DNA of 30,777 nucleotides from a virus: IMG/VR virus record IMGVR_UViG_3300011251_000002, positions 1 to 30,777 of that record. The stretch is one strand, 5' to 3'. Made by a program: the position numbers and the translations under genes. This document shows, piece after piece, positions 1 through 30,777 of the stretch. How positions within the stretch are numbered: the first letter of the stretch is position 1; every line of letters starts with the position of its first letter. The notes under the pieces were generated by a model, which saw only the letters and a list, made by a program, of their open reading frames with translations, was not told the origin of the DNA and did not search any database.

Positions 1-1970
1 GGAATGATTCGATTGCTTGGGTTGTCGTTTGCTAAAGGAGTTGCGGAGAAAACAACCTCAATCTCTTTTGAACTTTGGACAAAGTCGTTGTCCACCTCTA
101 CCCTTGCCCTTCCGTAAACGTGTCCCCGATTATTTTGATAACGCTCGTTGTAATAGTCTCCATCCTCTGAGTAAGTGTAAATGTATTCCCTATCTGTCAG
201 AACGCCCAACGGTTCGATTGCTATGTCTCTATCTCTTGCGAGTTTGTATGTCCAGTCTTTTGTTCCTCCAGCTTTGTAAAAGTCGTCCCTTGTTTCAATA
301 AGAAGATTCTTCTCGTTGTCCGGGTCTACCTCAACGTAAAGGTTAAACATCTTAAACACAGAAGTCAGCAACTCACTCATTCCAACCGTTGGAATAATAG
401 AATTAAAGTCTAATTCCATCTGCTCCAAAACCGCATTATTTTCAACGTCTATTTTAAAGAAGCCTGAAGGAGTCATTGAATACTCGTCTAATAAGCTACT
501 AGATAATAAAGGTGAAAACCAAGCATTCCCCGGAAAAAGCGGTATAAACAATTCGGTAAATAAATAGTTTGAGTTGTAAACTTGAACGCTTTCTACGCTT
601 GAAGTTGACGACTGATTAACACTTTGACCGAGCGGCATATTAGGATATAACACAAAGTCAAATTCTGACAAAGTTTCGTAGCCGTTTTCGTCGCTATACA
701 TCCGAATGTTATGATTGAATGTAGGTGCTTGAATATTGCCATACATTAAATCGAACCCGAAAAACTGAATTACTGCGGAATCTCTATAACTTTCGTTTGT
801 CGTTGATTCGTTGATTATAAAAGAAAGCGTGTCGTTAGGAGCAAAGCCACCAGCATTTGAGTCTCCAGTTAGCTGAAATAAAGTTTGGTTTGTTGATTGA
901 TTTGTAGCTAATGGAGTTGTAGCTGGGTATAAATAAACATCGCAATTACCGTTAGCAAGAATATCATATCTATAATAGATGTCTACATTGCCTGAATAAG
1001 ACTTACTAAAAAAAGTTCTCTTGGTTCTTGTTACGACATAATCCACAACGCTTGAAACTGTCGCGATTGTTTGGTAACCGCTCAAGTAAATTTCATTAGC
1101 TGGTATAAAGTTGTTTCCAACATCATAAACGATTGAGCCATAGTCAAACCGATGTGTCCACCCTCCCACGCCAAACGTAGACTCTGAATCTGAAAGTAAA
1201 TCGTAAGAGCCGCCAATGTTAACCATAGCCTTTCTCAATTCAACCTGAGCATCCGACAAGGTGCTTTCTTTTATGTCGCCCGTAATTAACCGACTAAACA
1301 CCGCACCGCTCAAGAAGCTACTTGTATAAGTAAACCCAGCGAATGCAAAGATTCTATCAATTATGTTCTTTAGTTTGAAGAAAGGTCGGAAGTCCTCCAC
1401 TCGGTAAACTCTTCCGCCATCTGAGAAGTACTCAAAGTTTGTAGCCGTGTCAACCATCGGATAAACGTAGTCTTGGTTGTAACTCCAAGAGTCTACAATA
1501 TTCTGATAAGTGTAGTCGTGGTTTAAGTCGCTGAAGTCAATTAGCGGAAGTGCATTCTCGTCTACGTCATTTAGCTTCTTGTCTCCAAGCACCGAGAAGA
1601 TGTTCAGCAACTTACCGATAAACACCACCTCGTAAGTGTAGGCGTGTCCCTTTTGGATTATCTTTCTTAGCTGAACAACTCCAGCCATTACCTCCACCCC
1701 GTCAGCTATTACTCTTGCCTCCGCTTTCTTATTAGGGTTAAAATTGACATCAATGTTAGAAGTGTTAGCATCGTAATTGTTGCTTATGTTAAAATCATAA
1801 ATGTGTCCGAATAGCGCATCGTTAGACTTTGTTGCTGGGCACTTTATCGTCTTGGAATATTCCGTTGACCTCTTCTCCGGGTTACGAATGTCAGCAACCC
1901 CGTAATTGAATGAGAAGTCAAAGCCCTCAAATACATCTAACCTTTTGCCCTCAATTCTAACCTCAACCAC
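1..1970 (-). CDS. Tail-tip/baseplate structural protein, N-terminal two thirds (continues at 30777..29778)
   Basis: A long open frame starts at GTG 1970 and stays open to base 1 with no stop, giving 656 codons. The start overlaps the stop of the upstream gene by 8 nt, as is normal in this compact genome. The N-terminus is VEVRIEGKRLDVFEGFDF, and the last visible part contains YNERYQNNRGHVYGRARVE and FSATPLANDNPSNRII. This style matches large structural proteins encoded near the tail genes of Bacteroidota siphophages. The frame joins the frame at the right edge in phase (NRII-P-QIYDADTDEGY), so the full protein would be 989 aa. I infer a tail-tip hub or baseplate role from size and position; no enzymatic motif is visible. 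Confidence 0.8.
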   Translation of the reverse strand, partial: MVEVRIEGKRLDVFEGFDFSFNYGVADIRNPEKRSTEYSKTIKCPATKSNDALFGHIYDFNISNNYDANTSNIDVNFNPNKKAEARVIADGVEVMAGVVQLRKIIQKGHAYTYEVVFIGKLLNIFSVLGDKKLNDVDENALPLIDFSDLNHDYTYQNIVDSWSYNQDYVYPMVDTATNFEYFSDGGRVYRVEDFRPFFKLKNIIDRIFAFAGFTYTSSFLSGAVFSRLITGDIKESTLSDAQVELRKAMVNIGGSYDLLSDSESTFGVGGWTHRFDYGSIVYDVGNNFIPANEIYLSGYQTIATVSSVVDYVVTRTKRTFFSKSYSGNVDIYYRYDILANGNCDVYLYPATTPLATNQSTNQTLFQLTGDSNAGGFAPNDTLSFIINESTTNESYRDSAVIQFFGFDLMYGNIQAPTFNHNIRMYSDENGYETLSEFDFVLYPNMPLGQSVNQSSTSSVESVQVYNSNYLFTELFIPLFPGNAWFSPLLSSSLLDEYSMTPSGFFKIDVENNAVLEQMELDFNSIIPTVGMSELLTSVFKMFNLYVEVDPDNEKNLLIETRDDFYKAGGTKDWTYKLARDRDIAIEPLGVLTDREYIYTYSEDGDYYNERYQNNRGHVYGRARVEVDNDFVQSSKEIEVVFSATPLANDNPSNRII

Positions 1971-3252
1971 GTTGTCTTCTGTTTTTAATTGAATAGCTTA
2001 ACTCGAAAGTGTACTGCATCAGCTTATCGTTTAGGCTTGTCTTTTTAACGATATTTCGCTGGTTTAGATTAACCGCTATCAGTTCGTTGTTCTCCTCAAT
2101 ATAAAGACTTGGAGACGTTATTAAATCTTCCATCCATTCGCTTTCAGCTTCGCTTAAATAATCCGTGTTAACGGTTAGCTTCTTGCTTAGAGCAACATTG
2201 TAATCTGTTGTACCTCTGCTGCTCTTGGAATACTTGTAAGCGAATCCAGTCCAGTCGTGGTGCTGCTGGTCGTACTTGTCTTTCTTAATGTCGGTTTGAT
2301 GGATTGACTTTAAGTAAAAGTTGAAAGCATCATAACCGCCCAAGCGATTAAGGAAGTGAACCCTTACCTCGTTGTACTTAGAGCAAGTTTCGTTAATGTT
2401 AAAAGTAACCTTCTCACTTGTTTGTGCGTTTGTGTTATCCTCTAAGTGTATCGTGTAACTTGCCGCATTAGCTAGAGCCGTTGACGGTGTTGTGCCAAGT
2501 AACGAGTCGGTATAAAGTGTCGGGTCGATGTTTCCGATATCATAAGTGCCTACTGGTATTCTGAAGTACCTACTTGAAGAATCTTGGCTCGGTATGTTAT
2601 TACTTACCACTCCGTCAGCAACAAGCGAACCCGTGCCGTTATAACCTGAATACGCTTTTATATTGTACTGATTTGCCCCGAACCTCTCGTTAACTATAAA
2701 CGAAAGCTGATAGCTTTGCGCTGAGTCTATTCTTATTGTTCTCGGTGAATCAGTTAGAAACTTCTTAGTTGTTGAAAATGTGTTTACTATGTAATCTGTA
2801 TAGTCAAAGTCTAACCAATCTATTTCGTTCCGTACACCGTTCCAAACGCTTTTTATCTTGGTAAATATTGAGCCTTTTAACGCTCTGTAAACACCTTGCG
2901 AGTTCTTGTCCTCCTCCTCAACGAATAGGTAGTATTCTTTATGCGTGTTATTATTCGTAAAGAAACCGTTGTGGTTTGCTCCTTCGATATTAGCATAGCC
3001 CTCAATGTAACTTTGAAGAAATCTAGACGGGTCGAAAAAAGCCGTTTGGTAATTGTTCCCGTTATTTGCAGTCGTTGGGTAAATTCTAACTACTCCGATT
3101 GCCCCTTCAACTGGGTAATTCTCAGGAAGCACCACAATTTTAAGCCTTACCGTTGGCGTGTTTACGCTTGTTTTGAATACCCAAACATTATCGTTGTAAG
3201 CCGTGTTGTAATCGGCTGGTTCTCCGTCTGGGAATGTTGTAAAAATAGCCAT
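1963..3252 (-). CDS. Virion structural protein, probable distal-tail component (429 aa)
   Basis: This 429-residue beta-rich protein starts MAIFTTFPDGEPADYNTA at an ATG that shares a base with the preceding stop (TAATG type). It has no signal peptide or membrane segment. The C-terminal part (RVHFLNRLGGYDAFNFYL, then SEAESEWMEDLITSPSLYI) resembles a conserved structural protein that sits just before the large tail-tip protein in flavobacterial phages. Position between the tail completion gene and the 989-aa protein suggests a distal-tail (Dit-like) or tail-tip adaptor role. Function is inferred from context and general resemblance. Confidence 0.7.
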   Translation of the reverse strand: MAIFTTFPDGEPADYNTAYNDNVWVFKTSVNTPTVRLKIVVLPENYPVEGAIGVVRIYPTTANNGNNYQTAFFDPSRFLQSYIEGYANIEGANHNGFFTNNNTHKEYYLFVEEEDKNSQGVYRALKGSIFTKIKSVWNGVRNEIDWLDFDYTDYIVNTFSTTKKFLTDSPRTIRIDSAQSYQLSFIVNERFGANQYNIKAYSGYNGTGSLVADGVVSNNIPSQDSSSRYFRIPVGTYDIGNIDPTLYTDSLLGTTPSTALANAASYTIHLEDNTNAQTSEKVTFNINETCSKYNEVRVHFLNRLGGYDAFNFYLKSIHQTDIKKDKYDQQHHDWTGFAYKYSKSSRGTTDYNVALSKKLTVNTDYLSEAESEWMEDLITSPSLYIEENNELIAVNLNQRNIVKKTSLNDKLMQYTFELSYSIKNRRQRG

Positions 3253-3782
3253 TATCCTTCTATAATTCTTTTGATTTCTTCAAATGTCAGTTCTATATCT
3301 TCAGCAATTGCCGCCCCAACCACTCCAGCAATCTTAGGCGTTACCTTGTCGAAAGCTGGTTGAATCCAGTTCTTGCCCTTTGTCGGATATTTGAGTTTCT
3401 TGTAAACAATCCACTCCGCCCAGCTAGTTCTTTTTTTATCAGTCCATTGCTTGTCGTCTCCTCCAAGTCTTGCCAATACGTTTGGATAGGTTAACCACTT
3501 CTTAATGTCTCCAACTGAAGGTGCATCTTCTCCAGCCGCTCGTCCTTCGTCAAGCGTTATGCCGTAGTCGAGCATTGTTATCTTCATACTGTAAATCTTA
3601 CCGAATAGCTTAACCTTTGGTTGCGCTGGTAATTTTATAGACGTTCCTAATTTACCTGAAGCTACATAGCCCTGACCTTCTCCACTACCCAAAGTAGAAC
3701 CACCTTGCAAGGATGTTGTTAATGCTTTCGTGTACTCCTCCCTGAAGTCGTTAAGCGCATCTATTAACTTATCGAATGCCAT
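3252..3782 (-). CDS. HK97 gp10-like tail completion/neck protein
   Basis: A 176-aa protein with an N-terminal helix (AFDKLIDALNDFREEYTKAL), a Gly-rich segment followed by SGKLGTSIKL, then ITMLDYGITLDEGRAAG and a basic, aromatic C-terminal half (RTSWAEWIVYKKLKY, NWIQPAFDKV). The pattern, a short helix, a small beta domain and an 'IQPAFDK' tail, is typical of HK97 gp10-like proteins that finish the tail end or neck. It overlaps the frameshift extension of the tail chaperone gene by 14 nt and the next gene by 1 nt, so it is translationally coupled in the tail operon. Confidence 0.55.
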   Translation of the reverse strand: MAFDKLIDALNDFREEYTKALTTSLQGGSTLGSGEGQGYVASGKLGTSIKLPAQPKVKLFGKIYSMKITMLDYGITLDEGRAAGEDAPSVGDIKKWLTYPNVLARLGGDDKQWTDKKRTSWAEWIVYKKLKYPTKGKNWIQPAFDKVTPKIAGVVGAAIAEDIELTFEEIKRIIEG

Positions 3783-4038
3783 TCTGTTTCTGTTGGTGAT
3801 ATTCGTGTGACTGTTTGGCTTTTTGGAATGAGATAAGGTTTAAGAACTCACGAAGCGGCAAGGCGAAGAAGTAACCCCACTTAGTCGCATCGTTATTAGA
3901 TAGGTTGTTAACCACGTTTAACCATCCGTATTTTGTTTCAAACGTCTCAACTTTCGTTCCGCTTGTTTCTTTATCTTCTCCGCTTTCTTGACCGAAGATT
4001 CCAGTATATGTTTTGCGGACTTGAGATAACTGCTCAAA
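3769..4038 (-). CDS. Frameshift extension of the tail assembly chaperone (gpGT-like C-terminal part)
   Basis: This frame overlaps the end of the 206-aa chaperone in the -1 phase. Its start region is not a convincing initiation site, so it is best read as a C-terminal extension entered by a -1 slip at the T9 run (4036-4044). After the slip the frame adds 89 residues beginning FEQLSQVRKTYTG, and the fusion would be 256 aa. The tail part (TKYGWLNVVNNLSNNDATKW, then ALPLREFLNLISFQKAKQ) is a recognisable block in flavobacterial phage chaperones, which supports real translation. A homopolymer length error in assembly (9 instead of 10 T) would give the same picture and cannot be excluded. Confidence 0.7.
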   Translation of the reverse strand, partial: FEQLSQVRKTYTGIFGQESGEDKETSGTKVETFETKYGWLNVVNNLSNNDATKWGYFFALPLREFLNLISFQKAKQSHEYHQQKQNGIR

Positions 4039-4538
4039 AAAAAAGCGGACAAAGGTTGTACAATTGTCATAGGTGCTTGAAGCATTGCCTCCGCTACCTC
4101 CTTGTGCTTGTTCGAATCGTAAGGTTGTTTCTTCCAACCCCACCAAGTCTTTTTCTTCGGCACTAAAAACACCGCCATTATCTCGTTAAGCTGGTCGATA
4201 ACCTTGTCCGGGTCTTTCATCAAATGCATCAAGGTAATATACTGCCCTCCATTCAACTTATAAACGTCTGTGATAACATCGTATCTAAGCCCTCCAAATT
4301 CCACGACCTTCTGTACTTGTCCTAGCAGTTGCTCAGATAGAAAGGAGAGTGTCCTCATGCACTTAGCGTAAGTCTTTAAAGAATATGTTTCAATCTCATC
4401 AACTGGAACGCCTGACATGATGCTAATGATAGCCACGTTCGTTGCGTACTCGTCCCCGTTTTCTGCGAGTATCTTCTGCAAGGCTTGGAATTGCTCTATG
4501 GTTACACCTTCCCAACTGTTTGGTAATTCTATTCTCAT
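3918..4538 (-). CDS. Tail assembly chaperone (gpG-like, short form)
   Basis: A 206-aa, mainly helical protein starting MRIELPNSWEGVTIEQFQAL, a typical opening for tail chaperones of Bacteroidota phages. The zero-frame product ends in a Lys/Arg-rich tail (KKAEKIKKQAERKLRRLKQ). The frameshift product shares residues 1-167 and then switches frame. Tail chaperones bind the tape measure protein and tube subunits during tail assembly and are absent from the mature virion. Here the tape measure gene is not immediately downstream: four tail genes lie between, unlike the lambda order. Confidence 0.75.
   Translation of the reverse strand: MRIELPNSWEGVTIEQFQALQKILAENGDEYATNVAIISIMSGVPVDEIETYSLKTYAKCMRTLSFLSEQLLGQVQKVVEFGGLRYDVITDVYKLNGGQYITLMHLMKDPDKVIDQLNEIMAVFLVPKKKTWWGWKKQPYDSNKHKEVAEAMLQAPMTIVQPLSAFFLSSYLKSAKHILESSVKKAEKIKKQAERKLRRLKQNTDG
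4036..4044 (-). promoter_or_regulatory. T9 slippery run, putative programmed -1 frameshift site
   Basis: The minus strand reads CCG CTT TTT TTT TGA here. In the frame of the 206-aa protein it is GCT TTT TTT TTG, so a perfect T_TTT_TTT heptamer is present at codons 165-167. A -1 slip leads directly into the 89-codon extension. Lambda-type G/GT chaperones use such a site. Confidence 0.65.
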
Positions 4539-4572
4539 CTTCTTATAAATAGCGAATTGGTTATTTTGTGTC

Positions 4573-5757
4573 TTAACGCAAGGTGTACTTCCCAGCGTTA
4601 GCCTTCAGCTTCTCCATTGCCACGTAGCGCAAGGCATCCAAAGCGTGGTTGTTATCGTCTTCGGCTTGGTTGGTTACTTGGTTGGTTTTGTAGTCTCGTT
4701 TCCAAGCGTAGTTTCTAAGTTCCCGGATAACGTTAACCGAGTCTTGATGAACCATTATCTGAACGCTCTTAAGTTTGTCAATGCCTGACCGAATCGAGTC
4801 CGCCCCTTTAGTTACTGGTCTTATCCTGAAGCCTGACCGTCTTATCTCTTCAATAGACTTAGGCTCTGCACTATCCGCTATAATTTCATCGCTTCGCTGA
4901 AGTCCGCACCTCCTCGCAATGTCTGCGTTCGTTAGCCCAGTTTCGTAAAGTAGTTCTTTAACCCACAACTTGCCTTCTTGGTAAACCACCTCCACGAGTG
5001 CAGTCGGGTCGTTAGTGAATCCAAAGTCTAAGCCGTAGGCTTTCCACTTGTAGCCCGTTGGCATCTCCTTACATTCTGTCCAGTTCTCATATATGGCGCC
5101 TTCTCTTCTTGAGCGTTCACCAAGTCCGTAGACCTTCCACTTGTATTCGTCTGCCGTTCCCCTTGCTATGTTCTCAGGCGTTGGCTGATAGGAGTTTATC
5201 TTGTCGCGTATGTGTTGGTCTAAGAATGTATTGTCCAACATTGTGGAATGAATCAAAACCACATCGTCTCGCTTCAGTACGTTGTCGTAAATCCAATGTT
5301 CATCCGTTGACGGATTGTAGTCTAGAATCCATTTGCCTTTGCACCTTTGCTCTAATTGGTCGAAGTCGTCCTTGCTTGTTTCGATTGCCTCGTTAAGCCA
5401 AAAGAAATCGGTTTCGATACCGTGTAGCTTCTGTGAGTCGTCAAGCCCGTAAAACTCAAAGGAACTACCGTAGTGCTGGTAGGTTAGTTCGCTCTTGTTA
5501 AACGATTCTTCCTTCCATTCTTCAACACTTTTAAAGACCTTCTTAAACGTGTCAAGGACTGTCGGCTTAATCCACGTCCTTCTCCACCTTGCAATCGCGA
5601 ATCTCTGCGGTGTTTGCGTACCAAGTAAGAGGAGTGCTTGACAGATTGACCACGTTTTGGAACTACGTGAGCCACCCTCCAACACAATTCCCCGAATCGA
5701 TTTATCATTAAGGGCAGTCCATAGGTCATCAAATACTCCAGTTCCATTAATCTTCAT
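4573..5757 (-). CDS. terL: Terminase large subunit
   Basis: A 394-aa DNA-packaging motor. The N-terminal ATPase has Walker A GGSRSSKT at residues 28-35 and Walker B DFFWLNEA at 117-124. The C-terminal RNase H-like nuclease has acidic residues at D244 (GLDFGF), D295 (IADSAEP) and the DDNNHALDALRY block near 367-378. Length and motifs match the PBSX-type terminase family. It overlaps the small-terminase gene by 11 nt. The portal gene is far away (23.2 kb), which is unusual because the two are often adjacent. Confidence 0.95.
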   Translation of the reverse strand: MKINGTGVFDDLWTALNDKSIRGIVLEGGSRSSKTWSICQALLLLGTQTPQRFAIARWRRTWIKPTVLDTFKKVFKSVEEWKEESFNKSELTYQHYGSSFEFYGLDDSQKLHGIETDFFWLNEAIETSKDDFDQLEQRCKGKWILDYNPSTDEHWIYDNVLKRDDVVLIHSTMLDNTFLDQHIRDKINSYQPTPENIARGTADEYKWKVYGLGERSRREGAIYENWTECKEMPTGYKWKAYGLDFGFTNDPTALVEVVYQEGKLWVKELLYETGLTNADIARRCGLQRSDEIIADSAEPKSIEEIRRSGFRIRPVTKGADSIRSGIDKLKSVQIMVHQDSVNVIRELRNYAWKRDYKTNQVTNQAEDDNNHALDALRYVAMEKLKANAGKYTLR

Positions 5758-6145
5758 TCGGTCGATGGATTACTATCTCTATCTTCTCAGGCTTGCCACC
5801 GTTCACCGTCTGCTCCACCTCCTCTTTAGGCTTACCATAAACCCGGTCAAAGAGAACGTCCAAGATATGAATAGAACCCTTCTTAAAGTCTCGTTGAGCC
5901 TTGTTCGCTATCAACGCAATCCAAAAAGGTAACTCGTCATTCTTTGCCAGTTCGACCAATTCGCTTCGGGTCTTGCCTAGTATGTTCTTTATGATGTCCT
6001 GAGTCTGCGACTTGGATAGTTTAAGGTTATGCTCATCAAGGAAGTGTTCCTTTAGCAGAGTTTCCACGTTCTTCGGTCTGCCTTTCGGGTTTCCGCTTTC
6101 GCCTTTCTTGAACTGATGTTGTTCTATGTTCTCAGGGTTTGGCAT
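5747..6145 (-). CDS. terS: Terminase small subunit-like protein (DUF5681 type)
   Basis: A 132-aa protein with the N-terminal signature FKKGESGNPKGRPK, characteristic of DUF5681 proteins, followed by a helical region and a C-terminal segment GKPKEEVEQTVNGGKPEK. Such proteins commonly precede the large terminase in phages and are taken to recognise packaging DNA. It starts at ATG 6145, about 25 nt after the tRNA gene, and overlaps terL by 11 nt. Confidence 0.8.
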   Translation of the reverse strand: MPNPENIEQHQFKKGESGNPKGRPKNVETLLKEHFLDEHNLKLSKSQTQDIIKNILGKTRSELVELAKNDELPFWIALIANKAQRDFKKGSIHILDVLFDRVYGKPKEEVEQTVNGGKPEKIEIVIHRPNED

Positions 6146-6168
6146 CGCTGTTACTTCGTTGTTTGTTG

Positions 6169-6238
6169 AGCGTCAGGGTAGAATCGAACTCCTCCTTTCT
6201 ACTGGAAGTAGAATGTGCAACCATTACACTTCTGACGC
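6169..6238 (-). tRNA. tRNA-Gly (anticodon UCC), slightly degenerate
   Basis: The minus strand folds as a 70-nt cloverleaf. The acceptor arms GCGTCAG/CTGACGC pair perfectly and the discriminator is T, as usual for tRNA-Gly. The D arm contains the conserved AATGGTT loop, and the anticodon stem TTCTA/TAGAA (5 bp) closes loop CTTCCAG, giving anticodon TCC (reads GGA). The T loop is TTCGATT. The variable region is only about 3 nt and the T stem has two mismatches, so the molecule is short or decayed. No CCA is encoded. Its 5' end overlaps the last 15 nt, including the stop, of the Mom-like gene. Confidence 0.75.
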
Positions 6239-6835
6239 ATTTTTTGGATATGGTTTCGCCAGCGACTGGCATAAAGGTATTAAAATTTTATCAAGTGGGT
6301 AGATGTATTTACGTTTTCCTTTTGAGATGTACTCAGTTGCATTTGGGTCAATAGATTTAGCTCCTTTTAAAGATTGTTCTTTCCCCATACCGTGAAGGGA
6401 TTTGTTGTGAACCTTTTTGCCGTTAATTATAAAACCTGTTCTTGTGTTTTCGTTGCAACTACCAACAAAATACCAGTTAGCCGCTTGGTAAATAGTTCCA
6501 AAATGATTTTGGTCAATATCAGCATAGCTAACTATCAATTTGACTAATGGTAATTTTTTTATCAATAATCTGATAGAAATAGCCATTGCTTGGCTTGTTG
6601 ATTTTTGTTTTCCATTCAATGCCATTCTCACTAATTCGACAACTTGACCTTGATTTAAATTATATTGGCTACCTATATTAGGTGTCGCTCCAGTTCCGTA
6701 CAAAATAACACCGCACCATTCGTTATCATCATTAAACACAGAATAACCAAACGTGTTAACTGGCACCGACTTAGCATAATGGAACTTCAAACAAGCATAC
6801 CTAATGGCTTTTGAAGATGCAATTTCGAGCCTCAT
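6224..6835 (-). CDS. Mom-like DNA adenine hypermodification protein (GNAT fold)
   Basis: A 203-aa protein whose order of blocks matches phage Mu Mom-like acyltransferases: FHY (18-20), a beta strand pair ending GVILYGTGA (42-50), VVELVRMAL (65-73), a helix with SQAMAISIRLLIKK, IVSYAD (101-106) and GTIYQAANWYFVG (113-125). Mu Mom converts adenine in phage DNA to an N6-carbamoylmethyl form that blocks restriction enzymes; a similar role is inferred here. It overlaps the ParB-like gene by 4 nt (ATGA). The exact modification made by this protein cannot be told from sequence. Confidence 0.75.
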   Translation of the reverse strand: MRLEIASSKAIRYACLKFHYAKSVPVNTFGYSVFNDDNEWCGVILYGTGATPNIGSQYNLNQGQVVELVRMALNGKQKSTSQAMAISIRLLIKKLPLVKLIVSYADIDQNHFGTIYQAANWYFVGSCNENTRTGFIINGKKVHNKSLHGMGKEQSLKGAKSIDPNATEYISKGKRKYIYPLDKILIPLCQSLAKPYPKNASEV

Positions 6836-7362
6836 AGTTCTCCAGCACTTACGGAAAAGAACGCACCTTGATACTTTCGGTCAAGTAGTTCTTGAATGTC
6901 AATTTCTGCGCTTTGAAGTTGCTCAGGACTTGTGAAAGTTATTTTCATGGTCGCTGGTTTGTTTTTCTCTTCTCCTATCAAATCTTCATCTGTTGGCATT
7001 TCAAGAAAGTTCGGAACATCTAAACCCCAAGCATCTAATTCCATTTCATCCCAAGTATTCGCTAACTCGTCCCAATCCCAGTCTCCGAAGCCTACGTTAT
7101 CTTTTATGATAAACTCTTTCTGTTTCTCTTCGCTCCAGTCTACAATCTTAACGGGTACTTCAGTCCATCCCGCTTCTTGCATTGCCTTCAGCCGCATATT
7201 GCCACCAAGTGCAACCATATCTTTGTTAACCACAATCGGTCGAGCGTTAGCCATTTCGGGAAAGTCCTTCAGGCTTTGAACCAGCTTTTTAAACTTGTCC
7301 TCCTTGATGTATCTCGGATTGTCCGAGTTTGGTATTACTTTACTTATCGCTATATAATCCAT
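6832..7362 (-). CDS. ParB/Srx-fold domain protein
   Basis: The chosen ATG at 7362 gives a 176-aa protein beginning MDYIAISKVIPNSDNPRYIK. A longer in-frame start at 7437 exists but would overlap the upstream gene by about 100 nt. The N-terminal half is a ParB N-terminal (ParB/sulfiredoxin) domain: the ISKVIPNSDNPR opening, then LVQSLKDF, PIVVNKDMVALGGNMRLKAM and VPVKIVDW. The C-terminal half has an acidic DWDWDELANTWDEMELDAWG block often seen in phage ParB-like proteins near terminase genes. The role is unclear. Phage members may have nuclease or nucleotide-dependent activities; a link to DNA modification or packaging is inferred from neighbours only. Confidence 0.8.
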   Translation of the reverse strand: MDYIAISKVIPNSDNPRYIKEDKFKKLVQSLKDFPEMANARPIVVNKDMVALGGNMRLKAMQEAGWTEVPVKIVDWSEEKQKEFIIKDNVGFGDWDWDELANTWDEMELDAWGLDVPNFLEMPTDEDLIGEEKNKPATMKITFTSPEQLQSAEIDIQELLDRKYQGAFFSVSAGEL

Positions 7363-7531
7363 TCTTGTAGTTTGAAAGTGCTTCTTGAGATGTCTTGCCC
7401 GATGCTTTCTTGCAAGGTTCTCCGCTCCAGTAGGCATTTGCTACGTCTCGACTGAAGCAATAGAAGTCCATCGTGTAAGTGTTCTGGGTTATGTAAAGCC
7501 CGTAGTTTTCGTGCTGCTCGTTCTGTTTCAT
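7340..7531 (-). CDS. Small conserved-type phage protein (63 aa)
   Basis: The start at ATG 7531 overlaps the previous stop by 4 nt (ATGA), which makes it preferable to the longer frame opening at 7651. The product begins MKQNEQHENYGLYITQNTYT and has one hydrophilic domain with aromatic residues and single Cys residues (FYCFSRD, GEPCKKA). No family recognised. It overlaps the ParB-like start by 23 nt. Confidence 0.65.
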   Translation of the reverse strand: MKQNEQHENYGLYITQNTYTMDFYCFSRDVANAYWSGEPCKKASGKTSQEALSNYKNGLYSDK

Positions 7532-7770
7532 TTCTTTTTTCTTCGCTTTGGTTTGTTCGCTTCGTAATAGTTCAAAAGAGCCACGCTCATAATCTGAGGA
7601 CTCCTTCCACAACTGAAGCAAACCTTCGCCTTTGGGTCGATGTAAGACCACGCTTGTTGGTACAATGCTTGTTCTTCTCGTGTTATCCGTCCAGCGAATT
7701 GAGAAGCCTTCATTTTACTGAGTGCTTCTATCCTCTCTTTAATAAATAGCAAAACGTCTTTTTTGTGCAT
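7528..7770 (-). CDS. Hypothetical protein with CxxC motif (80 aa)
   Basis: An 80-aa basic protein: helix-rich N-terminus, ITREEQALYQQAWSYIDP, then a KVCFSCGRSPQIM segment with a CxxC pair and a Lys/Arg-rich end (PKRRKKK). The CxxC could bind metal if another pair is supplied in trans or in a dimer. Similar short proteins occur in Bacteroidota phages. Start overlaps the preceding stop by one base (TAATG). Function unknown. Confidence 0.7.
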   Translation of the reverse strand: MHKKDVLLFIKERIEALSKMKASQFAGRITREEQALYQQAWSYIDPKAKVCFSCGRSPQIMSVALLNYYEANKPKRRKKK

Positions 7771-7844
7771 TATCTTCTTTTTTCTTTAACGTACCGAATC
7801 ACCGGGTAAGCAATTACTATTAAAAGTATCAATGTTATGAGCAT
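7770..7844 (-). CDS. Very small membrane peptide (24 aa)
   Basis: A 24-codon frame whose ATG overlaps the 39-aa gene by 10 nt and whose stop shares a base with the next start (TAATG). The product is MLITLILLIVIAYP followed by a short basic tail ending VKEKRR, that is one transmembrane helix with a positive cytoplasmic end. Exact coupling on both sides supports it. The short length keeps confidence moderate. Confidence 0.5.
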   Translation of the reverse strand: MLITLILLIVIAYPVIRYVKEKRR

Positions 7845-7954
7845 CTCTTTATCTTTTCAAGCCGTTCAATTGACCGCACTATTGAGTCAATCTTCTTGGC
7901 TACCTTCTCAGCTTTTAGCTTGTGTCCGTTTAGCTTTACAATCTTACTGCTCAT
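7835..7954 (-). CDS. Small basic protein (39 aa)
   Basis: A 39-codon frame starting at ATG 7954 within an ATGA overlap with the preceding membrane-protein gene. The product begins MSSKIVKLNGHKLKAEKVAK and ends RLEKIKRCS. It is strongly basic and predicted helical, with no recognisable domain. It fills a gap that would otherwise be empty and uses the same overlap style as its neighbours. Confidence 0.55.
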   Translation of the reverse strand: MSSKIVKLNGHKLKAEKVAKKIDSIVRSIERLEKIKRCS

Positions 7955-8202
7955 ATCTCAAACCTCCACATTAAACGCTCAACTAGCACCGCCAGTAAAC
8001 CAGTCTGTAAAGCCGTTAACGGGTCAACTGCTCCAAACATAACGCCAAACCAAAACGACAAACAAAGCCGACAATCAAACGGTTTAATTCTCGTGAGTTC
8101 GTGAATGTTTATCCACTTCTTGATTAGAATGTCCAGCCCGATAACCTCTATCCAAATGTAAGCCAATGTTGCCCCTGACAAGGCGTTCCAAATGTATTCC
8201 AT
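7951..8202 (-). CDS. Small membrane protein with KPFDCxxCxSFW motif (83 aa)
   Basis: An 83-aa protein with hydrophobic segments at about residues 5-26 and 50-75 and a central IKPFDCRLCLSFWFG motif. Short membrane proteins with a 'KPF.C..CLSFW' core recur in Bacteroidota phages. The start codon lies inside the sigma-like gene, giving a 119-nt overlap, the longest same-strand overlap in the genome. No later start keeps the Cys motif, so the overlap is probably real. Function unknown. Confidence 0.65.
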   Translation of the reverse strand: MEYIWNALSGATLAYIWIEVIGLDILIKKWINIHELTRIKPFDCRLCLSFWFGVMFGAVDPLTALQTGLLAVLVERLMWRFEI

Positions 8203-8671
8203 AATAATTCTGTTTAAGTGTTTCTAGTGCGCGTTTAACTGAGTTACCTATCGACTTAAAAGGTATGCCGACCTTCGCAGAAACCTTTCGGTAAGAACCT
8301 TCTTCAAGCCACATTTCTAAAATCTTACGGTCGTACCAGTATAATTCTTCCATAAGCATTTCAAGCATTTGAATATCCGATTCTTTTTCTTGGTCGTAAT
8401 CTTCTCGGTCGTAATCTATCTGCTCGTAATTGTGAAGGTTGTATAACTTGGAGAAGCTGGAGCGCGGAGATGTCGCCATATTAAGCATCGTTCTTACCAC
8501 GTAGTAACGAAGATAGCCGCCATCGTTTATTTGTATCCACTTTTCTTCGGACAGTTCCATTAGAACAAGTGCAACTTCTTGGATAAGGTCGTCCGGGACT
8601 GAGCAAATCTTATTCGCCAGTTCCCTGAGTTCTTCGTCTCCTATTAAATCAATTACCGCTTTGTCTCTCAC
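8084..8671 (-). CDS. Sigma-70-family-like regulatory protein (195 aa)
   Basis: Starts at GTG 8671. Residues around 113-156 form a region 4-like helix-turn-helix: YWYDRKILEMWLEEGSYRKV followed by KVGIPFKSIGNSVKRAL. The N-terminal part is helical and could be a diverged region 2. Bacteroidota phages often carry such sigma-like proteins, which may direct host RNA polymerase to phage promoters. The last 39 residues lie over the membrane-protein gene in another frame and look poorly constrained (His/Arg-rich). Alternatively it is a terminase-like or transcription-adaptor HTH protein. Confidence 0.65.
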   Translation of the reverse strand: MRDKAVIDLIGDEELRELANKICSVPDDLIQEVALVLMELSEEKWIQINDGGYLRYYVVRTMLNMATSPRSSFSKLYNLHNYEQIDYDREDYDQEKESDIQMLEMLMEELYWYDRKILEMWLEEGSYRKVSAKVGIPFKSIGNSVKRALETLKQNYYGIHLERLVRGNIGLHLDRGYRAGHSNQEVDKHSRTHEN

Positions 8672-8694
8672 GCGACCAAGATAGTATTTTTTAT

Positions 8695-8847
8695 TTAGTC
8701 GTCACGCTGCCCCATAAATTCGTATTCCTTTATCTCAATTATCTCAGCATCCTTAAACATCTGCTCGAAGGCAATCTTCGCAGAGTCCTTGTCTATTGCT
8801 TTGATTAGTTTGCTGAATGTAGCCGTTAGTATTTCGTATGTTTTCAT
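8695..8847 (-). CDS. Small acidic hypothetical protein (50 aa)
   Basis: The ATG at 8847 lies 1 nt after the methyltransferase stop and gives a 50-aa helical, acidic protein starting MKTYEILTATFSKLIKAI and ending EFMGQRDD. A longer in-frame start at 8919 would overlap the methyltransferase by 71 nt and is not preferred. No family recognised. Confidence 0.6.
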   Translation of the reverse strand: MKTYEILTATFSKLIKAIDKDSAKIAFEQMFKDAEIIEIKEYEFMGQRDD

Positions 8848-8848
8848 T

Positions 8849-9472
8849 TTAGAATAGTTGAAGTTGTTTCTTGTGTTGCTCAAATCGTTTGACTCCAGCC
8901 GCGTGGTAATCTTCGTCAATTTCCCAAAGGTCTAAATCAAACTTTAGATTGTGGCAAGCTAAAGCTATTGACATTGAGCCACCGTGTGTATCGAGTATCT
9001 TGTCTCCTTCCTTTGCGTAGTTGGCTAGTAGCCATTCGTAGAGTTTAACGGGTTTTTGGGTGCTGTGTATTCTATTTTCTTGACCGTTTGCAGAATACTT
9101 AAATATCTTAGATGTGCCGCTAAATGATGTATATGCCAATTCAGCTTGTGCAAAAGTTATCCCATCAGGTTGTTTCTTATCCCAAACAATAAAGTGTTTG
9201 CATGAAATATTTAAGTAATAATTAAGTCCCCATATAATCTGATTCTTCGAAACTCTTTTTAATTCATCAAAATAATCTTGTGTTGGAGGTTTAGAATCCC
9301 ATGATTTTTCTTTAGTCCTATTGTATTTTTTTGACCTACTCCCATTTCCAACAAGACTAGCATCAATACCATAAGGAGGGTCTACAATAGCCAAGTCGTA
9401 AGCGTTGTCTTTTATCAACTTCATTGCTTCCAAACTATCGCCTAAATGTAAATTGATTGTGCTTCGGTTCAT
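8849..9472 (-). CDS. DNA methyltransferase, beta-class (adenine-N6 or cytosine-N4)
   Basis: A 207-aa enzyme with catalytic motif IV DPPY at residues 31-34, the HSTQKP block at 136-141 and a SAM-binding motif I variant DTHGGS at 161-166. The order, with motif IV before motif I, defines the beta class. Usual function is transfer of a methyl group from S-adenosylmethionine to an amino group of A or C in DNA. It sits in the replication operon with 4-nt overlap to the DnaC-like gene. No restriction partner is present, so self-protection is likely. The second Gly and Ser in motif I replace the usual FxGxG. Confidence 0.9.
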   Translation of the reverse strand: MNRSTINLHLGDSLEAMKLIKDNAYDLAIVDPPYGIDASLVGNGSRSKKYNRTKEKSWDSKPPTQDYFDELKRVSKNQIIWGLNYYLNISCKHFIVWDKKQPDGITFAQAELAYTSFSGTSKIFKYSANGQENRIHSTQKPVKLYEWLLANYAKEGDKILDTHGGSMSIALACHNLKFDLDLWEIDEDYHAAGVKRFEQHKKQLQLF

Positions 9473-10113
9473 TTCCTTAAATCGTTACCAGTTACTCCAA
9501 TAATATTAAACATCTCGTGCATTCTTGACTCAATTCTCTTGCCGTATTTTTTAGCCATCATATCAGCGTTAAGGTTACTCGTGGCAAAGGTTAGGTAGCC
9601 TTTGTTTGTGTAAAGCTGGTGGCGTTGTGTAAGCGTGTCAATGCCTACGTTAATCTCAGTACCGTATCTTTTAATGCTTGAATGCTCTTCTCCTAAGTCG
9701 TCTATTCCAAACATCTTACTTTGTAACGCTGACTCTAATGGATAAACGTCTGAGTGGTTTGAGTCTAGTTGGTAAAGTCGTTCCATCTCGAAACCCGTGA
9801 AGATGTTAAATTTAAATTTGTTTGTATATCCCATCATCAAACTAAGTGCCTTCAGGTAAACCGTCTTTCCTACTCCCGTGTTTCCCATTAGAATAATTCC
9901 TTTGGAAAGGTCACCTTTGAACTTTTCAGATTGTACGCAATACCTTACAAGCTGGTCAGTAGTTGCTGGGCTTACGTCTCTCCAGTTCGGAACGATAGAC
10001 TTACAACATTCAATAAACGCTAACCTTGCCCCGTTAAATTTCTCTTCTCCGTATGGCTTTAGCTTATAAACTGTTGAGCCGTTGTTCAGGTGGTTTAAAT
10101 AGTCTTGTATCAT
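9469..10113 (-). CDS. DnaC-like AAA+ ATPase, helicase loader
   Basis: A 214-aa ATPase with Walker A GNTGVGKT at 77-84, Walker B FGIDDLG around 135-141 and a sensor-1 ATSN at 177-180. This is the DnaC/IstB-type AAA+ arrangement. Directly downstream of the lambda O-like initiator (1-nt overlap), it plays the part of lambda P: bringing host DnaB helicase to the phage origin. No phage helicase is seen, which fits dependence on the host enzyme. Confidence 0.88.
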   Translation of the reverse strand: MIQDYLNHLNNGSTVYKLKPYGEEKFNGARLAFIECCKSIVPNWRDVSPATTDQLVRYCVQSEKFKGDLSKGIILMGNTGVGKTVYLKALSLMMGYTNKFKFNIFTGFEMERLYQLDSNHSDVYPLESALQSKMFGIDDLGEEHSSIKRYGTEINVGIDTLTQRHQLYTNKGYLTFATSNLNADMMAKKYGKRIESRMHEMFNIIGVTGNDLRK

Positions 10114-10769
10114 TACGGGTAAGTTACGTTATCAAAGTTTTTAAAATCATACTCTTGGTTACTCTTCAGATTATCGGGTTTGAACCAAACGCTCCGAGCC
10201 TTTTGCTTCCAGTTCTTAACGGTGTTGCCCCTTCCGTCCTTCCAAACTCTGCCGCGTGGCTTTCTACTTTCTTCGTAGTATTCAAACATTTTTGTAGCTG
10301 AGTCCTTAGTGTAACCGTTTTCGTCAAAGTACAAAATAACTTCTTCTAACGGTGGTGGTGCTTGTTCCTTGTTTATTGGTTTACTTGTTTCTTGTTTATC
10401 TATACTATCAATGCTTTCACTTTGCTTTGTCCCGTGCTTTATCAATGCTTTATCAAGTGCTTTGTCAAGTGCTTTGTCAAAATTTGATAGGGCAACTATG
10501 TTAGCAGAGTATTGATTCTTTGACCTTTGAACCATTGAAATAAAACCCCATTCCACAAGGTCGTTTAAAGTGTTGATGTAAGTATTGTAAGACTTGATTC
10601 CGATAGCTTCCATTGCCATCGTGGTCGGCATTCCAAACTTTTGCTTCCAGCCTAATCGGTTGCAATGTTCAACCGCAAAGAAATATAGAGCCGTGTGGTT
10701 TGGTTTTATCTTCTCAGGATTCTCGAAGCACCAGTCGAACCATTTTCGTGACAAGTCGTAGCCGTTCAT
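10113..10769 (-). CDS. Replication initiator, lambda O-like layout (winged-helix N-terminus)
   Basis: A 218-aa protein. Residues 1-95 look like a winged-helix DNA-binding domain (MPTTMAMEAIGIKSYNTYIN, NTLNDLVEWGFISMVQRS). Residues 98-120 are a repetitive linker (DKALDKALDKAL). Residues 140-200 form a C-terminal domain with GRVWKDGRGNTVKNWKQKAR, seen in replication proteins of Bacteroidota phages. The linker DNA carries iterons, as in lambda gene O. The gene overlaps the HNH gene by 4 nt (ATGA) and is followed by the helicase loader, copying the O-P order. Confidence 0.8.
   Translation of the reverse strand: MNGYDLSRKWFDWCFENPEKIKPNHTALYFFAVEHCNRLGWKQKFGMPTTMAMEAIGIKSYNTYINTLNDLVEWGFISMVQRSKNQYSANIVALSNFDKALDKALDKALIKHGTKQSESIDSIDKQETSKPINKEQAPPPLEEVILYFDENGYTKDSATKMFEYYEESRKPRGRVWKDGRGNTVKNWKQKARSVWFKPDNLKSNQEYDFKNFDNVTYP
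10412..10478 (-). repeat. Iterons, putative origin of replication
   Basis: Five copies of GA(C/T)AAAGCA plus one degenerate copy lie on the minus strand, with plus-strand starts at 10412 (degenerate), 10423, 10435, 10446, 10458 and 10470. Spacing is 11 or 12 nt, about one helical turn. The copies fall in two different reading frames (DKAL in three, KH and KQ in others), so the repeat is kept at DNA level. Position inside the initiator gene mirrors lambda ori. Confidence 0.6.
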
Positions 10770-11221
10770 ATTCTGTAATCTATAAATGAATCACTCTTTC
10801 TTGAATTGCAACTTCTGCATAATGTTTGCAAGTTGCTTAGTGTGTTATTTCCACCCTTATTTACTGGCACAATATGGTCAACAGTTAGTTGCTTACTAGA
10901 ACTACAACACAAACATCTCCATCGGTCTCTTTTAAATAGCCATATTCTAATTTTCTTTTTACTAATAAATGCCTGAGCATCTCGTCTAGGTTGGTTTCGG
11001 ATGCGTTCATTGTGTTCTATAAACGAAACTGCTCCTTTCAACAGTAGAGATTTTAAAACACCTAAGTCGTTGTTGATAAAAATACGGTTTGCCTTTCCTT
11101 TACAAATTATCTCATCAAGTATATTTTGGTTTTCGTAGTCCAGATATGATGAAAATCCAGCCATACCACCCCACTCAACTTTATCAATTACCTCTTGAAG
11201 TATCGAATCTCTTGTTATCAT
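10766..11221 (-). CDS. HNH endonuclease domain protein
   Basis: A 151-aa protein with a C-terminal HNH nuclease: KRDRWRCLCC (97-106), LTVDHIVPVNKGG (112-124) with the catalytic D115-H116 pair, N130 in NTLSNLQTLC, and CRSC at 135-138. The first 80 residues are helical and unassigned. It may be a stand-alone homing-type nuclease or an operon member with a role in replication; the 4-nt overlap with the initiator gene suggests stable integration in the operon. Confidence 0.85.
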   Translation of the reverse strand: MITRDSILQEVIDKVEWGGMAGFSSYLDYENQNILDEIICKGKANRIFINNDLGVLKSLLLKGAVSFIEHNERIRNQPRRDAQAFISKKKIRIWLFKRDRWRCLCCSSSKQLTVDHIVPVNKGGNNTLSNLQTLCRSCNSRKSDSFIDYRI

Positions 11222-11222
11222 T

Positions 11223-11330
11223 TTAAATCAATGCCGCAAGAGGCTGCGCTGACAACACAGAAAAGCAGTGGTCTAAGACTAAACCGAAACCGCTCTTACT
11301 TCCTCTTACGAATGATTGTAATTTTTTCAC
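11223..11330 (-). CDS. Possible tiny gene with GTG start (35 aa)
   Basis: An open frame of 36 codons from GTG 11330 to a TAA that ends 1 nt before the HNH start. The product would begin MKKLQSFVRGSKSGFGLVL. The end placement is typical of coupled genes here, but the start overlaps a direct repeat, the start codon is rare and no family is recognised. The stretch may equally be an untranslated leader. Confidence 0.25.
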   Translation of the reverse strand: MKKLQSFVRGSKSGFGLVLDHCFSVLSAQPLAALI

Positions 11331-11354
11331 GTCTTAATTTTTACACGTCCGTGT
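11319..11354 (-). repeat. Tandem 15-bp repeats and 12-bp palindrome in a leader region
   Basis: On the minus strand, GACGTGTAAAAATTA (11349-11335) and GACGTGAAAAAATTA (11333-11319) are 16 nt apart in register and differ at one base. The palindrome ACACGGACGTGT occupies 11354-11343. They lie just after the predicted transcription start of the promoter at 11367-11397 and could be an operator. Confidence 0.5.
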
Positions 11355-11366
11355 CATTGGACATTA

Positions 11367-11397
11367 CAAATCTACAAAATACTTCCCACAATTCCAA
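11367..11397 (-). promoter_or_regulatory. Bacteroidota-type promoter for HNH/replication genes
   Basis: On the minus strand TTG (11397-11395) is followed by 20 nt and then TAGATTTG (11374-11367), an exact TAnnTTTG -7 element. It overlaps the stop codon of the 40-aa membrane protein and precedes about 140 nt of leader before the HNH start. Confidence 0.55.
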
Positions 11398-11494
11398 CAA
11401 TCAATAACCAAATTAAGGTAATTGCTGGGGTAGCGTATTTCCAAAAGCGAAGAGTGTTCCGCTTGTCCCATCGTTTAACTTGATATCTTTTCAT
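11372..11494 (-). CDS. Small single-span membrane protein (40 aa)
   Basis: A 40-codon frame with ATG at 11494, overlapping the previous gene by 20 nt. The product has a basic N-terminus (MKRYQVKRWDKRNTLRFWKY) followed by one hydrophobic helix (TLIWLLIVGIVGSIL). The positive-inside layout is typical of tiny phage membrane proteins. No function can be assigned. Confidence 0.55.
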   Translation of the reverse strand: MKRYQVKRWDKRNTLRFWKYATPAITLIWLLIVGIVGSIL

Positions 11495-11765
11495 CTTCTT
11501 TGGTTTCGATTAGTTCCTCTTCAGTCAGCAAAAAATAAAGGTTCTTTACTTCGCTGATGTAATTAAGTGGTCGCAAATAAACTGCACAATTTTCAACTTC
11601 ATCGTAAATTGAAACAGTTGTAAAAACATCTTTCTCTTCGCAACAATCTAAGCATAACCAAGCACCATCCATATCAATTTCAATAGCGTATCTGCTCCAA
11701 TTATTATCTCCAAATCCAACACTACAAAGCCACTCTTCTGTTAATTTTAATTCTTTTTCTTTCAT
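11475..11765 (-). CDS. Hypothetical acidic protein (96 aa)
   Basis: The start at ATG 11765 gives MKEKELKLTEEWLCSVGFGD, an opening seen in small early proteins of Bacteroidota phages ('LTEEWL..FGF'). A longer in-frame start at 11813 would add 16 Cys-containing residues and cannot be ruled out. The rest is acidic with paired Cys (CLDCCEE) and a Glu-rich C-terminus. Function unknown. Confidence 0.65.
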   Translation of the reverse strand: MKEKELKLTEEWLCSVGFGDNNWSRYAIEIDMDGAWLCLDCCEEKDVFTTVSIYDEVENCAVYLRPLNYISEVKNLYFLLTEEELIETKEDEKISS

Positions 11766-11846
11766 ATTCTTTGTTTTACTTACAATCTTATTACAACTGC
11801 ACCTAATACACATTGAAACGATGTCTTAGCCAGTAGTTGTATTTAA

Positions 11847-12113
11847 TTACTTTGCTCCATCTCGTTCTAATCCCTTGCAAAAGCAATCAAAGCATAGTGG
11901 GCTTTGGCTTTTACTTGGTTTTCCGCATGAGCAAAGTAACTCCGCTTCGCTAATTACAACACCAGATATTAAACAGTTTTTAACTTGTTCTTGGTGCGTT
12001 TTTAGCCACGCACGTACTATTAATTTATTACTCCATTGCGGCTTATTGTACGCATCTTTATGCTCATCAATATGGTCAAGCATTGCCGTAATTATTTTCT
12101 CTAATTCTTCCAT
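11847..12113 (-). CDS. Hypothetical protein with C-terminal zinc-ribbon-like cysteines (88 aa)
   Basis: An 88-aa protein. The first 50 residues are helical; the C-terminus has CSCGKPSKSQSPLCFDCFCKG, with two Cys pairs spaced like a small zinc ribbon. Such proteins may bind nucleic acid or another protein. It is followed by a short spacer before the 96-aa gene. Confidence 0.65.
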   Translation of the reverse strand: MEELEKIITAMLDHIDEHKDAYNKPQWSNKLIVRAWLKTHQEQVKNCLISGVVISEAELLCSCGKPSKSQSPLCFDCFCKGLERDGAK

Positions 12114-12212
12114 GTTGTCTATCCGTTAAAAACCGTTTTCATATCTGTTTCCGTTATGCACAAGCACTACGTCAAGTCTATTTTAATGACAATGCTTTTA
12201 TTATACATTGCC

Positions 12213-12281
12213 TTAAATATTTCTTCGTGAGATATGTTTTATATAGCCTTTATCCAAAAGCATTTGTTCAAATTGTGTCAT
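12213..12281 (-). CDS. Possible truncated small gene (22 aa)
   Basis: The ATG overlaps the stop of the upstream gene in an ATGA junction. The frame reads MTQFEQMLLDKGYIKHISRR and stops after 22 codons. The junction looks like a true coupled start and the opening resembles small early phage proteins, so it may be the remains of a longer gene. The ~100 nt that follow, up to 12113, hold no clear gene, only a weak CAATG/CATTG inverted repeat. Confidence 0.3.
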   Translation of the reverse strand: MTQFEQMLLDKGYIKHISRRNI

Positions 12282-12559
12282 TCTTGTGATTCATTGGTTA
12301 CAGTTACGCTTGTCTCTACCAGCTTGTCGATAGCATCCTGACAACCTTCGATTAGGTTAACTATTGAAGTGTCCGTGCTTCCGTTTGAATAGGTGTCGTT
12401 TAGAAACTTGTCTACTTCTTTAGCGAAGGCGTTTCCTTTGTTCTTTAGCTGGTGCTTAAATGCTGAACTACCTCCGAAGTCGTCTAACGCTTCAACAAAA
12501 GACTGTGCAAATACCATACACTTTAACGCTTTAAGGTGCTGCTCGTTCATCTTCTTCAA
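12278..12559 (-). CDS. Hypothetical helical protein (93 aa)
   Basis: A 93-aa protein starting MKKMNEQHLKALKCMVFAQS; a second ATG nine bases in (MNEQHL) is equally possible. Predicted helical with a Ser/Thr-rich end. It overlaps the DnaA-like gene by 20-29 nt. No family recognised; context suggests an early gene. Confidence 0.65.
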   Translation of the reverse strand: MKKMNEQHLKALKCMVFAQSFVEALDDFGGSSAFKHQLKNKGNAFAKEVDKFLNDTYSNGSTDTSIVNLIEGCQDAIDKLVETSVTVTNESQE

Positions 12560-12986
12560 TTTGATTGTACTTAAAATTTATCTTAGCTATCATCGGGTCG
12601 TTGAACTCCAGCATTCCCTTGACTACTTTAACTGAATAAAGAATCGTTGCGTGGTTTCGCTTGAAAACGTCCGCAATCATCTTGAGCGTGTAGCCGTGAG
12701 AATATAGTTCCGTGTAGACCTTCCAAATAGCAAACTGCCGGGCGCAAACTAATTGCCTTTCGCGGCTCTTGGAACTGATTAGGTCGTAACTGTAACCAGT
12801 TGCTAGAACGACTCTGCGAAGTATCTCCTGAGTCTCACGGTGAATATCAACATACTTAACATCTCCGTTAAGCAAATCAATCAAGTGCTGGGTTTTATAG
12901 TTGAAATACCCACCAGCTAACGTAAGAATCTCGTTTAACTCTTGTTTTATTTCGGGCGTTATCCGAACCGTTAAGCTAGTTTCCAT
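12531..12986 (-). CDS. DnaA domain IV-like DNA-binding protein
   Basis: A 151-aa protein. Residues 55-122 look like the C-terminal DNA-binding domain of DnaA: SKSRERQLVCARQFAIWKVY, then YTLKMIADVFKRNHATILYS, matching the (R)xREIVxARQxAMYL and GRDHSTVLHA patterns. The AAA+ ATPase part of DnaA is absent. The N-terminus (TVRITPEIKQELNEIL) resembles a ribbon-helix-helix opening. It may bind DnaA boxes on the host or phage DNA, or regulate transcription. It overlaps its upstream neighbour by 16 nt. Confidence 0.75.
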   Translation of the reverse strand: METSLTVRITPEIKQELNEILTLAGGYFNYKTQHLIDLLNGDVKYVDIHRETQEILRRVVLATGYSYDLISSKSRERQLVCARQFAIWKVYTELYSHGYTLKMIADVFKRNHATILYSVKVVKGMLEFNDPMIAKINFKYNQIEEDERAAP

Positions 12987-13276
12987 ATGTGGATATTTTT
13001 TCCGAAGTCGCCCTCAATTAGTGTTTCTGTTTTCTTTATCAAGCCTTTGTTTTTAAGGTTGCTGAATGACCGTCTAACGGACGTTATAGGCGTGTTGTGC
13101 CACTTACTCTCGCTTAGTGTTTCCATTATCTTAAAGTGCCTTAGAACTCGTTCAGGCGTTGCGCCTAGATTATCGTAGTTCTTAAAGTATTCCAGTACAA
13201 GTTCGTCTTGAGTTTTGGCTTTCTTCCGGGACTCGTTTAGAGTCGTTCCTTTTTCTTGGTTCGTGTTGTAAAACAT
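12971..13276 (-). CDS. Winged-helix-like regulatory protein (101 aa)
   Basis: A 101-aa protein with helices at 23-45 and a winged-helix-like end: TPITSVRRSFSNLKNKGLIK, then a short beta wing KTETLIEGDFG and HIWKL. This suggests DNA binding, possibly as an early transcription or replication regulator. The start shares a base with the stop of the tiny HTH gene (TAATG). Confidence 0.6.
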   Translation of the reverse strand: MFYNTNQEKGTTLNESRKKAKTQDELVLEYFKNYDNLGATPERVLRHFKIMETLSESKWHNTPITSVRRSFSNLKNKGLIKKTETLIEGDFGKNIHIWKLA

Positions 13277-13455
13277 TAGTATTTGTTTATATAGTTTATT
13301 ATTACTTCTTGAGTTCTTACGCTAACTCGTTCGCCTTTAAAGTAGGCGTAAACGGTCTGCGTTGATAGCCTTGTATCTTTGGCTATTCGGTAAGCGGTTA
13401 TTTTCTTGGCGTTAGCCTCAGAAGTTACCTCTTCAATCTTGGGTATTTTAATCAT
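13276..13455 (-). CDS. Tiny Cro-like helix-turn-helix protein (59 aa)
   Basis: A 59-codon frame, ATG 13455 to TAA 13278-13276, overlapping the previous gene by 8 nt and sharing a base with the next start. Residues 18-45 read KITAYRIAKDTRLSTQTVYA then YFKGERVSV, a good XRE/Cro-type HTH. It is the best candidate phage repressor or activator, and the palindrome at the promoters could be its operator (inference). Confidence 0.7.
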   Translation of the reverse strand: MIKIPKIEEVTSEANAKKITAYRIAKDTRLSTQTVYAYFKGERVSVRTQEVIINYINKY

Positions 13456-13603
13456 TTTCTTCAGGTAAAAGGGTTACTACTTCGGTTTCTTTATCTTTCC
13501 ACATCTCAACTATTGGCTCGTTCATTGAATAGTCAATGTAAAATGTAGTGTCTTTAATCGTTATGTAAACGACTCCAGCTTCTGTATTTGGGTTAATTAT
13601 CAT
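13448..13603 (-). CDS. Small acidic hypothetical protein (51 aa)
   Basis: A 51-codon frame starting MIINPNTEAGVVYITIKDTT in a TAATG junction with the previous stop and overlapping the HTH gene by 8 nt. The product is beta-rich then acidic (VVTLLPEEND). No family recognised. Tight coupling on both sides supports it as a real gene. Confidence 0.6.
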   Translation of the reverse strand: MIINPNTEAGVVYITIKDTTFYIDYSMNEPIVEMWKDKETEVVTLLPEEND

Positions 13604-13878
13604 TATTGGTCAGCTAAAAAGTTAAAGCAAAGTTCGTCAACATCTACACCCATATTTTCAACAAATTCTGTGATGTCTTGCTGGACTACTTCCCAATTGT
13701 GAGTGATTGAATTAAACCGTTTTGTTTCAAAGGTTACCTCGTAACCATCAATTGATGCCGCACAACCCGGATAGCCTGAGCCATCAGAGTAATATAGTAC
13801 CGTTGACTCTTCGGGTTGGTAATCAAAGCTGATTGTTACTTCCGCATCTTTGATTGTTGTTTCAAATTCGTATTCCAT
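13603..13878 (-). CDS. Hypothetical acidic beta-rich protein (91 aa)
   Basis: A 91-aa protein, start MEYEFETTIKDAEVTISFDY, rich in alternating strands and acidic residues, ending VDVDELCFNFLADQ. Its leader contains AAAACAAAAG, the A-rich type of translation start used in this genome. No domain recognised. It is the second gene after the promoter at 14027-14056. Confidence 0.7.
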   Translation of the reverse strand: MEYEFETTIKDAEVTISFDYQPEESTVLYYSDGSGYPGCAASIDGYEVTFETKRFNSITHNWEVVQQDITEFVENMGVDVDELCFNFLADQ

Positions 13879-13888
13879 TCTTTTGTTT

Positions 13889-14011
13889 TTAAAATTCGTA
13901 AATCACGTTGGAGGTTTCGTTCTTGTCAGAACATCCAATGCCTCCACCTTTCACTGGTTGCTCCTTAATAATTACAATTTTTTGGTCTTTAAATTTTTTA
14001 GTCTCTTTCAT
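13889..14011 (-). CDS. Small hypothetical protein directly after promoter (40 aa)
   Basis: A 40-codon frame, ATG 14011 to TAA 13891-13889. It starts MKETKKFKDQKIVIIKEQPV and ends NVIYEF, with a GGGIGCSDK segment. It begins 16 nt after the -7 element of a good promoter, the expected place for a leading gene, and ends 10 nt before the next start. Confidence 0.6.
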   Translation of the reverse strand: MKETKKFKDQKIVIIKEQPVKGGGIGCSDKNETSNVIYEF

Positions 14012-14026
14012 TTTTAAATCTTTCAA

Positions 14027-14056
14027 CAAATATATATATTCTTTTGAATATTCAAA
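14027..14056 (-). promoter_or_regulatory. Bacteroidota-type promoter with central palindrome
   Basis: On the minus strand TTTG (14056-14053) is separated by 18 nt from TATATTTG (14034-14027), an exact TAnnTTTG. The spacer holds ATTCAAAAGAAT (14049-14038), an inverted repeat that extends to ATATTC/GAATAT here. The 63-nt gap at 14012-14074 contains only this promoter. Confidence 0.7.
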
Positions 14057-14074
14057 CTATTAAAAGAAATTTTT

Positions 14075-14461
14075 TTATTCTAGTTCATTAACCTTCTCAC
14101 GGTAGTGCTTCAGCATCTCCTCCAGTTCCCAAGTGGCAAACTTCACGGTCGTTAATGAAAGCTGGTGCATCTCATCCGCCAGTCCTTCACGCTCCCGGTC
14201 AAGGTTTAACCCGAAGTCATACTGTCGTCCTTGCTGCATTACGTTACAACCGTAGCATTGCGGTCGGCAGTTATCTTCGTGCCACCTTGTAGCGTATCTT
14301 GCGCGGCTCATAAAGTGCCCGTTCTGAATCTTCTTTACTTCGTAAGAACGTCCGCAAGTGTAGCACTCAACAAAGCCGTCAAGGTTAACCGCCCTCAACC
14401 GTATATAACGACTGAAGGCGGCATCCAAATCCTTTACAATTTTACTTCTACTCTTCTTCAA
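14075..14461 (-). CDS. ninG: NinG/Rap-like recombination protein
   Basis: A 128-aa member of the lambda NinG (Rap) family: helix KIVKDLDAAFSRYIRLRA, Cys pair C33/C36 (ECYTCGR), IQNGHFMSRARYATRWHEDN (46-64), then Cys65, Cys69 and Cys72 in NCRPQCYGCN and GRQYDFGLNL. NinG proteins cut branched DNA and help recombination. The set of Cys residues suggests a zinc-bound, HNH-related core. It overlaps the SSB-like gene by 4 nt. Confidence 0.85.
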   Translation of the reverse strand: MKKSRSKIVKDLDAAFSRYIRLRAVNLDGFVECYTCGRSYEVKKIQNGHFMSRARYATRWHEDNCRPQCYGCNVMQQGRQYDFGLNLDREREGLADEMHQLSLTTVKFATWELEEMLKHYREKVNELE

Positions 14462-14733
14462 AATGGAAGGTCGTCCGTTACTTCAACGGTAGCCGCTTGT
14501 GGTTTAGGCTTGAAGGTATCAACGGAAGCGTAAAGTTTCCCTTGCTTACTTTCCTTAATCTGAGTTCTAAGTTCAAGACCTTCTTTGCCTTCGGTAAGGT
14601 GCTGGTCGTTTTCCTTTAGCCAAGCGATTAGCTTATTCGGATTAATAACAAGACTCGCTTTAACGAAGTCGGGTGCTTTCTCGTTCGGTGTAAAGACGTT
14701 TACTCCGTCTATAAATACTACTTTGTTTTCCAT
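14458..14733 (-). CDS. Single-stranded DNA-binding-like protein
   Basis: A 91-aa beta-rich protein starting MENKVVFIDGVNVFTPNEKA. It ends in TVEVTDDLPF, which matches the acidic, Pro-Phe C-terminal tip (DDxPF) that SSB proteins use to recruit partners. Gene order, exonuclease then SSB-like then NinG, places it in a recombination/replication cluster. An OB fold is likely but not proven by eye. Confidence 0.65.
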   Translation of the reverse strand: MENKVVFIDGVNVFTPNEKAPDFVKASLVINPNKLIAWLKENDQHLTEGKEGLELRTQIKESKQGKLYASVDTFKPKPQAATVEVTDDLPF

Positions 14734-14734
14734 T

Positions 14735-15352
14735 TTATTTTGGGTTTATTAAGTTACTAAGGTAATCATTTGCAAACTCCAGTCTCTCCCGGAGTTGCTC
14801 TTGCATTTCAAGGTCTTGCTCTACTCTTATTTCAATCAGTTTAAAGCGTTCGTCTTTAATGCGTGGGTCGAAGCTAACAAACCTACAAGCTAACGCTCCA
14901 GTTGCTAACATCTGACCTTGCATCTGCCACATATACTTAGGGTCTATGTAACCTTCAAAGGCAGTCTTGAGATGGTTGCTAGTATTGTAAGGGCACTTGA
15001 TTTCGATAAGTTCTCCGTTGACCATTCCGTCAGGACTTGCGCCTGAGTATTCGTTGATAGGAACGAAGGGCATCTCTTCAATCGTTAACCCGGTCGTCTC
15101 TTCAAAGTAAGCCTTGCAGATTGGTTCATTTTCTGTTCCCCAGTCTAAAGCCGCTCCGAAGATTTCCTTTCTTTCTTCCGTCAAGAGTTCTGCCGCCTTC
15201 TCGTAGATGTAACTTACTGCGGTCGCCCCTAGAACTTCGTCTTTCTTTCGTGCGTTGCTCATAAGTTCACCGAATCGGGAAGCCGTAAACTTCCCCATTC
15301 GTTGCTTGTGCCACTCGTCTGTCCGTTGTTCGGTAAATAGTTCTTCCAACAT
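14735..15352 (-). CDS. YqaJ-type viral exonuclease (lambda Exo family)
   Basis: The ATG at 15352 (1 nt after the previous stop) gives 205 aa; an ATG seven codons upstream at 15373 is possible. Motifs follow the YqaJ fold: EQRTDEWHKQRMGKFTASRF (8-27), E76 in LDWGTENEP, GASPDG with D108, EIKC with E117 and K119, and YMWQMQGQML (140-149). It digests double-stranded DNA from ends to give strands for annealing, working with the upstream putative annealing protein and the SSB-like protein. Confidence 0.9.
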   Translation of the reverse strand: MLEELFTEQRTDEWHKQRMGKFTASRFGELMSNARKKDEVLGATAVSYIYEKAAELLTEERKEIFGAALDWGTENEPICKAYFEETTGLTIEEMPFVPINEYSGASPDGMVNGELIEIKCPYNTSNHLKTAFEGYIDPKYMWQMQGQMLATGALACRFVSFDPRIKDERFKLIEIRVEQDLEMQEQLRERLEFANDYLSNLINPK

Positions 15353-15353
15353 A

Positions 15354-15800
15354 TTACTTGCGTTTAAAGTCACCTAAAGGAATTTCCGGGGATGGCGGAA
15401 GTTTGCGTTTAAAGTCATCTGATTCATCTTCTCCAAAAACACCTAACTCGTACATACCGCTAAGTTTTAGGACTATGCGTGATAAGGCTCTTTTTTCCGC
15501 CATACTAACGGGGTACTTTTGCCTTGTATTATCGGGTGAGGATTCTCCAAAAGTTTCCATTTGAATAGGTAAACCTTTGCTATTGCTCATCTCGCCCGTT
15601 GCTTTGATTACTACGTGCTTTAGGTCGTCCGATAAGCTGACAACTTCGTAGCTAACTCTTATGCCCTTTTGCGCTTGGATGCGCTCAATGCCTTGTCGGG
15701 TTATAATTACAAAGCCTTGAGGACTTTTGAAGAAGTGGTCTTTGTTTAGACCGTTTTCTTTTGCGAGACTGGTTAGCCTCTCTTTCTGCGTTTCGTTCAT
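15354..15800 (-). CDS. Putative single-strand annealing/recombination mediator protein
   Basis: A 148-aa protein. The central part includes GIRVSYEVVSLSDDLKHVVI followed by KATGEMSNSK; then comes RQKYPVSMAEKRALSRIVLK. The 'YPxxMAEKRA..R..LKL' block and the place beside a YqaJ exonuclease are typical of phage annealing proteins of the Erf/Rad52-like group. Assignment is by pattern and context. The C-terminus carries a repeated (D/G)DFKRK. Confidence 0.6.
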   Translation of the reverse strand: MNETQKERLTSLAKENGLNKDHFFKSPQGFVIITRQGIERIQAQKGIRVSYEVVSLSDDLKHVVIKATGEMSNSKGLPIQMETFGESSPDNTRQKYPVSMAEKRALSRIVLKLSGMYELGVFGEDESDDFKRKLPPSPEIPLGDFKRK

Positions 15801-15834
15801 CGTTCTGTTTTTGATGATTAATTAATAATTGAAT

Positions 15835-16083
15835 TTACGAATTTAAAGTCTGAATGTCAACCGAATTTTGCTGGTCGTCATAAATGCGGATAAAAGTATA
15901 AAGCCCCGACTTGATAGGCTCGGCTCTTGAGTATCTTACCAACTGCCAAAATGCAAAAGGCTCTACCCGGATTGTTACGCTCTCGGAAGATTGCAAATAG
16001 GTTAAGGCTCTGTTAGCGGTTCTCCTAACAAATGCTGGGATTTGCATATCTGAAAGTCGCTCTTGGAATGTAAGGTGGTTCAT
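15835..16083 (-). CDS. Hypothetical protein (82 aa)
   Basis: An 82-aa protein starting MNHLTFQERLSDMQIPAFVR, mixed alpha/beta, with IRVEPFAFWQLVRYSRAEP in the middle. The start overlaps the previous stop in an ATGA junction. Nothing recognised. It belongs to the early operon read from the promoter at 16510-16539. Confidence 0.65.
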   Translation of the reverse strand: MNHLTFQERLSDMQIPAFVRRTANRALTYLQSSESVTIRVEPFAFWQLVRYSRAEPIKSGLYTFIRIYDDQQNSVDIQTLNS

Positions 16084-16271
16084 ATCGTTGTCTTTCTGAT
16101 TACTTCATCATAAAGGTCTATCGCGGCACTTACACTACCATCTCTGTAATCATCAACCGCTTGAGAATTGGTTGAGATAGCGGAGTATAATTTACCATAC
16201 TTTTCAATGGTCACTTTATAATGTCCATAACCAGCGAATCTTACTGCTTTTACTCGGTCTTGCTTTTTCAT
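16080..16271 (-). CDS. Hypothetical small protein (63 aa)
   Basis: A 63-aa protein: basic N-terminus MKKQDRVKAVRFAGYGHYKV then acidic segments (QAVDDYRDGSVSAAIDLYDE). No family recognised. It is the second gene of the early operon and is coupled to the 82-aa gene by a 4-nt overlap. Confidence 0.65.
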   Translation of the reverse strand: MKKQDRVKAVRFAGYGHYKVTIEKYGKLYSAISTNSQAVDDYRDGSVSAAIDLYDEVIRKTTI

Positions 16272-16287
16272 TTTGTTCTGTTATTGT

Positions 16288-16309
16288 GGGGCGTTCTTAT
16301 GGTTGCCCC
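16288..16309 (-). other. Stem-loop between early genes
   Basis: Minus-strand GGGGC (16309-16305) and GCCCC (16292-16288) can form a 5-bp GC stem with a 12-nt loop in the 44-nt gap between the 53-aa and 63-aa genes. There is no T tract, so it is at most a weak attenuator or mRNA-processing hairpin. Confidence 0.3.
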
Positions 16310-16315
16310 GTTTGG

Positions 16316-16477
16316 TTAGTCCTCTATGTTGTTTTTAATCTTCATTGCAATCTCACCGTACTTAGCCGCTTGGTCGAAGTAGTACATCTTCATTTTAGGG
16401 TCTTGACATTCTTTATAAGCGTTAATCAAGAATGGAAGTTTAACAGTTTCGATGTGGTTTAGTCTTTCGTTTTTCAT
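16316..16477 (-). CDS. First gene of early operon, hypothetical (53 aa)
   Basis: A 53-codon frame, ATG 16477 to TAA 16318-16316. It starts MKNERLNHIETVKLPFLINA and ends GEIAMKIKNNIED. The product is helical and charged. It begins 33 nt after the -7 element of the early promoter and fills what would otherwise be a 240-nt empty stretch. Confidence 0.65.
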   Translation of the reverse strand: MKNERLNHIETVKLPFLINAYKECQDPKMKMYYFDQAAKYGEIAMKIKNNIED

Positions 16478-16509
16478 AATTGCTTTATTTTAAGCGGTTA
16501 ATTCTTTGA

Positions 16510-16539
16510 CAAATATATATATTCTTTTGAATAATCACT
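16510..16539 (-). promoter_or_regulatory. Early promoter with central palindrome
   Basis: The minus strand has TATATTTG (16517-16510), an exact TAnnTTTG, and ATTCAAAAGAAT (16532-16521) at the same 3-nt distance from it as in the promoter at 14027-14056. The upstream element is AGTG rather than TTTG, so it may be weaker or activator-dependent. The two sites are near-identical over about 25 bp. Confidence 0.65.
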
Positions 16540-16578
16540 ATATCAATGCAAGTTTTTTCAATTATTTTTTTTTTGAAC

Positions 16579-16779
16579 TTAATTTTGCCGTGAATAGGCG
16601 TTTAAAATAGCCTCTTGGTTTAACTCAATCTCACGGTTACGTTCCTCTGCGCTGACTGCGGCATCAAAAATAACGTCTTGCGTGTCCTCAAATTGGCGAA
16701 CCTTGTAGCCTATATAAAGAAGAAGCCCCACAATAAAGAAAAGAAGGCAAACCGAAACGGTTAAAAGAAAGATTATCAT
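16579..16779 (-). CDS. Small single-span membrane protein (66 aa)
   Basis: A 66-aa protein with one strongly hydrophobic N-terminal helix (residues 1-25, IIFLLTVSVCLLFFIVGLL) and a hydrophilic, acidic helical tail (AAVSAEERNREIELNQEAI). It is the last gene of the late operon, coupled to the phosphoesterase by ATGA. Near the lysis genes it could be an accessory holin or antiholin, but this is a guess. Confidence 0.65.
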   Translation of the reverse strand: MIIFLLTVSVCLLFFIVGLLLYIGYKVRQFEDTQDVIFDAAVSAEERNREIELNQEAILNAYSRQN

Positions 16780-17489
16780 AATTCCATTAGTTCATTTATT
16801 ACGGTCTTGCCACCTATCACAACGGCACAACCTATCGCTGGTTTCTTGCCACGTTTGGCGTAAGCGAAAGCGTATTTATCGAAGTCAATTCCACAACCTA
16901 CCTGAGTGCCGAACACTTTGAAGTTCTGACCTACGTACCATTCTGAATAGCATTGAGTATGAAGATGTCCCTGAACCGTTGACTGCATATCCGCCCGACA
17001 TTTAGTTCTAGCCGTTCCAGCTTCACCATGAACGTACTGCACTCCATCGTAAGCGACCCGGTCAACAAATCGCCACGTTGGAGCGTTAAGCACTTCGTTA
17101 AAGGACTTTATCCAAGCCTTCGGAATGCCACCTGAGAAAGCCTTTCTTGAAATTATACGGTCGTGGTTTCCAATAGTTACATCAGCAACCGGGAAAGCCT
17201 CAACCCATCTTTGAAGTCGTTGAATAGCAAGTTCCAATTCTTGACCTCCGCCCATTCCGTCCGGGTCTGTCTCGTGGAAACTAGAATAATGCGAGTCAAT
17301 GCAATCACCAATAAAGATAACTTGGTTACAATTGTGCTTTCGGTACGTGTCTTTGCAGAAATCTAAGTAACCATCAAGACAAAACGGCTCGTGGAGGTCG
17401 CCTATTACTAATATCCTACGCTCTTTCCGGGTTAGATTATTCCAAGCATCCAACATTTGCCCCTTTATTCGGGGTCGAAAGTCGCTCAT
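16776..17489 (-). CDS. Calcineurin-like metallophosphoesterase
   Basis: The ATG at 17489 forms an ATGA overlap with the previous stop and gives 237 aa; a longer frame start at 17555 is not needed. Metal-binding motifs are in order: GDLH (D31, H33), GDCID (D62), GNHDR (N108, H109), H154 in VHGE and GHLH (H175, H177). These define the calcineurin-like phosphoesterase fold with two metal ions. The substrate is unknown; phage members act on nucleic acids or nucleotides. Placement after the lysis genes is unusual. Confidence 0.88.
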   Translation of the reverse strand: MSDFRPRIKGQMLDAWNNLTRKERRILVIGDLHEPFCLDGYLDFCKDTYRKHNCNQVIFIGDCIDSHYSSFHETDPDGMGGGQELELAIQRLQRWVEAFPVADVTIGNHDRIISRKAFSGGIPKAWIKSFNEVLNAPTWRFVDRVAYDGVQYVHGEAGTARTKCRADMQSTVQGHLHTQCYSEWYVGQNFKVFGTQVGCGIDFDKYAFAYAKRGKKPAIGCAVVIGGKTVINELMEL

Positions 17490-17680
17490 TGGGCTTGTAC
17501 TATGTCCGCAAACTCCGCATCTAGCGAACGAATTTCCCGAAGCAACTCCGCCCATTTAATCTTTGTCTCAAATCGTTCTAAATCGGTGGATTCAGTACCT
17601 AAGTTAGCTTGATTTGAAGCGTTCTTTTTTAGCAATTTATCTATTGCTTCCCTAGTAATCGGGTTCGTATGGTATATCAT
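17486..17680 (-). CDS. Hypothetical small protein (64 aa)
   Basis: A 64-aa soluble helical protein, MIYHTNPITREAIDKLLKKN to SLDAEFADIVQAQ. It overlaps neighbours on both sides by 4 nt. No family recognised. It sits between the spanin-like gene and the phosphoesterase. Confidence 0.65.
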   Translation of the reverse strand: MIYHTNPITREAIDKLLKKNASNQANLGTESTDLERFETKIKWAELLREIRSLDAEFADIVQAQ

Positions 17681-18261
17681 CTGTTTATAATGTTTCGACC
17701 AATGCCAACACCTATAAAGTGTTGACCGTTATAGCCATAATTCACGCCAAAATAAGTCTTTTTAACCGTAGCTTGTAAACCAATTGCAAATAACGGGGTG
17801 TAATTTTCGACAAAATCACTCTGAAGCCCGACTAAACCGTGAACACCTAACGCCCAGCCTAAAGGTTTCTTTCGTAATTCTATCTTTAAGTTCTCGGTTC
17901 TGTTCTGATAGTTGCTCCAAGTTAACCGAATGTCGTTTAGAGTCGTGTCGTAATTAGCTACTTCGGTAAGCCACGTTTCCACTATCTTAAAAGTATCTAT
18001 CAATAACATTGTATCTAAGCGAATAACTATCTTATCCGAGTAGATTGTATCGTAACGAGTAACGAGTTCTTTAGAGACAAAGCGAACGGTATCGGTGCGC
18101 CATCTATCAACGTATTTAATAGTCGGGACTGGTTTCTCTATTACGGTTGTAACTACTTCAGGTTCTCCGCAACCTTTGGACGCAATTATAACGCCCAGTA
18201 AGAAAGCTAAAAGATAAGGCGTGTATGCCTTTATTAGATGTATTGCGATGTCCCTTCCCAA
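17677..18261 (-). CDS. Spanin-like envelope protein (194 aa)
   Basis: The N-terminal hydrophobic segment (residues 11-28, KAYTPYLLAFLLGVIIAS) is followed by Cys but without a strict lipobox. A periplasmic part has repeated RxDT motifs (WRTDTVRF, TRYDTIYSDK, IRLDTMLL). The last 60 residues alternate in the manner of outer-membrane beta strands (ALGVHGLVGL, FAIGLQATV, FGVNYGY, FIGVGIG). The start lies 28 nt inside the end of the lysozyme gene, the usual spanin position. I infer a single protein joining inner and outer membranes during lysis. Confidence 0.5.
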   Translation of the reverse strand: MGRDIAIHLIKAYTPYLLAFLLGVIIASKGCGEPEVVTTVIEKPVPTIKYVDRWRTDTVRFVSKELVTRYDTIYSDKIVIRLDTMLLIDTFKIVETWLTEVANYDTTLNDIRLTWSNYQNRTENLKIELRKKPLGWALGVHGLVGLQSDFVENYTPLFAIGLQATVKKTYFGVNYGYNGQHFIGVGIGRNIINR

Positions 18262-18722
18262 AGTTCTATTTCAGATTCTCGTCTACGGATTAAACCTTTA
18301 AGAACTCTTCCTCCGCCTTTGTTCCAACGCCTGAACTGGCTAGGTATTTCTGAATAGTTAGGGTTTGAATTTAACCAAGATAATAAAGTAGACTTTGAGA
18401 AGTTGCCTATTCCTACGTTATAAGTAAAGGAAATTAGAGCGGCTAATTTGTGCGCTGGAAGTTTCACCTCCACAACATTCTTTACTTGCTTCTCAACGCT
18501 CTTAATAGTGTCCAGTAGCATCTTATCCGCTTCTTTCTTGGTTATATCTGAGTCGTCCATAGTAACCCGTTCACCGTTTGCATACATTGTATTTCCGTAG
18601 CCGATAGTTGGAATGTTAGCTGGGCACAAGTAAGGTTCTGAAGAGTAGCCTTCAAACTCTTTTATTACCTCTGCGGCTATCTTTGCCGCGTTTGGTCTTG
18701 GTTTCTTCTTTGCAGTTTCCAT
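18234..18722 (-). CDS. Endolysin, T4-type lysozyme (GH24)
   Basis: A 162-aa muramidase. The catalytic arrangement E-8aa-D/C-5aa-T is present as E24, C33 and T39 (FEGYSS...YLCPANIPTIGYG). This is the phage lysozyme family that cuts the MurNAc-GlcNAc bond in peptidoglycan. The middle has LISFTYNVGIGNFSKSTLL and the end RRWNKGGGRVLKGLIRRRES, both typical of GH24. There is no signal peptide, so release through a holin is expected. It lies between the holin-like and spanin-like genes. Confidence 0.93.
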   Translation of the reverse strand: METAKKKPRPNAAKIAAEVIKEFEGYSSEPYLCPANIPTIGYGNTMYANGERVTMDDSDITKKEADKMLLDTIKSVEKQVKNVVEVKLPAHKLAALISFTYNVGIGNFSKSTLLSWLNSNPNYSEIPSQFRRWNKGGGRVLKGLIRRRESEIELWEGTSQYI

Positions 18723-18758
18723 TACATTTACATTCTACGGGTCGCCAAGCGCACCACT

Positions 18759-18986
18759 TTACATTTTGCACTTATTCTCTTTAAGTTCTCCACGCATCTC
18801 AACTAACGCTTTTGTGTTGTCGGCTATTACATCGCTGAACTTGTCTACGTGCTTGTCGTTCGCCTCTTGCCAGTCCTTTCGCTCGTCTCGGTGTATGTCG
18901 GTTAATTTGTTTAAATAGAAGATAAGAACACCTAAAAAGACTCCAGCGATACCATACTGCGTAAATGCTTCGATTAGAATTTCCAT
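18759..18986 (-). CDS. Holin-like protein (75 aa)
   Basis: A 75-aa protein with one transmembrane helix at residues 8-26 (QYGIAGVFLGVLIFYLNKL) and a charged, helical C-terminal tail (IHRDERKDWQEANDKHVDKF). This layout resembles BhlA/UviB-type holins. Directly upstream of the endolysin, it probably forms the membrane lesions that release it. It shares one base with the previous gene (TAATG). Confidence 0.65.
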   Translation of the reverse strand: MEILIEAFTQYGIAGVFLGVLIFYLNKLTDIHRDERKDWQEANDKHVDKFSDVIADNTKALVEMRGELKENKCKM

Positions 18987-19201
18987 TATAAAACTAGGTT
19001 ACCTTGTTCATCAACTTCGGGAACAATGTCCCACTCTAATAACTCGGCAGCCCATTGCTCCTCATCCGTAAATTCGTCAAAAATCCAAATGGTTTCAAAG
19101 ACTTGGTTTGGCTCGACCCAACCGTATGATTTAACTTCTGTTCGTTCGTCATCGAAACAGATGTAGTATGTTCGGACTGGTGGGTATATTATTTCGTTCA
19201 T
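18986..19201 (-). CDS. Hypothetical acidic protein (71 aa)
   Basis: A 71-aa acidic, aromatic-rich protein: MNEIIYPPVRTYYICFDDER, VFETIWIFDEFTDEEQW, and WDIVPEVDEQGNLVL. It lies 10 nt after the BspA-like gene, so it could assist or cap that protein, but there is no direct sign. No family recognised. Confidence 0.65.
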   Translation of the reverse strand: MNEIIYPPVRTYYICFDDERTEVKSYGWVEPNQVFETIWIFDEFTDEEQWAAELLEWDIVPEVDEQGNLVL

Positions 19202-19211
19202 CTTGTTTTAT

Positions 19212-20126
19212 TTATGCTGCTCCACCATCGGTTATTCCACCTACACTACTTATGATTGCATTTCTTGCCGCTACAACGGCAGCATCTCCCGAATCGTAAG
19301 TGCTACCTCCCATGTGAACGATGCCCGAATATGGTATTGGCAGTTGTGCCGCCCATCCTATTAATGTTGTCCCGTAATTAGCTGGAGATAATCCAGTTGA
19401 TGAAACCATAAATGTATTGAAACCACTTGTGATTGTGCTAATATCCCAATCACCCATTGGTTGGTCGTAACTGTCTGCATTTTGAAACATTCTAGTCACC
19501 CTCGTAGCCCCGTTGAAATCAATTGAATTAATGTTTCTATTAAAATTGGTGTTATTTAAAAACGCATTTTGCCAGTCTGTAACTGAAGTCGTTACCCAAT
19601 TTGAAATGTTAGCATTCATTCCTCTAACAGAATTACCGCCAAATGACTGAAGGAATTTAGTGACATTACTAACATCCCATCCAGTCCAGTCAGGTGTTAT
19701 GTTACCTATATTATCAAACATATACAACCAATCCGTTGCGGTAATGCTTGGTATGTCTGTTGCAGACCACGTTGCTAGATTTTCACAACCTCTAAATATA
19801 CCATTACTATCAAGAACTAAGCCCCCACAATTAACGACCTCTATAAGTTTCCTTCTATCACCTAAATTATTAAATCTAAAGCCTGTAACAGAACCAACAA
19901 TAGTAACTGTGTAAACACCGCCCGAAGCGTAGGTGTGCGTGTTGGTTGTATCTGAACTGCCATCTCCCCAATCAACGGTTAATCCAGCCGTCATTGGAAG
20001 GACAATAGTATCACTAGCAGAGCCAGCTTGAGTAGTGTCCCAAGTTGAAACAAAATCGGGGTTAGGCGCAGCACCTCCTCCACCTCCGCGAATTGGTCGA
20101 AGTCCTATTTTAGAACTGCCTATCAT
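19212..20126 (-). CDS. BspA/DUF285-like surface protein with PKD-like segment, possible tail fibre or adhesin
   Basis: A 304-aa protein. A Gly-rich linker (RGGGGGAAP, 14-22) follows a short N-terminus. Residues ~28-80 form a PKD-like unit (VDWGDGSSDTTNTHTY, then GVYTVTIVG). The rest holds repeats with the DUF285 look: MFDNIGNITPDWTGWDVSNV, WQNAFLNNTNFN, MFQNADSYDQPMGDWDIST. These domains are common in secreted Bacteroidota proteins. In a phage this suggests a host-binding fibre or an adhesin displayed on the virion. There is no signal peptide. Confidence 0.7.
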   Translation of the reverse strand: MIGSSKIGLRPIRGGGGGAAPNPDFVSTWDTTQAGSASDTIVLPMTAGLTVDWGDGSSDTTNTHTYASGGVYTVTIVGSVTGFRFNNLGDRRKLIEVVNCGGLVLDSNGIFRGCENLATWSATDIPSITATDWLYMFDNIGNITPDWTGWDVSNVTKFLQSFGGNSVRGMNANISNWVTTSVTDWQNAFLNNTNFNRNINSIDFNGATRVTRMFQNADSYDQPMGDWDISTITSGFNTFMVSSTGLSPANYGTTLIGWAAQLPIPYSGIVHMGGSTYDSGDAAVVAARNAIISSVGGITDGGAA

Positions 20127-20383
20127 TGGTTATAAACGATAACGCTACCACTTGTCAAAGTGATAGCAGTAATAGATTCGCCACTTGGAACAACGATGTA
20201 AGCCCCAGCTTTTAAAGCGGTGCTTAGCCCGTAAGCCGCTAGTGAGTCAGTTGAGCCTACGGTGAAAACGGTTACAACCGTGTCTTCTTGAGCAACAAAT
20301 GCGTAGCCCGTTAGTGATGTGTGAGCGGCAGCACCGAGAACTTTGCATCCTCTTCCGCCTAGCATTTTTTGTGAATCAGTCAT
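20123..20383 (-). CDS. Small virion-type protein (86 aa)
   Basis: An 86-aa beta-rich protein, MTDSQKMLGGRGCKVLGAAA to ITLTSGSVIVYNQ, with GAYIVVPSGESITAITLTSG near the end. Similar short proteins accompany connector and fibre genes in flavobacterial phages. It may be a small decoration or fibre-attachment subunit. It overlaps the BspA-like gene by 4 nt. Confidence 0.55.
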   Translation of the reverse strand: MTDSQKMLGGRGCKVLGAAAHTSLTGYAFVAQEDTVVTVFTVGSTDSLAAYGLSTALKAGAYIVVPSGESITAITLTSGSVIVYNQ

Positions 20384-20386
20384 TTT

Positions 20387-20815
20387 TTAAATTGGTATTT
20401 GGCACTTATTATAATCGTATGGTTGGGTAATTGAAAGCACGCAAGCGTGTCCGCTTACCTTGTCGTCAAAGCGTTCGGTAAATGGTTCAAGTGTTACGCT
20501 CGGTTGTATGCTTAAATCGGTCGTGTGCAACTGTCGAAAGTAAGCAACGAAGTCCAAAAGAACTTGTATCGTGTCGCTCATTACTTCTTGCTCGTTCTCT
20601 TCACCCGGTAAGACTCTGTCCATTGCCAAGAGTCGAATGTTATAAGTCAAAGTTCGCTCAGAAAGAACAACGCTCTCCTCAATCGCCCAAAGAACAAGGT
20701 AGTCAAGTTCCTTCGGGTTGATTTCCCAAACGTCCCCGTGACCGTACTGCTGAACCTGAAGGTGTGCAGTCGCCTCGTTTTCTATCAGAGTTAGTATTTC
20801 GTTGAGCGTGTACAT
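20387..20815 (-). CDS. Putative tail terminator/neck protein (142 aa)
   Basis: A 142-aa protein that starts with a helix (MYTLNEILTLIENEATAHLQ), then QQYGHGDVWEINPKELDYLV, a strand LTYNIRLLAMDRVL, and ends with a strand-rich domain. This resembles tail terminator or neck proteins of Bacteroidota phages. It follows the connector gene, which fits a head-tail joining role. Confidence 0.5.
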   Translation of the reverse strand: MYTLNEILTLIENEATAHLQVQQYGHGDVWEINPKELDYLVLWAIEESVVLSERTLTYNIRLLAMDRVLPGEENEQEVMSDTIQVLLDFVAYFRQLHTTDLSIQPSVTLEPFTERFDDKVSGHACVLSITQPYDYNKCQIPI

Positions 20816-20838
20816 ATTTCTTTAGCTTCTCTAAATTT

Positions 20839-21402
20839 TTAATATTTACGTTTACGCTCATATTTATCTTCTAAACTTATGTTTCGTCTTGTGTTGCCCA
20901 AGAACATTCCAGTCGTGTAAGTTCTAGTGTCGGGTTGTATGGTGTCAAGTCCGCTATTCGGGTTGGCGTAAGCCGGGTAATCGGTACTGTTTTCTAGTAA
21001 GAAATTAACCAGTCTTTCGGTGTACCATTCGGCTTTATCTCGGTACTTATGCTGAATGAAATTTATCTCGTCAAGCGAAGCGTTAGAACTGTTCTCAGAA
21101 CTTTGTTGGTGCAGTCCTTTGTTTAGGAACTTGTAACTAATCGCAGTCGGTGCTTCAGCCTGAACCCAGTAAAGTAAAGAAGGTTGTATATAATCTTCTA
21201 GTAACGTCTCGTTTGCCGTTGTTAAACTTGAAGCGGTTATCTGTGCTTTGAGTTCATCGTATAAAGTAGTTCCAATCTTGTGTTGGATGTGGATGTCTTG
21301 GCACATCAATACAACGGGACGTAGGTACTTAAAATCAATATTCTCGTGAAGGAGAGTATTGTCCTTGAGGAAAGTTTCGGATATGAATAATACGTTAGCC
21401 AT
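20839..21402 (-). CDS. Putative head-tail connector (DUF6712-like, 187 aa)
   Basis: A 187-aa mainly helical protein beginning MANVLFISETFLKDNTLLHE, then YLRPVVLMCQDIHIQHKIGT, IQPSLLYWVQAEAP and FIQHKYRDKAEWYTERLVNF. The opening and the 'QDIHIQ..IGT.LY.EL' block are characteristic of a connector-type family in Bacteroidota phages. It starts 1 nt after the portal stop, the normal place for an adaptor that docks on the portal. Confidence 0.65.
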   Translation of the reverse strand: MANVLFISETFLKDNTLLHENIDFKYLRPVVLMCQDIHIQHKIGTTLYDELKAQITASSLTTANETLLEDYIQPSLLYWVQAEAPTAISYKFLNKGLHQQSSENSSNASLDEINFIQHKYRDKAEWYTERLVNFLLENSTDYPAYANPNSGLDTIQPDTRTYTTGMFLGNTRRNISLEDKYERKRKY

Positions 21403-21403
21403 C

Positions 21404-23257
21404 TTACTTTTTAACCTTCATTAGTTTCTGCTCCCAGTAGTGGCGACAATGGTAAGAAGTCTCTCCGTTTGGTCGTCTCCAAAACCCACCTCCTCTCATC
21501 CAAACGTTTCGATTAGCCTTAATTCCTAACTGTTGAATCTCATCAAGTTGCCAACTTTGACCAGCTTCGGTTAAGTCAACTAATCCAGCGCAGAAAGGTC
21601 TTGTAGTGGGAAGTTTAGAACCTCCCGAAACATCGGGTCTTTTTTCGTAAGTGTATCGAATCACAAACTCCTCTTCTACTGGTGGTATTTCTTCAAGCAA
21701 TCGTTCGCCTTCTTTGGTAATATTAACAACTCGTTGGCTAGAGTCTAGCACTTCGCCAATTTCCAACACAATAGCGTTTGCTTCATTAAGCACCTGAAGC
21801 CCAGCCATAACCCTCTCGATTGAAAGTTGTAACTGTTCTGCGATTGCTAAGAAAGGAGTGCTTGGGTTCTTCTTTAAGATGTCAAGGATAGCCGTATCAA
21901 TTGGGTTAACTTCAGCGAACCAATACTTACGGTTAAGTTCTTCGTGTAGACTTGCGGAGGTCTCAGATTCAAAGTTCAAAGCCTTACCGTTTCCGACTGG
22001 CTCATAATCTGTTGAGCCGCAGTTCTTGAAGTGTTCAATTAGTAACTCGTCCTCGTCTTTTGAAGTCTTAGCCGCTTCAAGTGGTTTTTCAAGTTTTGGA
22101 AGTCCGACCTTCTCGCGAATCTCTTCTTGAGTCATTACCGAAGTAACGGTAGCTTCTGAGAACTGCACCGAAATAGGCTCGGTATCTTGAATGTAAAGAC
22201 GGTTAGAAAGCCCTTGCAAAGAAGCTAGTTCGTTAAACACCCTTTCGATAAACTGTTGACGGTTGTTTATATAAGTATTCTGAAACAACTCAAACGAATC
22301 AACTAATTGATTTCTGCTCGTGAAGATTCCGTCCTCTTTAATTCCGAATAAAGCTGGGTCAGTGACTTGGTGTCCAGCGTAGATTTCACGTTGAACGGTC
22401 TTGTTTAGAATATCAAACCGCTTATCGAAGTCGTTTCCGTTTAGTTGCTGAATTTCAACTCCTCTATCTCGTGAGTCTGCGAAGTTTAGAACAATCGAGT
22501 TAGCGTTATTAGTCCCCGTAAACTTGTCCTTGATTTGTCGCTCTATTTCTTCTTGCTCCTCTGCCGTTGGTTCGCCATTGTAGAACGAAACAATCGTACC
22601 GCCAACAAAATTATTACGCACCGAACAAAGATGAAATTGGGCAATTTCTACATCGAGTTCAATGTAAGAAGTAGACCCTAGATAAGTCGGTAGTGGGTAG
22701 TATTTGCAGTCAGGCGAATAACCTTTAACGTAAAGTAGTTGTTTTCCGCTTGGTTCTTTCCAGTTAAACGCTTCAATCTTCTCAACGACCGGGTTGTGTT
22801 TGCTCCAGTCCTCCGAGTAGTAATAGCAAGAGCCGTCTTCGTTGCTACGGTAACGTGCAAAGTCAGCGTGATAAACTGCCGCTATCTTGTCGTTTAGTTG
22901 ATTGTAAACTATCTCTAAAGCGAAGCCGTTGTAAAGTTCGTAATCGAGTGCGACCTTCTCTAAGATGTCGTTTAGGCTCTCGTATTGGTTCGGGTGATTG
23001 ATGAACTCTTGCAACTTCGCAAGTCCCAACGTGTCCAATCCTTCAGCGTTAACCGCCCAACCTTGACCAACTACATAATCCTTTTTAGAGTTGATTATAG
23101 CGTGGTTCTTTGCGCTTCTGCGATAAAGGTCAAGAAGATATTCGGGATAGCGGTTCTTGTATTCGCCTTCGTCACCAAAGAGAATCCAATCTTTGCCCCT
23201 TGCCTCCTTGAAGGTTGGCACTTTCTGCGTACCGAAATTTAAAACTTTAAGAGCCAT
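21404..23257 (-). CDS. Portal protein with extra winged-helix and CRHxW C-terminal domains
   Basis: A 617-aa protein. Residues 1-390 form a portal: KNHAIINSKKDYVVGQGWAV, VALDYELYNGFALEIVY, GHQVTDPALFGI. Portals build the dodecameric ring for DNA entry. Residues ~452-520 look like a winged helix (TAILDILKKNPSTPFLAIAE and following). Residues ~552-612 (RPFCAGLVDL, VWMRGGGFWRRPNGETSYHC, RHYWEQKL) resemble a C-terminal domain usually seen on phage head morphogenesis proteins. The length exceeds usual portals of about 400-500 aa. It overlaps the upstream gene by 11 nt. Confidence 0.88.
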   Translation of the reverse strand: MALKVLNFGTQKVPTFKEARGKDWILFGDEGEYKNRYPEYLLDLYRRSAKNHAIINSKKDYVVGQGWAVNAEGLDTLGLAKLQEFINHPNQYESLNDILEKVALDYELYNGFALEIVYNQLNDKIAAVYHADFARYRSNEDGSCYYYSEDWSKHNPVVEKIEAFNWKEPSGKQLLYVKGYSPDCKYYPLPTYLGSTSYIELDVEIAQFHLCSVRNNFVGGTIVSFYNGEPTAEEQEEIERQIKDKFTGTNNANSIVLNFADSRDRGVEIQQLNGNDFDKRFDILNKTVQREIYAGHQVTDPALFGIKEDGIFTSRNQLVDSFELFQNTYINNRQQFIERVFNELASLQGLSNRLYIQDTEPISVQFSEATVTSVMTQEEIREKVGLPKLEKPLEAAKTSKDEDELLIEHFKNCGSTDYEPVGNGKALNFESETSASLHEELNRKYWFAEVNPIDTAILDILKKNPSTPFLAIAEQLQLSIERVMAGLQVLNEANAIVLEIGEVLDSSQRVVNITKEGERLLEEIPPVEEEFVIRYTYEKRPDVSGGSKLPTTRPFCAGLVDLTEAGQSWQLDEIQQLGIKANRNVWMRGGGFWRRPNGETSYHCRHYWEQKLMKVKK

Positions 23258-23633
23258 ACACTACATAATTAGAGTTACCGCCTGAGTAGCTTGTAACTGG
23301 TGTGGTTGTTCCCGTAACCTTTACGATTCCGCTTTCTAATTCAACCAATCCCGTAGGGTCTAAGTTAGAACTTGAGACGTTCGCGTAAACATAGTAACGC
23401 CATTGTCCTTCTGTGGTCATTTCCACTTGAGCGTTTAAGTTGTCGGGGCTTGTTTGTTCTGTTATCGTGAACCTATTGTATCTATTAGGGAAAGCACTTG
23501 AATCCGTTGCAATGCAATATTCTACCGCTTCGGTGTTATCGCTTTGGAACTTGAACAAGTAGTAAGTAGCCGTCCCTCTTTCCTTTAGAGTTAAAGCAAC
23601 CACGTTCGCGCTATTTCTTACGATGTTAATCAA
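23247..23633 (-). CDS. Virion-associated hypothetical protein (128 aa)
   Basis: A 128-aa beta-sandwich-like protein: MINIVRNSANVVALTLKERG, YYLFKFQSDNTEAVEYCIA, GQWRYYVYANVSSSNLDPTG, then a Gly/Ser-rich end (SYSGGNSNYVVYGS). Similar proteins are found among structural genes of flavobacterial phages. Overlap of 4 nt with the preceding gene and 11 nt with the portal gene suggests co-translation. Confidence 0.65.
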   Translation of the reverse strand: MINIVRNSANVVALTLKERGTATYYLFKFQSDNTEAVEYCIATDSSAFPNRYNRFTITEQTSPDNLNAQVEMTTEGQWRYYVYANVSSSNLDPTGLVELESGIVKVTGTTTPVTSYSGGNSNYVVYGS

Positions 23634-24082
23634 ACTGCAAAGACAACAAATTCGATGTCTACGTCAGCCGTGTCAGCTTGTGCGCTAATGTCGTCAATGT
23701 CAACGAAAGCACTAAACGCACTTGCAGTTGCATCAACGTCCATAGAACCCGTTGAAAGCATAAAGGTAGCACCAGCATCAACTTTAACGTCTGCCGTTTC
23801 TGCTCCCGACTTCTTGAACCTTACTCTAATAAAGTTAGTATCGTCAAGGTTTGTAATTCTAATGTAACGAATTGCAGACCGTACAAACTTCCCTCTTCCG
23901 TTAGCTGAGTTTAATTCAATAAGGTCAATCTCTCCTGAAGATGCTACGGTCATAACCCTACGGTCTGCCTCTGCCACGTTGGTAATTGTGCGAGTATGTG
24001 AGCCTCCTCTATCTACGTTTGCGAGCGTTAGAGATTCTACGATTTGTACAGTTGCCGTTGCGGCAGTTACGGTTGAAGCCAT
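23630..24082 (-). CDS. Virion structural protein (150 aa)
   Basis: The start at ATG 24082 (MASTVTAATATVQIVESLTL) is chosen because the longer in-frame start at 24145 would translate through the intrinsic terminator. The product is beta-rich with YIRITNLDDTNFIRVRFKKS and a repetitive acidic end (DIDDISAQADTADVDIEF). The 'IRITNLDDTNF.R.RF' block occurs in small virion proteins of marine phages. A capsid-decoration or tail role is possible. Confidence 0.7.
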   Translation of the reverse strand: MASTVTAATATVQIVESLTLANVDRGGSHTRTITNVAEADRRVMTVASSGEIDLIELNSANGRGKFVRSAIRYIRITNLDDTNFIRVRFKKSGAETADVKVDAGATFMLSTGSMDVDATASAFSAFVDIDDISAQADTADVDIEFVVFAV

Positions 24083-24127
24083 TGTGTTTTTATATAGATA
24101 GCAAAATGTTGTTTTTGTGCCATCTGT

Positions 24128-24162
24128 AAAAAAAGAAACCCTCACCGAATGGCAAGGGTCTC
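24128..24162 (-). terminator. Rho-independent terminator
   Basis: The minus-strand stem GAGACCCT (24162-24155) pairs with AGGGTTTC (24142-24135) with one G-U pair, and an inner GCC/GGT extends it around the ATTC loop. Seven T follow (24134-24128). It lies between the tail-tube candidate stop and the next start. Confidence 0.85.
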
Positions 24163-24212
24163 TAAACAGAACTAAGAAAGAACTCCCGAAAGAGAGTGTA
24201 AAGATAGTTAAA

Positions 24213-24749
24213 TTATGCTTGTACGGTACTTGTTACCAAATCAACTTCTGCTTGAGCAATAGACAAGACTGGTTCTTTTTCCATTCCTGAAAGTGTTAAA
24301 CTGTAACCGCTTAAATCGCCAAATGCAGTCCCCGTTGCTGAAGTACCAGCGTTTAATTCAAGACCATTGTCATAACCAGCAACCCAGTAAGAGCCATCAT
24401 TGCCTTCAACGATAGCCACAAGCCTTTGTTGAGCAAGAACTTTAATCTCGTTTCTTTTGGTAACGTCCAACTTTGATAGAACGATTACAACTTCAGGAGT
24501 GTAATAAACAGTTCCATTTTGTGAAGAACCGTTAATCGTTTCCGTTAGTGAAGATGTTTCTTTGAGTTGGTCGTATTTGAAGAACTCAAGAGCCGCAGAA
24601 CCAAAGCCAGTAATTGCACCAGCCGCAACCGTTGCCGCCATTGCTTCGTAATCTTCAAGACTTCCCAATCTAACGCTCTTCACTCCGCCAACTGCATCGC
24701 GGCAGTCAAGGTCAAAACCCGTAGTTAATGCACAAGAAGTATATGCCAT
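24213..24749 (-). CDS. Major tail tube protein candidate (178 aa)
   Basis: A 178-aa beta-rich protein: MAYTSCALTTGFDLDCRDAV, VYYTPEVVIVLSKLDVTKRN, GSYWVAGYDNGLELNAGTSA, FGDLSGYSLTLSGMEKEP. The 'G.AFGDL.GY.LTLSG.E' ending is recurrent in tail or structural proteins of flavobacterial siphophages. It lies right after the capsid gene and before a strong terminator, in the unit expected to be most abundant, which fits a tube subunit. Another virion role is possible. Confidence 0.55.
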   Translation of the reverse strand: MAYTSCALTTGFDLDCRDAVGGVKSVRLGSLEDYEAMAATVAAGAITGFGSAALEFFKYDQLKETSSLTETINGSSQNGTVYYTPEVVIVLSKLDVTKRNEIKVLAQQRLVAIVEGNDGSYWVAGYDNGLELNAGTSATGTAFGDLSGYSLTLSGMEKEPVLSIAQAEVDLVTSTVQA

Positions 24750-24771
24750 TTTGTTTTTGTTTTAGAGTGAA

Positions 24772-24791
24772 GGGGCGACCGAAGCCGCCCC
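24772..24791 (-). terminator. Strong UUCG stem-loop after the capsid gene
   Basis: The minus-strand GGGGCGGC (24791-24784), loop TTCG, and GTCGCCCC (24779-24772) form an 8-bp stem with one G-U pair capped by the very stable C(UUCG)G tetraloop. There is no following T tract, so it may act as a partial terminator or mRNA 3' end stabiliser. Confidence 0.55.
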
Positions 24792-24797
24792 GTTAAA

Positions 24798-25748
24798 TTA
24801 AATTGCTACTTTACCAACTTGGTCAGGGTAAGCAAACTGCGTTCCCATTGTGAACTCTATTGCAACACGGTACTTTCTGTCGTCTTGCGAATACCAGCTT
24901 TCGATTTTGCTTGAATCTGCATCCAAATCTACGCCCAAGAAAGCGTTACTCATAGACATTCCGTAAGCCGCGTTAAATCCTTCAAGACCACCAACACCAA
25001 CTACTTCGATGTTTGTTCCCGGGAAGATAAGTCTCAACGGGTCGAAGTCTGAAGTGTAGTTATTAAGTTGACCACCAGCTGAAGAAAGACCGTTACCGTT
25101 CATCAAAGCCGCTGCAAGAGTTCTGAATTTATCAGTTCCCAAGAATATTTTAAAATCTGACTGAGCGACTGCCGCGCTTGGAGTTTCAACGTAGATTCTT
25201 TCAATTGCTTCTAAGATGTTTGAGATGCTCAAACCAGTAGTAAGCGGTGTTGGGAAAGAACCCGTTGCCGCATTGCAATCAGTAAAAGAAGCCGTTGGGA
25301 TAAGAAGTCCGTCAAACATTCCTAAGTTACCAGCCGCTCCAAAGTTACCGCCCCAAATTACCTTCTCTATCTCGTCTTGAACTTTCTCAACAAGGTAGTT
25401 AGCGAACTGCTCCTCGAAAGGCAAAGCCTCTTGGTGCGTTCCCGATGGCATCTGTGTTCTCCAATAATAAGCGTTCAAATCTTTTGGACAAAATTCCAAG
25501 TTGATTTTTACTAGCTTTGCATCAATTTCACGTTGAGTCAAGTCAACATCACCTGAAGCATTCCAAGCACATCCTGAGCCATCTTGCATAACAACGTCAA
25601 CATCAAGTAGGTTGATTTTTGTCTTGCCTTTCACTCCGATTTGAGGTGTAAGCATAGAAGCCGTTCTTCCTCCGATAAGACTCTTCGTCACCATCGGGAA
25701 GTTTTGCTCGTCAATATAGGCGGTTAGCCCGGTTAAATCTAAAGCCAT
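24798..25748 (-). CDS. Major capsid protein
   Basis: A 316-aa protein with MALDLTGLTAYIDEQNFPMV, NLLDVDVVMQDGSGCAWNAS, DLTQREIDAKLVKINLEFCP, then YLVEKVQDEIEKVIWGG and KFRTLAAALMNGNG. The size, spacing after a protease and scaffold-like gene and the overall pattern fit a HK97-fold major capsid protein of Bacteroidota phages. The leader is AT-rich with three near-repeats of AAACTTATA, a likely strong translation region. Confidence 0.85.
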   Translation of the reverse strand: MALDLTGLTAYIDEQNFPMVTKSLIGGRTASMLTPQIGVKGKTKINLLDVDVVMQDGSGCAWNASGDVDLTQREIDAKLVKINLEFCPKDLNAYYWRTQMPSGTHQEALPFEEQFANYLVEKVQDEIEKVIWGGNFGAAGNLGMFDGLLIPTASFTDCNAATGSFPTPLTTGLSISNILEAIERIYVETPSAAVAQSDFKIFLGTDKFRTLAAALMNGNGLSSAGGQLNNYTSDFDPLRLIFPGTNIEVVGVGGLEGFNAAYGMSMSNAFLGVDLDADSSKIESWYSQDDRKYRVAIEFTMGTQFAYPDQVGKVAI

Positions 25749-25775
25749 TTTTTAAAGTTTTATAAGTTTATAAGT

Positions 25776-26375
25776 TTATTTTTTTGATTCTTTCATTACT
25801 GCGCTAATCTTAGCCGCAAGTTCTGAGTAGTCAGTTCCTTTATTAAAAGGATTAGCAACTTTCTTAGAAGGTGCTTCCTTTGGAGTAGCCGCCATCTTCT
25901 CAACGATGTCTGTCATAAGACTAACCGCTTTTTCAATGTCGCTTACTTTGTCATTCTTTGCGAATGAAGCCGCATCAATCTCTGACTTGATAAGGTTAGA
26001 AACTGCTCCCAAGATGTCCTCTTTAAAAGAGTCAGCATCAAACGCTGGAACTTCTGCGCTCATCTCTTCCTCTTTTTCTTCGTCTTTTGCTTCTTCTTCA
26101 ACCTCTTCAGCTTCAGGCTCAAGAACTTCAACGATAACGCCCTCTTCTGTTCTTACGATTTCACCGCTTTCGAGTTCGTGTTGCCCGTCAGGTGCAGCGA
26201 CAATCTCGCCATCTTCGCCAACTACTGACAAAGCCGCTCCGATTTCTAAAGACTCGTAACGAATAATAGTTCCGTCAACAAGTTTAGCATCAACGAAAGC
26301 CTCTTCGGTTGTCTCGCTAAAAAGAAGTTTTTTGATTTCGGGAAGTTTTGCCCCGACGATTTCTGAAATGTTCAT
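25776..26375 (-). CDS. Acidic scaffold-like protein (199 aa)
   Basis: A 199-aa protein with an N-terminal ~80-residue beta-rich domain (LFSETTEEAFVDAKLVDGTI), a Glu-rich central stretch (EPEAEEVEEEAKDEEKEEEM, 85-105) and a C-terminal helical part (FKEDILGAVSNLIKSEIDAA and AATPKEAPSKKVANPF). Acidic and coiled content together with its place directly upstream of the capsid gene indicate a scaffold that guides prohead assembly. The basic C-terminus may contact capsid subunits, as in other scaffolds. Confidence 0.65.
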   Translation of the reverse strand: MNISEIVGAKLPEIKKLLFSETTEEAFVDAKLVDGTIIRYESLEIGAALSVVGEDGEIVAAPDGQHELESGEIVRTEEGVIVEVLEPEAEEVEEEAKDEEKEEEMSAEVPAFDADSFKEDILGAVSNLIKSEIDAASFAKNDKVSDIEKAVSLMTDIVEKMAATPKEAPSKKVANPFNKGTDYSELAAKISAVMKESKK

Positions 26376-26388
26376 AGGTTGCTTTTAT

Positions 26389-26411
26389 TGTAAATAGCTA
26401 TTCTTTTGAAT
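26389..26411. promoter_or_regulatory. Divergent control region with third copy of the palindrome
   Basis: ATTCTTTTGAAT at 26400-26411 is the same 12-bp inverted repeat found in the two early promoters. It lies between the minus-strand scaffold gene (start 26375) and the plus-strand nuclease-like gene (start 26440). The downstream minus-strand TATTTACA (26396-26389) is only a weak match to TAnnTTTG. On the plus strand TTG at 26406-26408 lies 20 nt before TATCTTG. Confidence 0.45.
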
Positions 26412-26439
26412 TGTGCCACTTAGATTCGTATCTTGTATT

Positions 26440-26922
26440 ATGGTTGAGATAATTATAAGCGAAGAGCAAAGAAAAAGAGCGCAAGAACTTTACGACTTTG
26501 ACGAGTTGAACAACTCAATAAGTAAAGGCTGGAGTAACAAATTCGGGGCAATCGGTGAAGTAATAACTGCCGACTATTTTAAAGAAAGAAAGCGGTCTGT
26601 TAATACCAATTCAACTTACGATTTCGACCTGATAGTTGACGGTCATAAAATAGATGTGAAGTCTAAACAAACCAACGTAAAGCCGCAACCTCATTATTTA
26701 GCAACGGTAGCCAATTTTAACACTACTCAACAATGCAACTTTTATCTATTCACTCGAATACTTAAAGACCTATCTAAAGGTTGGTTGATTGGCTATATTA
26801 ACCCGGTCAAGTTTTACGAACTTGCAGACTTTGTAAACAAAGGAGACCTAGACGTTAACGGTTGGGTGTTTAAAGCCGACTGTTATAACCTACAAATTAA
26901 AGACCTTAACCCTTTATTTTAG
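26440..26922 (+). CDS. PD-(D/E)XK-like nuclease, the only plus-strand gene
   Basis: The ATG at 26440 gives 160 aa; a GTG nine codons upstream is possible. The core reads KFGAIGEVITADYF with E40, then YDFDLIVDGHKIDVKSK with D63, D72 and K74. This fits the E ... D-x8-D-x-K pattern of PD-(D/E)XK nucleases. A C-terminal Trp/Asn-rich half (SKGWLIGYINPVKFYELADF) is unassigned. It interrupts the head operon between protease and scaffold genes and converges with the protease gene, overlapping by 9 nt. I infer a moron or homing-like nuclease; no defence partner is visible. Confidence 0.7.
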   Translation: MVEIIISEEQRKRAQELYDFDELNNSISKGWSNKFGAIGEVITADYFKERKRSVNTNSTYDFDLIVDGHKIDVKSKQTNVKPQPHYLATVANFNTTQQCNFYLFTRILKDLSKGWLIGYINPVKFYELADFVNKGDLDVNGWVFKADCYNLQIKDLNPLF

Positions 26923-27471
26923 AGCCTTCTCAATCTCCTCAATAATCATTTTGTCAACGTCCATTTGTCGAGACTCGCTGAACACGCCCTCAACGCTGAA
27001 GCCGTTAAAGGTGCCGTCTTTAACTTGAGCCCAAACATCATCGTTATCAACTTTGTAAGATACGAACCAGCTTCCGTTCGGTGCTTTGTCGAAACCTTTA
27101 GGAGTTGGCTTTGTATCGTCAATTAAAAAAGACTCAAACATAAACACGCCATCAACCTCAGTCTCGTGGTCTAAGTTGGTTGCGTTTGTCTTGCCTTCCT
27201 TCATAAACTTGTAGGCAATCTTCCTAATCGAGTCTGAGTCAAACACAACGTAATACTCCCGTTCGTCCTCGTCCTTTCGGTAAATTGGATAGTCGGCTAC
27301 CATAGCCATTCCGCTAACGATTCTCTTCTCTTCGTTTAGAGCAAACTTTTGTTTTTTATTGAACGCCATCCAGTTACGCTCTATGGCTGGACGGTCAACT
27401 AATGAGATTGCATCTAGACCCGTATCGTGGTCGTCATCAATTGTAAGGTATATTACTGGTAATTTTTCCAT
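26914..27471 (-). CDS. XkdF-like prohead protease
   Basis: A 185-aa protein. AISLVDRPAIERNWMAF opens it, then RIVSGMAMVADYPIYRKD, IRKIAYKFMKEGKTNATNLD with H102, FESFLIDDTKPTPKGF, and DGTFNGFSVEGVF with S159. The order matches XkdF-like (S78-related) serine proteases that mature phage capsids, with H102 and S159 as the likely catalytic pair. It shares one base with the tape measure stop and converges with the plus-strand gene. Confidence 0.8.
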   Translation of the reverse strand: MEKLPVIYLTIDDDHDTGLDAISLVDRPAIERNWMAFNKKQKFALNEEKRIVSGMAMVADYPIYRKDEDEREYYVVFDSDSIRKIAYKFMKEGKTNATNLDHETEVDGVFMFESFLIDDTKPTPKGFDKAPNGSWFVSYKVDNDDVWAQVKDGTFNGFSVEGVFSESRQMDVDKMIIEEIEKALK

Positions 27472-29207
27472 TATCCGAAATTTGCTTGTGATTCTATTTG
27501 GTTTACGTTATTCTGATTTCCAGTTACTTCTGTCTCCACCACGAACGCCTGAATTGGTGCGAGGTTCGCTTGGTCAACCCCTCCGAGTTCTGTCGTTCCT
27601 GAAGTTGCTTGTTGAACTGCTGGGGCAGATGTTACTTGTGGTGCTTGTGGTGGTTGTGCCGTTGCGCCCCCAACGTCCGCACTATTCAAAGTAGTAACTG
27701 CCGAAGCAATACCAGCGACAACTGCCGCAACTCCCGTAGCAATAGCCACAAGGTTACCCGGATAAGGTACACTCTGCGCTTGAGCAATCGCCCCGACTAT
27801 TGCCTTTGCCGTATCAATTGCAATTTGAGCAACTGCAAGAGTTTTCTGAAGTGCAACCGCCTCCTTTGAGTTTTTGCCACTTGCCGATACAAGCTGGTCA
27901 ATCGCTCCGAGAATAGAACCAGCCGCAGAAAGACCGTCTTGTCTAAGTTTTTTCTTGTCCTCCTCCGCTTTCTTTACATCGGCAACCGCCTTGTCCTCAA
28001 GTTCTTTTTTCTTCTTGGCTTGTTCTTCAAGTGCTGCAAGTTCTTTGTCTCTAAACTCTTGTCGGATAGCACCTATTTCTTGGTCGGCTATTGCTTCAAT
28101 GTTCTTACGCAACTCAACTTCAGCAATAGAATCGCCTTCAATTTGCGCTAACTTATTAGCAAGTGCAAGTTCTGCCTCCGCAACCTTTCTTTGTTCTTCA
28201 TCTTGGATTAAAGCAATTCTTGAATCTTTAAGTTGTTCAAGGATTTCAAGTTCTTTTTTGTTTGCTTCCTCAAGTCTTTTCTGTTCGTCCGTTGCTCTTT
28301 TTTGCCTTTCCGTTTCAATCTCTCGCTCAAGGCTATTAAGTTCGGTCTTTAATCTTCTGTTAAGGTTCAAAGAAGAGAGTTGGACTTGTGCAACCTTTGC
28401 CTCTTGGTCGGCAATCGCTTGAAGTGTTGCCTCGTCTGATTCGTTTAACTTCGCTTGTTCTTGCATAATGCGAAGTTTCTCCTCTTCGTTTGCAAGTTCT
28501 CTTGTAGCCAAATCACCCTCAAGTGCAGCCGCTTCTTTTAGTTTTGCGACCCTTTCTTCTGCGGATTTTGTTTCGTCTTCTGCCGCAAGTCTTGCCTCCG
28601 CAACAACCTTTAGGGTCTTTGCTCTTTCGACTGCAAGTTCTCGTTCTTGAACCTTCACTTTGTTCATTGCTCTTTCTAAAGCAATTGCCGCCTCTACGTC
28701 CTTTTTAATCTCGTCACCTAATCCAGTAAAACTATTTTTTAGAGTATCAACCGCCCCCGAAAAATCACCTTTGAAAAACTGAACAAACGACTCTCCAAGT
28801 CCGACCATTACGTCCTTAACTACTCCAATAGCCGCACCAACTGCCGCCATTGCAATTCTAAGTTTTTGCGCTCCTCGTTCCGTTTCCGTGAAGTAAGCTA
28901 TTAAAGAACCAACCACAACAACCAAAGCACCTATACCAGTCGCTATTAAAGCACCTCGTAAAGTTTTGAGCGCAACAATCCCTTTTTTTATTCCTCCGAC
29001 CATAGACTGAAACGCTCCAGCCGCTCGTCCTACTGGTCCGGGTAAGGCAGATGCTTGTTTTGTAGCCGCATCAAACCCCCCTTTAATTTGGTCGGTAGAT
29101 TTCTTTGCTTGTTTCTCAACGCCTTTAAGTTCGGTCTTGACCTTTCCTAGATTCTTGTCAGCACCTTCTACTTTAACGTCTACCTCTATCGCAACCTTTG
29201 TAGCCAT
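27471..29207 (-). CDS. Tape measure protein (578 aa)
   Basis: The N-terminus (KVAIEVDVKVEGADKNLGKV and KGVEKQAKKS) is typical of tape measures. Hydrophobic segments lie at ~86-108 (LIATGIGALVVVVGSLIAYF) and ~480-515 (LVAIATGVAAVVAGIASAV). Between them is a long Ala/Glu/Lys coiled coil (~165-440). The end is Pro/Gln-rich. The tape measure fixes tail length; at about 0.15 nm per residue this predicts a tail near 85-90 nm. It ends where the protease gene starts (TAATG). Confidence 0.88.
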   Translation of the reverse strand: MATKVAIEVDVKVEGADKNLGKVKTELKGVEKQAKKSTDQIKGGFDAATKQASALPGPVGRAAGAFQSMVGGIKKGIVALKTLRGALIATGIGALVVVVGSLIAYFTETERGAQKLRIAMAAVGAAIGVVKDVMVGLGESFVQFFKGDFSGAVDTLKNSFTGLGDEIKKDVEAAIALERAMNKVKVQERELAVERAKTLKVVAEARLAAEDETKSAEERVAKLKEAAALEGDLATRELANEEEKLRIMQEQAKLNESDEATLQAIADQEAKVAQVQLSSLNLNRRLKTELNSLEREIETERQKRATDEQKRLEEANKKELEILEQLKDSRIALIQDEEQRKVAEAELALANKLAQIEGDSIAEVELRKNIEAIADQEIGAIRQEFRDKELAALEEQAKKKKELEDKAVADVKKAEEDKKKLRQDGLSAAGSILGAIDQLVSASGKNSKEAVALQKTLAVAQIAIDTAKAIVGAIAQAQSVPYPGNLVAIATGVAAVVAGIASAVTTLNSADVGGATAQPPQAPQVTSAPAVQQATSGTTELGGVDQANLAPIQAFVVETEVTGNQNNVNQIESQANFG

Positions 29208-29208
29208 A

Positions 29209-29778
29209 TTACAGAGTTATGATTCGGTAAGTAACGTAGATTGTAATGTCACTATCTCCAGCCGTTGGGTCGCCACTTTCTACGGTTACGGTTAGTGCTT
29301 GATTATCTACAAATTGAACGCCATCGGGTGCAGCATCTTCGCTTTCAAACTTTGAAAAGCAGTTTGCAGTCTGTGCTATTTCTGTTTGAAATTGGAACAA
29401 ATTAGCAGTACTTGTAACTAAAGATAGTGCCGTGTTTGTGGCGTATGTAGCCGAATTGTAAACCATCTTCATTGATGCACTCAATACCTCAATAGCGTAA
29501 CCAGCCCCCGGAGCAGCAACTATCTCAATCGGTGTAGTGTTCAAAGTAAGAACATCAGCACTTGCAATGGTGAGTTTTGCAGTACCTTGAATGCACTCAA
29601 TACCTGAGTCGCATCGTGTCCACAGAACCCCGTCCGCTTGGTTATAAAACAGTTCGCCCTTGTAGATGTCCGTAGCTATCCAAGTGCCGTCCGTGTGGTC
29701 ATTAGAACTTGGTACGGTTGGAACGGTAGAGTTTACCGTTGACCGCTTTAATTTTATTCTTGAGTCTTGTGTTGCCAT
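29209..29778 (-). CDS. Fibre-like virion structural protein (189 aa)
   Basis: A 189-aa protein: MATQDSRIKLKRSTVNSTVP, then TDIYKGELFYNQADGVLWTR, a beta-rich middle and DSDITIYVTYRIITL. The 'RIKLKRST...GELF.N..DG.LW.R' opening is common in tail-fibre and tail-tip accessory proteins. Situated between the 989-aa tail protein and the tape measure, with one-base overlap to the former. Probably a tail accessory or receptor-contact subunit. Confidence 0.65.
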   Translation of the reverse strand: MATQDSRIKLKRSTVNSTVPTVPSSNDHTDGTWIATDIYKGELFYNQADGVLWTRCDSGIECIQGTAKLTIASADVLTLNTTPIEIVAAPGAGYAIEVLSASMKMVYNSATYATNTALSLVTSTANLFQFQTEIAQTANCFSKFESEDAAPDGVQFVDNQALTVTVESGDPTAGDSDITIYVTYRIITL

Positions 29779-30777
29779 TAGTTTTCTCCGCCTTCTATTA
29801 AGTAAATAGCTGAATCGCTGAATTGTGTCTGAACTATGTCCTCTCCACCGTCCACCGTGAAGATGTTTGTGCCTCCGTTTAAAGCCCTCACGCTATCCTT
29901 GCTGCCATCCAAAACATCTCGGTTCTCTTGCTCTTTTCCGTTGATAAAGGTTACGTTAGAGTCAGTTATTCGTAAGCCGTTAGAGTTAATCAACTGGACG
30001 TTGTGAAGTCCTCCAGCTACTTCGTTGTTATCTCCGAAGATTGTAATATTCTTTGAGCCCTCTGCGATGGTGTTATTGCTTCCGACTATTTTAAAAGCCG
30101 TTACGCTATGTCCTACGCTATTCTCTCGTCCGCTTACCTTGCCTTGAAACGGTGGGTATTTGTTGCCGTTGGTCTTTATCTCAGTTGATGGGTTAGGCAT
30201 TCTTTCTTTGCCCAAGAAGCCGCCTGAGTTCAAGTCCTTGCTTTCGTTGTTAAATCTAACTACGTCCTTTACTTTAATCAACTCAACCTTTGTTAACCCC
30301 TCTTTAAACGGGTTGTAGTTCATTACCTTGTTAAGCCTCCAGTAAGCGTTATCAATTACGATTTGGTCGCGGAAGTCAAGCGTGTTAATGTCGGTCGGCT
30401 CAAGGTAAAAGAGCGCAGTCATTACCTTACTATCCTTGTCAGTTATCTCGTTGATGTAATTACGGTGGTAAACATTGAAGAGCCCAGCGTTTGTTACCTG
30501 AAGCGTTCCCGTGAATCCGTTAGCTTGGTAATAGAGTTCATAAGGTAGTCCGAAGTTTATATCTAAGGTTGGCGTTAATGGATTGTCCCAATGTCCAGCG
30601 TAAGGATAGTTGTTTTGTGCAGTCCAAATAGCGTTACTCGGTTGGTTTAGTGGTGCTGGTTGAAGCCCTATGAAGTCCCAAGAAGGATTGCTCGGTAAAA
30701 GACCACCATAGTAAAGCACCCGAATATTTGCCTCCGTTGGTTTATAACCTTCGTCCGTGTCTGCATCGTAAATCTGC
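29778..30777 (-). CDS. Tail-tip/baseplate structural protein, C-terminal third (continues from 1..1970)
   Basis: The frame is open to base 30777. A GTG at 30719 could be mistaken for a start, but the coding signal continues upstream (QIYDADTDEGYKPTEANIRV) and matches the left-edge frame in phase. The middle carries YYGGLLPSNPSWDF, FLEPTDINTLDF-like segments and VELIKVKDVVRF. The last ~120 residues repeat short N/G strands (SNNTIAEGSKNITIFGDNNE, INSNGLRITDSNVTFINGKE), suggesting a beta-helix or YadA-head-like tip for host contact. The stop shares a base with the next start. Confidence 0.8.
   Translation of the reverse strand, partial: QIYDADTDEGYKPTEANIRVLYYGGLLPSNPSWDFIGLQPAPLNQPSNAIWTAQNNYPYAGHWDNPLTPTLDINFGLPYELYYQANGFTGTLQVTNAGLFNVYHRNYINEITDKDSKVMTALFYLEPTDINTLDFRDQIVIDNAYWRLNKVMNYNPFKEGLTKVELIKVKDVVRFNNESKDLNSGGFLGKERMPNPSTEIKTNGNKYPPFQGKVSGRENSVGHSVTAFKIVGSNNTIAEGSKNITIFGDNNEVAGGLHNVQLINSNGLRITDSNVTFINGKEQENRDVLDGSKDSVRALNGGTNIFTVDGGEDIVQTQFSDSAIYLIEGGEN

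Follow-up and report, generated by a model that had tools for sequence, protein, structure and literature searches.

The window, by which we mean the whole 30,777-base record analysed here, of a virus of Bacteroidota bacteria, carries nearly all of its genes on the minus strand, including an initiator gene with a candidate replication origin inside its coding sequence. The features on which the argument draws are, in window coordinates:

9469..10113, minus strand: gene for a DnaC-like helicase loader (PHROG_3277, E 4e-9; PHROG_50, E 3e-8), overlapping the end of the initiator gene
10113..10769, minus strand: open reading frame of the initiator, 218 aa, with a winged-helix N-terminal domain, a linker encoding the putative origin and a C-terminal domain
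10170..10361, minus strand: C-terminal domain, about residues 137-200, swapped between relatives, the proposed contact with helicase or loader
10362..10396, minus strand: second repeat row, A-rich, five AAC[A/C]A words at steps of 7, 8, 8 and 7 nt
10401..10406, minus strand: AGTATA box, starting 11 nt after the start of the last AAAGCA
10412..10478, minus strand: iteron row of six AAAGCA words, the first copy at 10470-10475 and the last at 10412-10417
10485..10769, minus strand: winged-helix N-terminal domain, residues 1-95 (AlphaFold2 pLDDT 94), proposed reader of the AAAGCA words
12531..12986, minus strand: gene for a DnaA domain IV-like DNA-binding protein (Pfam Bac_DnaA_C, E 3e-10)

An HNH endonuclease gene (10766-11221, minus strand) lies directly upstream of the initiator gene and overlaps its start by four bases. 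The protein encoded at 12531-12986 resembles DnaA domain IV without the ATPase part, and may possibly act as a helper of the initiator.

Just after the winged-helix domain, the minus strand carries exact AAAGCA words at 10470-10475, 10458-10463, 10446-10451, 10435-10440, 10423-10428 and 10412-10417, at steps of 12, 12, 11, 12 and 11 nt and in codon frames 0, 0, 0, 2, 2 and 1. An earlier note on this DNA had described a repeat row inside the initiator gene, and the row proved to be real and stronger than claimed there. Five copies fit the proposed GA(C/T)AAAGCA exactly; the sixth, which had been called degenerate, reads GTGAAAGCA and keeps the full AAAGCA core, its different flank arising because a T before a frame-1 AAAGCA would create a TAA stop codon. 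Across the family the fraction of frame-1 copies preceded by T is 0.00 of 99, while copies in frames 0 and 2 mostly follow C or T. The frame shift with retention of the word at the third-to-fourth step was correctly seen, but the codon frame changes twice rather than once. The 11-12 nt spacing also holds, but phasing with the helix is only approximate, the mean step being 11.6 and not 10.5 nt. From first to last copy the distance is 58 nt over five steps, or 5.5 turns at 10.5 bp per turn, and the row therefore drifts by about half a turn, so that the copies are not strictly on one face. Neighbouring copies lie near the same face of the helix and the whole row does not; a strict same-face reading is ruled out by the spacing. 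The six-copy chain was reached in 0/2000 synonymous re-codings of the same protein, and the six words exceed the number found in every one of 500 such re-codings (mean 1.3).

For the family as a whole we used a null model in which each protein was kept and its synonymous codons were redrawn, applied to 47 representatives. AAAGCA was the hexamer most enriched over this null, with 282 words against 62±7 under re-coding and never more than 85, and the excess extended to every frame (observed versus expected: frame 0, 122 vs 41; frame 1, 89 vs 11; frame 2, 71 vs 10). Codon choice points the same way: of 127 KA dipeptides in the linkers, 122 (96%) are encoded by AAAGCA, versus 104 of 309 elsewhere (34%), and the word is present at 85 of 87 linker occurrences of [EQ]S[TNISK] (98%) versus 19 of 132 (14%), and at 71 of 101 of xK[HQ] (70%) versus 61 of 377 (16%). 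Synonymous codons are mixed at invariant residues of the N-terminal domain, and shared ancestry therefore does not explain the kept word. The AAAGCA words are selected as DNA, not as peptide. The earlier note had argued for this, naming relatives that keep a DKAL protein repeat and lose the DNA word as the case that would speak against it; the relatives do the reverse, changing the peptide and keeping the word in all three frames. The regular LDKA peptide encoded by the frame-0 copies is what would be expected of a helical DKAL linker whose DNA repetition merely follows from the protein, but re-coding yields under a quarter of the observed words, and the word is still kept in frames 2 and 1, where the encoded peptides (IKH/TKQ and ES/QS, respectively) are quite different. 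The synonymous null and the counts per dipeptide refute this protein-level explanation, to which we assign a negligible chance.

Relatives were collected in two sets: 34 in viral contigs, found with peptides outside the linker, and a second set from an alignment of the N-terminal domain only, which gave 22 bacterial and 420 viral loci, 80 of the viral loci being kept. Those found with the N-terminal domain come from Flavobacteria, Sphingobacteria, Cytophagia, Bacteroidia and their phages, with Lutibacter, Chryseobacterium, Winogradskyella, Flavobacterium, Pedobacter, Cecembia and Bacteroidales among the organisms named in the records. Directly after the domain, 83 of 84 distinct linkers hold three to nine AAAGCA words, mostly in the frame order 0, 2, 1; the sole exception, L058, has none, and its domain aligned over residues 1-72 only. 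As the earlier note had expected of related phages, repeat number varies while the word is retained: L002 has one extra 12-nt unit, and the cultured Polaribacter phage Danklef_1 has nine words. The Danklef_1 gene (L141:29039-29929) is annotated as a transcriptional regulator; by the present analysis it is probably a replication initiator with a nine-word origin. Word spacings in the 47 representatives were 11 (68 times), 12 (152 times), 23 (14 times) and 24 nt (4 times), with a few longer gaps. A separate 23-nt unit, considered for L021 and L026, where alternate copies are changed, was dropped as not general.

Each of 18 phage records searched contains just one site with a pattern of three such words, and across ten bacterial genomes (3.5-5.8 Mb) the pattern is nearly confined to the initiator gene; single extra matches were seen elsewhere in two of these genomes (G021:C22:1259, G021:C32:31171 and G026:C10:86468). 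Scanning viral contigs by the DNA pattern alone recovered the initiator gene many times, together with K/A-rich coding repeats and a few other proteins. Among plasmids, none was found to carry the initiator's N-terminal domain, and there was one weak match to a DnaD domain.

Beside the AAAGCA words lie two elements that the earlier note had missed, the AGTATA box and the second repeat row. In a search that also accepted the variant GATATA, the box was found in 43 representatives, and in all 43 the distance from the start of the last AAAGCA to its own start is exactly 11 nt; TAGTAT/AGTATA is enriched over the synonymous null. The stretch that follows is 55% A across the family and contains AAAC[A/C]A-type repeats every 7-8 nt: [AT]AC[ACT]A words are spaced by 7 nt 62 times and by 8 nt 64 times, against 15 and 14 expected under the synonymous null, and the self-similarity at a lag of 8 nt stands at z 11.6 over the same null. 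In the window alone, the second row gives a p of 0.0045. A period of 7-8 nt is no multiple of three, so the second row, too, is selected as DNA. Computed duplex stability here is low (median, 3.8th percentile of the loci), and by its placement we propose that the row could serve as a DNA unwinding element.

The N-terminal domain was modelled by AlphaFold2 (pLDDT 94) as helix-helix-strand-helix-helix-strand-strand, that is, a winged helix, a fold which suggests DNA binding. In the PDB it resembles many winged-helix proteins, including the iteron-binding plasmid initiators 4pt7 (4pt7_B, Z 8.5, rmsd 3.3, 86 residues aligned) and 5kbj (5kbj_C, Z 8.1), the fold being common to many unrelated proteins of this kind. 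Many transcription regulators (MarR, Fur, LexA) are also neighbours, and a role in gene control is therefore compatible with the fold. Among viral models the nearest named neighbours are replication proteins, including that of Gundel_1 at 19% identity. By sequence the initiator has weak profile matches (PHROG_18020, 'replication initiation O-like', E 0.002; PHROG_23776, E 1e-6), no usable match in Pfam and NCBIfam, and no relative in the PDB by profile search; 39 members yielded no match to Pfam RepA_N. The description 'lambda O-like' given in the earlier note draws on function and layout; sequence similarity to the O-like profile is weak.

At least 21 types of C-terminal domain occur among the homologues compared. 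The window and L008 have the C-terminal half in common, with N-terminal domains 62% identical, while the window and L011 have the N-terminal half in common and differ in the C-terminal domain. The C-terminal domain of the window initiator is found behind unrelated N-terminal domains as well, in Flavobacterium phages and there without AAAGCA rows. Of the 44 relatives with sequence for the 3 kb downstream, 30 have a gene there for a DnaC-like loader, a DnaB-like helicase or a primase-helicase; in the other 14 no helicase or loader was recognised over that distance. GC skew, suggested in the earlier note as a check and computed for ten phage records and the window, places the row near the minimum in some phages but not in others.

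In the replication gene of Gundel_1, GGAAC occurs five times at a step of exactly 11 nt, in frames 2, 1, 0, 2 and 1 (0/1000 re-codings), and is followed, at gene positions 357 to 389, by five AAAC words with an 8-nt period (chain test p 0.015). In this one case it would appear that the word changes with the reading domain while the layout is retained. A general word-chain test of other winged-helix initiators in Bacteroidota genomes, covering the extractable genes (many could not be extracted), was mixed. Words at three 11-nt steps through the frames occur in L286 and L306, and CAAGCA at 12-nt steps in L284, for whose divergent domain a search of viral contigs found no relatives; several others show nothing. 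We therefore make no general claim on Bacteroidota initiators.

Taken together, we consider it probable, at roughly 85%, that 10362-10478 is a phage replication origin inside its own initiator gene, of the lambda and pSK41 kind, working by the mechanism outlined here. The selection for DNA words, the fixed layout, the predicted winged-helix fold and the gene context are the grounds for this reading; the earlier note, too, had taken the row for the replication origin. A DnaC-like loader or helicase next door, a predicted winged helix and an AT-rich repeat row all fit an origin of the lambda type. Binding by the N-terminal domain, opening, helicase delivery and a replication start at the row would follow in this way. 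The winged-helix domain would bind the row of direct AAAGCA words, and because these lie 11-12 bp apart the bound subunits would form a continuous, slightly twisting row along the DNA. This row of subunits would strain the A-rich 7-8-nt repeats beyond the AGTATA box until they open, and the opened strand would receive the replicative helicase, delivered by the C-terminal domain and the DnaC-like loader encoded next door. The proposed roles are thus split: the N-terminal domain would read the word of the first row, and the second row would be read during opening or helicase loading. Tentatively, and at somewhat less than even odds, we suggest that the 7-8-nt A-rich row may act, as a single strand, as a code that the helicase-loading machinery or the initiator itself reads, in a role like that of the DnaA-trio, and common to Bacteroidota phage initiators with unrelated first-row words. 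If so, the two rows would represent a general origin design, a domain-specific word row followed by a common opening row, running through the reading frames of a linker.

Might the words instead be an operator, through which the winged-helix protein controls transcription of the replication genes from within its own gene, replication starting elsewhere? The resemblance of the fold to MarR, Fur and LexA and the annotation of the Danklef_1 homologue would suit such a role, but as many as nine copies midway through a coding sequence, the fixed AGTATA box with the 7-8-nt A-rich row alongside, and the adjoining loader or helicase gene all fit an origin better. We regard an operator with replication starting elsewhere as unlikely; a dual role as operator and origin is possible. 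Less likely again is a reader other than the initiator's own N-terminal domain, whether the phage's DnaA domain IV-like protein, a host factor or some further DNA-binding protein. Of 87 relatives, 23 do have a DnaA domain IV-like gene upstream of the initiator, at a distance of up to about 3 kb, and in Gundel_1 one immediately precedes the replication gene, yet most relatives with the words have no such gene within that distance, and the words directly follow the N-terminal domain and differ where the domain differs, as in Gundel_1. The swaps between the window, L008 and L011 could further suggest a recombination joint at which phages exchange C-terminal domains. A mere joint, however, needs neither 11-12 nt steps through three frames nor a fixed distance to AGTATA, and swaps are to be expected where a domain moves together with its origin, as in plasmid pPR9 (PMC5703833). 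Such a joint as the explanation of the row seems to us very improbable, even beside the other-reader alternative.

For the preferred reading, an origin within the initiator gene, several known systems offer comparison. In lambda O the N-terminal part binds DNA and the C-terminal part binds the helper, and the gene of the helicase-loading partner adjoins; iteron plasmids of the RK2 and P1 type are not known to have their iterons within the rep coding sequence. The window resembles lambda ori in having its repeats within the initiator coding region, an AT-rich stretch beside them and a copy number that varies among relatives. In lambda, the initiator-binding repeats lie in the middle of gene O and are followed by an AT-rich stretch (PMC5043065, PMC7466680), and iterons number four in lambda and six in Stx phages (PMC7466680). 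The lambda iterons, however, to which O dimers bind, are near-perfect inverted repeats of 19 bp (PMC5043065), whereas the window's iterons are not inverted repeats of this kind but short, asymmetric words repeated directly every 11-12 bp through three frames; its AT-rich part is itself a 7-8-nt repeat row, and its partner is DnaC-like where that of lambda is P.

The boxes bound by the winged-helix N-terminal domain of pSK41 Rep lie within rep itself, the stretch of protein that the origin encodes is a dispensable central linker, the C-terminal domain is host-specific, and in RepA_N plasmid initiators domain and origin can be swapped as a unit (PMC5703833). The predicted winged helix of the window initiator, with 4pt7 and 5kbj among its fold neighbours, is similar to that of pSK41 Rep, but no sequence similarity to RepA_N initiators was found by PDB profile search or with Pfam RepA_N, and pSK41 has four Rep boxes where the window family has three to nine short words. 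RK2 has direct repeats beside an AT-rich unwinding element, itself made of 13-mers (PMC5043065). The window is like RK2 and P1 in having direct repeats beside an AT-rich stretch, here a putative unwinding element, but unlike them in that both rows lie inside coding sequence and the second has a period of 7-8 nt. In kind, the layout appears to be that of lambda ori and pSK41 rep; what seems to be new is the passage of short asymmetric words through three frames and the patterned second row.

A literature search, mostly outside subscription papers, found no description of the origin of this initiator family or of its iterons. From sequence alone, the pattern allows a likely origin to be placed in hundreds of Bacteroidota phages that are uncharacterised, and would turn proteins annotated as 'hypothetical' or 'transcriptional regulator' into initiators. 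It also provides a clean natural case of a DNA signal running through all three reading frames of a protein.

Comparable repeats were seen in other places. Six-nt GTGTAA/GTAAAT repeats, encoding SVSVSVNDNVN or NVNENVNVNEN, lie in the linkers of replication proteins in Flavobacterium phage elemoA (L140:2536-3270) and L222, and are possibly another type of unwinding element. AAAGC-type words, mostly at 11-nt steps through the frames, occur in K/S/Q/N-rich linkers of apparently unrelated phage proteins, some of them replication-like (L222, L195, L211, L233 and L240). In L268, around 8677, AAAGCAAACTT is repeated head-to-tail at 11 nt, apparently outside a gene.
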